A stretch of 64,000 nucleotides of DNA from Pseudonocardia oroxyli (GTDB lineage: Bacteria > Actinomycetota > Actinomycetes > Mycobacteriales > Pseudonocardiaceae): positions 372,001 through 436,000 of the forward strand of contig NZ_FNBE01000001.1 in assembly GCF_900102195.1 (NCBI RefSeq), in the 5' to 3' direction. Positions 1 through 64,000 of this stretch are shown here, in pieces. Position 1 is the first letter of the stretch; every line of letters begins with the position of its first letter. The notes under the pieces are model-generated. The model was not told where the DNA came from. It saw only the letters and a list, made by a program, of their open reading frames with translations, and made no database searches. The translations under genes and the position numbers were made by a program.

Positions 1-140
1 CGCCGATCATGGCCCGCTGGTCGGCGGCCATCGGCCACGGCGAACCGGACGCCCTGGGCGAGCAGCTCTCCGAGCTCGCCGCCTTCGCCCGCGACGCCGC
101 GGTGTCGGGTCGACCCGTCCTCCAGCTCGCGCCCTACTGA
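1..140 (+). CDS. C-terminal end of an unidentified protein (5' truncated by window)
   Basis: The frame opening at base 3 runs without a stop to TGA at 138-140 and encodes about 45 residues ending LQLAPY. Codons are strongly GC3-biased, as expected for a real gene here. The tail (PIMARWSAAIGHGEPDALGEQL...) shows no motif I can name, so no function is proposed. It converges on the minus-strand FBP-domain gene that ends at 211, with about 70 bp between them. Confidence 0.5.
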   Translation, partial: PIMARWSAAIGHGEPDALGEQLSELAAFARDAAVSGRPVLQLAPY

Positions 141-210
141 GGCCTCGTACCGAGATGAACCCCACCGCGGTTGATCCTGCTCCGCAGGGGGCCGAGGCTC
201 ACCTCGGCGC

Positions 211-687
211 TCACCTCGGTGCCGTCACCTGGGCGGCGAACGCGGCCGCCCGCTCCCGCAGACCCGCGCGCCGCTCCTCCACCGACAGGCCCGGCGCCGG
301 GCGCAGCGCCGCCGTGGCCTTCTGGACCGTGATGTGCCGCGCGCAGCCCAGGTCGCTGCAGACGTAGGTGCCGACGCTGTCCCCGCCGCGCCCGCGCGGC
401 GCGCTGAACAGCGAGGTACCGCCGGGACCGTGGGTGGTGCGGCACAAGGCGCACATCGCCGTGGCCCCCACCGGGTTGGCCGCCGCCCGCAGGGCGATCC
501 CGACCGGCTCCACGTCCCCGGGGACGAGGAGCACGGCCTTGTCCGGGGCCTTGGCGTCCCGCCACCCGACGACGTCCGCGAGCGTGTCGAGGTCCAGGGC
601 CCTTATCTCCGCGGGCAGGACCATCCGGGTCGCCTCGCCCTTGGTGCAGTTGGCCATCGCCGCCCGGATCCGCGTGTCGGTGCTCAC
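211..687 (-). CDS. FBP-domain (FusB-like treble-clef zinc finger) protein
   Basis: A 158-residue protein whose C-terminal half carries CALC (about residues 78-81) and CSDLGC (about 109-114). These are the two cysteine pairs of the treble-clef zinc finger found in the C-terminal domain of EF-G-binding proteins (FBP_C family). Family knowledge says FusB-type members bind elongation factor G. Whether this actinobacterial member rescues ribosomes or EF-G is inference. The start is GTG at 687. A TACGGT hexamer at 696-701 lies 8 nt before it and there is no Shine-Dalgarno, which suggests a leaderless transcript. It is monocistronic, just upstream of nadC's 3' end. Confidence 0.75.
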   Translation of the reverse strand: MSTDTRIRAAMANCTKGEATRMVLPAEIRALDLDTLADVVGWRDAKAPDKAVLLVPGDVEPVGIALRAAANPVGATAMCALCRTTHGPGGTSLFSAPRGRGGDSVGTYVCSDLGCARHITVQKATAALRPAPGLSVEERRAGLRERAAAFAAQVTAPR

Positions 688-720
688 GGGTGTCCACCGT
701 ACGACGACGGCGCCACCGGT

Positions 721-1599
721 TTAGAGATCGAGCCCGAGGTCCAGGGCCGTGACCGAATGGGTCAGGGCCCCCACCGAGAGGAAGTCCACGCCCGTCTCCG
801 CGTACTCCCGCGCGTTCGCCAGGACGAGCCCACCGCTGGACTCGAGCAGCGTGGCCGCGGATCCCCTGCGCCGCACCGCCTCCGCGGTCTGCGCCGGGGT
901 GAGGTTATCCAGCAGGACGAGCTCGGCGCCCAGCGCGAGCACCTCGTCGAGCTGCTCCAGCGAGTCCACCTCGACCTCGCAGGGCAGCTCCGGCGCGTGC
1001 CGGCGCGCAGCCTCCAGGGCGGCGCCGACCGAGCCCGCGGCCGCGACGTGGTTGTCCTTGATCAGGACGGCGTCCCCGAGGCCGAGCCGGTGGTTCACCC
1101 CGCCCCCGCAGCGCACCGCGTACTTCTCGAGCAGCCGCAGGCCGGGCAGGGTCTTGCGGGTGTCGCGGATGCGCGCGGGCGTACCCGCCACCGCGTCCAC
1201 CCACTGCGCGGTCGCGGTCGCGACGCCGGACAGGTGACACAGCAGGTTCAGCGCCGTGCGCTCGGCGGTGAGCAGCGCCCGCACCGGCGCCTCGACGACG
1301 AGCGCCGGCTCCCCCGGGACCAGCCGCGACCCGTCGGACAGCTCACTGACCAGCGTGTACTCCGGCACCACGAGATCCAGGACGGCCCGGGCCACCGGGA
1401 TCCCCGCGAGCACCCCTGCCGCGCGCGGGGTGAAGGACCCCACGGCGACGGCGTCCGCGGGCACGGTCGCCGCCGTCGTCGCGTCGGGGCCGTAGCGCAG
1501 GTCCTCGTCGAGCGCGGTCCGCACCACGCGGGCCAGGTCCTCGGGGTCCGGCACGCCGATCTCGGTCGCGCCGCCCACCCCGGCGGCGAGCGCGGTCAT
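721..1599 (-). CDS. nadC: Nicotinate-nucleotide pyrophosphorylase (quinolinate phosphoribosyltransferase)
   Basis: Converts quinolinate and PRPP to nicotinate mononucleotide, CO2 and PPi, the third step of de novo NAD synthesis. The 292-residue product has the family order: an N-terminal alpha/beta domain, then the barrel with RDTRKTLPGLR, the GGGVNHRLGL substrate loop, IKDNH and LLDNL near the C-terminus. The start is ATG at 1599, overlapping the nadB stop as ATGA, so it is translationally coupled and last in nadA-nadB-nadC. Longer upstream readings in this frame run antisense-like through nadB and were discarded. Nothing is missing relative to the family. Confidence 0.96.
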   Translation of the reverse strand: MTALAAGVGGATEIGVPDPEDLARVVRTALDEDLRYGPDATTAATVPADAVAVGSFTPRAAGVLAGIPVARAVLDLVVPEYTLVSELSDGSRLVPGEPALVVEAPVRALLTAERTALNLLCHLSGVATATAQWVDAVAGTPARIRDTRKTLPGLRLLEKYAVRCGGGVNHRLGLGDAVLIKDNHVAAAGSVGAALEAARRHAPELPCEVEVDSLEQLDEVLALGAELVLLDNLTPAQTAEAVRRRGSAATLLESSGGLVLANAREYAETGVDFLSVGALTHSVTALDLGLDL

Positions 1600-3176
1600 G
1601 CCGCCACCGCCTCGGCCGCCACGACGGGGCGACCCGCCGCGTCCAACCTGATCTCCAGGGAGGCCCGCTGGTAGACGTCGTCCCGCGCGGGGAAGTCGGT
1701 GCGCACGTGGCAGCCCCGGCTCTCCCGGCGCGTGCCGGCCGCCGCGAGGACCGCCTGCGCGAGCAGGGTCAGCGCCGCGTCCTCCACGCCCGTCCGGTCG
1801 AGCGGGGTGGCGAGCAGCGTGGCCCGCTCCACGACGTCCGACGCCGTGGCCAGGCCCCCCGCGTCCCGCCCGATGGCGGCGAACGCGCTCATCGCGCGCT
1901 GCACCACCCCCCGGTCCGCGACCCCCACCGCGGGCGCGGCCCCGACGAGCGCGCCACCCCGCGGCAGGTCCCGGTCCGCCAGCACCGCACGGACCACCCG
2001 CTCGCCGACGACCAGGCCCTCCAGCAGCGAGTTCGACGCCAGCCGGTTCGCCCCGTGCAGCCCGGTCCGGGCCACCTCGCCCGCCGCGTACAGCCCGCGG
2101 ACCGCGGTCCGGCCGTCGACACCGGCGACCACGCCGCCGCAGGCGTAGTGGGCCGCGGGGGTGACCGGGATCGGCTCCCGCAGCGGGTCGACGCCCGCCT
2201 CGAGGCAGGACGCGTACACCGTCGGGAAGCGGCTCGCGAAGCCGCTCAGCTCGGTGGCGTCGAGGTACATGCAGTCCGCACCGGTCTCGGCCATCCGCCG
2301 GGTGATGGCGGCGGCCACGACGTCCCGCGGGGCCAGGTCGGCCAGCGGGTGCTGCCCCACCATGAACCGGGTGCCGGTCCGGTCGCGCAGGACCGCACCC
2401 TCCCCGCGGACCGCCTCGGTGACCAGCGGGCGACGACCGACGGCCGGGCCCGTGTAGAGCACGGTCGGGTGGAACTGCACGAACTCCAGGTCGGCGACGG
2501 CCGCACCGGCCCGCAGCGCCAGCGCCACCCCGTCCCCGGTGCTGGTCGCGGGGTTGGTCGTGCTGGCGTAGAGCTGTCCGTACCCACCGGTGGCGAGCAG
2601 GACGGCGGGCGCGCGGAGCAGGCCGGGCCTGCCCGCGTCGTCGAGCACGTGCAGGCCGGCGACCGCGCCCGAGGTGTCCTTGGCGGCGTCGACGGCGACG
2701 TGCCCGGTGAGGATGGTCGGGCCGCCCCGGTCGCGGCGGGCCGCCGCGACGAGCGCCCGCTCGATCTCGGCGCCGGTCGCGTCCCCGCCCGCGTGGACCA
2801 CGCGGAAGGCCGAGTGTCCGCCCTCCCGGGTGCGGTCCAGCTGTGCACCGCGGGCGTCGAACCGGGCGCCGCGCGCCCGCAGGCGTTGCACCGCAGCGGG
2901 TCCGGCGCTGACGATCTCCCGGACGGCGGCCTCGTCGTTCAGCCCGCCGCCCGCGGCCAGGGTGTCGGCGACGTGCGCCTCCACGGTGTCGCCCGCGATG
3001 TCGCCGAGCACCACCGCGACGCCGCCCTGGGCCCAGCGGGTGCTGCCCTCGGACACCGCGTCCTTGGTCACGACGACCACGCGCAGCCCGGCCTCGGCGG
3101 CGTCGAGCGCGGCGGTGAGCCCCGCGACACCGCTGCCGACCACGACGAGGTCGGCCGACGCCTCCCAGGTGCTCAC
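1596..3176 (-). CDS. nadB: L-aspartate oxidase
   Basis: A flavoprotein that oxidises L-aspartate to iminoaspartate, the substrate of NadA. The 526-residue product opens with a Rossmann FAD-binding segment ([17 protein letters not shown], about residues 14-30) and has the succinate-dehydrogenase-like catalytic block [16 protein letters not shown] (about 115-130). It also has the FAD-contacting [11 protein letters not shown] stretch and a C-terminal helical domain with RESRGCH. The start is GTG at 3176, overlapping the nadA stop as GTGA, and the stop overlaps nadC's ATG. Length and motif order are normal for NadB. Confidence 0.96.
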
Positions 3177-4186
3177 TCCCCACCCCCGGGCTGCCCGATC
3201 GCGATCATCCGCTCGACGGCGGCCCGGCCGCGCGCGGCCAGCTCCGGGTCCACGTGCACCTCGTCGGTGCCGTGGCGGACGCTACGCAGCAACGCCTCCG
3301 GCGTGATCATCTTCATGTAGCCGCAGCTCGCCCGGTCGTTGACCGCCTGGAAGTCGATCTCCGGCGCGGCCCGGCGGAGCTGGTGCAGCATGCCGACCTC
3401 GGTCGCCACCAGGACCTGCTTCGCCTTCGTGGCACGCGCGGCGTCGATCATGCCGCCGGTCGAGAGGATCTTGACCTTGTCCGCCGCGACGGCGCCCGAG
3501 CCCGCGAGGTAGAGCGCGGATGTCGCGCAGCCGCACTCGGGGTGCACGAACAGGTCCGCGTCGGGGTGGGTCTCGGCCTGCCGGGTCAGCTCGGCGCCGT
3601 TGATCCCGGCGTGGACGTGGCACTCTCCCGCCCACACGTGCATGTTCTCGCGGTCCAGCGTCCGGCGGACGTGCGCGCCGAGGAACTGGTCCGGCAGGAA
3701 CAGCACCTCCCGGTCCTCCGGGATGGACGCCACGACCTCGACCGCGTTCGAGGAGGTGCAGCAGATGTCCGTCTCGGCCTTCACCGCGGCGGTGGTGTTG
3801 ACGTAGCTGACCACGACGGCGTCGGGGTGCTCGGCCTTCCACTCCCGCAGCTGCTCGACGGTGATCGAGTCGGCCAGCGAGCACCCGGCGCGGGCGTCCG
3901 GGATCAGCACCGTCTTCTCGGGCGAGAGGATCTTGGCGGTCTCGGCCATGAAGTGGACGCCGCAGAACACGATGGTGTCCGCCTCGACGTCGGCGGCGAT
4001 CCGGGACAGGGCGAGCGAGTCCCCCACGAAGTCGGCGACGTCCTGGATCGCCGGGAGCTGGTAGTTGTGCGCCAGCAGCACGGCACCGCGCTTCTTCGCC
4101 AGCGCGCGCACCTCGTCGGCCCATCCGGGGAACGGCACGTCCGCGCCGCTCCCTGCCCCCTGCTGCACGTCCGCCGTCACCGTCAT
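3173..4186 (-). CDS. nadA: Quinolinate synthase
   Basis: Condenses iminoaspartate with dihydroxyacetone phosphate to quinolinate using a [4Fe-4S] cluster. The 337-residue protein has the repeated alpha/beta domains of the family and the conserved cysteine sites: [32 protein letters not shown] and SCGYMKMI. The start is ATG at 4186 with GAGGA 8 nt upstream. A longer in-frame reading back to 5158 crosses the divergent regulator and the operator and is not credible. First gene of the NAD operon. A palindrome at 4209-4233 lies between its -10 box and its start codon, so repression by the divergent NrtR is likely. Confidence 0.96.
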
Positions 4187-4208
4187 GATGGCTCGTCCTC
4201 TGTCCGGG

Positions 4209-4233
4209 TGTTTTCGCCTGTTGGTCGAAAACA
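4209..4233. promoter_or_regulatory. Palindromic operator, probable NrtR site, with nadA -10 box
   Basis: A perfect inverted repeat TGTTTTCG-N9-CGAAAACA, AT-rich compared with its surroundings, starts 22 bp upstream of nadA. A TACGAT -10 hexamer for nadA lies at 4239-4244 (minus strand), so transcription would begin at about 4232, at the edge of the palindrome. That is a classic repressor position. The divergent gene is a Nudix/winged-helix NrtR homologue, whose family controls NAD genes through palindromic sites. The assignment of site to regulator is inference. Confidence 0.8.
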
Positions 4234-4354
4234 GGGCGATCGTAGCACCGGCACGGCCACCGCGACACCGTTCACGTGACCTGGAACTCACCTGTTCGTA
4301 ACCTCGAGGCCGCGTCGCAGACCGCCGGGCACCCGCACCCCTACGATGCGGCCC

Positions 4355-5050
4355 ATGCCCGCCGCCACAGGTCACGAGGTGCTCGCGGCCGTGCTGCAGG
4401 TCCGGGCGGACGAGCTGCAGGTGCTGCTCTGGCAGCGCGGCATGGACCCCGACCGCGGCCGCTGGGCGCTGCCCGGCGGGGCGTTGGGCGCCGACGAGGA
4501 CGTCGAGGAGTCGGTCCGCCGCCAGCTGGCCGAGAAGGTCGACGTCCGCGGTGTCACCCACGTCGAGCAGCTCGGCGTGTTCAGTGCGCCGCACCGGGTC
4601 CCGGGCGTGCGGCTGGTCGCGACCGCGTTCCTCGGCCTCGTCCCGTCCGACGTCGATCCCGCCGTGCCGCCGGACACCGCCTGGCATCCCGTCGACCGGC
4701 TCCCCGCGACCGCGTTCGACCACGCGGAGATCGTCGAGGACGCTCGGGAACGCCTGCGCGCCAAGCTCTCCTACACCAACCTGGGGTTCGCGCTCGCGCC
4801 CCGCGAGTTCACCGTCTCGGCGCTGCGCGACCTCTACGTGGCCGCGCTCGGGCACCCGGTGTCGGCCACCAACCTGCAGCGCGTGCTGACCCGCCGCGGC
4901 GTCCTGGCCGCCACCGGCGAGACGGCCGCGCCCGGTCCGGCGGGCGGCCGTCCGGCGGCGGTGTTCCGGTTCACCGAGCGCGCCCTGCGCGTCACGGACG
5001 CGTCGGCGGTGCTGCGGCCCCCGGGCGTGCGGGATTCGGCAGGCGAGTAG
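4355..5050 (+). CDS. nrtR: NrtR-family Nudix-related transcriptional regulator of NAD biosynthesis
   Basis: A 231-residue protein with an N-terminal Nudix fold (residues about 5-130; [24 protein letters not shown] replaces the catalytic Nudix box, which in this family is often degenerate) and a C-terminal winged helix (about 140-225, with [15 protein letters not shown] and [14 protein letters not shown]). NrtR repressors sense ADP-ribose or NAD-related ligands and switch off NAD genes. It is divergent from nadABC and flanks the operator at 4209-4233. An ATG at 4346 is also in frame. I prefer 4355 because TACGAT at 4342-4347 then lies 7 nt upstream, a leaderless arrangement. Confidence 0.85.
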
Positions 5051-5075
5051 CGGCGGCGGGCCGTACGGTGACCGC

Positions 5076-5765
5076 GTGACCGCGCCGAGCAGAGAGACTC
5101 TCCCGCTCTTCCCGCTCGGGACGGTGCTGATGCCCGGCGCGCCGCTGCCCCTGCACATCTTCGAACCGCGCTACCGGCAGCTCACGGTCGACCTCGTGAC
5201 GGGTGCGGTGCCGAACAAGGAGTTCGGCGTCGTCGCTGTCCGGGAGGGGTTCGACACCGACCGCCACGGCATCGACGCCCTGGCCACCGTCGGGTGCTCG
5301 GCCCGGCTGCTCGACGTCCGCAGGCTCCCCGACGGCCGCTACGACGTGGTTACCGAGGGACGCCGCCGCTTCCGCCTGCTCGACCTCGACGACGGCAGCC
5401 ACGCCTACCTCTGCGGCACGGTCGAATGGCTGCCGGACACGGCCGAGGCGTCGGAGTCCGACGACCTCACCCGCATGCTGATGGGCTCGGCGCGGCGGGC
5501 GCACAAGGCCTACTGCACGGACGCGTGGAAGTCCGAGGACTGGGTGGAGCCGCGGGCGGTCGGCCCGGCCGAGCTGCCCCACGTCCTCGCCGCCGACTGC
5601 CTGCTCCCGCTCACCGACCGCCAGGCGATGCTGGAGGAGCTGGACCCGCTGGAGCGCCTGCGCCTGGTGCGCCGTCTGCTCGCCCGCGAGCGCGGCCTGC
5701 TCCGGGACCTGCGCGCGATCCCGGCCCCGACCGCCACCTTCGCCATCGACTCCAGCCCCAACTGA
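5076..5765 (+). CDS. LON peptidase substrate-binding domain protein (no protease domain)
   Basis: A 229-residue protein consisting only of the LON N-terminal domain. It begins [25 protein letters not shown], the hallmark opening of this family, and ends in a helical bundle ([24 protein letters not shown]). No AAA or Ser-Lys protease domain follows. Stand-alone members are common in actinobacteria and their role is unresolved. The start is GTG at 5076, with TACGGT at 5064-5069 6 nt before it, suggesting its own leaderless promoter although nrtR ends only 25 bp upstream. Its TGA lies inside the palindrome at 5761-5786. Confidence 0.85.
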
Positions 5766-5786
5766 CCGACCCGCGGGTCGGTCAGT
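5761..5786. terminator. Perfect 26-bp palindrome covering both convergent stop codons
   Basis: ACTGACCGACCCG is followed directly by its reverse complement CGGGTCGGTCAGT. The plus-strand LON gene stop (5763-5765) and the minus-strand PemK-like gene stop (5782-5784) both sit inside the arms. In RNA it gives a hairpin on either strand, so it is probably a shared bidirectional terminator. Confidence 0.7.
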
Positions 5787-6279
5787 GCCAGCCGAAGCGG
5801 GTGCGCAGCTCGTGGGCGACCCGGTCGAAGCGGCGCTGGTCGAGGACGGCGCCCTCGCGGCGGATGTCGTGCTCGCCGACCTCCAGGACCCGGTCCAGCC
5901 GGATGAAGGACTCGCGCCCCTCCCGGTCCCACTCCCCCGACCCGATGGCCACCCAGTCCGGGTCGCCGTCCCGCTTGTGCTGGGAGGACAGCATGAGCCC
6001 CAACAGGTCGCCGCCGCCGCGCCCCACCACCAGCAGGGGGCGGTCCTTGCCCTGGGACGGGTCCTCCTCGAACGGCACCCACGTCCAGACGATCTCGCCG
6101 GGGTCCGCGGCACCGTCGAGCTCGGGGGCGTAGACGATCTCCCGCGAGCGGTCCGCGGTGGGCGCGCTGCGCACCCCGCCGTGGTTCGCGGGCGCGGGCC
6201 GCGCGGGCTGGTCGTCGGACTGCGCGAGCAGCTTCATCCCGACGTCGACGGCCTGTGACAGCAGCTTTCCCCAGTCCAT
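5782..6279 (-). CDS. PemK/MazF-fold protein, solitary
   Basis: A 165-residue product. The first ~45 residues (MDWGKLLSQAVDVGMKLLAQ...) are an extra helical and Pro/Ala-rich segment. The rest matches the PemK/MazF beta-barrel: PGEIVWTWVPFEED, KDRPLLVVGR, LGLMLSSQ and a final DRVAHELRTRFGW. Classical MazF toxins are about 110 residues and paired with an antitoxin, but no antitoxin-sized gene is adjacent here. I treat toxin activity as unproven. The start is ATG at 6279; a longer frame to 6333 begins in non-conserved sequence. It converges on the LON-domain gene. Confidence 0.7.
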   Translation of the reverse strand: MDWGKLLSQAVDVGMKLLAQSDDQPARPAPANHGGVRSAPTADRSREIVYAPELDGAADPGEIVWTWVPFEEDPSQGKDRPLLVVGRGGGDLLGLMLSSQHKRDGDPDWVAIGSGEWDREGRESFIRLDRVLEVGEHDIRREGAVLDQRRFDRVAHELRTRFGWH

Positions 6280-6357
6280 GCGGGCCAGCATCGCAGAAGG
6301 CCCGGCCACCCCACCGGGCGACCGGGCCCTCACGAGCGCAGTGTCACGAGCGCAGCG

Positions 6358-6750
6358 TCAGGCCTGCTCGGCCTGCTCCTGCTGCTTCGCCACCTCGGCG
6401 CGCACCTGGTCCATGTCCACGTCCCGCACCTGGCCGATCAGGTCCTCGAGCGCGGCGGCGGGCAGCGCGCCCGGCTGGGCGTAGAGGACCACGCCCTCCC
6501 GCACGGCCATCAGGGTCGGGATCGAGGAGATCCCGAACGCCTGCGCCAGCTGCTGCTGCGCCTCGGTGTCGACCTTGCCGAACGTGATGTCCTCGTGCTT
6601 CTCCGCCGCGGCGTCGAACACGGGGGCGAACTGGCGACACGGGCCGCACCACGACGCCCAGAAGTCCACCAGGACGGTCCCGCCGCTCCCGACCACCTCG
6701 TTGAAGTTCTCCGTCGTCAGTTCCACCGTTGCGCTGTTCGAGTCGGCCAT
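6358..6750 (-). CDS. trxA: Thioredoxin
   Basis: A 130-residue cytoplasmic thiol-disulfide reductant. The active site WCGPC is at residues 34-38 and the cis-proline loop is SSIPTL near 75-80, in a complete thioredoxin fold. It has about 20 extra C-terminal residues, charged and glutamine-rich (AEVAKQQEQAEQA), beyond a minimal thioredoxin. The start is ATG at 6750. A SulP-carbonic anhydrase gene ends 36 bp upstream on the same strand, so the two may be co-transcribed. No thioredoxin reductase lies in the window. Confidence 0.93.
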   Translation of the reverse strand: MADSNSATVELTTENFNEVVGSGGTVLVDFWASWCGPCRQFAPVFDAAAEKHEDITFGKVDTEAQQQLAQAFGISSIPTLMAVREGVVLYAQPGALPAAALEDLIGQVRDVDMDQVRAEVAKQQEQAEQA

Positions 6751-6786
6751 GTGGGAGTCAACCCGGCCCGGGTCCGAGATGTTCCG

Positions 6787-8952
6787 TCACCGCAGCGCGG
6801 CCGGGAGCTGCGCGAACGCGCGCTCGTGGGAGTGGAACACCTGGCTCCGGGCGTCGTACACGAGCACGCCCGCCGACTTGATGTCGTAGAACAGACCCAT
6901 CAGCTCGGCCCGCACGCCCATGTCCCGCAGGCGGTCCAGCTGCAGCGCGACGTTCACCATGGCCAGGCTGTCCGCCTGCCCGAAGCCGTCCCGCTGGGCC
7001 GCGCGGCCCGCCGGGTGGCCCTCCACCCACGCCTGCGCGACGGGTTCGCCGTTGCGCAGCCAGTCGTCCAGCGCGCCCCGGGGTCGGTCCCCGCCGAGCA
7101 CCGCGTTCATCGCGCCGCAGCCGGAGTGCCCGCAGACCGCGATCAGCGGCACCCGCAGCACCTCCTCGGCGTACTGCACCGCGGCGAGCGTGGACGTGCC
7201 GGACACGAAGTTGCCGACGTTCTGCACCGTGAACAGGTCCCCCGGCCCGCTCTGGGTGATCATGCTGGGCAGCACCCGGGAGTCCGCGCAGGTCAACAGC
7301 AGTCCGGACGGGTTCTGGCCCGCGGCGAGGCCCTCCATCGTGGGGCGGACCCGCTCGGCGGTGTTCTGCTGGTAGGCCAGCAGACCCGCCCGCATCCGCG
7401 CGCCGCCTGCGAGGTTCTCGGCGCGCCACTGCGACCACGTGGCGAACCGGCCGTGCGGTGCGTCCTGGCGCGCCTTGGCCTGCTCCGGCTCGACGACCTC
7501 GACGAAGCCGCCCGTCGCGCGGTGGCGCCGGGACCAGCCCTGGATGTGGTCGAACGCCGTGTGGTCCAGGTAGTCGACGACGAGATCGACCCGCACCGGC
7601 TCCCCCTCCGGCACCGCCTGCAGCACCCGGGACAGCGCGGGCACGGACAGGAAGCTCAGCGTGCCCTCGACGACGACCCGCCGAGGCGTGGTGCGGTCCG
7701 GCTCCTCGACCCGCACCCGGGCCCGTGCGGCCCGCCAGATCATCAGGACCGCGGCGAGGACTAGCCCGAGCGCGACCCCCTCGAGCAGGTTGAGGAAGAC
7801 CACACCGAGGGTGGTGACGACGTAGAGCGCCAGCTCGCCGTGGCTGCGGGCGGTGCGGATGTCCGCGGGCTTGACCAGCGCCAACCCGACGACGACCAGC
7901 AGCCCGGACAGCCCGGCCAGCGGGATCATCTCGATGGCGGAGATCAGCACGATGCCGAACAGGGCGATCCAGCAGCCGTGCAGGATCGTGGAGAGCCGGG
8001 TCTTGGCCCCCGCCCGGACGTTCGCCGAGCTGCGGACGATCACGCCGGTGATCGGCAGGCCGCCGAGCAGGCCGGACACGGCGTTGCCCGCGCCCTGGCC
8101 CATCAGCTCGCGGTCGGCGTCCGTGCGGAGGCCGTCGCCGTCGCGCTCCTGGGCCATCCGGTCGGTCGCGACGGCCGAGAGCAGGCTCTCGACGCTCGCG
8201 ACCAGCGCCACGGTGAGCATCCCGCCGAGGACGCCCACCCAGAGGCCGGACTCGGGCAGGACCGGCAGCGCGATCGACTCGATCAGGTTGCCGGGCAGGT
8301 CGACCCGCGTGACGTCGGGCCACAGCAGCGCCAGGGCGGTGGCGGCGCCGACCGCGACGAGCGCGCCCGGGACCGCCTTCTGCGGTCCGGGGATCCGCGG
8401 CCAGGCCAGCATGATCGCGATGGCCACCAGGCCGACGACGAACGCGTGCCCGTGCAGGTTCGCGACCTGCTGCGGGAACTGCAGGATGTTGTCGAGGGCG
8501 GCGGTCTGCGACTCGCCGCCCAACACGATGTGCATCTGGGCCAGTGCGATCGTGATGCCGATGCCCGCGAGCATGCCGTGGGTGATGGCGGGCGGGATGG
8601 CCTGGGTGAACCGGCTCAGCCGGGTCAGCCCGAACAGGACCTGCAACAGGCCCGCGCCGACCGTGATGAGGCAGGTGACCTGCCAGCCGAACTGGTCCAC
8701 CAGCCCGGCGACGATCACGGTCAGGCCGGCGGCGGGGCCGCTGACCTGCAGGGGCGAGCCGCCGAGGACGCCGGCGACCACGCCGCCGACGACGGCGGCG
8801 ATCAGTCCGGCCATGATCGGGGCGTTCGAGGCGAGGGCGATGCCGAGGGAGAGCGGCACCGCGACCAGGAACACCACCAGCGAGGCGCCGAGGTCGGCGC
8901 GCAGGTGGCGTGGGTCGAGTCGGCGGGGTGGGCTCGAGGTCGTATCCGGCAC
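6787..8952 (-). CDS. SulP-family anion transporter fused to a beta-carbonic anhydrase
   Basis: A 721-residue fusion. Residues about 20-430 form the SulP membrane domain with multiple hydrophobic segments and the family blocks LQVSGPAAGL and NVRAGAKTRLSTILHG. A shortened STAS-like region follows (about 440-510). The C-terminal ~200 residues are a beta-carbonic anhydrase with the zinc ligands CADSR (about 554-558) and HSGCG (about 609-613). Fused carbonic anhydrase suggests bicarbonate uptake or CO2/bicarbonate balancing at the membrane; the substrate is inference. The start is GTG at 8952 with GGAGGA just upstream. A longer reading to 9045 lacks any ribosome site. Confidence 0.88.
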   Translation of the reverse strand: MPDTTSSPPRRLDPRHLRADLGASLVVFLVAVPLSLGIALASNAPIMAGLIAAVVGGVVAGVLGGSPLQVSGPAAGLTVIVAGLVDQFGWQVTCLITVGAGLLQVLFGLTRLSRFTQAIPPAITHGMLAGIGITIALAQMHIVLGGESQTAALDNILQFPQQVANLHGHAFVVGLVAIAIMLAWPRIPGPQKAVPGALVAVGAATALALLWPDVTRVDLPGNLIESIALPVLPESGLWVGVLGGMLTVALVASVESLLSAVATDRMAQERDGDGLRTDADRELMGQGAGNAVSGLLGGLPITGVIVRSSANVRAGAKTRLSTILHGCWIALFGIVLISAIEMIPLAGLSGLLVVVGLALVKPADIRTARSHGELALYVVTTLGVVFLNLLEGVALGLVLAAVLMIWRAARARVRVEEPDRTTPRRVVVEGTLSFLSVPALSRVLQAVPEGEPVRVDLVVDYLDHTAFDHIQGWSRRHRATGGFVEVVEPEQAKARQDAPHGRFATWSQWRAENLAGGARMRAGLLAYQQNTAERVRPTMEGLAAGQNPSGLLLTCADSRVLPSMITQSGPGDLFTVQNVGNFVSGTSTLAAVQYAEEVLRVPLIAVCGHSGCGAMNAVLGGDRPRGALDDWLRNGEPVAQAWVEGHPAGRAAQRDGFGQADSLAMVNVALQLDRLRDMGVRAELMGLFYDIKSAGVLVYDARSQVFHSHERAFAQLPAALR

Positions 8953-9341
8953 GGGTGTCCTCCGGTCAGGTCCTGGCTGGGGGGCGACGCACGTGCGGCT
9001 ATGCGGCCGTGCGGAGTAGCTGACCCCAGCAAACCGGACGAGCACGCGCCCGGTTCCCGCGCGCTCGTCCCGATACGTCCGGTTCCGCTGAATCGATCAC
9101 TCTGGGTGCATCCGCGACATCGGACGCGTCCGTCGTCACGCGGACGAACCCCTGCGTTCGGGTGAACCGGGCGCGACGGGTGCCCGGCGTGTCGACCCAC
9201 CCCGGGCGATCGTTGCCTCAATCGAGTGGATCATGGTGGTCGGGACCACACGGCCCACGATCGGGTGATCCGCGTGTGAACGCCCTGTTACAGCAGCCGA
9301 GGACGGGCGCGTGCGGCCGTGGTGACTATCCTGGCCCGACC
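8953..9341. other. Divergent promoter region between SulP-CA and PaaX-type regulator
   Basis: 389 bp without a credible gene. It holds two perfect palindromes: CGGACGCGTCCG at 9121-9132 and GTGGTC-GG-GACCAC at 9236-9249. The latter is a candidate operator for the adjacent regulator. TATCCT at 9327-9332 is a possible -10 box for the regulator gene. Confidence 0.45.
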
Positions 9342-10232
9342 ATGACGGCGGAACTCTCGGGAGTCGGTGGCCTCGACCCGGACGGGGCGGGCGGCGTGCA
9401 CCCTGCGCTCTCCCGCAGGCGCGGGCTCGGGCAGACCAGCGCCCGGTCGCTGCTGCTCACCCTGCTCGGCGAGTTCGTCCTCCCGCGCGCCGAGCCCGTC
9501 TGGACCCAGGTGCTCATCGACGTCCTCGCCGGGCTGGGCGTGGAGCCAAAGTCCGCGCGCCAGGCGTTGGCCCGCACCGCCGCCGAGGGCCTCGTGACCT
9601 CGGACCGGGCGGGGCGCCGGGTCCGCTGGCGGCTCACCGACGCCGGGAGCAGGCTGCTCTCCGACGGCGCCGCGCGCATCTACGGCTTCGGCGGGCCCGC
9701 CCGGGAGTGGGACGGCCGGTGGCTGGTGCTGCTGGTGTCGGTGCCCGAGACCCGACGCAGGCTGCGGCACCGGCTGCGCACGCGGCTGGCCTGGGCCGGG
9801 CTCGGCTCCCCCGCCCCCGGCGTCTGGCTCAGCCCGGACCCGGGCAAGGAGGCCCAGGTCGCGGACGTCGTCGCCGACCTCGACCTCGATGCCGTGACCA
9901 GCTCCTTCATCGGCCCGTTCGGCACCATCGGGGAGCAGGCCGAGGTGGTGCGCCAGGCCTGGGACCTCGACGGGGTGGAGCACGAGTACGAGGAGTTCCT
10001 CGCGGAGTTCGCGGACGCCGACCCCCGCACCCCCGCGGACGTCCTGTCCCACCAGGTCCTGCTGGTGCACGCGTGGCGCCGCTTCCCGTTCCTCGATCCG
10101 GAGCTGCCGCGGGAGCTGCTCCCCGAGCACTGGGCGGGCACCCGCGCCGCCATCCGCTTCACCGAGCTGCACGCCCGCTGGGCCGGGGCGGCGGGCGCCC
10201 ACTGGACGAGCCTGGTGACCCGCTCGGAGTGA
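9342..10232 (+). CDS. PaaX-family transcriptional regulator
   Basis: A 296-residue protein with the PaaX layout. An N-terminal winged helix (about residues 20-100: TSARSLLLTLLGEFVLP, SARQALARTAAEGLVTSDRAGRRVRWRLT) is followed by a central ferredoxin-like domain (WLVLLVSVPETRRRLRHRLRTRLAWAGLG). The C-terminal PaaX-C helices end in DPELPRELLPEHWAGTRA. Members repress aromatic-acid (phenylacetyl-CoA) and other catabolic genes. No such pathway lies next to it, so the target is unknown. The start is ATG at 9342; the longer frame from 9162 is low-complexity leader. Confidence 0.85.
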   Translation: MTAELSGVGGLDPDGAGGVHPALSRRRGLGQTSARSLLLTLLGEFVLPRAEPVWTQVLIDVLAGLGVEPKSARQALARTAAEGLVTSDRAGRRVRWRLTDAGSRLLSDGAARIYGFGGPAREWDGRWLVLLVSVPETRRRLRHRLRTRLAWAGLGSPAPGVWLSPDPGKEAQVADVVADLDLDAVTSSFIGPFGTIGEQAEVVRQAWDLDGVEHEYEEFLAEFADADPRTPADVLSHQVLLVHAWRRFPFLDPELPRELLPEHWAGTRAAIRFTELHARWAGAAGAHWTSLVTRSE

Positions 10233-10249
10233 GTGCCCCGCCGGCGCCG

Positions 10250-10535
10250 TCAGAACTCCCGCAGCGTCTCGCGCAGGGTCCCGCCGTCGTACTCCGGTCC
10301 GCGTCAGCCCCCGCCGCTGCAGGGCCGGGACGAGGCCCTCGGTGATCTCGTCGACGAAGCGCCGGGTGATGCTGCCGGTGATGAGGAAGCCGTCGCCGCC
10401 GACCTCGGCCATGACCTCGCCCATCTGCGCGGCGACCGAGTCCGGTGAGCCGGCATGCTGTTCGAGCTCGGCGGCGAGGATGTCTCGCCCGAAGCGGACC
10501 TCGCGCAGCTCGGCGCCCGCCGACCACGGTGACAA
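10250..10535 (-). pseudogene. C-terminal remnant of a flavin-dependent (NtaA/DszA-type) monooxygenase, frameshifted
   Basis: One minus-strand frame reads GSPDSVAAQMGEVMAEVGGDGFLITGSI...RFVDEITEGLVPALQRRGL, which matches the end of nitrilotriacetate-monooxygenase-type luciferase-fold proteins (the usual tail is a YxGxTLRExLG-like motif). After RRGLTR the frame is lost. The expected tail EYDGGTLRETLREF follows in the next frame and stops at 10250-10252, so there is a single-base frameshift. No N-terminal two thirds exist: upstream sequence past 10535 does not continue the family. A decayed, non-functional fragment. Confidence 0.7.
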
Positions 10536-10563
10536 CTCCCCTTGATCAAGAAGGTCACGGGGT

Positions 10564-10809
10564 GTGGCCGGCTCCGCCGCGGAGCAGCTCGCCCTGCTGG
10601 CGCGGATCCACGAGGACTACCCGCCGATGCCGGTCGTCTCCCACCGCGTCTTCGGCCGCGCCCCCGGCACCCCCACCCTGCTGCGCGAGCTCACCACGAC
10701 GGACGTCGAGGGCAGGCCCTTCGAGCTGAGCTTCACCTACTTCCGCACGGGCCGGGCCGCACTGTCCGGCATCGGCACGTTCACCGAGTCCGGCTACGGG
10801 GTGCTCTGA
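10564..10809 (+). pseudogene. Small ORF resembling the end of a GntR/UTRA ligand-binding domain
   Basis: An 81-residue frame from GTG 10564. The stretch APGTPTLLRELTTTDVEGRPFELSFTYFRTGR resembles the C-terminal strands of UTRA domains, where a pGTP-L...T-D-GrP-E...yR pattern is typical. There is no DNA-binding domain and no room for one upstream. Together with the neighbouring oxygenase remnant this marks a decayed patch (10.25-10.81 kb). It could instead be an uncharacterised small gene; the UTRA resemblance is by eye only. Confidence 0.4.
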
Positions 10810-10825
10810 CCCGCAGGAGCCCCGG

Positions 10826-13800
10826 TCAGCCCAGGCAGCCGGGGCCCAGGAGGGCCTTCAGGTCCCCCATCAGGGCCGAGGTGTTGGTGACCTTCAGCGA
10901 GTCGTCCAGGCGCAGCAGGGTGGTCTTGGTGCCGTAGAGCAGCTTCAGGTGCACCTCGGACGAACCCGGGTGGTGGGTGAGCACCTCCTTGAGCTGCGCG
11001 ACCCGCTCCGGGGTGACCATCTCGGTGCGCATGCTCACCCGGATCGGCAGGCCCGCCTCGCCCGCGGCCTGCAGCTCGGGCACCGCGAGGTCGTTCGCGA
11101 TCAGGGACACCCGGTCGTCACGCTTGTTGACCCGGGCCTTGACCAGCACGATCGCGTCCTCCGCCACGTCCACGCCCACCACCTGGTAGGCCCGCGGGAA
11201 GAACAGCACCTCGATGCCGCCTGCGAGGTCCTCGATCTGGGCGCTGGCCCAGGGCTCGCCGTTCTTGTTCACCCGCCGGTTGACGTTGGTGAGGATCCCG
11301 CCGACCGTGACCTGCGCGCCCTCGCCGACGGTGCCTTCGAGGATGGCCGGGATCGGGGTGTCCGACTTGGCGGCCAGCGCCTGCTCCATGCCGTCGAGCG
11401 GGTGGCCGGAGACGTAGAGGCCCAGCATCTCCCGCTCCACGGCGAGCTTGTGCTTGGTGTCCCACTCGTCCTCGGGCACCTTGACGTCGAAGATGCCGCC
11501 GAGCCCGGAGTCCTCGTCGCTCGTGGCGTCCAGCGAGCCGAACAGGTCGAACTGGCCCATCGACGCGGCCTTCTTGCTGCTCATGATCGCGTCGATCGCG
11601 TCCGCGTGGACGAGCAGCAGACCCTTGCGCGAGTGGCCGAGCGAGTCGAAGGCGCCGGCCTTGATCAGCGACTCGATGACCTTCTTGTTGCAGACGACGG
11701 CGTCCACCTTGCGCAGGAAGTCCGAGAAGTCGGTGAAGTCCCCCTTCTCCTTGCGCGCGGCGACGATGGCGTCGACGACGTTGAACCCGACGTTGCGGAT
11801 CGCGCCCAGGCCGAACCGGATGTCGTCCCCGACGGGGGCGAAGTTGCGGACCGACTCGTTGACGTCCGGCGCCAGGACCTTGATCCCGAGCCTGCGGCAC
11901 TCGCCGAGGTAGACGGCGGCCTTGTCCTTGTCGTCCCGAACGGAGGTGAGCACCGCGGCCATGTACTCGGCCGGGTAGTTCGCCTTGAGGTAGGCGGTCC
12001 AGTACGACACCACGCCGTACGCGGCGGAGTGGGCGCGGTTGAAGGCGTAGTCGGAGAAGGGGAGCAGGATGTCCCAGAGCGTCTTGACCGCGGCCTCGGA
12101 GTAGCCGTTGTCCTTCATGCCCTGGGCGAAGCCGGCGTACTCCTTGTCCAGGATCTCCTTCTTCTTCTTGCCCATCGCGCGGCGGAGCAGGTCCGCCTTG
12201 CCGAGCGAGTAGCCCGCCAGCTTCTGGGCGATCGCCATGACCTGTTCCTGGTAGACGATCAGGCCGTACGTCTCGCCCAGGATGTCCTTGAGGGGCTCCG
12301 CCAGCTCCGGGTGGATCGGCGTGACCTCTTGCCTGCCGTTCTTGCGGTCCGCGTAGTCGTTGTGCGCGTTCGCGCCCATGGGACCGGGCCGGTACAGCGC
12401 GCCGACGGCCGAGATGTCGTCGAACTCCGTGGGGGCCATGCGGCGCAGCAGGTCCCGCATCGGCCCGCCGTCCAGCTGGAACACCCCGAGCGTGTCGCCG
12501 CGGGCGAGCAGGTCGTAGGTGTTCTGGTCGTCCAGCTCCACCTCCTCGATGACGAGCTTGGGCTTGCCGTTGAGCTCGATGTTCTCGAGCGCGTCGTCGA
12601 TGATGGTGAGGTTGCGCAGGCCCAGGAAGTCCATCTTCAGCAGCCCGAGCGTCTCGCAGACGCCCATGTCGAACTGCGTGATGATCGCGCCGTCCGACTC
12701 GCGGCGCTGGATCGGGATGACGTCGATCAGCGGCTTGCTCGACATGATCACGCCGGCGGCGTGCACGCCCCACTGCCGCTTCAGCCCCTCCAGGCCGCGG
12801 CCGGTGTCGATGATCTCGCGGACCTGCGCGTCCGACTCGTAGAGGGCCCGGACCTCGGTGGCCTCGGCGTACCGCTTGTGCGACGGGTCGAAGATCCCGG
12901 ACAGCGGGATGTCCTTGCCCATGACGGCCGGGGGCATGGCCTTGGTGATCCGGTCCGCCACCGAGTAGCCGGGCTGGCCGAACAGCACGCGCGCCGAGTC
13001 CTTGATCGCGGCCTTGGCCTTGATCGTGGAGTAGGTGATGATCTGCGCGATCCGGTCCTCGCCGTACTTCTCCGTGGTGTAGCGGATCATCTCGCCACGC
13101 CGACGCTCGTCGAAGTCCATGTCGATGTCCGGCATGGAGATGCGCTCGGGGTTGAGGAACCGCTCGAAGATCAGCTTGTGCCGGATGGGGTCCAGGTCGG
13201 TGATCTCCAGCGCGTAGGCGATGAGCGAGCCCGCCGCCGAGCCGCGGCCGGGGCCGCACCGGATGCCGACGGACTTGGCGTGCTGGATGAGGTCCGCGGT
13301 GACCAGGAAGTAGCCGGGGAAGCCCATCTGGATGATCACGCCGAGCTCGTACTCCGCCTGGCGGCGGTACTTCTCGGTGACGCCGCCCGGGAAGCGCTTG
13401 CGCAGCCCCCGCTCGACCTCCTTGATCAGCCAGGACTCCTCGGTCTCCCCCTCGGGGACCGGCGCGCGCGGCATGAGCTCCTGGTGGGCGAAGCTCACGT
13501 CCACCCGCTCGGCGACCAGCAGCGTGTTGTCGCAGGCCTCGGGGTGGATCGGGTCCCACTGGGCGCGCATCTCGGCGGCGGACTTGAGGTAGAAGTCCTG
13601 CGCGTCGAACTTGAAGCGGTTCGGGTCCGCGAGGGTCTTCCCGGTCTGCACGCACAGCAGCACCTCGTGCGGCTTCGTGTCGTCCGGGTAGGTGTAGTGC
13701 AGGTCGTTCGTGGCGAGGCCGGGCAGGTCCAGCTTCTTCTTCAGCGCGAAGAGGTCCTCCTGGACCCGCTTCTCGATGTCGATGCCGTGGTCCATCAGCT

Positions 13801-14377
13801 CGCAGAAGAAGTTGTCCTTGCCGAAGATGTCCCGGTAGTCGCTCGCGGCCTGGCAGGCGGCGTCGAAGTCGTCCTGCTGGAGCAGGCGCGCCACCTCACC
13901 CGACGGGCAGCCGGTGGTCGCGATGATCCCCTTGCCGTACTTCTCCAGCAGCTCGCGGTCCATACGCGGCTTGTAGTAGTAGCCCTCGAGGCTGGCGAGG
14001 CTGGAGAGGCGGAAGAGGTTGTGCATCCCCTCGTTGTTCTCCGCCAGCAGCGTCATGTGCGTGTACATCAGGTCGGGGTTGTCGCTCGCCGCCCCGTTCG
14101 CGCCGATGGAGACGCGCTTGCGCTCGTGCCTGCTGCCGGGCGCGAGGTAGGCCTCCATGCCGATGATCGGCTTGACGCCCGCCGCGTTGGCCTTCTTCCA
14201 GAACTCGTAGGCCCCGTAGACGTTCCCGTGGTCCGTCATCGCCAGCGCGGGCATCCCCATCCGCGCGGCTTCGGAGAACAGGTCGTCGAGGCGCGCCGCA
14301 CCGTCGAGCATCGAGAACTCGGTGTGCGTGTGGAGGTGGACGAAGGAATCCTTGGAGTTCCCGCTGGTCGGGGCCAT
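10826..14377 (-). CDS. dnaE: DNA polymerase III alpha subunit, replicative
   Basis: 1183 residues, the normal length for a replicative DnaE1. In order it has the PHP domain ([15 protein letters not shown] near residue 13, MTDHGNVYG), the palm with the catalytic aspartates in [12 protein letters not shown] (about residues 413-424), fingers with [11 protein letters not shown] and RAMGKKKKE, a helix-hairpin region, and an OB fold near the C-terminus ([28 protein letters not shown]). The start is ATG at 14377, with AAGGGAG about 14 nt upstream. It polymerises the chromosome with the beta clamp. A very long open frame on the opposite strand is a GC artefact. Confidence 0.97.
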
Positions 14378-14712
14378 GAGGCTGGTGGACTCCCTTCACG
14401 CGCCGAGGCGCGGTGGCGGCGGTGGTACGACCCCGGCGCACGGTCCCGGCGACCGCTCCGCACGAGCCGGGACGGTGCCGACGTCTCCGAGCCCATCGGG
14501 GGCCAGGGGTGCGGTCAGACTAGCCCCGGCCACCGACGGTTCCGCGCGCGGTCGGACGGCGTTCGGCGAACCCCCAGCTCACCGGCGCGCCCGCGTGTCG
14601 CGGGGTCCGGGTGTCGCGCGATCCCGGGCGTGTCGCGCCTGCGGCGCTCGTGCGCGGTAAGTGGTGCTCTGGCACCACTTACCGCGCACGGGCGCCGCAG
14701 GCGCGGAATCGG
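14378..14712. other. Intergenic region upstream of dnaE with repeats
   Basis: 335 bp without a gene. Three GTGTCGCG copies lie at 14595, 14611 and 14630, directly beside the large hairpin described separately at 14635-14704. The dnaE promoter must lie here, but I cannot pick out a convincing -35/-10 pair. Confidence 0.5.
14635..14704. repeat. Long hairpin: 33-bp arms around a 42-bp palindrome core
   Basis: The core 14649-14690 is a perfect palindrome: arms of 19 bp beginning CGTGCGCGGTAAG, loop TCTG. The arms extend to 33 bp (14635-14667 and 14672-14704) with one mismatch. It lies 8 bp beyond the stop of the minus-strand glycosyltransferase gene, so it can act as its terminator. It shares its ends and centre with the palindrome at 23969-24010. 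Confidence 0.75.
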
Positions 14713-15858
14713 TCAGGCGGCGACGGGACCCGCGGACGGAACGTGGGCGACCCGGACGTAGAGGTCCTCGAAGGCGTCCAGGGTGGCGTCGAGGGTGTGG
14801 CCCGCCACGATCTCGCGGCTCGCGGTGCCCATTCGGCGGCGGGTCCCGGCGTCGGCGAGGAGCGCGGCGAGGCGGACGGCGAGGGCCTCGACGTCCCCGG
14901 GGGCGAAGAGCCAGCCGTTGCGGCCGGGCCGGACGAGGTGCGGCAGCGCCATCGCGTCGGCCGCGACGACCGGCTTGCCGGCCGCCATCGCTTCGAGCGT
15001 CACCAGGCTCTGCAGCTCCGCGATCCCCGGCATGCAGAAGACCGCGCAGCGCCGGTAGGCCGCGACGAGGTCCTCCTCGCTGACGAAGCCGTGCCAGACG
15101 ACCCGGTCGGCGATGCCGAGCTCGGCGGCGAGCCGGTGCCAGGCCCCCCGTTCGGTGCCGTCCCCGACCACCTCGAGCCGGGCCCCGGGCACCCGCGCGA
15201 CGGCCCGCAGCAGCTCGTCGACCCGCTTCTCCTGGTCCAGCCGCCCGACGAACAGCACCGTGTCCGGGCGCTCGTCCCCGCCCGCGTACCGGGCCGCGTC
15301 GATCCCGCACGAGACGGCGCTCGCCGCCAGCCCGGTCGCACCCGTCAGCAGCGCGACGGCGCGCGGGGTCGGGGCGGTGACCGCGTCGGCCCGGCCGAAG
15401 ACGGCCCGGACGTCCCGCCAGGCCCACCGGGCCGCCGCGGACCGCAGGAACCGCGGGACCCGGGCGTGCGCGAACAGGTTCTCGGGCATGAAGTGGTTGG
15501 TCGCGACCAGCGGGGTCGCCGAGGCGGCCGCGGCCGCCGCCAGCCCGCGCCCCACGACGAAGTGCGCCTGCACGTGCACGACGTCCGGTCGGACCCGGCG
15601 CAGGATCTCCGCCGTCGCGGGGCCCGCCTCCCAGGGCAGGCAGACCCGGAAGCTCTCGTGCCACGGGTAGCGGTGCGAGCGGACGCGGTGCACCGCCACG
15701 TCACCGAACCGTCCGACGCCCGCGGCGCCGGTCGGCGAGGGCGCGGCGACGTGCACCTCGTGACCGCGCCCGGCGAGTCCGGCGGCGAGCCGCTCGGCGA
15801 AGCGGGCGGCGCCGTTGACGTAGGGCGCGAACGTGTCCGCGCCGAGCAGGATCCTCAC
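14713..15858 (-). CDS. GT4-family glycosyltransferase
   Basis: A 381-residue GT-B retaining glycosyltransferase. The N-terminal domain begins MRILLGADTFAPYVNGAARFAERLAAGLAGRGHEV. The C-terminal nucleotide-sugar domain has VLFVGRLDQEKRVDELLRA, the donor-binding stretch GIAELQSLVTLEAMAAGKPVVAADA and LVRPGRNGWLFAPGD. The sequence resembles the mycobacterial PimB/MgtA-type enzymes that act on cell-envelope lipids; acceptor and donor are not shown. The start is GTG at 15858, overlapping the EamA gene stop as GTGA. Last gene of a three-gene operon with two membrane proteins. Confidence 0.85.
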   Translation of the reverse strand: MRILLGADTFAPYVNGAARFAERLAAGLAGRGHEVHVAAPSPTGAAGVGRFGDVAVHRVRSHRYPWHESFRVCLPWEAGPATAEILRRVRPDVVHVQAHFVVGRGLAAAAAASATPLVATNHFMPENLFAHARVPRFLRSAAARWAWRDVRAVFGRADAVTAPTPRAVALLTGATGLAASAVSCGIDAARYAGGDERPDTVLFVGRLDQEKRVDELLRAVARVPGARLEVVGDGTERGAWHRLAAELGIADRVVWHGFVSEEDLVAAYRRCAVFCMPGIAELQSLVTLEAMAAGKPVVAADAMALPHLVRPGRNGWLFAPGDVEALAVRLAALLADAGTRRRMGTASREIVAGHTLDATLDAFEDLYVRVAHVPSAGPVAA

Positions 15859-16715
15859 GTCAGAACCTCTTCTCTCGGGGCCGGACGCGTGGTCGCGTCC
15901 GGGTGGAACCGGGCGAGCAGGGCGACACCCGCGGCCGCGGCCGCGCCCGCGGCCACCAGCAGGCCGACGCCGGCGGCGCCCAGTCCGGCGGCCTCGCCGA
16001 GGACCAGGGCACCGAACCCGACGGCGACCACCGGGTCGACGACGGTCAGCACCGCCACCACGACCGCGGGTTGCCCCGCGGCCATCGCCTGTTGGACCAG
16101 CCAGCCGCCGACCGCGAGCGCGACGGCGATCCCCGCCGCCGCGCCCAGCGCCGATGCCGGGGTCGCCGCACCGGCGGCGACCTGCACGGACACGTCGCGG
16201 AGCACCGCGGAGACGACCCCGAACGCGATCGCCCCGCCCGCGGCGCAGGCCAGGCAGCGCAGCCGCCCGGTCGCGCGCGCGGCGACCGCGGCGAGCACCA
16301 GGGCCGCGACCGCCGCGCCCGCCGCGGCGAGGACCATCGATCCGGAGGGATCGCCGGGGGCCGCCGCCGCCGTCGTCCGGACGACGAGGGCGACGCCGGC
16401 GGCGCACAGCCCGATCCCGCCCGCGACCCGCCACCCCGGCCACCGGCCGCGCAGCGCGATCCCCACGGCGATCGGGACGGCGAGCACCCCGACCGGCTGC
16501 ACCACGCTGACCGGCGCGAGCACCAGGGCCAGGGCGTGCAGCCCGGCGCCCCCGGCGGCCAGCCCGGTGCCCGCCAGCCAGCGGGGGCGGCTCAGCAGGG
16601 CGCGCAGGCCTGCGAGATCGAGCCGGGGCGCGGTCATCGCCCCGTGCTGCAGGACCGCCGCACCGGCGAAGCAGGCGGCGCCCACGACGGCGAGGACCAG
16701 CGCGAGCACGGTCAT
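15855..16715 (-). CDS. DMT/EamA-like multi-span transporter
   Basis: A 286-residue, almost entirely hydrophobic protein with about nine to ten predicted spans. It has the two-repeat look of drug/metabolite transporters, e.g. VVQPVGVLAVPIAVGIALRGRWPGW in the first half and VLTVVDPVVAVGFGALVLGEA in the second (the family's conserved Pro/Glu near a late helix). The start is ATG at 16715, overlapping the DUF998 gene stop as ATGA, and the stop overlaps the glycosyltransferase start. Coupled translation suggests it moves a precursor used by, or made for, the glycosyltransferase; this is inference. Confidence 0.75.
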   Translation of the reverse strand: MTVLALVLAVVGAACFAGAAVLQHGAMTAPRLDLAGLRALLSRPRWLAGTGLAAGGAGLHALALVLAPVSVVQPVGVLAVPIAVGIALRGRWPGWRVAGGIGLCAAGVALVVRTTAAAAPGDPSGSMVLAAAGAAVAALVLAAVAARATGRLRCLACAAGGAIAFGVVSAVLRDVSVQVAAGAATPASALGAAAGIAVALAVGGWLVQQAMAAGQPAVVVAVLTVVDPVVAVGFGALVLGEAAGLGAAGVGLLVAAGAAAAAGVALLARFHPDATTRPAPREEVLT

Positions 16716-17401
16716 GTCCGCAGCCCGCGGGCGGTCACGACGAGGAGGGCGATCACCACGCCGTACAGAACCCGCTCCACCCCACCCAACAGGGGGAATG
16801 CGGGTGAACCCAGGACGACGATCGGGAGATGAGCGAGGAGGAACCCGGCCGCGAGCACTCCGCCGAGCACGGCGAGCACCCGGACCGCGCGGCGCGCGGA
16901 CTCCCGGACGGCGGGCCCGCGGGCGAGCAGCAGGGCCGCGACCGGCAGCACGGCGAACACCCACGCGCCCGCGTAGCGGTGCACGGCGGCGACGACGTCC
17001 GGCGGCGTGTCCGGCAGGTTGGTCGGGAAGATCCCGGCGAGCGCCATCGCGACGGCCCAGCTGCCGAGCAGCGCGACGGCGGACCGCCCCGCACCGCCGC
17101 GGTGGGCGGCGACGGCGAGGACCGCGCCCGCGACCGCCATGGCCCCCGCCGCGACCCCCAGCACGAGCTGCCCGCCGGGCAGCGCGACGTAGTCGGAGAC
17201 GGTGTGGCGCACCGGGTCCACCGCACCGGAGAGCGCGGCGACGTGCAGGACCACCACGCCCCACACCGCGATGCCCGCCGCCGCGGTGACCAGGGCGCCG
17301 GTCGACGGCGCCGCCCGCATGCCCGCACCGGGTGCCACCGCCGCACCCGGTCCGCCCTGCTCGGGGTCCGCCTCGGCGACCCCGTCCCCCCGTGTGTCCA
17401 T
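16712..17401 (-). CDS. DUF998 membrane protein
   Basis: A 229-residue protein with six hydrophobic spans after a ~30-residue polar N-terminus. DPVRHTVSDYVALPGGQL and AGIFPTNLPDTPPDVVAAVHRYAGAWVF are the acidic/His loops characteristic of the DUF998 family. Function unknown in the family. The start is ATG at 17401 with GAGGTC upstream. First gene of the DUF998-EamA-glycosyltransferase operon. Confidence 0.75.
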   Translation of the reverse strand: MDTRGDGVAEADPEQGGPGAAVAPGAGMRAAPSTGALVTAAAGIAVWGVVVLHVAALSGAVDPVRHTVSDYVALPGGQLVLGVAAGAMAVAGAVLAVAAHRGGAGRSAVALLGSWAVAMALAGIFPTNLPDTPPDVVAAVHRYAGAWVFAVLPVAALLLARGPAVRESARRAVRVLAVLGGVLAAGFLLAHLPIVVLGSPAFPLLGGVERVLYGVVIALLVVTARGLRT

Positions 17402-17497
17402 GACCTCACGCTGGCAGCGCGCGCAGCCCGCCGGAATCCGGCGATCCCCCCACGCGGGGCGGGGGTGACCCCGAGCCCCCTCAGGGACGCCCCTGAC

Positions 17498-17518
17498 CCG
17501 CCCCCGCAGCGGGGGCGG
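17498..17518 (-). terminator. GC-rich hairpin downstream of the 17529-18254 gene
   Basis: CCGCCCCC pairs with GGGGGCGG around a 5-nt loop, with outer TGACCC/GGGTCA pairing nearby. It lies 11 bp past the minus-strand stop at 17529, so it is a probable factor-independent-like terminator separating that gene from the DUF998 operon. Confidence 0.5.
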
Positions 17519-17528
17519 CGGAGCAGGG

Positions 17529-18254
17529 TCAGACGGGGCCGTCGTCCGGGAGGGGGTCGGCGCTCTCGGTCTGCTCCGGGAGCAGCGGGGCGAGGGCCAG
17601 CTCGGGGGCGGTCACGCCCGTCGGCGCCGCCTCGACCGCCCGCACGCCGGGGGTGGCGGCGAGCCGGTCCAGCGCGGCCCGCTCCCCCTCCACGACCAGC
17701 GCGATCACGCACGCGCAGGGCTGTGCGTACCCCTGCGCCTCCGCCCGCGCGACGGCGGCGGGGCGGCCGGTGAGCCGGGCGGCGTCCGCCTCGGCGGCGT
17801 ACCCGGCACGCTGTCGGGCGGTGTCGAGCGCGGCGGCGAGCGGGGCCCCCGACGGGATCGGCTCGAACCGCAGGGCGGTCTGCACGCGAGGGATCGGCAG
17901 CCGCAGCACCGCCTGCTGGACCGGGAGCGGGCCCGCGAGCGTCGCCGCGTCCGTGGTGGTCAGCGCCGCGTCCAGCTGGACGAGCGCGAGCGCGGGGGTA
18001 CCTGGGGCGGGTAGGGTCTGCGCCGCGCGGGCCAGGTAGTCCGCCACCCGCTCCCCCGACTCCGGTCCGAGCCGCACCTGCCCGGTCGCGACCGGCGGCG
18101 CCGCGGTCGGCGCGGACAGTGCGGACAGTGCACGCACCCCCGCGACCACCAGCAGCATCAGCACGAGGACGACCGCGCCCCACCCGAGCACCCGCCGCCC
18201 GCGCGGCCCGAACAGACCGTCGGGCTCCCGGTCCTCCCGGTCCGGCCTGGTCAC
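17529..18254 (-). CDS. Membrane-anchored protein of unknown function
   Basis: 241 residues. A short Arg/Asp-rich cytoplasmic tail is followed by a single transmembrane helix (about 24-46: VLGWGAVVLVLMLLVVAGVRAL). The extracytoplasmic Ala-rich domain contains PCACVIALVVEGERAALDRLAATPGVRAVEAAP, a ferredoxin-like beta-alpha-beta pattern with a CxC pair that might form a disulfide or bind metal. I do not recognise the family. The start is GTG at 18254. It lies 7 bp downstream of rluD on the same strand, so it is probably in one operon with lspA and rluD. Confidence 0.7.
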   Translation of the reverse strand: MTRPDREDREPDGLFGPRGRRVLGWGAVVLVLMLLVVAGVRALSALSAPTAAPPVATGQVRLGPESGERVADYLARAAQTLPAPGTPALALVQLDAALTTTDAATLAGPLPVQQAVLRLPIPRVQTALRFEPIPSGAPLAAALDTARQRAGYAAEADAARLTGRPAAVARAEAQGYAQPCACVIALVVEGERAALDRLAATPGVRAVEAAPTGVTAPELALAPLLPEQTESADPLPDDGPV

Positions 18255-18261
18255 CGGACCC

Positions 18262-19191
18262 TCAGTCGCGCAGCTTCTCGAGCGCGGACTCCAGGTCGGC
18301 CGGGTACTCGCTGGTGAACTCCACCCGGCGTCCGTCGGCGGGGTGGTCGAAGCCGAGGGTGCGGGCGTGCAGCCACTGCCGGGTCAGGCCGAGCCGCTTC
18401 GCGAGCGTGGGGTCCGCGCCGTAGGTCACGTCCCCGACGCAGGGGTGGCGCAGCGCGGAGAAGTGCACCCGGATCTGGTGGGTGCGGCCGGTCTCCAGGT
18501 GCACGTCGAGCAGGGAGGCCGCGCGGAAGGCCTCCAGGGTGTCGTAGTGCGTGACCGAGGGCTTGCCGCCCTGGACCACCGCGAACCGGTAGTCGTGCTT
18601 CGGGTGCCGGTCGATGGGGGCGTCGATGGTGCCGCTCGACGGGTCCGGGTGGCCCTGCACGATCGCGTGGTACCGCTTCTCGACGGTCCGCTCCTTGAAC
18701 GCCCGCTTGAGCACGGTGTAGGCGTGCTCGGACTTGGCGACGACCATCACCCCGGTCGTCCCGACGTCCAGCCGGTGCACGATCCCCTGCCGCTCGGCCG
18801 CGCCGGAGGTCGACACCCGCACCCCGAGCGCGGCGAGCCCCCCGATGACCGTGGGGCCCGTCCACCCGGGCGAGGGGTGCGCGGCGACGCCGACCGGCTT
18901 GTCCACCACCACGATGTCGTCGTCCTCGTGCAGGATCGTCATCCCGCCGACCAGCTCGGGGGCGGCGGTGATCTCCACCGGCCCCTCGGGGTCCGGCAGG
19001 GCGACTTCCAGCCACGTCCCGGCGACCAGCCGGTCGGACTTGCCCGCGGCCCGGCCGTCGACCTCGATGCGGCCGTCCTCGGCGAGCGTCGCGACGACCG
19101 TGCGGGACAGCCCGAGCAGCCGGGAGATCCCGGCGTCGACGCGCATGCCGTCCAGCCCGTCCGGGACGGGGAGCTGCCGCAGGTCACTCAC
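18262..19191 (-). CDS. RluD-type 23S rRNA pseudouridine synthase
   Basis: A 309-residue RluA/RluD-family enzyme. An N-terminal S4 RNA-binding domain ([28 protein letters not shown]) is followed by the catalytic domain with [19 protein letters not shown]; the aspartate of HRLD (about residue 141) is the catalytic nucleophile. [12 protein letters not shown] follows. It isomerises uridines in large-subunit rRNA (sites inferred from the family). The start is GTG at 19191, overlapping lspA by 8 bp. The lspA-rluD pair is a common actinobacterial arrangement. Confidence 0.9.
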
Positions 19192-19717
19192 CGGTCTTCG
19201 CCTCCTTCACCGCGCGCGTGCCGTCGAGCTCGCGGCCGAGCAGCGCGAGCAGGACCAGCAGGATCCCACCGCAGACCACGGCCGAGTCGGCCAGGTTGAA
19301 CACGGGGAAGAACGAGCCGTCCGTCTCCACGATGGACACCATGTCCACGACGTGGCCCTGCAGCACCCCGGGCGCGCGGAAGATCCGGTCCGCGAGGTTG
19401 CCGACGGCGCCGCCGAGGATGAGGCCCAGCGCGATGGCCCAGCCGACCGAGCGCAGCTTGCGCGAGATCCGGATGATCACGATCACCACGGCGAGCGCGA
19501 TCAGCGAGATGATCCACGTGTAGCCCGTCGCCATGGAGAAGGCGGCGCCGGGGTTGCGGACCAGGACCAGGTTCACCAGGCCGCCGAACAGCCGCACCGG
19601 TGGCCGGTCCTCCAGCTGGGCGACGGCGATCGTCTTGGTCAGCAGGTCGAGCCCCAGGATCACCGGCGCGAGCACCGCGGTGATCCAGACGGTGCGGGCG
19701 GGCTGGGAGGCGGTCAC
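19184..19717 (-). CDS. lspA: Lipoprotein signal peptidase (signal peptidase II)
   Basis: A 177-residue four-helix membrane aspartyl protease that cleaves prolipoprotein signal peptides. [25 protein letters not shown] (first catalytic Asp) and [15 protein letters not shown] (second catalytic Asp) are all present. I chose GTG 19717: CATAAT at 19724-19729 lies 6 nt upstream, giving a leaderless promoter. An upstream in-frame start at 19738 would place that hexamer inside the gene. It is probably needed for maturation of lipoproteins such as LppM at the window's end. Confidence 0.92.
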
Positions 19718-19724
19718 CCCACGA

Positions 19725-21224
19725 TTATGCGGGGGCACCGGGGGTCTCCCGCCCGGGGTCCGCCTCGCGCCACCGGACGAGCGCGCCGCCGCGGTCCACG
19801 GCCCGCAGCCGTTCCTCGGTCCGGTCCCGGACCTCGGCGGTCGCGACGACCAGCAGCTGGTCGTTCTCCCGGATCCGGGTCTGGCCGTGCGGGGTGAAGG
19901 CCTTCTCGTCCCGCACGACGAGGCTGACCGTGGCGCCCGCGGGCAGCCGCAGCTCCCGCAGGTACACCCCGCGCAGCCGCGAGCCCTCCGGGACCCGCAC
20001 CTGGAGCAGGTCGGCGCCGAGCTCGTCGAGCGGGGCGGCGTCCACCTCGACCTCGCGGGCCTCGACCGACCGCACCACCCGGAGCCTGCGGGCGACCCAG
20101 GGCAGCGTGGTGCCCTGCAGGAGGGTGAGGATCACGACGAGCACGAACACCACGTCCACCAGGTGCTGGGCCCCCGGCGCGCCCTCGACCAGCGCGATCA
20201 GCGCCAGCACGATCGGCACCGCCCCGCGCAGCCCGGCCCACGACAGGAATGCCTGTTCGCGCCACGGGACGCGGAACGGCAGCGCGGCGGCCATCACCGA
20301 CAGCGGCCGGGCCAGTACCAACAGCACGCCGGCGGAGATCAGGGCGGGGACGACGGCGTCGAGCAGCCGGGCGGGGCTGGCGTAGAGGCCGAGCAGCACG
20401 AACAGCCCGATCTGGGCGAGCCACCCGGTGCCCTCGGCGAACGACAGCACACCGCCGCGGTGGGGCAGCTTCGCGTTGCCCAGTACCAGCGCGCAGACGT
20501 ACGTGGCGAGCAGGCCGGAGGCGTGCGCGAGCTGCCCGCCCGCGAACGCGAGCACCGCGACCCCCATGGCGGCGAGCGGGTACAGGCCGGTCGACGGCAG
20601 CGCGGCCCGGCGCAGCGCCCACGCGCCCGCCACGCCGAGGGCGAACCCGATCGCCGCGCCCGCGAGCAGCTCGTAGAGCACGAGGATCGGGGTCACCCAG
20701 GTCAGCGGGTCGGTCGAGGCGAGCAGGAGGACGGCGAGCACGACCGGGGCGTCGTTCATGCCGGACTCGAGCTCCAGCGCCCCGGCGAGCCGCGGCGACA
20801 CCCCCACCCCGCGCAGCACGGAGAACACCGCCGCGGCGTCCGTGGACGACAGGATCGCGCCCCACAGGAACGCGATCCGCCAGTCCAGGCCGAGCAGGAA
20901 GTGCAGCGCCGTGCCCGCCACCAGGATGCTGACGACCACCGCGATCGTCGACAGCCCGATGCCGATGCCGAGCGAGGGCCGGACCGCCTGCCAGCGGGTG
21001 GTGATCCCGCCCTCGATCAGGATGAGGACGAGCGCGGCGAGACCGAGGTTCTCGGTCAGGGCCGCGTCGGAGAAGTGGACGCCGAGCACGGCCTCGCCGA
21101 GCAGGATCCCGATGCCGAGGTAGAGCAGCAGCGAGGGCAGGCCGAGCCGCACGGACACGCGCACGGCGAGCACGCCGACCAGCAGCACAGCGGCGACGAT
21201 GCCGAGCAGGACCTCCAGACTCAT
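19725..21224 (-). CDS. CPA1-type (NhaP2-like) potassium/proton antiporter with TrkA-C domain
   Basis: 499 residues. About twelve membrane spans fill residues 1-385 and include LGAILSSTDAAAVFSVLRG and ELESGMNDAPVVLAV, the ion-binding aspartate region of cation/proton antiporters, and WAGLRGAVPIVLAL. The C-terminal ~100 residues form a RCK/TrkA-C regulatory domain (VPEGSRLRGVYLRELRLPAGATVSLVVRDE ... ENDQLLVVA). This architecture is typical of K+/H+ antiporters. The start is ATG at 21224. The gene ends 8 bp upstream of the preferred lspA start. Confidence 0.88.
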   Translation of the reverse strand: MSLEVLLGIVAAVLLVGVLAVRVSVRLGLPSLLLYLGIGILLGEAVLGVHFSDAALTENLGLAALVLILIEGGITTRWQAVRPSLGIGIGLSTIAVVVSILVAGTALHFLLGLDWRIAFLWGAILSSTDAAAVFSVLRGVGVSPRLAGALELESGMNDAPVVLAVLLLASTDPLTWVTPILVLYELLAGAAIGFALGVAGAWALRRAALPSTGLYPLAAMGVAVLAFAGGQLAHASGLLATYVCALVLGNAKLPHRGGVLSFAEGTGWLAQIGLFVLLGLYASPARLLDAVVPALISAGVLLVLARPLSVMAAALPFRVPWREQAFLSWAGLRGAVPIVLALIALVEGAPGAQHLVDVVFVLVVILTLLQGTTLPWVARRLRVVRSVEAREVEVDAAPLDELGADLLQVRVPEGSRLRGVYLRELRLPAGATVSLVVRDEKAFTPHGQTRIRENDQLLVVATAEVRDRTEERLRAVDRGGALVRWREADPGRETPGAPA

Positions 21225-21261
21225 CGCCTCACCACCCTGTGGGCAGGGTATCGGCGAACGA

Positions 21262-22377
21262 TCAGGCGGCCGACGGCACGGTCTGTCTGCGGTGTCCGAA
21301 GCGCCCGAACAGCCAGATGACCGGGAGCGTGCACAGCAGCGACAGGCCGATGAACAGGGGCCGTTCGAGCCACCAGACCAGGTCGGGGACCTCGCGCTCG
21401 GCCAGCTCGCCGTTCACCCCGTAGAGCAGGGCGCGGCCGATGGCCATCCCGGTGGTGTGGAAGAGGAACACCGGCATGGCGAAGCGGTTGACGATCTCGA
21501 CCACCCGGCGCAACCGCGGCCGCTCCAGACGCTCCCGCAGCCACGGCCGGGCCAGCTCCGCGACGCCGACCTGGAAGGCCAGCAGCGCCACGATGCACAG
21601 CGTGGGCGGCGCCATGTTGGATGTCGGCTCCCCCGGCACGCCGACCATCGACCCCGGGTAGAGGCCCGAGAACACCAGCCCGACCAGGCCGAACAGCCCC
21701 GCCCAGGTCAGCGCGGCGGCGGCCTGGCGAGGCGCGTCGACCAAGGCCTGGTGGAAGAAGCCGCTCATGAACGCCAGGCCCCAGACCAGCACCAGGTTCA
21801 CGTAGCCGATCTCGTCGAAGCCGTAGCGGAACCGCAGGATGTCCACGACCACGACGAGCCCGATGACCACCACCAGCGCCACCGCGCCGAACCGGGTGAT
21901 CAGCCGCAGCCACACCGGGATCAGCGCGATGAGCAGCAGGTACACCCCGATGAACCACAGCGGCGAGACCACCAGCAGCACGGTGCGCCAGAGCCATCGC
22001 ACGTCGAACACCAGGGAGACCACGAGCCCGAGCGCGAGCCACGCCGTCAGCAGGACCAGGGCGGGGACCGAGAGCTTGCGCAGGTTGCGCCACACGAAGT
22101 GGCCCAGGTGCTCGCCGCGGGCGCGGGCCCGCTGCCACGCCAGCAGGTGGACGTACCCGCCGACGTAGAAGAACAGCGGCAGCACCTGGAACAGCCAGGT
22201 CAGCACCCACAGCCCGGAGGTGAACCCGATCGGGTTGGTCGCCGTCGGGCCGTCGGGACCCCACACCAGGATGGTGAAGGCCCAGTGCCACAGCACGACC
22301 ACGACGATCGAGAACGCGCGCAGGAAGTCCACGAACGCGTCCCGGGGCGCGCTGGTGGTGGGTCTCTCGTCGTCCAC
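21262..22377 (-). CDS. Acyltransferase-3 family membrane protein
   Basis: 371 residues with about ten membrane spans. It begins DAFVDFLRAFSIVVVVLWHW, the conserved RxxxxxxVxxxH opening of acyltransferase-3 proteins (catalytic His region), with VRWLWRTVLLVVSPLWFIGVYLLL in mid-protein. These enzymes O-acylate sugars, lipids or peptidoglycan at the membrane; the substrate here is unknown. The start is GTG at 22377 with GGGGGAGA upstream. A longer frame to 22884 overlaps the divergent CPBP gene and is rejected. Confidence 0.82.
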   Translation of the reverse strand: MDDERPTTSAPRDAFVDFLRAFSIVVVVLWHWAFTILVWGPDGPTATNPIGFTSGLWVLTWLFQVLPLFFYVGGYVHLLAWQRARARGEHLGHFVWRNLRKLSVPALVLLTAWLALGLVVSLVFDVRWLWRTVLLVVSPLWFIGVYLLLIALIPVWLRLITRFGAVALVVVIGLVVVVDILRFRYGFDEIGYVNLVLVWGLAFMSGFFHQALVDAPRQAAAALTWAGLFGLVGLVFSGLYPGSMVGVPGEPTSNMAPPTLCIVALLAFQVGVAELARPWLRERLERPRLRRVVEIVNRFAMPVFLFHTTGMAIGRALLYGVNGELAEREVPDLVWWLERPLFIGLSLLCTLPVIWLFGRFGHRRQTVPSAA

Positions 22378-22404
22378 GTCTCCCCCTTCGCGCAGGATGG
22401 TGAC

Positions 22405-23109
22405 ATGACGACCGCGACGCCGACGATCATGCGGCGGCGTGTCCCCACCTTGGCCCTGACCGTGGTGCTGCTGGTCGCGGTCAACGTGCTCACCGGCGTG
22501 GTCTGGCCGGAGTGGGCGGTGCCGGCCAAGGTGCTCACGGCCGCGCTGCTCCTGCTGCTGGCCCGCTGGTGCGGGCTGGGCTGGGCGGACCTCGGGCTCG
22601 GCGGGCGGGGGGTGGGCCGCGGGCTGCGGGTGGGGGCGGTCGCCGTGGCGATCGTGGTGGTGGTCTACGGGCTCGGGCTGCTGATCCCGGCCACCCGGAC
22701 GGCGTTCGAGGACAGCCGGGCGGCGGGCGGGGTGGCGGCGCTGCTCTACGCGGCGCTGATCCGGATCCCGCTGGGCACCGTGCTGATCGAGGAGATCGCC
22801 TTCCGCGGGGTGCTGCCCGCGCTGGTCGGCGGCAGCTGGTGGCGGGGGACGCTGTGGTCCTCGGCGCTGTTCGGGCTCTGGCACATCGTGCCGTCACTGG
22901 GCCTGAGCAGCGCCAACGCGGCCGTCGGCGCCACTCTCGGCGGATGGGGGGACGTCGGCCGGGCCGCGTTGGCGGTGCTGGCCACCTTCGGCGCGGGGAT
23001 CCTGCTCTGCTGGTGGCGGCGCTGGGGCGGGCACCTGGTGTCCCCCGTGCTGGCGCACCTGGCCACCAACTCGCTGGGTGTGGTGGCGGCGTGGTGGGTG
23101 GTCGGCTGA
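22405..23109 (+). CDS. CPBP-family intramembrane metalloprotease
   Basis: A 234-residue multi-span protein with the CPBP (CAAX protease/bacteriocin-processing) motifs in order: EEIAFRGVLPAL (motif 1, EExxxR type), FGLWHIVP (motif 2, His) and VLAHLATNSLG (motif 3, HxxxN). The target is unknown. ATG 22405 is preceded by CAGGAT at 22393-22398, 6 nt upstream, with no Shine-Dalgarno. It is divergent from the acyltransferase gene, only 27 bp apart. Confidence 0.85.
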   Translation: MTTATPTIMRRRVPTLALTVVLLVAVNVLTGVVWPEWAVPAKVLTAALLLLLARWCGLGWADLGLGGRGVGRGLRVGAVAVAIVVVVYGLGLLIPATRTAFEDSRAAGGVAALLYAALIRIPLGTVLIEEIAFRGVLPALVGGSWWRGTLWSSALFGLWHIVPSLGLSSANAAVGATLGGWGDVGRAALAVLATFGAGILLCWWRRWGGHLVSPVLAHLATNSLGVVAAWWVVG

Positions 23110-23121
23110 CCGAGAGGAACG

Positions 23122-23156
23122 TCAGGGCGATTCGGGCGGGGTCGGAATCGCCCTGA
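23122..23156. terminator. 12-bp stem hairpin between convergent genes
   Basis: TCAGGGCGATTC and GAATCGCCCTGA form a perfect 12-bp stem with an 11-nt G-rich loop, midway between the CPBP stop (23109) and the methyltransferase stop (23174). A likely bidirectional terminator. Confidence 0.75.
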
Positions 23157-23173
23157 GGTTCGTCTCCGGGGGG

Positions 23174-23932
23174 TCAGGGGCGCCAGGTGAGGGTGGCGGC
23201 CGTCCTGGTGCGCGGCGGGAGGGTGGCCAGCAGGTCGGCGACCTCGGCCTCCCGCTCGGGGGGCAGGCACAGGCGCCGGGTGACCCAGGCCGGGTCGTGC
23301 GGGGGTCGGCGCTCCCGCTCCCACCGCACGACGTCCGGGACCACGCCCGCCTCGCGCAGCACGGCCACGGCGTCGTCGACCGTGGCGGGCTCCGGGCGGC
23401 GCAGATCGTGCAGGCGCAGCCAGAGCGGGTCCAGCCAGGCCATCGGGTGCTCCGCGAGCATCTCGACGACCACGCCGCGTTCCGCCGCGTCCGTCAGCGC
23501 GGTGACGAACGGGACGAGGTCCACCACGTTGTGCAGGACGTGGTGGGACACCACGACGTCCGCGGTGCCGGCCTCGCCCGCGACGTCCGGCCAGCGGCCC
23601 ACGACCGTGCGGGACGGGAGGCCCCGCACGTCCGCGGCCGCCTCGAACACGTCGAGCATGTCCTGCTGGCTGTCCACGCCGGTGGCCGCGGTCATGGGCC
23701 CGACCAGGGCGAACGCCGCGTCCCCGCCGCCGCACCCGACGTCGAGGACCGTGCCCGCGGGCTCGAGGAGGGCCAGGCCCGCGGTGCGGGACGGTGTGTC
23801 GGCGGGCACGTCCGGCGGGGCGAAGTCCGCGGGATCGTGCCCCCAGGGACTCCGTGGCGTGGACGCCAGGATCTCGGCCGGGATCCCCCGACCGGACTGC
23901 AGCTCACTCCACCGCGCAGCAGCACTCCCCAC
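23174..23932 (-). CDS. Class I SAM-dependent methyltransferase
   Basis: A 252-residue protein. The SAM-binding motif I is GTVLDVGCGGGDAAFAL (about residues 60-76), with an acidic motif II TGVDSQQDML and ADVVVSHHVLHNV as motif IV. The substrate is not identifiable. GTG start at 23932; TAGGCT at 23941-23946 lies 8 nt upstream, consistent with leaderless transcription. It stands alone between the CPBP gene and ileS. Confidence 0.8.
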   Translation of the reverse strand: MGSAAARWSELQSGRGIPAEILASTPRSPWGHDPADFAPPDVPADTPSRTAGLALLEPAGTVLDVGCGGGDAAFALVGPMTAATGVDSQQDMLDVFEAAADVRGLPSRTVVGRWPDVAGEAGTADVVVSHHVLHNVVDLVPFVTALTDAAERGVVVEMLAEHPMAWLDPLWLRLHDLRRPEPATVDDAVAVLREAGVVPDVVRWERERRPPHDPAWVTRRLCLPPEREAEVADLLATLPPRTRTAATLTWRP

Positions 23933-23968
23933 GGTGGATCAGCCTAGCGACCCGGGATCGTGCCCCCT

Positions 23969-24010
23969 CGTGCGCGGCGATCGTCGCCCTGGCGACCATC
24001 GCCGCGCACG
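23969..24010. repeat. 42-bp palindrome downstream of ileS (second copy of a palindrome family)
   Basis: 20-bp arms beginning CGTGCGCGGCGATC, separated by CT, with one mismatch. It begins 2 bp after the ileS stop on the minus strand, so it can terminate ileS. Length, both 9-bp ends and the central CTGGC are identical to the palindrome at 14649-14690, while the intervening arm bases differ. Confidence 0.75.
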
Positions 24011-24012
24011 GG

Positions 24013-27000
24013 TCACCTGGCGACGGTCACCGTGATATCGGTGCTCGTGCCGTCGGGGGAGGTCACCGAGCCTGCGGTGCCCGCGTTCTCGGCGTACACC
24101 ACCGACGTCGCGAGGACCTCGGAGGCCACGAACCGCTCGTGGGTGCGGAGCGCGGCCAGCACCGGCTCCGTCGACCAGAGGGTCAGCGTGATCCGGTCCG
24201 AGACCTCCAGGCCCGCGTCCCGACGGGCCTGCTGCACCGCGCGCACGACGTCACGGGCGGTGCCCTCCGCCGCGAGCTCCGGGGTGACCTCGGTGTCCAG
24301 CACGACCAGGCCCGAGTTGCCGGGCAGGGCGGTGGTGGACTGCGGGTCCGCCGCCTGCAGGCGCTCGGAGAACTCGCCCGCGACCAGGGTGACCCCGCCC
24401 GCCGTCACGGTGCCGTCCGGGTTGACCCGCCAGTCCCCCGCCTTGACGGCCTTGATCGCGGTCTGGGTCTGCTTGCCCAGCCGCGGGCCGCAGGCGCGCG
24501 CGTTGACGGTCAGCTCGAACTCGCCGTAGGTCGAGACGTCCGTGGTCAGCACGACCTCCTTGACGTTCACCTCGTCCCGCAGCACGTCGACGAACGGGGC
24601 GAGGGTCTCGGCGTCCGCGGCGGCGACGGTCATCGACGCCAGCGGCAGCCGGACGCGCAGCCTGCGCGCCTTCCGCAGGGACAGGCCCGCGCTGGCCACC
24701 TGGCGCACCCGGTCCATCGCCGCGACGAGCGCGTCGTCGTGCGGGAGCTCGCCGCTCGCGGGCCAGTCGGTCAGGTGCACCGAGCGCCCGCCCGTCAGCC
24801 CGCCCCACAGCTGCTCCATGGTCAGGGGCAGCAGCGGCGCGGCGACCCGCGCGGTCACCTCGAGCACCGTGTGCAGGGTGTCGATCGCCTCCTGGTCGCC
24901 CGCCCAGAACCGGTCCCGGGACCGCCGGACGTACCAGTTGGTGAGCACCTCGGCGTGGTCGCGGAGCAGCTCGCAGGCGCCCGCGATGTCGTAGGCGTCC
25001 ATCGCCGCGGTCGCCGCGTCCACCAGCGCCGCCGTCTTGGCCAGCACGTACCGGTCCAGGACGTTCGTGCTGCTCGTGGACACCGTCCCGGTCGTCCCCG
25101 CCGCGCCTGCGTAGAGCGAGAGGAAGTACCAGGTGTTCCACAGCGGCAGGATCGCCTGCCGGACGCCCTCCCGGATGCCCTGCTCGGTGACCACCAGGTT
25201 GCCGCCGCGCAGGATGGGGCTCTGCATGAGGAACCAGCGCATCGCGTCGGAGCCGTCCCGGTCGAAGACCTCGTTGACGTCCGGGTAGTTGCGCAGGGAC
25301 TTCGACATCTTCTGCCCGTCGTCCCCGAGCACGATGCCGTGCGCCACGCAGTTCTCGAACGCGGGCCGGTCGAACAGCGCCGTGGCCAGCACGTGCAGCG
25401 TGTAGAACCAGCCGCGGGTCTGCCCGTTGTACTCGACGATGAAGTCGCCCGGGTAGTGGTGCTCGAACCAGTCCCGGTTCTCGAACGGGTAGTGGACCTG
25501 CGCGAACGGCATGGAACCGGACTCGAACCAGCAGTCCAGCACCTCCGGCACCCGGCGCATGGTCGAGCGCCCGGTCGGGTCGTCCGGGTTGGGGCGGGTC
25601 AGCTCGTCGATGAACGGGCGGTGCAGGTTGTCCGGGCGCACGCCGAAGTCCCGCTCCAGCTCGTCCAGCGAGCCGTAGACGTCCGTGCGCGGGTAGCTCG
25701 GGTCGTCGCTCTGCCACACGGGGATCGGGCTGCCCCAGAAGCGGTTGCGGGAGATGTTCCAGTCCCGGGCGCCCTCGAGCCACTTCCCGAACTGGCCGTC
25801 CCGGATGTAGGCCGGGCTCCAGTTGATCTCCTGGTTGAGCTCGACCATCCGGTCCCGGAACGCCGTGACCTGCACGAACCACGAGTCGACGGCACGCTGG
25901 ATCAGCGGGTTGCCGCAGCGCCAGCAGTGCGGGTACGGGTGGTCGTAGGTCTCGTGGCGCAGCAGCTTCCCGGCGGCCTTGAGGTCGCGGATGATCTGCG
26001 GGTTGGCGTCGAACACGTGCAGGCCGGTGTACGGCGGCACCTCGGTGGTGAACTCGCCGCGGGCGTCCACGGGCACGACGACCTCGATGCCCGCCGCGTC
26101 CGTGACGACCTTGTCCTCCTCACCGAAGGCGGGCGCGATGTGCACGACGCCGGTGCCGTCCTCGGTGGTGACGTAGTCCGCGGCGAGGACCTGGTGGGCG
26201 TTCTCCCGGCCGACGAAGAAGTCGAACGGCGGCTCGTACCGGGTGCCGACCAGCTCGGCGCCGGTGTAGGTGCGCAGGACCTCCGGCTCCTCCCCCAGCT
26301 CGCGGGCGTACGCGCCCACGCGGGCGCTCGCCAGCAGGTACTTCTCGCCGTCGACGCGCAGCACCGAGTACTCGACCTCGGGATTGACGGCCGCGGCGAG
26401 GTTCGACGGCAGGGTCCACGGGGTGGTCGTCCAGATCAGGGCGAGGGTGTCGTCCAGCTCCGGGTCCGCCGAGCGCAGCCGCAGCCCGACGGTGACGGCG
26501 GGGTCCTGCCGATCCCGGTAGACGTCGTCCATCTTGGTCTCGGAGGCGGCGAGCGGGGTCTCGCAGCGCCAGCAGTACCAGAGCACGCGGAAGCCCTGGT
26601 ACACCCAGCCCTTGTCCCACAACGACTTGAAGGCCCACATGACGCTCTCCATGTAGGACAGGTCGAGGGTCTTGTAGTCGTTGTCGAAGTCCACCCAGCG
26701 GGCCTGGCGGGTGACGTAGTCCCGCCACTCGCCGGTGTAGCGGAGCACGGACTGGCGGCACGCGTCGTTGAACGCGGCCACGCCCATGGCCTCGATCTCG
26801 GACTTGTGCGTGATGCCCAGCTGGCGCTCCGCCTCGTACTCGGCGGGCAGGCCGTGGGTGTCCCAGCCGAACCGGCGTTCGACGTGCTTGCCGCGCATGG
26901 TCTGGTAGCGCGGGACGACGTCCTTGACGTACCCGGTCAGCAGGTGCCCGTAGTGGGGCAGGCCGTTGGCGAAGGGCGGGCCGTCGTAGAAGACGAACTC

Positions 27001-27132
27001 GCCCGCGCCGTTCTCCCCGGCCGGACGGTTCTCGACCGAGGCACGGAAGGTGTCGTCCGCCTCCCAGAACTTGAGCGTCTCGCGCTCGAGCTGGGGGAAC
27101 GACGGGTGTGCGGGGACCTGCGGGTAGCTCAT
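24013..27132 (-). CDS. ileS: Isoleucyl-tRNA synthetase
   Basis: 1039 residues, class I. HYGH (the HIGH signature) is at residues 60-63 and KMSKS at 608-612. A CP1 editing domain lies between ([24 protein letters not shown]), and an anticodon-binding domain and long C-terminal region follow. Length and sequence style fit the eukaryote-like type 2 IleS used by most actinobacteria; this type is often mupirocin-tolerant (family knowledge, untested). The start is ATG at 27132 with GAGGAG 6 nt upstream; the in-frame extension to 27204 runs into the T-box. Regulated by the leader at 27133-27333. Confidence 0.97.
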
Positions 27133-27339
27133 GTCGTCTCCTCGTGCCGGCGTGTGCTCGTGCCTGCACGGGGACGACTCGGTGGAGCTGAGCCGCGGTA
27201 CCACCCCGCTTGCCCTCTCGGGCCTCTCATTCTGCGGCGCTGACGGGCCGCACCCGTCCGGTTCTACTCCCCGATCGCTCGGGTTTCTTCCGGAGGCTCC
27301 CCGGTGATGGCCGGATCGGTGCCTGTACCGAGAAGGGTA
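27133..27339 (-). promoter_or_regulatory. T-box riboswitch leader of ileS with -10 box
   Basis: Read on the minus strand, the leader contains the canonical T-box GGGTGGTACCGCGG (27193-27206), which pairs with the tRNA acceptor end. A Stem I-like segment carries an AUC isoleucine specifier at 27306-27308. GTCGTC lies just after the T-box and GACGAC lies immediately before the ileS ATG, so the ribosome site could be masked. This fits the translational T-boxes of actinobacterial ileS. TACCCT at 27334-27339 is a probable -10 box. The fold itself was not computed. Confidence 0.88.
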
Positions 27340-27374
27340 GCGCGGGGGGACGAGTGCTTATTCCGCAGGCCCGC

Positions 27375-28592
27375 TCAGCGGGCGGCGGTCTGGTGGCGGC
27401 CCGCCATCGTGCGGTCGGGTGTGCACCAGCCGCACGGGGTGAATCCCAGCTCCACGGCCTCCTTGGCGGGCAGCGGGATCACCGGCCGCCCGGGCAGCGA
27501 GCGGCAGCCCGCCAGGTGGTAGCGGGGCTGCTCGTCGACGACGACGACCTCGTCCGCCAGCTCCGCGACGATCGAGGCGGTCGCGGCGTCTCGCGGCTCC
27601 TCCGGCGGCTCGCCCTGCGGCCCGACACCCGACGCGAAGAGGCCCTCGCCCGCGGGGGCGTGGTGGGCGGCCGCGCCGCCCTGGTCCGGCGGCGGCGGCC
27701 CGTCCGGAGCCTCGTGTGCACCGTGCGGTGCCGCTCCCGTTGTCGCCGCGGCCGCGGTGGCCCCGGCGGCCGCGGTGGCACCCGCGGCGGCGGTCGAGAC
27801 GGTGGGGGCGTCGACCGGTGCCGCGGCGGCGGCACCGGAGGACGGGGGCTCCGCGGACCCGGTGGGGGCCGCGGAGGCGGTCTCGCCGGTGTCGCCACCG
27901 GCGGGACCCCCGGCCGGGCCGGCTGCCGCCGAGCCGCCTGCCCGGCCGGGTCCCTGCTCCTCCCGAGGGCCGGCGGCGCCGTCCTCGGAGTCCTGCGCGG
28001 AGTTCCGCGTGGGGTTCTGCACTGGGTTCTGCATTGGGTTCTGCATTGGGTTCTGCGCGGAGTCCCGGGAGCCCTCGGCGGGCTCGCCGGAATCCGACGC
28101 GTCCGTCACGCTGAGTGACGAATCTCCGCTCGATCGAGTGGTTCCCTCCGCAGCGCCGGGCGGTCGCTCGGCTGAGCCGGGCGGTCCCACCAGGGGCATC
28201 ACGGAGGTCGCCTCAGCATCCGACGACGCCCCGGACACCGCCGCGACATCCCGTGCTCCGTCCTCGCCGGATCCCGTCACGCCACCGGGTGTGCCCTGGG
28301 ACACGCTCGACGACGGGATCGCGGGCAGGACCTCGGTGACGGGCTCGATGTCTGCCATGCCCCGGTAGCCCGCGGGCGGGCCCACGGGGGCCTGCGGCGG
28401 TGCGGGCACGTGCTCGGGCTGCGCACCCGCCTTGACCGCCGACCGGCGTTGCATCCAGTCGACGAGCAGGGCGACCGCGGCCGCCACCGAGACCGCCACG
28501 GAGATCCAGGCCCACAGGACGCTGCCCGAGAGCAACGCGACGACCAGGAGCCCGAAGGCGATCAGGACGAGTACGAGAACCAGCAGCAGCAC
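27375..28592 (-). CDS. Membrane protein with low-complexity linker and Cys/His C-terminal domain
   Basis: A 405-residue protein. Two N-terminal transmembrane helices (about 1-45) precede a roughly 290-residue Ala/Pro/Gly/Ser-rich linker. A small C-terminal domain (about 345-395) reads VVVVDEQPRYHLAGCRSLPG...AKEAVELGFTPCGWCTPD. The YHxxxC ... CxxC spacing resembles the zinc-binding Ada-N-like modules found at the ends of other actinobacterial proteins. The linker contains an NPMQNPMQNPVQNP tandem. Function unknown. The start is GTG at 28592. It lies 76 bp downstream of wag31, and may be the last member of the division cluster. Confidence 0.75.
   Translation of the reverse strand: MLLLVLVLVLIAFGLLVVALLSGSVLWAWISVAVSVAAAVALLVDWMQRRSAVKAGAQPEHVPAPPQAPVGPPAGYRGMADIEPVTEVLPAIPSSSVSQGTPGGVTGSGEDGARDVAAVSGASSDAEATSVMPLVGPPGSAERPPGAAEGTTRSSGDSSLSVTDASDSGEPAEGSRDSAQNPMQNPMQNPVQNPTRNSAQDSEDGAAGPREEQGPGRAGGSAAAGPAGGPAGGDTGETASAAPTGSAEPPSSGAAAAAPVDAPTVSTAAAGATAAAGATAAAATTGAAPHGAHEAPDGPPPPDQGGAAAHHAPAGEGLFASGVGPQGEPPEEPRDAATASIVAELADEVVVVDEQPRYHLAGCRSLPGRPVIPLPAKEAVELGFTPCGWCTPDRTMAGRHQTAAR
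28012..28059 (-). repeat. 12-bp in-frame tandem repeat (NPMQ repeats)
   Basis: Four roughly 12-bp units of GGGTTCTGCATT type (plus-strand sense) encode NPxQ/NPTR units in the linker of the 27375-28592 protein. The unit length keeps the frame, so copy number could change without breaking the gene. Confidence 0.75.
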
Positions 28593-28668
28593 GATTCACC
28601 CCGCGTTCGGCGTGCGGTCGCCCCACGCCCCGAGCAGTGTCGGGGCGGGGACGACGAGACGGTCGACC

Positions 28669-29544
28669 TCAGCTTCCGGCGTCGGCCCGCTGGCCGTAGC
28701 CGGTGGCCGCGTAGCCGCCGCCGTTGCTGTTGGCGGCCCGAGCGGCGTCCGACGGCGCGGCCGAGGCCCGACCCTCCAGGTCGCGCAGCTGCGACTCCAG
28801 GTAGGTCTTGAGCCGGGTCCGGTACTCGCGCTCGAAGGTGCGGAGCTCGTCGATCTTCTTCTCCAACACCGACTTGTCGCGGGTGATGGTGCCGATGATC
28901 TCGGTCTGCTTCCGCTCCGCCTCGCTGACCAGCGAGGACGCCTTGTCGCGGCTCTGCCGCTCCAGGGTCTCCGCGCGGGTGCGGGCGTCGTTGAGCATCG
29001 TCTCGGCGCGGGCCCTGGCGTCGTTCACCAGGCCGTCCGACTTGGTGCGGGCCTCGCTGAGCAGCTGCTCGGACTTGCTCCGGGCGTCCGCCAGCATGGA
29101 GTCGGCCTCGTTCTTGGCCTCGGCCGTGAGCCGGTCGGCCATCTCCTGGGCCAGGCCCAGGACCTTGGCCGCCTGGACGTGGTGGTCACCACCACCCATG
29201 TCGGCCTCCGGGCCGCCCATGGCGCCCATGGGGCGCTGCGGGGGCTCGGGCCTGCTCTGCGGCGGGGGCTCGACGGGACGGATCTGCTGCGTGGGCGGCG
29301 GACCCTGCTGGGCGGGCGGCTGGGGACGGTTGCGCGCGTCCTCCAGCTCGGCCTGGCTCGAGTCCAGGCGCTGCTCCAGCTGGCCCACCTGCTCGCGCAG
29401 GTCCTCGTTCTCCTCGATCAGCCGGGCCAACTCGGCCTCGACCAGGTCGAGGAACGCGTCGACCTCGTCCTCGTTGTACCCCCGCTTACCGATCGGGGGC
29501 TTGCTGAACGCGACGTTGTGGACGTCGGCGGGTGTCAGCGGCAT
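28669..29544 (-). CDS. wag31: DivIVA/Wag31 polar growth scaffold
   Basis: 291 residues. The N-terminal DivIVA domain begins [39 protein letters not shown] (membrane-binding turn plus first coiled coil). A Pro/Gln-rich linker (about 75-115) and a long heptad coiled coil (about 125-260, repeats of A/S-E-A-R) follow. It recruits peptidoglycan synthesis to cell poles in actinobacteria. The start is ATG at 29544 with GAGGTGATC upstream. It follows sepF and yggT, the usual order. Confidence 0.95.
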
Positions 29545-29597
29545 CGGATCACCTCATGCACTCCTCGGCGGCAAACCGGCGGGCGAGTGACTGGGGC

Positions 29598-29891
29598 TCA
29601 CCCCACCGCCGGTCTGGCAATGCTCATCAGTATGAACACCACCAGCAGTAGAACCATAATCGAGAGGTCCAGTCCTACGCCGCCGATACGGACGACGGGG
29701 ATCACTCTCCGCAACAACTTCACGGGCGGATCGGTCACGCTGAACACCACTTCGAGTGCCGCCGCGGGGCGCCCGGCGGGCACCCACTCCCGTGCGAACG
29801 AGTGCACGAGCTCCACGACGATGCGCGAGACGAGCAGGAGCCAGAAGAAGAACAGGATGTAGTAGAGGACGAACTGCAGGGCGATCGGCAC
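29598..29891 (-). CDS. YggT-family membrane protein
   Basis: A 97-residue protein with two hydrophobic stretches (about 5-27 and 75-95) and a central VFSVTDPPVKLLRRVIPVVRIGGVGLDLS, the DP-P-RxxIPxxxGxDxS signature of YggT proteins. The family is linked by position to septum formation and osmotic tolerance; its biochemical role is unclear. GTG start at 29891; it sits 25 bp downstream of sepF. Confidence 0.88.
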   Translation of the reverse strand: MPIALQFVLYYILFFFWLLLVSRIVVELVHSFAREWVPAGRPAAALEVVFSVTDPPVKLLRRVIPVVRIGGVGLDLSIMVLLLVVFILMSIARPAVG

Positions 29892-29916
29892 GCGCTCATC
29901 CTGCCACTAGGCGGGC

Positions 29917-30651
29917 TCAGTCCCGCTGGAACAGACCCCGCTCGGCGAGCCGGCGCGCGTCGTCCGCCGAGACCTCGACGTTCGCGGGCGTCAGGAGGAA
30001 GACCCGGGAGGTCACCTTGTCGATCGAACCGCGCAGCGCGAACGCCAGACCTGCGGCGAAGTCGACCAGGCGGCGCGCGGCGGCCTCGTCGAGATCGGTC
30101 AGGTTGATGATCACGGGGACCCCGTCCCGGTAGCGCTCGCCGATGGTCCGCGCCTCGGTGAAGCTGCTCGGCTGCAGGGTCGTGATCGTGGCGAGCGCGG
30201 CCGCGCCGCGGTCGCGCTGCTCGGGCAGGCTCGCCGGCGCCGCCGCCGGGGCCGGGGCCGCCGCGGGCGGGTCCGGAACGGGCCGCACGACGGGCTCGTC
30301 GCGGTCCACCGCGAGCGCCCCGTGGGTGGTAGGTGCCGAGCCCCCGAGACCGCCCTGCAGGCCCGCGGAGACCCGCACGGGCTCCCGCAGCGGGCGCGAC
30401 GGGCGGACGGATTCGCGCGCCGACCGGCCCGACCAGGTGTGGTCCTCCGCCGCCGGGACCCGGCTCGGACGGGGCTCGTCGTACTGCGCGTAGTCGTCCC
30501 GAGCGTCGAAGCGGTCGTCCGGATCCGACCAACGGTCGGCCCCGCGCGCCGTACGCCGGGGGTCGGCGTAGGTGTCCGGCTCGTCGACGTAGTCCATCTC
30601 CTCGGCGGGCACCATGCCGAAGTAGGCCTTGAGCCGGTACATCGCGCTCAT
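29917..30651 (-). CDS. sepF: Cell division protein SepF
   Basis: 244 residues. An N-terminal amphipathic helix (MSAMYRLKAYFGMVPAEEMDY) binds membrane. A long disordered charged and Pro/Ala linker (about 20-155) leads to the SepF core (TLQPSSFTEARTIGERYRDGVPVIINLTDLDEAAARRLVDFAAGLAFALRGSIDKVTSRVFLLTP). SepF anchors FtsZ to the membrane and is the main such anchor in actinobacteria lacking FtsA. I chose ATG 30651 over the in-frame 30687 because it gives the family N-terminus and has GGGGAC upstream. Confidence 0.95.
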   Translation of the reverse strand: MSAMYRLKAYFGMVPAEEMDYVDEPDTYADPRRTARGADRWSDPDDRFDARDDYAQYDEPRPSRVPAAEDHTWSGRSARESVRPSRPLREPVRVSAGLQGGLGGSAPTTHGALAVDRDEPVVRPVPDPPAAAPAPAAAPASLPEQRDRGAAALATITTLQPSSFTEARTIGERYRDGVPVIINLTDLDEAAARRLVDFAAGLAFALRGSIDKVTSRVFLLTPANVEVSADDARRLAERGLFQRD

Positions 30652-30683
30652 CTGAAGTCCCCGTTCCCGCGTGGTGCCTGCGA

Positions 30684-31409
30684 TCACCGGGAGGTTAACC
30701 GTCGGTCCCCCACAAGGGCCGTTCCGACACGCGCGACCGTCGAACCGTGACGGATCGCCACCTCCAGGTCGCCGCTCATCCCGGCCGACAGGACCGTCGC
30801 TCCGGGGTGCGCGGCGCGCAGCCGACTACCCGCGGCGGCGATCGCGGCAAACGACTCCTCGTCGTCCGCACCCAGAGGTGCCACGCTGAGCAACCCTTCG
30901 AGAACGAGCCCGCGCGCCTGCGTGACCTGCGCCGCGAGGTCCAGTAGCCCCGCGTCGTCGACGCCCCCGCGGGCCGGGTCGCCGTCCACGCTGTACTGGA
31001 TCAGCACGGGCAGCGGGGTGCCGCGCTCGGCGGCCGCCCTGTCCAGCGCGGCGGCGAGCCGGGCCGAGTCGACCGTCTCGACACGTGTCACCCACGGGGT
31101 CACCACCCGCACCTTGTTCCGCTGCAGCCCGCCGATGAAGTGCCACCGCAGATCCAGGTCGGGGCGCCGCTCCCGGATCTCCGCCACCTTCTGCGCGGCC
31201 TCCTGCGCCCGGTTCTCGCCGAAGTCCCGCAGGCCGAGCTCGGCGAGCGCGACCACGTCCGCCGCCGGGATGGTCTTGGTGACGGCGAGCAGCTCGACCT
31301 CCCCCGGCGCCCGCCCCGCGGCGGTGCAGGCGGCGGCGATCCGCTCCCGCACCGCGTGGAGGCGCTCCTCCAGCTCGGCCCGACGTTCTGCGGAGACTTC
31401 AGCACTCAC
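30684..31409 (-). CDS. YggS-family pyridoxal 5'-phosphate homeostasis protein
   Basis: A 241-residue alanine-racemase-fold protein binding PLP through the lysine of LLAVTKTIPAADV (about residue 45). FGENRAQEAAQKV, WHFIGGLQRNK and SAGMSGDLEVAIRHGSTVARVGTALVG complete the family signature. It buffers intracellular PLP and has no known catalytic activity. The start is GTG at 31409; TACGCT at 31417-31422 stands 7 nt upstream, indicating an internal leaderless promoter in the cluster. Confidence 0.93.
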   Translation of the reverse strand: MSAEVSAERRAELEERLHAVRERIAAACTAAGRAPGEVELLAVTKTIPAADVVALAELGLRDFGENRAQEAAQKVAEIRERRPDLDLRWHFIGGLQRNKVRVVTPWVTRVETVDSARLAAALDRAAAERGTPLPVLIQYSVDGDPARGGVDDAGLLDLAAQVTQARGLVLEGLLSVAPLGADDEESFAAIAAAGSRLRAAHPGATVLSAGMSGDLEVAIRHGSTVARVGTALVGDRRLTSR

Positions 31410-31443
31410 GGGTACGAGCGTAGGCGGGTGGGCTGCGGTCCCT

Positions 31444-31482
31444 GCACGTTTCGTGCACTCACTGATGCATGATCACGTTTCG
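31444..31482 (+). repeat. Dispersed 39-bp repeat, copy upstream of yggS
   Basis: Starts GCACGTTTCGTGC and contains TGCATGATCACG. It matches 32 of 39 positions with an inverted copy at 32329-32367. The two copies flank pgeF in opposite orientation. Confidence 0.65.
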
Positions 31483-31541
31483 GGGCGCCCGGTGCGGCGC
31501 TGCCGGCAGGGAGCGCACGGAACCGGTGGTCTCGGGGCCGC

Positions 31542-32264
31542 TCAGCCCGCGTCGAGCCAGGTGACGCCGGCGTGCCTGCCGGTGCGCTGGTCGCGGCGGT
31601 GGCTGAACAGCGCGCGGTCCTCGAGGGTGCAGCGCGGGTCCATGCCGACCTTGCTCACGCCCAGGTCGTGGAGCTGGCGGACGAGCCCGGCGCGCACGTC
31701 GAGCGACGGGGTGCCCTGCCGCGTCCGCGCCGCGCTGCCCGGCAGCCGCGCCTCCACCTCGGCGCGCATCGCCGCGGGGACCTCGTAGCAGAGCCCGCAG
31801 ACGGCCGGGCCGAGCAGCACCTCGACGTCCGGGATCCGCGCGCCGAGCGCGACCATCGCCTCGACGGTCGCGGGCACCACCCCGGCCGCCGCCCCCACCC
31901 GTCCGGCGTGCGCGGCGCCCACCACCCCCGCGACGGGGTCGCCGAGCAGCACCGGGGCGCAGTCCGCGGCCAGCACGACGAGCCCGATCCCCGGCTCGGC
32001 GGTGACCGCGGCGTCGGTGTCCGGGACGTCCGGGGCGGAACGCGGGGGCGGCGCGGTGACGGTCTCCACGCGGGTGCCGTGCACCTGGTCGAGGAAGACG
32101 GCGCCGCGCAGGCCGAGCTCCCTGATGAGCCGGTAGCGGTTGGCGTCGACGTTCGCCGGGGAGTCCCCCACCCGGCGGGAGAGGTTGAACGAGTCGAACG
32201 GGGCCGACGAGCGCCCGCCCGCCCGCGTCGTCATGACCCGTCGGACCCGCACCGCCGTCTGCAC
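31542..32264 (-). CDS. pgeF: Laccase-domain purine nucleoside phosphorylase (YfiH/PgeF family)
   Basis: 240 residues. Conserved metal ligands sit in LDQVHGT (His), LAADCAPVLL (Cys), GAAHAGRVGAA (His) and VCGLCYEV. Homologues act as purine nucleoside phosphorylase/adenosine deaminase, and one clears peptidoglycan-editing errors. It is encoded directly after ftsZ, which is the family's usual place. Here the tryptophan of the common HAGWRG is replaced (HAGRVG). The start is GTG at 32264, with TAGGCT at 32272-32277 7 nt upstream. Confidence 0.9.
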   Translation of the reverse strand: MQTAVRVRRVMTTRAGGRSSAPFDSFNLSRRVGDSPANVDANRYRLIRELGLRGAVFLDQVHGTRVETVTAPPPRSAPDVPDTDAAVTAEPGIGLVVLAADCAPVLLGDPVAGVVGAAHAGRVGAAAGVVPATVEAMVALGARIPDVEVLLGPAVCGLCYEVPAAMRAEVEARLPGSAARTRQGTPSLDVRAGLVRQLHDLGVSKVGMDPRCTLEDRALFSHRRDQRTGRHAGVTWLDAG

Positions 32265-32280
32265 GGGTTCGAGCCTATCC

Positions 32281-32369
32281 GGGCACGTGCCGTGCGCTCA
32301 CGGCTGTGCGCGCCGCGCCGGCCGCACACGACTCGTGATCATGCAGCGCTGAGCGCACGACACGTGCCC
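32281..32369. repeat. REP-like inverted repeat between pgeF and ftsZ
   Basis: GGGCACGTGCCGTGCGCTCA (32281-32300) is repeated inverted at 32350-32369 with one mismatch. The right half (32329-32367) is an inverted copy of the repeat at 31444-31482. An 18-bp direct repeat, CCGCGCCGGC-N-GCACACG, at 32313 and 32371 overlaps the element's end. Confidence 0.7.
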
Positions 32370-32389
32370 ACCGCGCCGGCTGCACACGC

Positions 32390-32425
32390 CACGAGCCGCG
32401 ACCCCGGGCGGGATCGCGGCTCGTG
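32390..32425 (-). terminator. Hairpin just downstream of ftsZ
   Basis: CACGAGCCGCGA and TCGCGGCTCGTG form a perfect 12-bp stem with a 12-nt loop, 13 bp past the ftsZ stop. A probable terminator or transcript-end stabiliser separating ftsZ from pgeF. Confidence 0.65.
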
Positions 32426-32438
32426 CGGGACGGACGGC

Positions 32439-33713
32439 TCAGCGGCGCATGAAGGGCGGGACGTCCACGTCGTCCTCGCTGGGGGCCGCGGGTGCCTGCG
32501 CCGCGGCGGGCTCCGGTGCGGCGGCGGGGGTGCTGATCTCGGTCATCGCCGGGTTCTCCCGCTCCGGCGCGCGCGGCGCGGGCGGGCTGTACGGCGCGAC
32601 CGGGGGCAGCGTGCCGTTCTGGTTCGCGCCGCTGCCGAACCCGCTCGCGGGCTGGGCCGACGGCGGGGTCGGGGCCACCGGGGGCGGCGCGGCGGCCGCG
32701 GCCGGAGCCTGCTCCTGCGCCGACGGCGACCGGAACGCCGCGGGCTCCAGCTTCTTGTGCGTGGGCTGACCGCCCTCGAACCCGGCCGCGATCACCGTGA
32801 TCCGCACCTCGTCGCCGAGCGAGTCGTCGATCACCGTGCCGAAGATGATGTTGGCCTCGGGGTGCGCGGCCTCCTGCACCAGCGACGCGGCCTCGTTGAT
32901 CTCGAACAGGCCGAGGTCCGAGCCGCCCGCGATCGACAGCAGCACGCCCTGCGCGCCGTCCATCGACGCCTCGAGCAGCGGCGAGTTGATCGCCGAGCCC
33001 GCGGCCTGCACGGCCCGGCCCTCCCCCCGCGCCGAGCCGATCCCCATCAGGGCCGAGCCCGCGCCGGACATCACCGACTTGACGTCCGCGAAGTCCAGGT
33101 TGATCAGGCCGGGGGTGGTGATCAGGTTCGTGATGCCCTGCACACCGGAGAGGAGCACCTCGTCCGCCGAGCGGAAGGCGTCCATCAGGCTCACGCCCAC
33201 GTCGCCCAGCTGCAGCAGCCGGTCGTTCGGGATGACGATCAGGGTGTCGCACTCGTTGCGCAGCTGCGTGATGCCGTCCTCCGCCTGGCCGGCGCGACGC
33301 CTGCCCTCGAAGGTGAACGGGCGGGTCACGACGCCGATCGTCAGCGCGCCGAGCTTGCGCGCGATCGAGGCGACCACGGGGGCGCCGCCGGTGCCCGTGC
33401 CGCCGCCCTCCCCGGCCGTCACGAAGACCATGTCGGCCCCCTTGAGGACCTCCTCGATCTCCTCGCGGTGGTCCTCGGCGGCCTTGCGGCCCACCTCCGG
33501 GTTGGCGCCCGCGCCGAGGCCTCGGGTCAGCTCGCGGCCGATGTCCAGCTTCACGTCCGCGTCGGACATGAGCAGGGCCTGCGCGTCGGTGTTCACCGCG
33601 ATGAACTCGACGCCCTTCAGGCCCACCTCGATCATCCGGTTGACGGCGTTCACGCCGCCGCCTCCGATGCCGACCACCTTGATCACGGCGAGGTAGTTGT
33701 GCGGGGGCGTCAT
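32439..33713 (-). CDS. ftsZ: Cell division GTPase FtsZ
   Basis: A 424-residue tubulin homologue. [17 protein letters not shown] is the first nucleotide loop. The tubulin signature GGGTGTG is at residues 105-110 ([10 protein letters not shown]). [11 protein letters not shown] is the T7 catalytic loop region. A Pro/Ala-rich linker (about 320-410) leads to the conserved C-terminal tail [11 protein letters not shown], which binds SepF and FtsW in actinobacteria. The start is ATG at 33713 with GAGAGGTG upstream. The 233-bp gap to ftsQ is long enough for independent promoters. Confidence 0.97.
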
Positions 33714-33946
33714 GCGCGGCACCTCTCGATTTGGATCGGGTCTCCGGTCAGCTCCGTCCAGCAGGGTCTGTCCGGGCCGTTCGCCCAGGGACGCTAGGTG
33801 CGCGGAGGGGAGCGGTCCAGCAGGCGCGCCGCGCGTCGGCAACACCTCGATGGGGTGGACCGCGGTTCTCGTGACCCGTCCGTGACCTGCTGCTCATGCG
33901 TCCTGACGGCCAGTGACGAGTTGAGCCGGACGGAGCACTCGATCTC

Positions 33947-34957
33947 TCAGCGGGTGACGGTCGGCAGGTCCGGGCTGGAGACGTCGAACACGGTGCCGTC
34001 CTGGGTCAGCAGCGCCACCAGCACCGCGACCTTGTCCGCGGCCCGGTCGGGGGTGCCGAACCGGACCTGCCGCTCCCCCAGGCCCAGCCGCACGGTCGGC
34101 TCGACGGCCGGGCTGTCGACGTCCACCGTCCGCACCTGCGCGCGCAGGTCCGCCGGGAGGGCGGCCAGCACGGCCAGGGCGGCGCGGGTGGCCGGGTCGT
34201 CCGGCCCGACGGCGCCGAAACCCAGCATGGGCAGCGCGGGCGGGACCTCGGGCGCCTGTTGGTAGGCGACACCCGCCGCGTCGACCAGCGTGATGCCGGC
34301 CGGGGTGCGGGCGAGCGCCACCGCGCTGCGCTCGGTGACCTCGATCGCCACGGTGTGCGGCCAGCCGCGGCTGACCTGGACCGACCCGATCCCCGGCAGC
34401 TGCGCGACGCGCTGGGCGATCGCCCGCGTGTCGACCGTCGCCAGCGGCACCCCGGTCTCGACGGCCGCGGCGTCGACGATCTGCTCCCGGGGCACGACGA
34501 GGGCGCCGGTCACCTCGACCTGCTCCACCTCCGCGATCCCGGTGTAGACCAGCGCCGCCCAGAACCCGCCGCCCAGCGCGGCGAGCACGGCCAGGACCAG
34601 CACGGCCAGCGCGATCCGCCGGCGGATCTTGAAACGGAGGTCGTTGCGGCGGGCGGGCGGGCGCGCCGCGGCGGCGGGCGCCGCCCGCCGGGCACGGGCA
34701 CCCGGGCGGGCCTCATCGGCGCCGCCGGAGTCCCCGCGGCCGCGCTGCGCGGGGAGCAGCTTGTCGCGCTGCTCCGCCCGCTCCGCCCGGATCCGCTTCG
34801 CCCGCTCCGCCGCGGCCGGTCGCGTCCCGACCCGGTCGGCGACCCGCTCGCCCTTCCCGCCCGCGTCGGTCCCCTCGCCGCGCGCGGCCGTCTGCGGGTC
34901 GCGCAGGCGCCTGCCCCGACCGTCCGTGGTCGGGGTGCGAGGGGTGCGCCGGGCCAT
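33947..34957 (-). CDS. ftsQ: Cell division protein FtsQ
   Basis: 336 residues with the bitopic FtsQ layout. A long, basic, disordered cytoplasmic region (1-110) is followed by one transmembrane helix (about 112-138, RRIALAVLVLAVLAALGGGFWAAL). A POTRA domain (IAEVEQVEVTGALVVPREQIVDAAAVETGVPL) and the FtsQ beta-domain (PGIGSVQVSRGWPHTVAIEVTER) come next. It links the Z ring to FtsL/FtsB and septal synthesis. ATG start at 34957, 40 bp after murC. Confidence 0.93.
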   Translation of the reverse strand: MARRTPRTPTTDGRGRRLRDPQTAARGEGTDAGGKGERVADRVGTRPAAAERAKRIRAERAEQRDKLLPAQRGRGDSGGADEARPGARARRAAPAAAARPPARRNDLRFKIRRRIALAVLVLAVLAALGGGFWAALVYTGIAEVEQVEVTGALVVPREQIVDAAAVETGVPLATVDTRAIAQRVAQLPGIGSVQVSRGWPHTVAIEVTERSAVALARTPAGITLVDAAGVAYQQAPEVPPALPMLGFGAVGPDDPATRAALAVLAALPADLRAQVRTVDVDSPAVEPTVRLGLGERQVRFGTPDRAADKVAVLVALLTQDGTVFDVSSPDLPTVTR

Positions 34958-34997
34958 CAGTGCGGGCCCGGGGCCGGCGCGGCGGGACGGGCAGCGC

Positions 34998-36383
34998 TCA
35001 TGCGGGTGCCCGGTCCAGCTCGAGGAGGATCTCAGGGCCCAGCACCGTCACGTCACCCGCGCCCATGGTGAGCACGAGGTCGCCGGGGCGGGCCAGTCCG
35101 GCGAGCACACCGGGGACGTCCGCCCAGGTCGGGACGAAGTGCACCTGGTCGGCGGGCAGCGGGACCGCGTCGGCGACCAGGCGCCCCGACACACCGGGCT
35201 CGGGGTCCTCGCGGGCGCCGTAGACGTCGAGCACCACGACCTCGTCGGCCAGCCCCAGGGCCGTGCCGAACTCGGCCGCGAACGTCCGGGTACGGGAGTA
35301 CAGGTGCGGCTGGAACGCGACGATCACCCGCCCGGGCTGCACCTCGCGGGCGGCGCGCAGGGTGGCCGCGACCTCCGTGGGGTGGTGGGCGTAGTCGTCG
35401 TAGACGGCCACGCCGTTCGCCCGGCCCTTGAACTCGAACCGGCGCCGGACGCCGTCGAAGGCGGCCAGGCCCGTGAGCAGGTCCTCCACCGGGGCGCCCA
35501 GCTCGACCCCGGCGAGCAGCGCGCCGAGGGCGTTGAGCGCCATGTGCTCGCCCGGGACGGAGAGCCGCAGCGCGATCTCGACGCCCCCGTGACGGGCGAG
35601 CAGCCGGGAGCCGGTGCCGTCGGGGCGGAACTCCAGCAGCCGGGCGTCCGCCCCGATGCGGCCGTAGCGGCGCACCGGGATGCCACGGGTCTCCGCGACC
35701 GCCGCGAGCGCCTCCGCTCCCGGATCGTCCGCGCAGGTCACGAGGGTGCCGCCGGGGGCGATCCGACCCAGGAACTCCTCGAACACGGCGCGGTAGGAGG
35801 CCTCGTCGCCGTGGTGGTCCAGGTGGTCCGGCTCGACGTTCGTCACGACCGCGACGTTCGGGGCGAAGGCGGTGAACGAGCCGTCGGACTCGTCCGCCTC
35901 GACCACGAAGACGTCCCCGCCGCCGTGGTGCGCGCCCGCGCCGGTGACCGTGAGGTCCCCGCCGATCGCGAACGACGGGTCGACGCCGCAGTGCTGCAGG
36001 GCGACGGTGAGCATGGAGGTGGTGGAGGTCTTGCCGTGCGTCCCGGCGATCGCGGCGACCCGGTAGCCCTGGGTCAGCGCGGCGAGCGCCTGGGCGCGGT
36101 GCACCACGGCGAGGCCCCGCGCGCGGGCGGCGGCGAGCTCCGGGTTGGTCTCCCGGATCGCCGTGGACACCACGACGGTCGGCTCGCCGACGACGTGTTC
36201 CGTCGCGTGCCCCACGGCGATCTCCGCGCCGAGCGCGCGCAGCGCGAGCACCGTGCGGGAGTCCTTGGCGTCCGACCCGGAGACGCGCACGCCGCGGGCC
36301 AGCAGGATCCGCGCGATCCCGCTCATCCCCGCCCCGCCGATGCCGATGAGGTGGACGTGCGACCCGAGCACCGGGGCACTCAC
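34998..36383 (-). CDS. murC: UDP-N-acetylmuramate--L-alanine ligase
   Basis: 461 residues. A Rossmann-like UDP-binding opening ([22 protein letters not shown]), the ATP loop [24 protein letters not shown] and the C-terminal [15 protein letters not shown] are all family-defining. It adds L-Ala to UDP-MurNAc. The start is GTG at 36383, overlapping the murG stop as GTGA. The same frame stays open far upstream through murG and ftsW; that is GC artefact. Confidence 0.96.
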
Positions 36384-37519
36384 TTCCGGATCACCCCGAA
36401 CACGACCTCGGCCAGCCGCTCGTCGGCGTCCGCGTGGCCCGAGGCGCGGGCGGCCCGGCCCATGGCGGCGAGCTGCTCGGGGTCCTTCAGCAGCGGGACC
36501 AGCTCGGCCAGCACGACGTCCCCGGTCAGCGCGGTGTCGGCGACGAGCAGGCCGCCGCCCGCGTCGACGACCGGGCGGGCGTTGAGCGCCTGCTCGCCGT
36601 TGCCGATCGGCAGCGGCACGTACAGCGCGGGCAGCCCGACGGCGGAGACCTCGGCGACCGTCATCGCCCCGGCCCGGCAGAGGACGGCGTCCGCGGCGGC
36701 GTAGGCCAGGTGCATGTCGTCGATGTAGGGCAGGCCCACATAGCCCGACGCGCCGGGCGCCTCGGCGGAGCCCGACACGTCGGAGCCCGCCGGGGTGTTC
36801 CCCGGGCCGTGGGCGTGCAGGACCCCGATGCCCTCGTGGACCAGGCCGGGGAGGGCCGCGGCGAGGGCGGTGTTGAGCGAGCGGGCGCCCTGCGAGCCGC
36901 CGAACACCAGCAGCACCGGGCCGTCCGCGGGCAGGCCGAAGCGGGCCCGCGCCTCCACCCGCAGCGCGCCGCGGTCGAGCGTGGTCACGCTGTGCCGCAA
37001 CGGGATCCCGAGGATCTGTGCGTGCGCGAGCCCCGATCCCGGCACGGCGGCCACGACCCGGGCCGCGAACCGGGCGCCCACCTTGTTGGCCAGCCCCGCG
37101 CGGGCGTTCGCCTCGTGCACCACGATCGGCACCCGCCTGCGGGCGCCGAGGTAGGCGGGCAGGGCGACGTAGCCGCCGAACCCGACGACGACGTCCGCGT
37201 CGACCTTCGTCAGCACCTCGCGCACCCGCGCGACGGCGCCGCGCACCTTGCCGGGCAGCCGCAGCAGGTCGGCGGAGGGCTTGCGCGGCAGCGGAACCGG
37301 CGGGATCAGCTCGAGCGGGTAGCCGCGAGCCGGGATGAGCCGCTGGTCGAGGCCCTTCTCCGTGCCCAGGGCGGTGACGCGGGCGTCGGGCCGGAGCCGC
37401 ATGACGGCGTCGGCGAAGGCCAGGGCGGGCTCGATGTGCCCGGCCGTACCGCCGCCTGCGATCACCACGGACGGGCCTGCGCCCATCCGCGGGAGGTACT
37501 GGGTGCCGTACTGACTCAT
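36380..37519 (-). CDS. murG: UDP-GlcNAc:lipid I GlcNAc transferase (MurG)
   Basis: A 379-residue GT28 glycosyltransferase making lipid [24 protein letters not shown] is the N-terminal glycine-rich loop, followed by [28 protein letters not shown] and [17 protein letters not shown]. The donor region is [27 protein letters not shown]. It is intact and of usual length. The start is ATG at 37519, 27 bp after ftsW; the stop is coupled to murC. Confidence 0.96.
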
Positions 37520-37546
37520 GGTCCTTGTCTCTGTCGAGCGCTGTCT

Positions 37547-38884
37547 CTATCGGCGCACGGTGCGCTGGGTGGGGGTGTGGGCGGGCGCCCGGTACGGCTC
37601 GGGGAGCGGCAGTCGCAGGATCGTCGCGATCCGCCCCTGGCCGTTCGCCCGCAGTGCGGCGACCGCCTCCGGCTCGTGCCGGGCGGCGTTGGTCAGGATG
37701 CCGAACAGGAACATGGTCACCACCATCGAGGTGCCGCCGGAGGAGATCAGCGGCAGCTGCAGTCCGGTGACCGGCAGCAGTCCCACGACGTACCCGATGT
37801 TGATGGCCGCCTGGATGACGAGCGTGGCGGTGGTCGTGGCGGCGACCAGCCGCAGCCACGGGTCGGAGCTGCGGCGGGCGATGCGCAGGCCGGTGTAGGC
37901 CAGGGTGGCGAACAGCGCCAGGACGGCGAAGGCGCCGATCATGCCGAGCTCCTCGCCGATGATGGCGAAGATGAAGTCGTTGTGCGCGTTGGGCAGGTAG
38001 TCCCACTTCGCGCGGCCCTGGCCGAGCCCGACGCCGAACAGGCCGCCGTCGGCGAGCGAGTACAGCGCCTGCGTGGCCTGGTAGGCGGGGCCGAGCGGGT
38101 CCGCGGAGCCCGCTTCGAGGAACGACGTGATGCGGCTGACCCGGTAGCCCGCGGTGAGGCCCAGCACGACCGCGCCCGCCGCGGCCCCGACCCCGATCGT
38201 GGCCAGCAGCTTCATCGGCGCGCCGCCGAAGTACAGCAGCACGATCATGACGATGCCGACCGACACCGCCATGCCCATGTCCGGCTCGAGCACGAGCAGG
38301 GCGAGGACCAGCAGGGTGACCGGGACCAGCGGGTTCAGCGCGTGCTTCCAGCGGTGCATCACCTTGCGCCGGGCGACGAGCACGTGCGCGCCCCACAGCG
38401 TGAGCGCCACCTTCACCGCCTCGGAGGGCTGCACCGAGAACGAGCCGATCGCGAACCAGGCCCGCGACCCGTTGCGTGTGACACCCAGCCCCGGGACGAG
38501 GACCGCGACCAGCGCGAGCACGCCGAGCAGCAGCAGCCACGGCGCGACCGCCCGCATCCGCGCGGGCCGCACCCGCAGCCCGATCCAGAACAGCACCAGC
38601 CCGCCCGCGCAGAAGGCGAGCTGCCGGACGAAGACCGAGTAGCTCGACCCACCCGCGGAGAAGGACTCCACCGAGCTGGCCGAGAGCACCATGACCAGGC
38701 CGAACAGGGTCAGCAGACCCCAGACGCCGAGGATCAGGTGCAGGCTGGTGAGCGGGCGGCGCAGCCACGCCTCGAGCGCCTTGGCCCCGCGGCCGACGGC
38801 GACGCGGGCCGGTCCGAACCGGCCGTCCGGCTCCGGGGGCGCGCTGCGCCGGGCGGAGCTGCGGCCCGGGCTGCGCGTCGCCAT
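37547..38884 (-). CDS. ftsW: Septal peptidoglycan glycosyltransferase FtsW (SEDS)
   Basis: A 445-residue SEDS protein with about ten spans. The N-terminal ~45 residues are basic and disordered. WFAIGSFSVQPSEAVKVALTLWGAHV carries the conserved Q-P-S-E and Lys motif. GLGQGRAKWDYLPNAHNDFIFAIIGEELG holds the catalytic-site Asp region and GLLPVTGLQLPLISSGGTSM the later core motif. It polymerises lipid II with FtsI. ATG 38884 overlaps the murD stop by one base. Confidence 0.96.
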   Translation of the reverse strand: MATRSPGRSSARRSAPPEPDGRFGPARVAVGRGAKALEAWLRRPLTSLHLILGVWGLLTLFGLVMVLSASSVESFSAGGSSYSVFVRQLAFCAGGLVLFWIGLRVRPARMRAVAPWLLLLGVLALVAVLVPGLGVTRNGSRAWFAIGSFSVQPSEAVKVALTLWGAHVLVARRKVMHRWKHALNPLVPVTLLVLALLVLEPDMGMAVSVGIVMIVLLYFGGAPMKLLATIGVGAAAGAVVLGLTAGYRVSRITSFLEAGSADPLGPAYQATQALYSLADGGLFGVGLGQGRAKWDYLPNAHNDFIFAIIGEELGMIGAFAVLALFATLAYTGLRIARRSSDPWLRLVAATTTATLVIQAAINIGYVVGLLPVTGLQLPLISSGGTSMVVTMFLFGILTNAARHEPEAVAALRANGQGRIATILRLPLPEPYRAPAHTPTQRTVRR

Positions 38885-40239
38885 CAGCCCAGCTCCCGCA
38901 CCGCGGCGGCGAAGGCCGCGCCGCGCGCCGCGTAGTCGGTGAACTGGTCCATCGACGCCGCAGCGGGAGCGAGGAGTACGACGTCACCCGGTCGGGCGAG
39001 TGCGCGGGCACGGCGGACGGCGGAGACCATGACCTCATCGTCGCGCTCGGTCACCTCGACGGCGGGGATCTCCGGGGCGTGTCGCGCCAGTGCGTCGACG
39101 ATCTCCGCCCGGTCGGTGCCGATCACCACGGCGGCGCGCAGCCGACCAGCGTGCGCGGCGACGAGCTCCTCGACCCGGGCGCCCTTGAACAGCCCGCCGA
39201 CGATCCACACGATCGTCCCGGCGGGCTGCGCGGCCAGCGCCGCGTCCGCGGCGTGCGGGTTCGTGGCCTTGGAGTCGTCGACGTAGCGGACCCCGGCGTG
39301 CGTGCCCACCGGCGCCGAGCGGTGCGGCCCCGGCCGGTAGGCGCGCAGCCCGGCGGCGACGGCCTCCGGCGACACCCCGTGGGCCCGCGCCAGCGCCGCG
39401 GCGCCCAGCGCGTCGGTCAGCCCGGGCGGTCCCCCGGGCCGCACGTCCGCCACGGCGGCAAGCGGGGTGCCGTGTCCGACTCGCGTGTCGGACGTCGGGA
39501 AGGCGCGGTCGACGAGGTGGGAGTCCCGGATCCCGAGCTGGTGCTCGCCGGGTGCGGCCAGGGTGATGCCGACCTTGTGGGAGGCCGTCGACTCCGCCAA
39601 CAGCCGCGCCGCGATCGCGTCGTCGACGCCCGCCACCGCGACCTCGCCGACGAGGGCCCGCGCCTTGGCCTGGGCGTAGGGCTCCAGGCCGCCGTGCCAG
39701 TCCAGGTGGTCCTCGGCGACGTTCAGCACCAGGCCCGCGGCCGGGACGACCGAGGGCGACCAGTGCAGCTGGAAACTGGACAGCTCCACCGCGAGCACCG
39801 CGTGCCCGGCCGCGACCGCGCTCACCACCGGGTAGCCGATGTTGCCGCAGGCCACGGCGTCGAGACCGGCGGCACGCAGGATCGACTCCAGCATGCCGGT
39901 GGTGGTGGTCTTGCCGTTCGTGCCGGTGACCACCAGCCACGCGGGCGGGGCCGCGCGGAGCGCGCCGAGCCGCCAGGCGAGCTCGGGCTCGCCGATCATC
40001 TCGATCCCCCGCGCCGCCGCCTCGGCGACGAGCGGGTGGCCGGGCGCGCGGCCGGGCCCGGTGACGACGAGGTCGACCCCCTCCGGCAGGCCCGCCGCGG
40101 GCTCGGCGCCCGCGGGCAGGGCGGGCAGGACCCGGTCGTCGGAGACCAGGACCCGGGCCCCGTGCGCGAGGAGCACCTCGGCGGCGGCGAGCCCGGAGAT
40201 CCCGGCGCCCGCCACCAGGACGGTGCGGCCCCGCATCAT
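38884..40239 (-). CDS. murD: UDP-N-acetylmuramoyl-L-alanine--D-glutamate ligase
   Basis: 451 residues. [42 protein letters not shown] (ATP loop), [14 protein letters not shown] and [13 protein letters not shown] are the MurD signatures. It adds D-Glu to UDP-MurNAc-L-Ala. ATG 40239 overlaps the mraY stop (ATGA). Residues about 247-254 (FPTSDTRV) come from a short DNA repeat also found in murF, probably a surface-loop insertion. Confidence 0.95.
39478..39499. repeat. 22-bp GACTCGCGTGTC repeat unit inside murD
   Basis: GACTCGCGTGTCGGACGTCG... resembles the tandem units in murF (41455-41535). With the preceding GTCC it forms a small hairpin, GTCCGAC...GTCGGAC (39474-39493). In the murD frame it encodes SDTRV, the same peptide the repeat gives in murF. 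Confidence 0.65.
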
Positions 40240-41306
40240 CCACCCGCCGAGGCGGCGAGCCATTCGGAGTAGAAGATGCCCAGCCCCAGCGCCGCGCACA
40301 TCGCTGCGAGCAGCCAGAACCGGATGATGACGGTGGTCTCCGCCCAGCCCGCGAGCTCGAAGTGGTGGTGGAACGGGGCCATCCGGAACAGCCGCCGTCG
40401 GGTGGTGCGGAAGACCAGGATCTGCAGCGCGACCGACAGCGTCTCCACCACGAACACGCCGCCGATGACCAGCAGCAGCAGCTCGGTCTTGGTGACGATC
40501 GACAGCCCGGCGAGCAGGCCGCCGAGGGCCAGCGAGCCGGTGTCGCCCATGAAGATCCGGGCGGGTGCCGCGTTCCACCAGAGGAAGCCGATGCAGGCGC
40601 CCATGGCCGCGGAGGCGACGATCGCGACGTCGAGCGGGTCCCGGACCTCGTAGCAGCCGGCGGCCGCGCTGATGGAGCACGCGTTGCGGAACTGCCAGAA
40701 CCCGATGATCACGTAGCTGGCCAGGACCATCGCCGAGGTGCCCGCGGCCAGGCCGTCGAGCCCGTCGGTGAGGTTCACGCCGTTCGACCAGGCCGCGATG
40801 ATCAGGTTGCAGAGCAGCACGAACCCGATCGCGCCGAACCCGAGCACCGTGATGTCCCGGATGAACGACAGGTACTCCGAGGCCGGGGTGAGGTTGCGTT
40901 CGTTGGCGAACCGCAGCGCGAGGATGCCGAAGACGGTGGCGGTGAGCACCTGTCCGACGATCTTCGAGGTCTTGTTCAGCCCCAGGTTGCGCTTGCGGCG
41001 CAGCTTGAGGAAGTCGTCGATGAACCCGACGAGGCCGAGCGCGGTCGTCAGGAACAGCACGAGCAGCGCCGACGCGGACATCGGCTCGCCGGTGAGCAGA
41101 TGGGCGACCAGGTAGCCGACCCAGATGGAGATCAGGATGGCGACGCCACCCATGGTCGGGGTGCCGCGCTTGGTCTGGTGGGACTTGGGGCCGTCCGCGC
41201 GGATCTCCTGGCCGAAGCCCTGGCGCGCGAAGAACCGGATCAGGTACGGGGTGAGCAGGATGGACAGCGCGAGCGCCACCCCGCCCGCGACGAAGATGCC
41301 TCTCAC
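40236..41306 (-). CDS. mraY: Phospho-MurNAc-pentapeptide translocase
   Basis: A 356-residue, ten-span enzyme transferring phospho-MurNAc-pentapeptide to undecaprenyl phosphate (lipid I). [14 protein letters not shown], the catalytic GFIDDFLK (Asp-Asp), [12 protein letters not shown] (magnesium-binding Asp), [19 protein letters not shown] and [13 protein letters not shown] are all present. GTG 41306 overlaps the murF stop as GTGA, and the stop overlaps the murD start. Confidence 0.97.
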
Positions 41307-42787
41307 GGGCTGACCAGCTCCTGCAGCAACGCGTCGGCCACGCGGTCCAGGCCCGCCGAGCGGGAGGCCTTCACCAGCACGACGTCTCCGGGCGCGAGCT
41401 CGGCGCGCAGGAGCGCGAGGGCCGCGTCCCGGTCGGCGACCACGCGCGGGCCGGTGTCCGACTCGCGGGTCCGGGGGGTGGGACTCGCGTGTCCGGAGTG
41501 GGGGACTCGCGTGTCCGAGGTGGGGGACTCGCGGGTGTAGTGGTCGGTACCCACGGCCACGAAGCGATCGACGCCCAGGCCGCGCACGGTGTCGGCGATC
41601 CGCCGGTGTGCGGCCTCGGTGGTGTCGCCGAGCTCGGCCATGGGCCCGAGGACCGCCCAGGTGCGGCGGCCCCGGCCGATCGACGCGAGGGCCTGCAGCG
41701 CGGCGGTCATGGACTCGGGGTTGGCGTTGTAGGCGTCGTTGACGACGGTGACGCCGTCCGCCCGCTCGGTGACCTCCATGCGCCAGCGCGAGGCCGGGGT
41801 CGCCGCCGACAGCGCCTCGGCGATCTGGGCCGGGGTGCCGCCCAGCTCGAGGGCCACGGCCGCGGCGGCGAGCGCGTTGCCGACGTGGTGCGCGCCCACC
41901 AGCTGCAGCGACACCGGGGCCGAGCCGGCCGGGGTGACCAGCGTGAACGAGGCGCGGCCCGCGCCCAGCGAGACGTCCTCGGCACGCACGTCCGCGTCCG
42001 CCCCGACACCCACCCCGACCGCCCGGGCCTTCGTGCGGGAGGCCATCGCCGCCACCCGGGGGTCGTCGGTGTTCAGGACCGCCACCCCGTCCGCGGGCAG
42101 GGCCTCGACCAGCTCGCCCTTCGCCTGGGCGATCGCCTCCGGCGAGCCGAACTCGCCGACGTGCGCGGACCCGACGTTCAGCACCACCCCGATGCGGGGC
42201 GGCGCGATCCGGCAGAGGCGGGCGATGTGCCCGCGGCCGCGGGCCGACAGCTCCACCACCAGGTGCCTCGTCGACTCCCCCGCCTGCAGCGCGGTCCAGG
42301 GGTGGCCGAGCTCGTTGTTGAAGGAGCCGGGCGGCGCCACGGTCTCCCCCAGCGGCCGCAGGACGGCCGCGACGAGGTCCTTCGTGGACGTCTTGCCCGA
42401 GCTGCCGGTGATCCCGACGACGTGCAGGTCCGGCAGGGTCGTCACCGAGTGCCGGGCGAGCCTGCCGAGCGCGGTGAGCACCGCCGCACCCGCGCCGTCC
42501 GGGTCCGCGGCGCCCAGGTCGGTGCCCGCGTAGGACTCCCCCGGCGGCGCGATCACCGACGGCGCGTCCACCGGACGGCCCGCCAGCACCCCGGACGCCC
42601 CGGCGGCGACCGCCGCCGCCGCGAACCCGTGCCCGTCCGCCCGCTCCCCCGGCAGCGCCAGGAACAGCGCGCCGGGCCCGACCTTCCGGGAGTCGAACTC
42701 CACGGAGGAGACGAGCTCGTCGCCCGTCGCCCGGTGGAGCTCGCCCCCGGTCACGGCGGCGACCTCGGCCAGCCGCATCTCGATCAC
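41303..42787 (-). CDS. murF: UDP-MurNAc-tripeptide--D-Ala-D-Ala ligase with repeat insertion
   Basis: 494 residues. [16 protein letters not shown] (about 122-137) is the ATP loop, [17 protein letters not shown] and [13 protein letters not shown] are MurF-typical, and the C-terminal domain carries [18 protein letters not shown]. It completes the cytoplasmic pentapeptide precursor. Between VGTDHYT and VADRDAA the protein carries about 28 residues (418-445, [11 protein letters not shown]...TGPRV) encoded by tandem DNA repeats and absent from ordinary MurF. They fall in the C-terminal domain before the last helices, presumably a tolerated loop. GTG 42787 is coupled to murE (GTGA). Confidence 0.94.
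41455..41535. repeat. Tandem 22-bp repeats inserted in murF coding sequence
   Basis: Three and a half units of GACTCGCGTGTCCG-RRGTGGGG type (plus-strand sense). Each carries the partial dyad GGAC-TCGCGT-GTCC. Together with their flanks they encode the extra MurF loop. The pattern recurs singly in murD at 39478 and as a degenerate core GGACTCGCGCGTC at the end of the arsR gene (60897-60909). Confidence 0.75.
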
Positions 42788-44319
42788 GTGTCCTGCCCTT
42801 CGGTGTCTCCTGAGGCGATGGCCCGGACGAGCTCCTCGACGTCGTCGAAGTGGTGCTTGACGCCGTGGACCTCCTGCCCGGTCTCGTGTCCCTTACCGGC
42901 AACGACCAGCACGTCGCCGGGATTCGCCAGGGCGACGGCCGCCACGATCGCGGCCCGCCGGTCCCCGATCTCACGCACGTCCGCCCCGGTGCCGCTCGTG
43001 CCGGCCAGCATCGCGGCCCGGATCTCCGCGGGGTCCTCGGTGCGCGGGTTGTCGTCCGTCACCAGCAGGACGTCCGAGCGGGCGGCCGCGGCGGCGCCCA
43101 TCAGCGGCCGCTTGCCGGTGTCCCGGTCGCCCCCGCAGCCCAGGACGGTGATCAGCCGCCCGCCGGGGTTCTGCGCGCGCAGCGCGTCGAGCAGCGCGGC
43201 GACCGCGGCGGGCTTGTGCGCGTAGTCGACCACGGCGAGGTAGGGCTGGCCCACCTCGACACGCTGCATCCGCCCGGGGACGTGCAGCCGCGCGAACGCG
43301 GGCGCGGCGACCTCCGGGGCCACCCCGACGGCGTGGAGCACCGCCAGCGCCACGAGCGCGTTGGCCACGTTGAACGCGCCGGGCAGCGCCAGGTGCACCG
43401 GGAGCCCGCGGACGGTGAAGCGCTGCGACCCGTCCGCCTCGGTCCGCACGTCCGACGCCGTCCAGTCCGCGGGACCGGTCGTCGACACCGTGGTGAAGTC
43501 CCCCAGGCCGGCGAGGCGGGCGCCCCACTCGTCGTCGACGCAGACGACGCCGCGGGCCGCGCACAGCTCCGGGTCGAGGAACAGGCGGGCCTTGGCCTCG
43601 AAGTAGTCCTCCATCGTCGGATGGAAGTCCAGGTGGTCCTGCGAGAGGTTGGTGAAGGCGCCCACCGCGAAGCGGGTGCCCGCGACGCGGCCCAGGGCCA
43701 GCGCGTGCGACGACACCTCCATCGCGACGTCGGTGACCCCGCGCTCGCGCATCACGGCGAACAGCGCCTGCAGGTCCGGCGCCTCGGGCGTGGTGAAGGC
43801 GCTCGGCAGGCTCTCGTGCCCGATCCGGGTCTGCACCGTGCCCAGCAGCCCGGTCGCCCGGTCCGCCGCCCGCAGCCCGGCCTCGACGAGGTGGGCCACC
43901 GTCGTCTTGCCGCTGGTGCCGGTCACCCCGAGCACGCGCAGGTCGACGGTCGGATCGCCGTAGACCCGCGCGGACAGGGCGCCGAGCACGGTGCGCGGGT
44001 GCGGGTGGACCAGCACCCCGACACCGGCGGCGCGGATCTGCGGGCGGGTGAGGCCCGCCGGGTCGGTGAGGACCGCGACCGCGCCTGCCGCCAGGGCCGC
44101 GGCGGCGAAGTCCGCGCCGTGCACCCTGGCGCCCGGCAGCGCCACGAAGAGGTCCCCGGGCCGCACGTCCGACGTGCGGTGGGTGATGCCGGTGATCTCG
44201 ACGTCCGGCGAGCCCGGCAGCGGCTCCGCGTCCACGGGCGCGCCGAGGGCGCTCAGCCGCACCGCGGGGAGTCCCGTGGGGCGCGTCGAGCCGGTGGCGG
44301 GGGGAGCGACAGGCGGCAC
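42784..44319 (-). CDS. murE: UDP-MurNAc-L-Ala-D-Glu--meso-diaminopimelate ligase
   Basis: 511 residues. [20 protein letters not shown], the ATP loop [41 protein letters not shown] and the meso-DAP specificity motif DDNPRTEDP are present, so diaminopimelate rather than lysine is added. GTG 44319 begins 44 bp after ftsI; the stop overlaps murF. The longer frame to 44571 runs antisense through ftsI's end. Confidence 0.96.
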
Positions 44320-44363
44320 GCACGGGAGGCTACCGAGACCGCCCCGCGCCGCTGCTCGCAGGT

Positions 44364-46232
44364 TCAGGGCACGACCAGGGTCTGCACGGGGGCGGGCTCG
44401 CCGACCGGGACCCGCTCCTGCTGGGCCAGGTAGGAGGCGATGTCGTGGAACAGCGGGGCCGCGCTCGTGCCGCCGCCGGGGGCGTCGAGCATGATCGCGA
44501 CGACGAAGTTCGGGTTCTGCGCGGGCAGCATCCCGGCGAAGGTGATCCAGTACGTCGAGGAGGCATAGCACCCGCAGCTCGGGTCCACCTGCTGCGCCGT
44601 GCCGGTCTTGCCGGCGACCTGGTAGCCGGGCACCTGCGCCGCGTAGCCGGTGCCGGAGTTGCCCCCGGGCGCCTTCTGCGTGACGGCGGTCAGCATCGTC
44701 CGCAGCTGCTGCGCGGTCTGCGGGGACACCACCTGCACGGGATCGGGCCGCGGCTCCTCCGTGCGGGAGCCGTCCGGGCCGATCGTCGCCGCGACGATGC
44801 GCGGCGGGATGCGGACGCCGTCGTTCGCCACGGCCTGGTACATCCCGGCCATCTGCAGCACGGTCATCGACAGGCCCTGCCCGATGGGCAGGTTGCCGAA
44901 GGTCGAGCCGGACCAGGACTCCCGGGCGGGGACCGAGCCCGCGCTCTCCCCCGGCAGTCCGACGTTCGTGCGCTGGCCGATCCCGAACCGCGCCAGCATG
45001 TCCGAGAAGCGGTCCGCCCCGAGCTGCTCGGCGGTCATGATCGTGCCGACGTTGGAGGACTTCGCCAGCACGCCGGTCAGCGTGTAGTGGTCGAGGCCGT
45101 GGTTCCAGGCGTCGTGCACCGTGCGGTCCGCGACCTTGATGCTGCCGGGGACGTCCAGGACGTCGTCCGGCTTGGCGATGCCGTACTCCAGGGCACCCGC
45201 CATCGTGACGATCTTGTTGACGGAGCCGGGCTCGAACGGGCTGGACACCGCGGCGTTGCCGAGGGTGGCCGGGTCGGCGGTCCCCAGGCTCCGCGGGTCG
45301 AACGTGGTGCCGTTCGCCATCGCGCGGACCTCGCCGGTCTTCGCGTCCAGCACCACCGCGGACCCGCCGCGGGCGCCGGTCTTCGCCACGTAGTCCTGCA
45401 GCTTCTGCTGCACCACGTACTGCAGGTCCGAGTCGAGCGTCAGCTCCACGTCGGAGCCCGGGACGGCGGCCTCCTGGGCCCGGGTGCTGCCCGGGATCAC
45501 CGTGTCGCTGCCCTCCGCGGTGTCCACGATCTGGAAGCCGTCGGTGCCGGCGAGGACGCCGTCGTCGGACGACTCCAGCCCGACCCGGCCGACCAGCTTC
45601 TGGTTGTCGGCGCTCCAGCTCGCCGCGCCGATCACGTTGGCGGCCAGGTTCCCGGCGGGGTACTGGCGGGCCTCGCGCTTCTCCTCGGCGATCTCGGGGA
45701 ACCGCTCGCGCAGCGCCCGGGCGACGTCCGGGTCCGCGGACGTGGTCAGCACGACGTACCCGCGGTCCGCGTCGAGGAGGCCCCGCAGGGCGTTCGGGTC
45801 CCCGCCGGTCGCCTCCGCGACGGCCTGGGCCATGTCCGCCTTGTACGCGGGCGCCTGGTCCTTCTTGATCGACGAGATCAGCCGCGGGTTCGTGACGAGC
45901 GCGCGGGCCTCGGTCGAGAAGGCCAGCCGGTTGCCGTTCCGGTCGGTGATCGCGCCGCGCTCGGCGGCGATGGTGATCCGGGTGGTGCGTTGCTTCTCCG
46001 CGCTCGCGGTGAGGTCGCCCGCGCGCACGGTCTGGATCAGCACGAGCTGCATCGCGCTGGCGAGCAGCAGCAGGATCAGCACGAGCCTGCCGATCCGGAA
46101 CCGGCGCAGGGGCATGCCCGCGCTCGAGGCGGGCCTGCGCGGCGGGGTGCGGCGCGGCGGGCCTGCCGGTTTCCGTCCGTTCCGTGGCCTGCCCTGCATC
46201 CGGGGACGCGCGCGCGGTGGCAGCAGGGCCAT
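44364..46232 (-). CDS. ftsI: Septal penicillin-binding protein 3 (transpeptidase)
   Basis: A 622-residue class B PBP. A basic N-terminus and one transmembrane helix (about 49-70) lead into a pedestal domain and the transpeptidase: SVNK (catalytic Ser337), SSN (392-394) and KTG (541-543). The insert QQVDPSCGCYASS just after KTG carries a Cys-x-Cys not needed for catalysis. It cross-links septal peptidoglycan with FtsW. ATG 46232 overlaps the ftsL stop by one base (TGATG). Confidence 0.96.
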   Translation of the reverse strand: MALLPPRARPRMQGRPRNGRKPAGPPRRTPPRRPASSAGMPLRRFRIGRLVLILLLLASAMQLVLIQTVRAGDLTASAEKQRTTRITIAAERGAITDRNGNRLAFSTEARALVTNPRLISSIKKDQAPAYKADMAQAVAEATGGDPNALRGLLDADRGYVVLTTSADPDVARALRERFPEIAEEKREARQYPAGNLAANVIGAASWSADNQKLVGRVGLESSDDGVLAGTDGFQIVDTAEGSDTVIPGSTRAQEAAVPGSDVELTLDSDLQYVVQQKLQDYVAKTGARGGSAVVLDAKTGEVRAMANGTTFDPRSLGTADPATLGNAAVSSPFEPGSVNKIVTMAGALEYGIAKPDDVLDVPGSIKVADRTVHDAWNHGLDHYTLTGVLAKSSNVGTIMTAEQLGADRFSDMLARFGIGQRTNVGLPGESAGSVPARESWSGSTFGNLPIGQGLSMTVLQMAGMYQAVANDGVRIPPRIVAATIGPDGSRTEEPRPDPVQVVSPQTAQQLRTMLTAVTQKAPGGNSGTGYAAQVPGYQVAGKTGTAQQVDPSCGCYASSTYWITFAGMLPAQNPNFVVAIMLDAPGGGTSAAPLFHDIASYLAQQERVPVGEPAPVQTLVVP

Positions 46233-47023
46233 CAGGCGCCGCCCGGCTGCTGCGGGTTCTGCACCGCCTGCTCCTGGGCCTGCTGGGAGGCGGCCTCGGC
46301 GTTCTGGGCGTTCTGGGCGGTCTGAGCGTCCTGGGCCGCCTGGGCAGCCGGGTCGGGCTGGGCCTGCGCCGGGTCCGGCTGGGCGGCCGGGGGCGGGCCG
46401 GCCTGCGCCGCGCCCGCGTCCACCGCCGTCTGCGAGGGGCCCGCGTCCGGCGCGGGCATCGGGTTCGCCGCGGGCACCGGCGCGTGCCCGACGGCGGCGC
46501 GGGGCTCGCCGACGACCGTCACGCCGCCGTCGGGGGCCACGACCAGCCGGGCCGGGTCCTGCACCGGGACCATCCCGAGGTCCGCCGCGCGCTGGGCCAG
46601 CGCGGGGGTGGACTCCATCGCCGCGACCTCGCGGTGCAGCCGCTCGGACTGCTCGGTGAGGGTGCGGGCGTCGGTGCGGGCCTGCTGCAGGGCGTAGGAG
46701 TCGGCGGCGGCCGCCGTCGAGAGCCAGAGGGTGAGGACCAGGCCCGTCGCGAACAGCCCCATGATGAGCAGCACGAACTGGGCGCGGCCGGTGCCGACCT
46801 GGGTGGCCTTCTTCGGCACCGCCCGCTTCGGCGCGGCGCGGCGGACCCGCTCGTCCCGCCGTGCGTAGGCCTTCTGGGCACCCTTCTGCGATCCCTTGCG
46901 CGGCGCCGGGATCGTGACGGCCCCGCGCTGGGCGGGGATGCGCCGGGCGGGTGCCTCGGTGCCCTTCCAGTCGACCGAGACCCGGGGGCGCGGCCGGGTG
47001 GGCGTCTTCACGGGTGCACTCAC
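46232..47023 (-). CDS. ftsL: FtsL-type divisome protein
   Basis: 263 residues. The basic cytoplasmic region (1-80) is followed by one transmembrane helix (about 83-105, [24 protein letters not shown]) and a short coiled coil ([26 protein letters not shown]) ending in an [14 protein letters not shown] stretch typical of actinobacterial FtsL-like proteins. A long Gln/Ala/Pro tail (about 165-263) is low complexity. It bridges FtsQ and FtsW/FtsI. GTG 47023 overlaps the rsmH stop (GTGA). Confidence 0.85.
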
Positions 47024-47988
47024 GGTGCGGCCTCCCGGATGCGTTCGGCGGCCCGGCACCGCACGGAGGCGGCACGCGGGTTGTCCTCGATCTCGTCTGG
47101 TGTCGCGGGCTCGGAGCCGCGGGTGAGCAACCGCAGCTCCGGGCCGTGGCCGGGCAGCTCCACCGGGAGCCCGACCGGGGTGCGGGAGGCCGCGCCCGCG
47201 GCGAGCTCCCGCTTGACCATGCGGTCCTCGAGCGAGTGGTAGGACAGGACGACGATCCGCCCGCCCACCGACAGCGACCCGAGCGCGGCGGGCAGCGCCC
47301 GACGCAGGGCCCCCAACTCGCCGTTGACCTCGATCCGCAGCGCCTGGAACGTCCGCTTCGCGGGGTGTCCCCCGGTCCGCCGGGACGCCGCGGGCACGGC
47401 GGCGTAGAGCAGCTCCACCAGCTCGGCGCTGCGGGTGAACGGCCGGGTCTCCCGCCGCTTCACGATCTGCGACACGATCCGCGTGGCGAACCGCTCCTCG
47501 CCGTACTCGCGCAGGATCCGGACCAGCTCGCCGGGCGCGGAGGTGTTGAGGACGTCCGCCGCGGTCGGGCCCCGGGTGGGGTCCATCCGCATGTCGAGGT
47601 CCGCGTCCCGGGAGTAGGAGAAGCCGCGCTCGTCCGCGTCCAGCTGCAGCGAGGAGACGCCGAGGTCGAACAGCACCCCGTCGGCCCGCGGCAGCCCGAG
47701 GCCGTCCAGCACGTCCGCGATCTCGTCGTAGACCGCGTGCACGAGGTGCGTGCGGTCGGCGAAGGCGGTCAGCCGCCTGCCCGCCATCTCCAGGGCCTGC
47801 GGGTCCCGGTCGAGCCCGACCAGGGTCAGCTGCGGGTGCGCGGCCAGCAGCGCCGCGGAGTGGCCACCGAGCCCCAGGGTGGCGTCCACGACGACCGCGG
47901 GCCGGTTCTCCAGCGCCGGGGCCAGCAGCTCCAGCGTCCGGTTCAGCAGGACCGGGACGTGCCGGTGGGCTGCGTTCGCGTCGTCCAC
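47020..47988 (-). CDS. rsmH: 16S rRNA (cytosine-1402-N4)-methyltransferase
   Basis: A 322-residue class I methyltransferase. [33 protein letters not shown] (SAM motif I), [28 protein letters not shown] and [16 protein letters not shown] identify RsmH/MraW. I chose GTG 47988: a strong GGAGGTGAGC lies just upstream and the product then has the family length. Upstream in-frame starts at 48048 and 48090 lack a ribosome site. Confidence 0.95.
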
Positions 47989-48052
47989 CAGCTCACCTCC
48001 CGCCCCACGAGTCGTGCTCCCCTGCGTGCCCGCACACGCAGCGGTCATGCCT

Positions 48053-48082
48053 GCGGCCCGGGACGCACGCGTCCCAGGCCGC
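48053..48082. terminator. Strong hairpin in the mraZ-rsmH gap
   Basis: GCGGCC-C-GGGACG, loop CACG, CGTCCC-A-GGCCGC: two 6-bp stems with a single C/A bulge pair. It lies in the 274-bp space between mraZ and rsmH, so it may attenuate or process the dcw transcript rather than end it. The rest of the gap shows no gene. Confidence 0.5.
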
Positions 48083-48262
48083 GGTGGCACCCTCCCGGCT
48101 CCCCAGCCCGGCGGGTGTGTGTCGCCGCCCCCACCCGGCCGCCGCGGCCCCCACTCCGCCCGACGGACCTGGCACCGGGGAAGGTGCGCCAGGGCCGTCG
48201 GGCCGGGGTGGGAGACGCGACGACCGGGTCGAGGCGGCGACGGATCGTGCCTCTCTCCGGTG

Positions 48263-48694
48263 TCAGATGAGACCGGGCAGAACCTCCTCCTGCGCCTTCG
48301 CGTAGTCGTCCTCGTGCTGCTCCTGGTAGGCCTGCCAGGCCTGTGCGTCCCAGATCTCGACGCGCGTGAACGCGCCGATCACCACACAGTCCTTGGCGAG
48401 CCCCGCATACCGGCGCAGCTCGGGGGTGATCGCGATCCGACCCTGGCCGTCGGGGTTCTGCTCGTCGGTTCCCGAGAAGAGGTTCCGCTGGAAGGCGCGA
48501 GCCGACTCGCTGGTCAGCGGTGCCGCGGCGACCTTGGTGGCCATCTCGGTGAAGGCCTCGCGGGTGAACACGTAGAGGCAGTGGTCCTGCCCTTTCGTGA
48601 CCATGCACCCGCCCCGCAGTTCGTCTCGGAACTTCGCCGGCAGCGTGAGCCGACCCTTGTCGTCCAGCCGAGGCGTGTAGGTGCCGAGGAACAC
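48263..48694 (-). CDS. mraZ: Transcriptional regulator MraZ
   Basis: 143 residues with two SpoVT-AbrB-like halves: [25 protein letters not shown] and [20 protein letters not shown]. It is the first gene and repressor of the dcw cluster, binding GTGGG-type repeats as a ring. I chose GTG 48694: the product then begins MFLGTYTP as in relatives, and AGGTGATG lies at correct spacing. ATG 48700 sits directly on the AGGTG and is less likely. Candidate target repeats lie in its own promoter. Confidence 0.93.
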
Positions 48695-49169
48695 CCACAT
48701 CACCTCATCTCGGAGCCCCGTCTCGCTCCAACACGGGCCACAGTACCCCACTTCCCCCCACGCGCAAGGCGAAGCGCGCCCACTTTGGAGGTACACGGAG
48801 ACGTTTCAGCAGGTCGGATGACGTGGGGGGTGGTGGGGGGGATTTCCGGCTCCCGATCCGGGCTCGCGGCGGGGGCTCTGGAGAAAGCCCAGGTCGGCGG
48901 ATCGGATCCGACGGCGTGGGGCGAGGTGGGGAGCCTCGGGGGGCGAAGTGGGGAACGGGGGTGGGGAGGTGCGGGGGTGGCCGTGGGGGGCGGTGGCGGG
49001 GGCGGTGGCGGGGCGGTGGTGGGGGCCGGTGGTGCGGGGCGCCCGCGGGGCCGCTCGGCGGCCGTACACCCGGTCGGGGGACGCGCCTCGCGAGGTTTTG
49101 ACACACTGGGGGGCACCGTCGTCTCGCAGCACCCGGTACCGCAGACCGCTCGAAGACTCTGGAGCAGGC
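48695..49169. other. mraZ-moxR divergent region with G-run tract
   Basis: 475 bp with no credible gene. The plus strand from about 48825 to 49060 is packed with runs of 4-7 G (for example GGGGGGTGGTGGGGGGG at 48825-48841, and near-tandem GGCGGTGGC units around 48982-49040). TTGACA at 49098-49103 is a possible moxR -35 element, but no matching -10 was found. Confidence 0.6.
48740..48767 (-). promoter_or_regulatory. mraZ promoter with MraZ boxes in the spacer
   Basis: On the minus strand TTGCGC (48762-48767), a 16-bp spacer and TACTGT (48740-48745) make a plausible sigma-70-type promoter. The spacer contains two GTGGG repeats starting exactly 10 bp apart (48757-48761 and 48747-48751), the known MraZ recognition pattern. 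A third GTGGG lies at 48779-48783. Autorepression is inferred. Confidence 0.75.
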
Positions 49170-50171
49170 TTGACCACGACCAGCCGTCCCGGCGCCCCCG
49201 CGGGTTCCGACCTGCCCGAGCCGCCGCCGCTCGGGGCCGTCGCGGACCTCACCGGTCGGATCGCCCAGAACGTCCAGCGGATCATCGTCGGCAAGCCGGA
49301 CGTCGTCCGGCTGGCGCTAGTGACCCTGCTCGCCGAGGGCCACCTGCTGGTGGAGGACGTGCCCGGCGTCGGGAAGACGTCCCTGGCCAAGGCCCTGGCC
49401 CGCTCGCTCGACGCGTCGGTCAGCCGGGTCCAGTTCACCCCCGACCTGCTGCCCGGCGACATCACCGGGATGAGCGTCTACAACCGGCAGACGAACGAGT
49501 TCGAGTTCCGGCCCGGGCCCGTCTTCGCGAACGTCGTCATCGCGGACGAGATCAACCGCGCCTCGCCCAAGACCCAGTCCGCGCTGCTGGAGTGCATGGC
49601 CGAGCACCAGGTCACCGTGGACGGCGGGACCTACCAGCTCGCGAGCCCGTTCATGGTCGTCGCCACCCAGAACCCGGTGGAGATGGACGGCACCTATCCC
49701 CTGCCCGAGGCGCAGCGGGACCGCTTCACCGCGCGGATCTCCGTCGGCTACCCGGACCCGGCCGCCGAGCTCGCCATGATCGACGAGCACGCCGGCGCCG
49801 ATCCCCTGGAGCAGCTGCGCCCCGTCGCGGACGCCCGGATGGTGCGCGGTGTGATCGAGGCCGTCCGCCGGGTGCGGGTCGGCCCCGAGGTGCGGCAGTA
49901 CTGCGTCGACCTGATCGGCGCCACGCGCAGGCAGCCGGAGATCCGGCTCGGCGCCTCGCCGCGCGCCACCCTGCACCTGGTGCGGGCCGCGCGGGCGCAG
50001 GCCGCCCTGGCCGGTCGGGGGTACGTCGTCCCGGACGACGTGCAGGCCATCGCCGTCCCGGTCGTCGCGCACCGCCTGTCGCTGGCGCCCGGCGAGGGAC
50101 GGACCACGGCGGCGGACGTCGTGCGGGGGCTGTTGTCCCGCATCCCGGTCCGCGCGCCCGCCCGCGCGTGA
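49170..50171 (+). CDS. MoxR-family AAA+ ATPase
   Basis: A 333-residue chaperone-like AAA+ protein. GHLLVEDVPGVGKTSLAKALA is Walker A, VVIADEINRASPKTQSALLECMAEHQV is Walker B plus the MoxR-specific stretch, and VVATQNPVEMDGTYPLPEAQRDRF is sensor 1 with the arginine finger region. Family members mature partner complexes, often with DUF58/VWA proteins. TTG 49170, with GGAG 5 nt upstream, is my preferred start; longer readings enter the G-rich intergenic tract. The stop overlaps the DUF58 start as GTGA. Confidence 0.92.
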   Translation: MTTTSRPGAPAGSDLPEPPPLGAVADLTGRIAQNVQRIIVGKPDVVRLALVTLLAEGHLLVEDVPGVGKTSLAKALARSLDASVSRVQFTPDLLPGDITGMSVYNRQTNEFEFRPGPVFANVVIADEINRASPKTQSALLECMAEHQVTVDGGTYQLASPFMVVATQNPVEMDGTYPLPEAQRDRFTARISVGYPDPAAELAMIDEHAGADPLEQLRPVADARMVRGVIEAVRRVRVGPEVRQYCVDLIGATRRQPEIRLGASPRATLHLVRAARAQAALAGRGYVVPDDVQAIAVPVVAHRLSLAPGEGRTTAADVVRGLLSRIPVRAPARA

Positions 50172-51388
50172 AGCGCATCGGGCTGACCGTCCGCGGGCGC
50201 AGCCTCCTCGCCGGCGGGATCGCGACGGCCGTGTGCGCCCTCGTGCTCGACGAGCGGGACCTGCTGCGGATCGGGCTGTTCGTCTGCCTGCTGCCCGTGG
50301 TCTCGCTGCTGCTGGCGATCCGCACCCGCCGCGCGGTGCAGGTCACCCGCACCCTGGCGCCGGAGCGGGTGTCCGCGGGCGGGTCCGCCCAGGTCGCCCT
50401 GGACCTGAGCGGCGGGCCGGTGTTCGGCGCGCTGCGGCTGGCCGACACCGTGCCGGACGCCGCCGGTCCCGTTCCCGCCACTCCCCCGCGCTTCACCGTG
50501 CACCGGATCGGCTCCCGCGGCGCGCGGGTCACCTACCCGCTGGTCCCGCCGTTGCGCGGCGCCCACCGCATCGGGCCGCTGGCCGGGCGCGCGGTCGGCG
50601 CGCTCGGGCTCGCCGAGTTCACCCGCGAGATGATCCCGGCGGACCGGCTGCTGGTCGTGCCGCAGGTCGTGCCGCTGCGCGGGGCGCCGCGCGCGCTGGG
50701 CAGCGGCGAGGGCATCCCGGGCGCGGCGGCACAGCAGGGCCAGGGCAGCCCGGACGTCATGGTCCGCACCTACCGGCAGGGCGACGAGCTGCGCCGGGTG
50801 CACTGGCGCAGCACCGCGCGGCACGACGAGCTGATGGTCCGGCTCGAGGAGCGGCCGTGGCACGCCGGCGTCTCGCTGCTGCTCGACCGCCGCGACCACG
50901 CCCACCGCGGGCACGGCACCGGCGCCAGCCTGGAGTACGCCGTCACGCTCGTCGCCAGCATCGCCGCGCACCTGATCCGGCGCGGCGAACCCCTGAAGAT
51001 CGTGACCGAGGACGGCGTGCCGCTCGCCGACCCGGCCTCGTCCGCGGGCGGAGCCGGCCTCGACCCGCTGCTCGACGCCCTCGCCGTCCTGCGCCCGGTC
51101 GCCCGCCCCGACCTCTCCGGTCCGCCCACGGCCCCGGGCCGAGACGTCGTCGCGGTCCTCGGCGCCCTGACCCCGGAGGACGCGGGCGCCCTCGCCGCCC
51201 GCCACCCCGGCGGCGGCTACGCGATCCTGCTCGACACCCCGACCTGGGCGGGTGCGCCGGCCTCCGAGCCCGCCGCCGCCGAGGTCCTGCGCCGCGCGGG
51301 CTGGCACGTCACGGTCGCGACGGCGCGGACCACCCCCGCCGAGGCCTGGTCCGCCCTCGTCGCGGGCGCTCCGGTGGGGGCGCGATGA
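50168..51388 (+). CDS. DUF58 membrane-anchored protein
   Basis: 406 residues. Two N-terminal helices (about 12-48) precede a beta-rich domain and the DUF58 core motif GQGSPDVMVRTYRQGDELRRVHWRSTARHDELMVRLEE (about 196-233). A VWA-like fold follows (VSLLLDRRDHA). MoxR-DUF58-transglutaminase cassettes are widespread; their role is proposed in envelope protein maturation. GTG 50168 is coupled to moxR (GTGA). The stop overlaps ATG 51385 of the repeat-encoded frame. Confidence 0.88.
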   Translation: MKRIGLTVRGRSLLAGGIATAVCALVLDERDLLRIGLFVCLLPVVSLLLAIRTRRAVQVTRTLAPERVSAGGSAQVALDLSGGPVFGALRLADTVPDAAGPVPATPPRFTVHRIGSRGARVTYPLVPPLRGAHRIGPLAGRAVGALGLAEFTREMIPADRLLVVPQVVPLRGAPRALGSGEGIPGAAAQQGQGSPDVMVRTYRQGDELRRVHWRSTARHDELMVRLEERPWHAGVSLLLDRRDHAHRGHGTGASLEYAVTLVASIAAHLIRRGEPLKIVTEDGVPLADPASSAGGAGLDPLLDALAVLRPVARPDLSGPPTAPGRDVVAVLGALTPEDAGALAARHPGGGYAILLDTPTWAGAPASEPAAAEVLRRAGWHVTVATARTTPAEAWSALVAGAPVGAR

Positions 51389-51654
51389 GCCGGCCGCTCG
51401 GACACGAGCCCTCACCCCCTGCTGACCACGGCCGGTGGAGATCATCAGGCGCTCACGGCTCGCGCCGGCGCACCATCGAACCCTCAGCACCTGTTGACCT
51501 TGACGAGTGGAGATCATCAGGCGCTCAGGGTCGGAGTGCCCGGCGGATTCCGCCCTCAGCCCCTGGTGATCTTGCGAGCTGGAGATCAACAGGCGCTCAG
51601 GGCATCCCGCGCCGCCAACCCTCACCCCCTGTTGATCACGGGGCGCGGCGATGA
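51385..51654 (+). CDS. Repeat-encoded 89-residue frame coupled to DUF58 and tgpA
   Basis: The frame starts at ATG 51385, overlapping the DUF58 TGA (ATGA), and ends at TGA 51652-51654, overlapping the tgpA ATG (ATGA). It therefore exactly bridges the two genes. Its protein is three and a half copies of a ~24-residue unit (PSAPVDLDEWRSSGAQG-like, with Trp, SSGA and Arg clusters). Unit lengths of 72, 72 and 66 bp all preserve frame. No known domain, no signal peptide. It may be a real small protein, or a repeat kept in frame to preserve translational coupling. Confidence 0.45.
   Translation: MSRPLGHEPSPPADHGRWRSSGAHGSRRRTIEPSAPVDLDEWRSSGAQGRSARRIPPSAPGDLASWRSTGAQGIPRRQPSPPVDHGARR
51409..51642 (+). 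repeat. Array of 72-bp palindromic repeats between DUF58 and tgpA
   Basis: Units begin CCCTCAGCNCCTG at 51409, 51481, 51553 and 51619 (the last is a half unit). Each full unit is about 50 bp and ends GGAGATCATCAGGCGCTCAGG, an imperfect inverted copy of its own beginning, followed by 22, 22 and 16 bp of unrelated spacer. The units have diverged from one another. Confidence 0.8.
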
Positions 51655-53873
51655 GCACGTCCACGCTGCAGCGGCCCGCGCCCCCGCAGCCGGCTCGCGC
51701 GCCGCGGATCCGGTGGGTCTCAGCGCTGGCGGGCGGGGTCGCCGTGCTGCTCGCGGGGTCCTGCATGGTCGCGGTCGTGCAGGGAGGGCAGTGGATCGCG
51801 GACGCGGCCATCGCGGTGGCGGTCGTCGTCTCGCTCGGGATCGCGCTGCAGCGCCTGCCGGGCGCGGTGGTCGCGTTCGCGCAGCTCGCGGGGTTGCTGG
51901 TCGCAGTGTCGGCGCTGTTCGGCGAGGGGCTGCTGCCCGGGCCGGGCACGTTCGCGGCCTTCGGGGACCATCTCCGCGAGGCGGGCGGGCAGATCGACTC
52001 CGGCATCGCGCCCGTCGTGCCGACGCCCGGGATGCTGTTCCTGATCACCGCCGCCTTCGGCGTGCTGGCGGTGGCGGTGCACGCGATCTCGGTGTCCGCG
52101 GACGCGCCCGCGGCCGGCGGGGTCCCGCTGCTCTGCGTCGTCGCCGTGCCCGCCGCGTTGTCCGCCGAGCTGCTGCCCTGGTGGACCGTCGCGCTGGCCG
52201 CGGCGGGGTACGGGCTGCTGCTCGTCGCCAGGGACGGGGCGTTCCGGCGCGGGTCCGCGCTGGTCACCGGGGGTGTCGTCGTGGTCGCGGTGGCGGCGGT
52301 GCTGGGCCTGGCGCTCGGCGGCGCGGCCACCCTCGTCGGCACCGAGGGCCGCTTCGCCACGGGCGGGAGCGGCGGGAGCGGCGGCGGGGCGATCGGGCTC
52401 AACCCCTTCACCTCGCTGCGGGGGCAGCTCACCCAGAACGACCCCGTCGAGCTGTTCCGGACGACCGGGCTGCCGCGCCCGACCTACCTGCGCGCCCTGA
52501 CCCTGTCCACCTACGACCCGGCGCGGGGCTGGTCGGCGGCGACCCCGCGGCCGGGCGTCCCGCTCGCGGGCCCGCTGACCCCGGACGCGCCCGCGGGCGA
52601 CCCGCTGCAGGTCACGGTCGAGAACGTCGGGTTTCGCGACTACTGGCTGCCGGTGTACGGGCAGCCGGACTCGGTGAGCGGCGTCGAGGCCGAGCGGTGG
52701 GCCTACGACCAGTCCAGCGGCATCGCCTACAGCCAGCGCCCCCGCGAGGAGTCGACCTGGCAGCAGACCGGGGTGCTGCCGACGCCGACGGCGGACCAGC
52801 TGCGCCGGGCGTCCGGCGCGGTGCGGGTCGATCCCGTCTACCGCGACACGACCGGTGTCGACCCGCGGGTCGCGCAGATCGCGGCGGACGCGACGCGCGG
52901 CGCCGGGACGGACTTCGACAAGGCCGTCGCGCTGGTCGAGTACTTCACGGGTCCGCAGTCGACCTTCCGCTACAGCCTGGAGACCGCGCCCGGCAGCGGC
53001 GACGACGCGCTCGTCGAGTTCCTGACCGTCGGGCGGGCGGGCTACTGCGAGCAGTACGCCTCCGCCATGGCGATCATGCTGCGGACCCAGGGCGTGCCGG
53101 CCCGGGTGGCGGTCGGGTTCACCGCGGGCACCGAGGGAGCCGGCTACCGGTCGGTCTCCACCCGGGACGCCCACGCGTGGGTCGAGGCCTGGTTCCCCGG
53201 CTACGGCTGGACGACCTTCGACCCGACCCCGCTCACCGACGGCCGCACCGTGGTGCCGCCGTACGTGCAGGAGGCGGTCGGCGGCGAGGGTCCCGGCCAG
53301 GCGGCGCCGCCCGTCCCGGCCGACGAGGTCCCCTCCCAGGAGGTGCCCCCGGCGCCCGAGGCGCCGCAGGTCGAGGCCCCCCAGGACGTCCCGCAGCCCA
53401 CCCCGGTCGCCGAGGACGGCGGGTTCCCCGTGGCGGTCCCCCTGCTCGTGGTGCTGGTCGCGGGCCTGCTCGCGGCGCCGTTCGTGGTGCGCCGGACCCT
53501 GCGGGGCAGGCGGGTCGGCGCGGCGGCCGCGGGCGGCCCCGGCGCGGGTCGGGCCGCCTGGGACGAGCTGCTCGCGACCTCGCAGGACCACGGCGGCGCC
53601 CCCGAACCCGGGGACACCGTGCGCAGCGGGGCCCGCGACCTCGTGCGCCGCCACGATCTCGACGAGCGCACGCAGGACTCGTTGCGCGAGGTCGTCCTCC
53701 TGGTCGAGGCCGAGTGGTACGGCGAGGAACCACCGGCCCGCGGGGCGTTGGCCCGCCCGCTCGACGACGTGCTGGGCGCCGTCGCGCGCTCGGGCCGCCG
53801 CTCCTGGACGGCGCGGCTGCTGCCCCGCTCGCTGGTCGCGGCTCTGCGCCGGAGCCGTACCCCGGTGGCGTGA
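51651..53873 (+). CDS. Transglutaminase-like membrane protein (TgpA type)
   Basis: 740 residues. Six or so N-terminal spans (about 20-225) precede an extracytoplasmic transglutaminase-like domain with the triad Cys in GRAGYCEQYASAMA (about 466), His in TRDAHAWVEAWFPGYG and Asp in TTFDPTPL. A Pro-rich linker (about 545-590), one further transmembrane helix (about 595-615) and a cytoplasmic C-terminal domain follow. Third enzyme of the moxR-DUF58-tgpA operon; the substrate is unknown. ATG 51651 overlaps the preceding small frame. Confidence 0.9.
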   Translation: MSTSTLQRPAPPQPARAPRIRWVSALAGGVAVLLAGSCMVAVVQGGQWIADAAIAVAVVVSLGIALQRLPGAVVAFAQLAGLLVAVSALFGEGLLPGPGTFAAFGDHLREAGGQIDSGIAPVVPTPGMLFLITAAFGVLAVAVHAISVSADAPAAGGVPLLCVVAVPAALSAELLPWWTVALAAAGYGLLLVARDGAFRRGSALVTGGVVVVAVAAVLGLALGGAATLVGTEGRFATGGSGGSGGGAIGLNPFTSLRGQLTQNDPVELFRTTGLPRPTYLRALTLSTYDPARGWSAATPRPGVPLAGPLTPDAPAGDPLQVTVENVGFRDYWLPVYGQPDSVSGVEAERWAYDQSSGIAYSQRPREESTWQQTGVLPTPTADQLRRASGAVRVDPVYRDTTGVDPRVAQIAADATRGAGTDFDKAVALVEYFTGPQSTFRYSLETAPGSGDDALVEFLTVGRAGYCEQYASAMAIMLRTQGVPARVAVGFTAGTEGAGYRSVSTRDAHAWVEAWFPGYGWTTFDPTPLTDGRTVVPPYVQEAVGGEGPGQAAPPVPADEVPSQEVPPAPEAPQVEAPQDVPQPTPVAEDGGFPVAVPLLVVLVAGLLAAPFVVRRTLRGRRVGAAAAGGPGAGRAAWDELLATSQDHGGAPEPGDTVRSGARDLVRRHDLDERTQDSLREVVLLVEAEWYGEEPPARGALARPLDDVLGAVARSGRRSWTARLLPRSLVAALRRSRTPVA

Positions 53874-53890
53874 GAGCCCGGAGAAAGGAG

Positions 53891-53917
53891 CGAGCCGCGG
53901 CACTGGGCCGCGGCTCG
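53891..53917. terminator. Hairpin between tgpA and DUF3040 gene
   Basis: CGAGCCGCGGC and GCCGCGGCTCG form a perfect 11-bp stem with loop ACTGG, between convergent stops at 53873 and 53937. GGAGAA and TTCTCC outside the stem can extend it. Confidence 0.8.
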
Positions 53918-53936
53918 TCACGTTCTCCCGGTCAGG

Positions 53937-54329
53937 TCACTCCTGCTCGAAGCGGCGACGGAAGCGTTCCTCCATGCGCCCGGTGAACCGGTTGCGGTCC
54001 GGCTCGGCCTGCTTCTCACCCGACGGGTCGCCGCCCTTGCCCGCACCGCGGGCACTGATGGCCAGCATGGTCCCGGCGAGCATGGCGACGAAACCCACCA
54101 CGCTCACGACGGGTATGGCGCCCACGAGATCGCGCAGCGGCGCCACGGCCACTCCGACGACCAGCAGCACCAGACCCACCGCGAACAGCGCGATGCCCTG
54201 GAGCCGCCGACGGCGGCTCGGTCTGCGCAGCTTGGAGCCACGCACGGTAGAGGCGAACTTGGGGTCCTCGGCGTAGAGAGCACGCTCGATCTGTTCGAGC
54301 AGGCGCTGCTCGTGCTCGGAGAGGGGCAT
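53937..54329 (-). CDS. DUF3040 membrane protein
   Basis: 130 residues. MPLSEHEQRLLEQIERALYAEDPKFA is the conserved DUF3040 N-terminus. Two transmembrane helices follow (about 44-64 and 69-92), then a basic tail ending RMEERFRRRFEQE. It occurs near mraZ in many actinobacteria; function unknown. ATG 54329 has GGAGGACG upstream; the in-frame 54344 start would bury that site. About 200 bp upstream of it hold nothing I can name. Confidence 0.85.
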   Translation of the reverse strand: MPLSEHEQRLLEQIERALYAEDPKFASTVRGSKLRRPSRRRRLQGIALFAVGLVLLVVGVAVAPLRDLVGAIPVVSVVGFVAMLAGTMLAISARGAGKGGDPSGEKQAEPDRNRFTGRMEERFRRRFEQE

Positions 54330-54528
54330 GACGTCCTCCGGCACAACGGGTCACGGGTGCCCCGCCACCCGGGTGCTGGGGCGGTGGGACGAGCGCCCAG
54401 GAAGGGCCTCTGAGGGAGAGGATACGAGGTGGAGGCCCGCCTCACTACCCGGAGGTCACATCCCGGACGAACGGATCTCCGAACGGCCGCCGTGAAACGG
54501 TCGAAAGGTGATCGATGTCACTCCGCCC

Positions 54529-55296
54529 TCAGTCTGCAACGACCCTGGCGAGCACGTGCAGGCGCGCCGCGACCTCCCGCAGCGCCGGGACGCCCGCGGT
54601 CAGCTCCTCCAGCTCGGCGACGCTGCGGACGGCCGCGGGGCCGCCCTCGCGGACCGTGTGGGGCAGCCAGGCCTCCAGCACGCCGTCCCCCTGCACGAGC
54701 TCGACGCGGAGCCTGCCGGTGCCCTCGAGCAACGCGCGCAGGGCGGTGCCGTCGAGCCGGCGGCGCAGCACGTCCCCCGGGCCGTGGCGACCGTCGGGGT
54801 CGGTGAGCACCGCGCGGGCCTCGTCGAGCCTGCCCGCGAGGACGTGCCACAGCACGGCGGCGTGCCTGCTGGTGGTGAGCACCGAGACCGCGGCGCCGGG
54901 CGCGGCGACGGCGGCCAGGGCGGCGGTCGCGCGCGCCGGGTCGTCGACCAGCTCGAGCAGCCCGTGCCCGAGCACGAGGTCCGCACCCGCCTCGCCGACC
55001 ACCTCGAGCAGCTGGTCCGCATCGCCCTGGACGGGCGTGACGAGCGCGTCGACCCCCGCCTCGCGGGCGCGGCGCTCGAGCGCGGCGAGGGCGTTGGGGC
55101 TCACGTCGACGACCGTGACCGCGCACCCGGCCACCGCCAGCGGCACGGCCCACGACCCGCTGCCCCCGCCCGCGTCCACCACCCGGGGTGGGACGCCGGG
55201 GCGCGCGGCCCTGGCGCGGGCGACCTCCGCGTCGAGGACGCGGCGGACCGCGGCCCCACTGACCGTCCCGAGGGTCTCCCCCGCCGCCGCACTCAC
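54529..55296 (-). CDS. Class I SAM-dependent methyltransferase
   Basis: 255 residues. PPRVVDAGGGSGSWAVPLAVAGCAVTVVDVSPNAL (about 36-70) contains motif I and the acidic motif II, and GADLVLGHGLLELVDDPA is motif IV. The downstream helices resemble CmoA/UbiE-like small-molecule methyltransferases; the substrate is unknown. GTG 55296 with TACGCT at 55303-55308, 6 nt upstream. Divergent from the ParA gene, sharing a 52-bp region with back-to-back hexamers. Confidence 0.8.
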   Translation of the reverse strand: MSAAAGETLGTVSGAAVRRVLDAEVARARAARPGVPPRVVDAGGGSGSWAVPLAVAGCAVTVVDVSPNALAALERRAREAGVDALVTPVQGDADQLLEVVGEAGADLVLGHGLLELVDDPARATAALAAVAAPGAAVSVLTTSRHAAVLWHVLAGRLDEARAVLTDPDGRHGPGDVLRRRLDGTALRALLEGTGRLRVELVQGDGVLEAWLPHTVREGGPAAVRSVAELEELTAGVPALREVAARLHVLARVVAD

Positions 55297-55348
55297 ACCG
55301 CGAGCGTAGGGGACCGGGCCGGCGGGGCGAGACGGTAGGTTGATCGCC

Positions 55349-56170
55349 GTGCAGGTCGTCGCCGTGTTGAGTCTGAAGGGCGGGGTCGGGAAGACCACCG
55401 TCGCGCTCGGTCTCGCCGGCGCCGCGCTGGCGCACGGCATCCCGACGCTGCTGGTCGATCTGGACCCGCAGGCCAACGCCACGATCGCGCTCGACGTGGA
55501 ACCCACCACCGGCACCATCGCGGACGTGCTGGACGAGCCCAGCCGCTCGGCGCTGCGCCGGGCGATCGCCCCGAGCGCGTGGGGCGAGGGCCTCGACGTG
55601 CTGGTCGGCGCCGAGCAGAACGAGCGGCACAACCATCCCGACCCGACCACGAAGCAGCTCGAGCGGCTGCGCCGGGCACTGTCCAGGCTGGACGACCCGG
55701 AGCTGGGGTCGAGCCTGGGCCGCACCGAGAAGACCCCCGGCGACCCCTACCAGCTGGTGATCATCGACTGCCCGCCCTCGCTGGGTCAGCTGACCCGTGG
55801 CGCGCTGGCGGCCGCGGACCGCGCCCTGCTGGTCACCGACCCCACGATGTTCGCCGTCTCCGGGGTACAGCGCGCCTTCGACGCCGTGCAGGCCGAGCGG
55901 GAGCGGGGCAACGAGGCGCTGCAGCCGCTCGGCGTGCTGGTGAACCGGGTCCGCCCGCGCAACGCCGAGCACGACTACCGCATCGCCGAGCTCCGTGAGC
56001 TGTTCGGCCCGCTGGTGTTCTCCGGTGTGCTGCCCGACCGCTCGGCGGTACAGCAGGCCCAGGGCGCCTGCCTGCCGATCCAGCGCTGGGACACCCCCGG
56101 CGCCCGCGAGGTGTCGGCGGTGTTCACCGCACTGCTCGGTCGGCTGCTCCGGTCCCGCTCGCGCACCTAG
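55349..56170 (+). CDS. ParA-family ATPase
   Basis: 273 residues. The deviant Walker A KGGVGKTT is at residues 10-17, LLVDLDPQANAT is switch I and QLVIIDCPPSLGQLTRGAL is Walker B. No ParB follows, so chromosome partition is unlikely; orphan ParA-like proteins position other cargoes. GTG 55349 is preceded by TAGGTT at 55336-55341, 7 nt upstream. Its TAG stop (56168-56170) is part of the CTAG duplicated by the MITE. Confidence 0.88.
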   Translation: MQVVAVLSLKGGVGKTTVALGLAGAALAHGIPTLLVDLDPQANATIALDVEPTTGTIADVLDEPSRSALRRAIAPSAWGEGLDVLVGAEQNERHNHPDPTTKQLERLRRALSRLDDPELGSSLGRTEKTPGDPYQLVIIDCPPSLGQLTRGALAAADRALLVTDPTMFAVSGVQRAFDAVQAERERGNEALQPLGVLVNRVRPRNAEHDYRIAELRELFGPLVFSGVLPDRSAVQQAQGACLPIQRWDTPGAREVSAVFTALLGRLLRSRSRT

Positions 56171-56334
56171 GGCGTGTCTCCCAATCCGCCACCGCCGGGC
56201 CCGGTGATCCACGTCGCCGCCGGCAAGGCAGCCGGGCCGCCCTCATACCGGGCGTATTCGGGCGGTCCGGCAACGCCGCCGGCGGCGGCGTGGGCGCCGG
56301 GAGCGACGGCGGCGGATTGGGAGACACGTCCTAG
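56167..56334. mobile_element. 160-bp MITE with 20-bp terminal inverted repeats and CTAG target duplication
   Basis: The element 56171-56330 has ends GGCGTGTCTCCCAATCCGCC and its inverted copy (one mismatch). CTAG is repeated at 56167-56170 and 56331-56334. It encodes no transposase. The two halves are complementary along most of their length, with a central CCGCCC...GGGCGG turn, so it folds as one long hairpin. Four-base CTAG/CTAR-type targets are known for IS5-group elements; which transposase moves it is inference. Confidence 0.88.
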
Positions 56335-57521
56335 TGCCCCGTCCAGGACGCGCGGGGCAGGAAGGCGGGCTGCGAGGTCGGGTCGGGCTCGGCGTAGTAG
56401 CGGTGGAACACCCGGGTGGTGCTCCCCGACATCGGGGGCACGATCCAGCTCCAGTCCGCGGGACACGTGCGGCCCGCCCGTTCCTCCCGGGCCACGTGGA
56501 GGAGGAAGCGCTCCGACTCGCCGTGGTGGTCCGCCAGGCTCACCCCCGCCTCGTCGAAGGAGTGGTGGACGGCGCGGACGAGCTCCACGAGGGCCCGGTC
56601 CTTCCACAGCGTGCGGTCCGAGGACGTGTCCAGCCCCAGGCCGCGGGCGACGACGGGCAGCTGGTCGTAGCGGTCGACGTCGGCGAGGTTGCGGGCGCCG
56701 ATCTCGGTCCCCATGTAGTAGCCGTTGAAGGGCGCCGCCGGGTAGCGGACGCCCCCGATCACCAAGGTCATGTCGCTGATCGCGGGCACGGCGTGCCAGC
56801 GCAGGCCGAGATCACCGAACCAGGCGTGCTCCGGGTGGTGCAGCGGCACCTCGAGCACGGCGTCGGACGGCAGCGGGTGCACGACCCGTTCGCCCTGGCC
56901 GTCGGTGACGACCAGGGGCAGCACGTCGAAGCGCCCCCGCTCGGCCGGTGGCACCCAGCCGAGGCCGACGGCCTCGTCGGTCATCGCGACACCGCGCGGA
57001 TCCCCCCACACGCTCCCGTCGGGCCGGCGGTGACCCGCGTAGCGGATCAGCTGCTCGTTGTGGATGCGGGGGCCGCGGCGGTCGGGACCGTCGGGCGCGA
57101 AGACGGTGATGGTCGAGCGGATCCGGCCACCGCGCGTGCAGTCGCGCAGGTGGGCGACGCACTCCTCGGCGATCTCGCGCGCCCCGGTCACCGTCCTGCG
57201 GTCCCGGACGTGCAGCCCGTTCCAGTAGAGCCGCCCGATGCAGCGGGCCGAGTTCCGCCACGCCACCCGGGCGCCGAAGCCGAGCTCGTCGCCGGTGTGG
57301 CGGTAGGTGCCGGTGGCGTCGATCTCGGCGAGCACCTGGTCGACCCGGGCGTGCAGACCGTGTCCCGCTCGGGTCTCCGCATGGAACTGTTCGAGGAACT
57401 CGCGGGCCGCGGCGGGGTCGACGCCCGCCGTGGGCTCGGGGCGGCGCGGGGGCGGGACGGTGCGCGGCGCGGCGGGGCGCGCGCATCGTCCGGCCGGGGT
57501 GAGATGAGCGGCCGTGGTCAC
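56331..57521 (-). CDS. nos: Bacterial nitric oxide synthase oxygenase
   Basis: A 396-residue NOS oxygenase domain protein with no reductase. WRNSARCIGRLYW carries the haem-thiolate Cys94. RWHAVPAISDMTLVIGGVRYPAAPFNGYYMGTEIGARN holds the arginine-binding glutamate in the YMGTEIG stretch. The tail includes CPADWSWIVPPMSGSTTRVFHRYY, the pterin/dimer region. It oxidises L-arginine to citrulline and NO. The N-terminal ~35 residues are an extra Pro/Arg-rich extension. GTG 57521 has AAGGA upstream. Last gene of an operon with a globin; its TAG lies in the MITE's CTAG. Confidence 0.93.
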   Translation of the reverse strand: MTTAAHLTPAGRCARPAAPRTVPPPRRPEPTAGVDPAAAREFLEQFHAETRAGHGLHARVDQVLAEIDATGTYRHTGDELGFGARVAWRNSARCIGRLYWNGLHVRDRRTVTGAREIAEECVAHLRDCTRGGRIRSTITVFAPDGPDRRGPRIHNEQLIRYAGHRRPDGSVWGDPRGVAMTDEAVGLGWVPPAERGRFDVLPLVVTDGQGERVVHPLPSDAVLEVPLHHPEHAWFGDLGLRWHAVPAISDMTLVIGGVRYPAAPFNGYYMGTEIGARNLADVDRYDQLPVVARGLGLDTSSDRTLWKDRALVELVRAVHHSFDEAGVSLADHHGESERFLLHVAREERAGRTCPADWSWIVPPMSGSTTRVFHRYYAEPDPTSQPAFLPRASWTGH

Positions 57522-57636
57522 AGCTGTCCTTCCGGCTGTCGTGCAGGGGAGGGCGGGAGCCGCCCCCGGGGGGCGGCTCCGACGTCATGTCGCCCTCGAG
57601 CGGGCGCACCCGGCGCGGTCGAGGCGATCGCGCGGG

Positions 57637-58245
57637 TCAGGCTCCGGAGAGGCGCCGCGCGCGTCGCGGGACCCGCTGGTCGTGGCGGGGCGACGGGCGG
57701 GGGCTCGGGATCGCCGCGAGCGGCTGCGGGTGCGGCCGTTCGGCGGCGATGGCCGCTCGAGCGCCCCGGATCATGTGGCCGGTGACCCACTGGCACAGGG
57801 AGATCCAGCTGGAGCTGAGGCGGCTGCTGTAGTCCCAGCCCGCCACCTCGCGCACGGCCCGGGTCAGCGCGTGCGCGATGTACAGGTAGTGGTCGGGCTC
57901 CACGGCGTAGCGCTCGTAGTGGTCCTGGCCCAACCGGTACAGCGCGATCTCGAGCTCGGCCGTGTCCATGCGCACGAGCCGCGCGATCGCGTCGAGCAGG
58001 GTGTCGGTCATCTTCTGCATCTGCTCCGACATGTCGTCGGCGAACATCGCCCGCGTCGCGGGGGCCATCTCGAACAGGTACCGGTAGAAGACCTCCGCCA
58101 ACCGCACCGGACGATCGGCCACGGCGTGCAGCGATCCTTCGACCGCCGCCATCACCTCGCGGCTCGGCGTCGATTCGAGCCAGGGGCCGAACCGGTCCGC
58201 CCGCGAAGTCGCGGCGTGCTGCCGCTGTTCTGAGTTCTCGATCAC
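57637..58245 (-). CDS. Single-domain globin
   Basis: 202 residues. A globin fold spans about 30-165: VFYRYLFEMAPATRAMFADDMSEQMQKM (helices B-E), and ALYRLGQDHYERYAVEPDHYLYIAHALTRAV, where the LGxxHxxY-like segment holds the proximal His. SSSWISLCQWVTGHMIRGA is the last helix. The C-terminal ~40 residues are Arg/Pro-rich. There is no flavin domain, so NO dioxygenation would need a separate reductase. It lies directly upstream of nos in the same operon, which suggests NO handling (inference). GTG 58245 with AAGGA upstream. Confidence 0.85.
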   Translation of the reverse strand: MIENSEQRQHAATSRADRFGPWLESTPSREVMAAVEGSLHAVADRPVRLAEVFYRYLFEMAPATRAMFADDMSEQMQKMTDTLLDAIARLVRMDTAELEIALYRLGQDHYERYAVEPDHYLYIAHALTRAVREVAGWDYSSRLSSSWISLCQWVTGHMIRGARAAIAAERPHPQPLAAIPSPRPSPRHDQRVPRRARRLSGA

Positions 58246-58330
58246 TGAGGGGTTCCTTCTCTCGACGCGCGGCTGTGCGCGCTCGGCTTCCGGCAGGCGG
58301 TGCCCACCGGTGGGCTCCTGCCCGACCCGG

Positions 58331-60043
58331 TCACGAGTCGCGGTCCGCGCGGACGCGGGAGCGGGCCAGGTCGACGGCGACGCCCAGGTCGTCGACCACG
58401 TGGGCCCCGTCGACGGTCTCCAGCGTGCCGGTCCGGCCGAGCAGCCCGCGGTGCTCCGCGCGCAACCCCTTGAACAGCACGGTCGTCCCCATCGCGTCCA
58501 GCGCCAGGACCAGCTCGCGCCGCCTCGCGCGCGACAGCGGCGCCCACCGCGAGGCCGTCCCGGGCCCGGTGCGGCCCGAGGACGGTGAGATCGCGGTGTT
58601 CCGCCTGCAGGGCGCCCTCTTCTTCGGCGCTGCGGAACGGATCTGCGACGGCGTGCTGCGCCGGTGTGTCGCGGACCGGCCGCAGGTGGTGGTGCTGCGG
58701 ATGTCCGGGCTGTCCATGGTGGACGCCTCGGGCGGTCGGGCGCTGCGCAGCGCCAGGAGGGCCGCCACCACGAGCCCGATCTCGATCGCCTGCACGAGAT
58801 CGAGCACGACCGTGAGCAGCGCGGTCACCCCGAAGGACAGCGCCGCCGACGGACCCGAGCGCAGCACCGCCCGCACGGTCGGCAGCGACACCATCCGCAC
58901 GCTCGTCACCAGCAGTACGCCCGCCAACGCGGCCGAGGGGATGCGCGACACGGGACCGGTCGCCAGGTAGACGACGCCCAGGATCACCGCGGCGTGCACC
59001 ACGGCCGCCAGCCGGGTACGGGCACCGGACCGGACGTTCACCGCCGTCCTGGCGATCGCCCCGGTTGCCGGCATGCCGCCGAACAGGCCGCCCGCCACCG
59101 AGGCCAGCCCCTGGCCGACCAGCTCCCGGTCCGGGTCGTAGGCCCCGCGGGCGCCGGCCATCGAGGCCGCGACCCGGGCGGACAGCAGGGACTCGACCGC
59201 GGCGAGCGCGGCCACCGCCAGCGCCGCGCCCAGCAGCGGGGACGAGGCGGCCGGGTCGAGCGTGGGCAGCGTCGGGGACGGCAGTCCCTGGGGCAGCACG
59301 CCGATGCGGCGCAGCGGAGCGTGGGCCACCTCGGCGGCCACGGTGACGACCACGACCGCGACCAGGGAGCCGGGCAGGCCGGGACGCAGGCGCGGGGCGC
59401 CGACCATGATCACGGCGACGACCGCCACGGTGCCCACCGACCAGAGCAGCGGCGCGAGGTCCGGCCCGGAGAACGCCCGACCGAGCGCGGTCCACGCCGT
59501 CGGGAGGACGCCGTGACCGGGCTCGGCGGCCAGGCCCAACGCCGCCGGGACCTGCTGGAGGCCGATCACGCAGGCGATCCCGACGGTGAACCCCTCCACC
59601 ACCGGCCACGGCAGGTTCGACACCAACCCGCCGAGCCGCAGCACCCCGGCGAGGATCACGAACAGCCCGGCCAGGGCGGAGACCACGGCCACCGCGCCCA
59701 CGCCGTGCGCCGCGACGATCGGGGCCAGCACCACCGCCATCGCCCCGGTCGGACCGGAGACCTGCAGGCCGGACCCGCCGAAGACGGCGGCGACGACGCC
59801 CGCCACGACCGCCGTGACCATGCCGGCCGCGGGTCCCACCCCGGCGCTCTCCCCGAAGGCGAGGGCCAGCGGGAGCGCCACCACACCGACGGTCACACCG
59901 GCGACGAGATCGGCGCGCACGGTGCGCGGCCGCAGGTCGTAGTCGCCGCGCCGCGGCAGCAGCGCGCGCAGTCTCCGGCCCGCGACCGCCCAGGGTCGAC
60001 CGGGCCACCGACCGCGCAGGGTGCCGGTCGGGGCGTCAGGCAC
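58331..60043 (-). CDS. SulP-family anion transporter with scrambled STAS region
   Basis: 570 residues. Residues about 1-428 are a normal SulP membrane domain (LQVSGPTGAMAVVLAP, NVRSGARTRLAAVVHAA). Residues about 504-570 are the normal end of a STAS domain (RRRELVLALDAMGTTVLFKGLRAEHRGLLGRTG). Between them, 75 residues of Ser/Thr/Arg/Pro-rich nonsense occur, because that DNA is inverted: the missing STAS core reads on the plus strand. The frame stays open, so a transporter with a broken STAS could be made. GTG 60043 overlaps the preceding gene by 8 bp. Confidence 0.85.
   Translation of the reverse strand: MPDAPTGTLRGRWPGRPWAVAGRRLRALLPRRGDYDLRPRTVRADLVAGVTVGVVALPLALAFGESAGVGPAAGMVTAVVAGVVAAVFGGSGLQVSGPTGAMAVVLAPIVAAHGVGAVAVVSALAGLFVILAGVLRLGGLVSNLPWPVVEGFTVGIACVIGLQQVPAALGLAAEPGHGVLPTAWTALGRAFSGPDLAPLLWSVGTVAVVAVIMVGAPRLRPGLPGSLVAVVVVTVAAEVAHAPLRRIGVLPQGLPSPTLPTLDPAASSPLLGAALAVAALAAVESLLSARVAASMAGARGAYDPDRELVGQGLASVAGGLFGGMPATGAIARTAVNVRSGARTRLAAVVHAAVILGVVYLATGPVSRIPSAALAGVLLVTSVRMVSLPTVRAVLRSGPSAALSFGVTALLTVVLDLVQAIEIGLVVAALLALRSARPPEASTMDSPDIRSTTTCGRSATHRRSTPSQIRSAAPKKRAPCRRNTAISPSSGRTGPGTASRWAPLSRARRRELVLALDAMGTTVLFKGLRAEHRGLLGRTGTLETVDGAHVVDDLGVAVDLARSRVRADRDS
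58530..58750 (+). other. Inverted internal segment of sulP carrying the STAS core
   Basis: The plus strand reads EDGEIAVFRLQGALFFGAAERI...RPQVVVLRMSGLSMVDASGGRAL (58579-58746), an unmistakable STAS core of SulP proteins, opposite to the surrounding gene. Reversing this segment restores the normal order membrane domain-STAS core-GTTVLFKGL. One edge falls at the perfect palindrome GGCGCTGCGCAGCGCC (58739-58754). The other edge, near 58530, is not sharply defined. Confidence 0.85.
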
Positions 60044-60803
60044 CGCCGAGACCCTGCCGGACCGCTCGACGCACGATCTCCGCGGTGCGCTGATCGTGCA
60101 GGGCCGCCGACCAGTCCCGCCCCACACCCGCGGTCAGGACGGCGTCCACGACGTCACGCAGCAGCCGCGCGGGCGGCTCGCCGCGCAGCGAGGTGCGCGC
60201 GTCGGCGAGCCCGGCGAGGAGGGCCGGGGCGAGGGCGACATCCGGATCGAACCGGTCCGCCTCGATGACCGAGCCGACGGCGCAGTCCTGGTCGACCCCG
60301 GCCGCCCGCACGCGACCGATCAGGTCGATGACGACGTCGACGTCACGGACCGCGGTTCGGAGCGGGAGCCACCGGTCGTCCTCGACGTTCCACAGGGACA
60401 GGTCCGCGACGCCGCAGGCCAGCAGCAGTGGCACCAGCGCGCCGGCGCCCCGGGCGCCGACGACCAGGGTGCGGGAGAAGCGCGGGTCGCGCTGCACGCT
60501 CCGGAGGTGCACCAGCGCACCCAGGCACAGCCCGACCGCGCGGGCCGCCCCGCGGGTGACCACCGGCCCGGGCAGCAGGGTCGCCAGCGAGCGGGCGGCC
60601 ACGTCCGCCTCGGCGCCCTCGGCCGCCACGTAGGCGAGGACCCCCTCGCGCTCCACCAGTGAGGCGGACAGGCCCGCTCCGTTGCCCAGCTCGGCCGCGG
60701 GGAGCGACAGGGTCGAGCCTGTCGTCCCGATGCCCAGGTCCGGCGGCGAACCCCCCTCGTGATCGGTCAGGACCACGAGGCTCAGGTCCTCGCATCGACT
60801 CAC
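60036..60803 (-). CDS. Unrecognised protein with a Rossmann-like core
   Basis: A 255-residue protein, first gene after the ArsR gene in the sulP-globin-nos operon. The middle segment RTLVVGARGAGALVPLLLACGVADLSLWNVEDDRW (about 121-155) looks like a dinucleotide-binding beta-alpha-beta unit with GxRGAG, followed by DVDVVIDLIG. No catalytic motif is evident and I do not recognise the family. GTG 60803 has GAGGGGGG 7-8 nt upstream; an earlier in-frame start at 60836 lies in the promoter and is rejected. Its stop overlaps the sulP start by 8 bp. Confidence 0.7.
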   Translation of the reverse strand: MSRCEDLSLVVLTDHEGGSPPDLGIGTTGSTLSLPAAELGNGAGLSASLVEREGVLAYVAAEGAEADVAARSLATLLPGPVVTRGAARAVGLCLGALVHLRSVQRDPRFSRTLVVGARGAGALVPLLLACGVADLSLWNVEDDRWLPLRTAVRDVDVVIDLIGRVRAAGVDQDCAVGSVIEADRFDPDVALAPALLAGLADARTSLRGEPPARLLRDVVDAVLTAGVGRDWSAALHDQRTAEIVRRAVRQGLGGA

Positions 60804-60906
60804 CGGCACCCCCCTCAACCGGTTTAGTATATGCAAATAACTGCAAACTGAGGCAAGCCGACCGGGTCACGGAGCGCCCGACGACACTGAGCGGCGGACT
60901 CGCGCG
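60804..60906 (-). promoter_or_regulatory. AT-rich promoter/operator of the orf-sulP-globin-nos operon
   Basis: A conspicuous AT island (60822-60847) in GC-rich DNA. On the minus strand two TTTGCA repeats lie exactly 10 bp apart (60842-60847 and 60832-60837), immediately upstream of TATACT (60826-60831), a near-consensus -10 box. Start of transcription is expected about 60819. One-turn spacing suggests a bound regulator, most simply the ArsR protein encoded just upstream. Confidence 0.65.
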
Positions 60907-61341
60907 TCAGCCCTCGGTCGCCCGCACTCCGTCGGCCACCGGCGGGCGACCACGTAGGTCGTCGAGCAGCTCGACCTGCCCCGCCAGCACGCCGGTCAGG
61001 ATCGACCGGGCCACGTCGAGCAGCTGCTCGACCTGCGGATGGGCGAGCGAGTAGACGACGGTGGAGCCCTCACGGTTGGCCCGCACCAGACCCGAACGCC
61101 GCAGGACCGCCAGCTGCTGCGACAGACTGGCCGGCTCGGTGTCGATCACCTTGAGCATCTCGGCCACCGCGTGGTCGCGCAGGCTCAGCAGCTCCAGGAC
61201 CCGGATGCGCACCGGGTGCCCCAGGGTCTTGAAGAACTCGGCCTTGACCCGGTACAACGGCGCGACCGTGACCCGGGGGACGTCCGTCCCCGCGTGGGGT
61301 GCACCGACTTCCGTCTCCGACACCGGGTCGTTCTCCGCCAT
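60907..61341 (-). CDS. ArsR-family winged-helix regulator
   Basis: A 144-residue protein. The winged helix spans about 33-105: LYRVKAEFFKTLGHPVRIRVLELLSLRDHAVAEML, then TEPASLSQQLAVLRRSGLVRANREGSTVVYSLAHPQVEQLL. There is no CxC near the recognition helix and no obvious Cys ligand set, so metal sensing by the classic ArsR/SmtB sites is unlikely. It may sense thiol, redox or NO state (inference). ATG 61341 with GGAGACG upstream. Same strand and immediately upstream of the NOS operon. Confidence 0.88.
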   Translation of the reverse strand: MAENDPVSETEVGAPHAGTDVPRVTVAPLYRVKAEFFKTLGHPVRIRVLELLSLRDHAVAEMLKVIDTEPASLSQQLAVLRRSGLVRANREGSTVVYSLAHPQVEQLLDVARSILTGVLAGQVELLDDLRGRPPVADGVRATEG

Positions 61342-61455
61342 CGTCTCCGTACGTCCTGGTCGCTGGTCGGCCGGAGGCTATCAGGACCGTCCGCCGTGGC
61401 CGGCGTCTCAGGCGGCGGTGATGCCTTCGGGGCCGATCAGTGGTTCATTGCCCGG

Positions 61456-61986
61456 ATGAGCACTGAGCTGGGCCCCGAGGGGGGCAACGAGGAGCTGCTG
61501 CGCCGCTACGAGGCGGGCGGCGGCCATCTCGCCGCGGCCAACGCCGAGGGACTCGCGGTCCCCCCGTCGCTGAAGATCGCCATCGTGACCTGCATGGACT
61601 CGCGCATCGACGTGTTCGCGCTGTTCGGCATGGCGCTGGGCGAGGCGCACGTGCTGCGCAACGCGGGCGGCGTGGTCACCGACGACGTCATCCGCTCGCT
61701 GACGATCAGCCAGCGCAAGCTGCACACCAGGGACGTCCTGCTCGTGCAGCACAGCGGCTGCGGGCTCGCCACCTTCACCGACGAGGAGTTCTCCGAGGAG
61801 CTGGCGGAGGAGACCGGGATCCGCCCGCCCTGGCGGACGCACGCCTTCCACGACCCGGTGGTCAGCGTCCGCCGCGGGATCCGACAGCTGCGCCACGACC
61901 CCTTCCTGCACCCCGACACCCGGGTGCGGGGTTTCGTCCTGGACATCGAGACCTTCAACCTCGACGAGGTCGAGAGCCCCGACTGA
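61456..61986 (+). CDS. Beta-carbonic anhydrase
   Basis: A 176-residue zinc enzyme interconverting CO2 and bicarbonate. IAIVTCMDSRIDVFALFG gives the first Cys and the Asp-Arg dyad; VLLVQHSGCGLATF gives the His and second Cys. VLRNAGGVVTDDVIRSLTISQRKL is typical of the small clade resembling mycobacterial Rv1284. ATG 61456; TTCATT at 61444-61449 lies 6 nt upstream. Divergent from the ArsR gene. Confidence 0.92.
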   Translation: MSTELGPEGGNEELLRRYEAGGGHLAAANAEGLAVPPSLKIAIVTCMDSRIDVFALFGMALGEAHVLRNAGGVVTDDVIRSLTISQRKLHTRDVLLVQHSGCGLATFTDEEFSEELAEETGIRPPWRTHAFHDPVVSVRRGIRQLRHDPFLHPDTRVRGFVLDIETFNLDEVESPD

Positions 61987-62017
61987 CGGGCGCGAGACGG
62001 GCGAGGCGGGGCGGGCA

Positions 62018-62422
62018 CTACCGGTCGATCAGCAGCTCCCGCACGATGCCGACGAACTGCTCGGCCTGGCGCAGCAGATCGTCCGCCTCGCGCCGGCCGA
62101 CCAGCCGCGAGATGCCGGCCTCGGCCGCCGCCCGGGTGTCCGAGCAGGCCGCGAAGAACGCCGCCCACTCCCCCAGCTCGGGTGCCACCTCGGCCAGCAC
62201 CTGCCACACGCTGCGCGGCCTGCCGCGCCGCTGCTGCGGTACGGCGCGCACCGCCAGCACCGCCGCACCGGCGCGCAGGGCCGCCAGGTACGCGGCGGGG
62301 TAGCGGAGGAGCGGCTCCGGGGACCGCTGTCCGTCCGCCAGGCACTCCGCGGCCTGCCGCAACAGGGCCAGGGCCGCCTTCGACACCGGGGCGCCGGGCG
62401 CCCGTTCCATCGTGACCGTCAT
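62018..62422 (-). CDS. SAV_6107-family HEPN-domain protein
   Basis: A 134-residue helical protein ([44 protein letters not shown] ... READDLLRQAEQFVGIVRELL) matching the actinobacterial SAV_6107 HEPN family, known for linkage to mutasome and DUF6504 genes. HEPN domains are often nucleases, but an RxxxxH-type active site is not evident here. ATG 62422 with GGAGGAG 5 nt upstream. Second gene after DUF6504, under the LexA box. Confidence 0.8.
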   Translation of the reverse strand: MTVTMERAPGAPVSKAALALLRQAAECLADGQRSPEPLLRYPAAYLAALRAGAAVLAVRAVPQQRRGRPRSVWQVLAEVAPELGEWAAFFAACSDTRAAAEAGISRLVGRREADDLLRQAEQFVGIVRELLIDR

Positions 62423-62459
62423 CGCTGCTCCTCCATCCCACTCGTCTCGCTCGTCTCGT

Positions 62460-62783
62460 TCACTCCGGGTCCGGCACCCGGACCAGGTCCCACACCCCGG
62501 GGCCCGCGCGCATCCGCAGCACGAACTCCCGCGCGGGCTCCTGGGGCGACTCCGCCGACCGCGCCTCGACCCGCCAGCACCGCATCCGGTCGCCGCCCAC
62601 CGGCATCGGCGACGGGAACGGCCACGGGGACTCCTCGATCCACCGCTCCCGGACGTCCGTGACCAGGAACCGCGAGCCGCGACGCGCCGGCCTGCGCTCG
62701 AACTCCACCGGCTCGCCCGCCAGCCAGCGGACCGAGACCGCCGCCGGCTCCCGCGGCCCGAACAGCCGAGCGAACGTACTCAT
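62460..62783 (-). CDS. DUF6504 family protein
   Basis: A 107-residue protein. VSVRWLAGEPVEFERRPARRGSRFLVTDVRERWIEESPWPFPSP ... RCWRVEARSAESPQEPAREFVLRMRAGPGVWDLVRVPD is beta-rich and Trp-rich, the usual DUF6504 pattern. In other actinobacteria it accompanies the SOS mutasome (ImuB-like polymerase, DnaE2); those genes are not in this window. ATG 62783 with GAGGGGG upstream. First gene of the LexA-controlled pair. Confidence 0.78.
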   Translation of the reverse strand: MSTFARLFGPREPAAVSVRWLAGEPVEFERRPARRGSRFLVTDVRERWIEESPWPFPSPMPVGGDRMRCWRVEARSAESPQEPAREFVLRMRAGPGVWDLVRVPDPE

Positions 62784-62947
62784 GGGACGACCCCCTCGAG
62801 CCGGCCACGCCGGCTGGGATCCGGTGGGGCCGACAGGATCTGGGCACCGGACCCCGCCCGTGCGGGCGGGCGGGGACCGGTACGGACACCGCAGACCGAC
62901 CCGGGGCTGGAGTGCTTCCCCCACTCCGTCCCCGGGGCCGACCTGGA

Positions 62948-62963
62948 TCGAACATCTGTTCGA
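62948..62963 (-). promoter_or_regulatory. LexA (SOS) box upstream of DUF6504-HEPN
   Basis: TCGAAC-ATCT-GTTCGA is a perfect match to the actinobacterial LexA consensus TCGAACNNNNGTTCGA. A second dyad GCGTTCGAACGC lies at 62980-62991. The 350-bp gap 62784-63133 contains no gene. The box is about 165 bp from the DUF6504 start, so a leader of about 130 nt or a further promoter is implied. Confidence 0.85.
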
Positions 62964-63133
62964 CCCGTCCAGTACAGCGCGTTCGAACGCCGCCGTCAAG
63001 CCGAGGTGTCATGCACGGGGGTCTACCAGCGGGCACCGACAGAACGAGTGGCCCGCGCGCCCCGTCCCGACCGCGCACCGACGAAACGGCGGTCCCGACC
63101 GCGCCCGGCCCGCTTCCGTGGTGAGATGGCGCG

Positions 63134-63733
63134 ATGACCGCCGCACCCGCCCGTCCGCGCCTGGTGCCGCTGTCGTCGGTCGACCTGGCGGACCACCTCG
63201 CCGAGGCCCTGGACGTCTACGTGTCCGCCATGGGCTACCCCCCGGGCACCGCACGCCAGCGCCGCACCCTGTGGATGGAGCACTCGCGCAGGCCGGGCTG
63301 GCGCTGCACCGGCTGGCTCGATCCCGGCGGGCACGTGATCGGCATCGCCTACGGCTACTCGGGCGGGCCGGGCCAGTGGTGGTTCGAGGAGGTCCGGCGC
63401 GGGCTCGCCGCGCGCGGCATGTCCCGCGACCCCGGCCAGCCGGACTGGCTGCGGGACTACTTCGAGCTCACCGAGCTCCACGTGCGGCCGGACGCGCAGG
63501 GCTCCCGCCTCGGCGAGGGCATGCTGCGGGCGCTGCTCGACGGCGTCCGCCACGAGCGCGTCCTGCTCTCCACACCCGAGCACGCCCCCCGCCCACCCGG
63601 CCGCGCCTGGCGGCTCTACCGGCGGCTCGGCTTCGAGGACGTGCTCCGCGACCACCGCTTCACCGGCGACGGCCGCCCCTTCGCGGTCCTCGGCCGCACC
63701 CTGCCACTGGACCCGCCGCCGACCCGGAGCTGA
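63134..63733 (+). CDS. GNAT-family N-acetyltransferase
   Basis: A 199-residue protein. The GNAT core is TELHVRPDAQGSRLGEGMLRALLDGV (acetyl-CoA loop, about 114-139) with a late AWRLYRRLGFEDVLRDHRF (about 156-174). The substrate is unknown. It sits beside LppM as in mycobacteria (Rv2170-Rv2171 order, from memory). ATG 63134 is preceded by TGAGAT at 63122-63127, 6 nt upstream. Confidence 0.85.
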   Translation: MTAAPARPRLVPLSSVDLADHLAEALDVYVSAMGYPPGTARQRRTLWMEHSRRPGWRCTGWLDPGGHVIGIAYGYSGGPGQWWFEEVRRGLAARGMSRDPGQPDWLRDYFELTELHVRPDAQGSRLGEGMLRALLDGVRHERVLLSTPEHAPRPPGRAWRLYRRLGFEDVLRDHRFTGDGRPFAVLGRTLPLDPPPTRS

Positions 63734-63831
63734 CCCGGGGCCGACCCGGGGCCGACCCGGGGCCGACCCGGGCCTGACCGGACCCGGACGGGGCGAAGGA
63801 CGCCGACAAGGACGCCGACAAGGACGCCGAC
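63732..63831. repeat. Two different short tandem repeats after the GNAT gene
   Basis: GACCCGGGGCC (11 bp) is repeated four times at 63732-63775, the last slightly altered. 20 bp further on, AAGGACGCCGAC (12 bp) is repeated three times perfectly at 63796-63831. Neither overlaps a gene apart from the first base at the GNAT stop. Confidence 0.85.
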
Positions 63832-63881
63832 ACAGCCCCCACGTCCCCGACCCGCCCGCCCCCGCCTGGCACGATGAGCCC

Positions 63882-64000
63882 GTGCCTCGCTCGCCCTACC
63901 GCCGCGCCGTCGCGATCCTGCTGCTGATGGTCACGGCCGTCGTGGTGCTCGGCGGGTGCGCCCGGGTGCAGGCCGCGCTCGCCGTGCAGCCCGACGACAC
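63882..64000 (+). CDS. lppM: Lipoprotein LppM-like, 3' truncated by window
   Basis: GTG 63882 opens a lipoprotein signal peptide: RSPYRR, a hydrophobic stretch AVAILLLMVTAVVV and the lipobox LGGC (Cys at about residue 26). The mature start CARVQAALAVQPDD resembles the LppM N-terminus of mycobacteria, and the GNAT neighbour agrees. CACGAT at 63870-63875 lies 6 nt upstream. The window ends after about 39 codons. Confidence 0.75.
   Translation, partial: MPRSPYRRAVAILLLMVTAVVVLGGCARVQAALAVQPDD

Follow-up and report, generated by a model that had tools for sequence, protein, structure and literature searches.

An inversion of about 226 bp within a SulP transporter gene of Pseudonocardia oroxyli places the STAS core on the opposite strand

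A segment of about 226 bp within a sulP gene of Pseudonocardia oroxyli is inverted relative to its orthologues, with the core of the STAS domain encoded on the strand opposite to that of the membrane domain. We consider it probable that this arose as a single, spontaneous and derived microinversion, which left a transporter that is STAS-less or weakened. The inversion, its direction, its exactness and the open frame across it are all read from the assembled sequence. The window is the whole 64,000-nucleotide stretch of DNA that was analysed, and the following features are given in its coordinates.

58331..58519, minus strand: STAS tail in its original orientation and frame, ending at the sulP stop codon
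58517..58523: left breakpoint zone with the common CG at 58518-58519, placed by sequence and orthologue spacing
58520..58745, plus strand: inverted segment, placed by the PF01740 match and by order and spacing in orthologues
58739..58754: palindrome GGCGCTGCGCAGCGCC (16 bp, perfect), with the right breakpoint at its centre
58746..58747: right breakpoint with the common CG core, placed by sequence and orthologue spacing
58746..60022, minus strand: SulP membrane (transport) part, intact, identified by PF00916 and by a predicted fold that matches SLC26 structures

Results

Layout of the gene

An open minus-strand frame extends from 58331 to about 60127 with the SulP membrane domain encoded first, the true start of sulP lying upstream, between about 60022 and 60127. 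The region 58760-60067 matches PF00916 (Sulfate_transp; E = 9e-68), as expected for a SulP/SLC26 membrane domain. The minus frame reads as SulP up to ...VVAALLALR (...EIGLVVAALLALR), leaves the family, and resumes at ELVLALDAMGTTVLFKGL; between EIGLVVAALLALR and ELVLALDAMGTTVLFKGL the reading is a basic, S/T/P/R-rich stretch of 78 aa with a net charge of +14 and 10% VILMFWC. The C-terminal STAS domain of SulP/SLC26 proteins is not in the same frame here, the present minus-strand reading as a whole giving no STAS match in a Pfam search, and the core lies on the plus strand, where a query spanning 58536-58769 matched PF01740 (STAS) with E = 7.1e-11 and 42.3 bits against a cut-off of 22.6. The core itself is encoded by 58524-58745 of the plus strand (74 aa), with coding-like GC contents of 82, 53 and 93% at the three codon positions, and its translation is 36-63% identical to orthologous STAS cores (best E 1.2e-18). 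The remaining tail shows 30-48% identity to orthologue STAS tails where a real match was found, and taken alone (58331-58533) matched no Pfam family. The first-pass annotation had proposed that ~220 bp are inverted within the gene and that the plus strand there reads a SulP-STAS core, and both points are borne out by the PF01740 match and by the orthologue order described below.

An independent plus-strand STAS gene was considered as an alternative and set aside. The plus-strand ORF 58275-58970 is open, with in-frame starts listed at 58425, 58470, 58569 and 58596. Inspection by eye gave a possible, weak ribosome site (GGTGAG) for 58596 alone; a start there would remove the first 24 residues of the STAS core.

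The gene sits in a cluster (56331-61986) that also includes a carbonic-anhydrase-like gene, an arsR-type regulator, a gene for an uncharacterised 266-aa protein, a globin and an NO-synthase oxygenase. The 266-aa protein (60036-60836, minus strand) lies between arsR and sulP, has no Pfam match at E 0.001, and by eye is absent from the corresponding place in the orthologous loci L005 and L115. In these two loci an arsR-like gene adjoins sulP, and the linkage of sulP orthologues to globin/nos genes that had been supposed was not seen in their flanks of 1-1.5 kb (again by eye).

Direction and exactness of the inversion

Orthologues were collected by a genome scan which at least 574 stretches passed, of which the best 80 were kept as named loci. 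One ORF carries the membrane part and the STAS core collinearly in 72 of the 80, and alignment showed the same for two more (L081 and L092). Five (L100, L101, L104, L106 and L113) are STAS-less, having PF00916 without PF01740; in these actinobacterial contigs SulP ends directly after the membrane domain. In L089, a sulP on a Mycobacterium MAG contig (2933-4231), the frame breaks just after the membrane part, with the STAS core match continuing on the same strand, and L047, one of the 72, runs off its contig edge. These seven named loci, each below 500 aa, were excluded from the alignment, which thus comprised 80 intact orthologues (73 named, 7 unnamed) and, as separate pieces, the three parts of the window gene.

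The segment lies on the coding strand in all 80 aligned orthologues, with two residues between membrane part and core and one between core and tail in every one; reversing the window segment restores the family order, as had been claimed. The right junction of the window has 2 bases outside the aligned pieces and the left has 7, making up the 9 expected for the three spacer residues, which identifies a pure, length-conserving and derived inversion, as would be expected of a spontaneous microinversion. The ends, put at 58530-58750 in the first-pass annotation, proved imprecise whilst the inversion itself stood; refined by hand they are 58520-58745, or equally 58519-58746 or 58518-58747, the ambiguity of 2 bases arising because CG is common to both breakpoints.

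A comparison with orthologues had been suggested as a check on the order, and none of those read or aligned has the inverted form, all 80 in the alignment being in the ancestral order. Among the best 80 named loci a search with the core returned no opposite-strand match at a meaningful score: minus-strand noise appeared in L037, L099 and L111 (E of at least 129), and no match at all in L098 or the five STAS-less loci. L037, read directly, has the normal order, and L098, L099 and L111 are collinear in the ORF check. Within the genus, 62 genomes including the window's own were searched and all gave some match, mostly short; the four best besides its own (75, 73, 68 and 67% DNA identity) were read and are all in the ancestral order. 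In a wider search 25 of 31 genomes matched, and the three best besides the window's own, all from outside the genus (L005-L007), were read and again have the ancestral order, the remainder being at most 43% identical. In a genome from another family of the same order, sulP is 77-81% identical to its six best named loci, all from Mycobacterium or Mycolicibacterium, and the window would accordingly lie outside that group.

Rarity in the contig and the possibility of an artefact

A first frame plot of the window alone gave 23 islands, many of them gene-sized or of small margin and the sulP segment among them, and was superseded by a stricter strand-flip scan. This covered 464 kb, made up of the window and a further twenty 20-kb pieces from its contig, and 179 coding-like, stop-free ORFs of at least 300 codons, with islands of 30-160 codons, and returned the sulP case only (58553-58699); since a stop-free ORF is required, flips creating a stop are missed by it.

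That only one case was found among these ORFs weighs against an assembly or library artefact, in which the true genome order would be normal and the segment flipped in the assembly. The contig is 527 kb long and its nearer end lies ~97 kb away from the site, and none of the usual signs of an artefact (an end repeat, Ns, an irregular length) was found: the ends carry no repeat long enough to mislead an assembler, the length is conserved to the base, and the window is without Ns. The long STAS branches described below would, for an artefact, be a coincidence. The genome assembly does consist of 52 contigs, and the inverted core is nearly intact at conserved sites, as an artefact would leave it. 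Taken together we regard an artefact as unlikely.

The open frame after the flip

The first-pass annotation had noted that the frame is open in both the present and the family orientation, and had taken this to indicate that the transporter could be made with or without STAS. The observation stands, whilst its significance does not: when the corresponding segment is flipped in 73 orthologues, 41 keep an open frame, as do 29 of the 51 with a GC3 of at least 0.85. Flips of 226 bp placed within the membrane part of the window gene left the frame open in 116 of 349 cases in the phase of the observed event; for the remaining two phases the figures were 103 of 350 and 339 of 350. An open frame after the flip is thus near to a coin-flip and, as an inversion also keeps the length, provides no argument for a switch.

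Junctions and the origin of the flip

Programmed invertons are flanked by inverted repeats at the crossover, and here these amount to CG, 2 bp of microhomology, which is near chance level. The repeat finder gave no pair joining both breakpoints in register among the 25 longest of 105 pairs, and the inverted register has 9 matching bases out of 28 around the CG cores. With the segment put back into ancestral order, the top local inverted match (score 22) is equalled or exceeded by 135 of 3000 control pairs drawn from sulP genes with equal spacing, and it lies off the crossover and out of register. A gapped 36-bp inverted match in the present order (58520-58555 / 58725-58760), with a score reached by 32 of 1000 controls, was rejected: by hand, its arms are out of line with the crossover by ~13 bp, and one of them spans the breakpoint, so that this arm is itself partly a product of the inversion.

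The lack of an inverted repeat beyond CG at the ends makes a programmed switch unlikely. A reversible intragenic inverton, producing the transporter with or without STAS, would be compatible with the frame open in both orientations, with the little-decayed core, and with the single match to PF00239 (resolvase family) in the genome. The resolvase-family gene is, however, on another contig (C39), roughly every second such flip would leave an open frame anyway, and no inverted orthologue was seen among those read or aligned. The invertible switch that had been proposed alongside a fixed rearrangement is accordingly very unlikely in this programmed form.

In its present form the right junction reads as a perfect palindrome of 16 bp; the 64 kb contain nine perfect palindromes of this length or more, the longest being one of 26 bp at 5761-5786. 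A palindrome at the crossover implies, when the flip is undone by hand, that the two breakpoints originally carried the 10-mer GGCGCTGCGC as a direct repeat, the two inferred ancestral breakpoints falling at the same base of it. We estimate the chance of a breakpoint exactly at the centre of such a palindrome at about 1 in 1000, which random breakage leaves unexplained, and 7-bp flank matches beside CG pairs are rare in controls (485 of 483,589 pairs; 34 of 137,656 in the same phase). A palindromic crossover core has no polarity, and directly repeated sites can therefore invert. These observations would fit a sequence-specific cut, or a serine-recombinase-like crossover, at the repeated 10-mer with its self-complementary CG core. 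The palindrome and the 10-mer were, however, noticed after the fact and are a hint only: the junction regions match poorly in the inverted register (see above), direct matching across the 80-base flanks does not exceed the control level (368 of 3000 controls score as high), and no enzyme was identified. GCGC is common, and avoidance of it as a restriction site was rejected for the window (1188 observed vs 1181 expected). We consider a crossover of this kind extremely improbable. The same holds for its further extension, an enzyme-made and possibly reversible inversion between direct GGCGCTGCGC sites that would toggle the STAS domain of a bicarbonate/sulfate-type transporter, for which the odds appear exceedingly poor; toggling of this type, having no conventional inverted repeats, would be invisible to inverton searches based on them.

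For a spontaneous microinversion, two breaks, or two template switches, may have occurred at GCGC motifs having only CG in common, and the segment would then have been turned round with no base lost or gained, the manner of breaking and joining being deduced from the junctions. The flip moved the STAS core to the non-coding strand, and sulP, still open in frame, should now encode the membrane domain, then a basic stretch predicted to be disordered, and last the orphaned STAS tail. Ku is present in the genome, which makes end joining possible. Break repair or template switching has been proposed for human-chimpanzee microinversions, microhomology-mediated repair being another suggested route (excerpts of PMC8755829). 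A second copy acting as donor was rejected, a search of the own genome with the STAS core finding only the sulP site (next best E = 0.06); the two other SulP genes in the genome are 31-38% identical.

Age of the flip

With the tree constrained to that of the membrane part, the terminal branches of the window lineage were long, at ratios of 2.79 for the core and 2.31 for the tail relative to the membrane part (medians 0.92 and 0.89), ranking 72 and 74 of 75. Few conserved core columns have changed (at 90% conservation 1 of 14, rank 31 of 81; at 80% conservation 3 of 20, rank 18 of 81), the inverted core retains a GC3 of 93%, and its identity to the ten nearest orthologues is not unusual (z -0.86, rank 18 of 81), that of the tail being low (z -2.13). 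The membrane part has changed at 8 of 136 columns conserved at 90% (rank 4 of 81), so that the window lineage is somewhat divergent there too. So little decay of the core implies that the flip is recent, or is sometimes reversed, or is not real; it also pulls against the long STAS branches, a signal which may predate the flip. The d2/d3 ratios of the core (0.54-0.67 in 5 comparisons with the window, 0.15-0.65 in 10 without it) are suggestive only. From these sequence comparisons there has been some relaxation of STAS with little decay of the core, and the flip is probably recent. The nearest orthologue has only 75% DNA identity and the event is thus not closely datable, a search of 249 sampled family genomes having provided no closer relative (best other 71%).

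Predicted structure and transport

AlphaFold2, run with the window protein and 30 orthologues, predicted the membrane domain mostly at pLDDT 75-96, whilst residues 431-500 were below 50 with the STAS sheet absent, and the tail was at 56-69; the inverted stretch has no true homologues in the alignment, so its low confidence is partly built in. In the control orthologue L082 the STAS domain folds, with block means of 76-91. Foldseek on the window model matched SLC26 structures, with AtSULTR4;1 (7lhv) first by E-value, the BicA membrane domain (6ki1) among the best covered (TM-score by target 0.87-0.88, 33% identity), and the SLC26Dg structures 5da0 and 5iof also found. A carbonic-anhydrase-like gene lies nearby (61444-61986, plus strand; PF00484, E = 7.3e-13, covering positions 2-73 of the 156 in the profile), which makes bicarbonate a plausible substrate.

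According to excerpts of PMC8298490, AtSULTR4;1 without STAS retains transport at a lower level, and the same source cites earlier studies in which deletion of STAS abolished transport. For SLC26Dg, deletion of STAS is described as compromising transport with the membrane fold and dimerisation unaltered (excerpts of PMC6497670). The product of the window gene is expected to be a weakened, STAS-less transporter, and in view of the earlier work on abolished transport sulP may here be dead, a pseudogene being possible.

Discussion

Intragenic invertons, in which inversion within a coding gene alters the product, were reportedly described by Chanin et al. in 2024, and an intragenic inversion changing a gene product is said to have been described by Milman et al. 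in 2023, both going by their titles. The sulP flip resembles programmed invertons in changing the product of a coding gene and differs in having no inverted repeats. It shares with human-chimpanzee microinversions that these are mostly pure inversions with no bases lost; those events, however, span 17-33 nt and lie between inverted repeats of 3-75 nt (excerpts of PMC8755829), whereas the sulP segment is of ~226 bp, in a bacterium, and has the 2-bp CG only. Compared with the SLC26 proteins AtSULTR4;1, BicA and SLC26Dg, the window gene has the same membrane fold and PF00916, but its STAS domain is broken. It is also unlike the five STAS-less orthologues, which stop past the membrane domain, in that it keeps an inverted remnant and the tail. 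A small search of the open-access literature found no description of an intragenic inversion in a SulP/STAS gene.

PhaseFinder-type workflows locate invertons by their inverted repeats (excerpts of PMC11892184) and count both orientations in reads. A coding-strand scan combined with orthologue order can find repeat-free inversions that such repeat-based inverton finders would miss, and if both orientations of the sulP segment occurred in reads this would be a new type of switch. The sulP gene of P. oroxyli provides a clean, polarised case in which a domain core has changed strand while the gene stays open in frame and, with many intact relatives in the gene family, it constitutes a natural STAS-loss test for SulP transporters.
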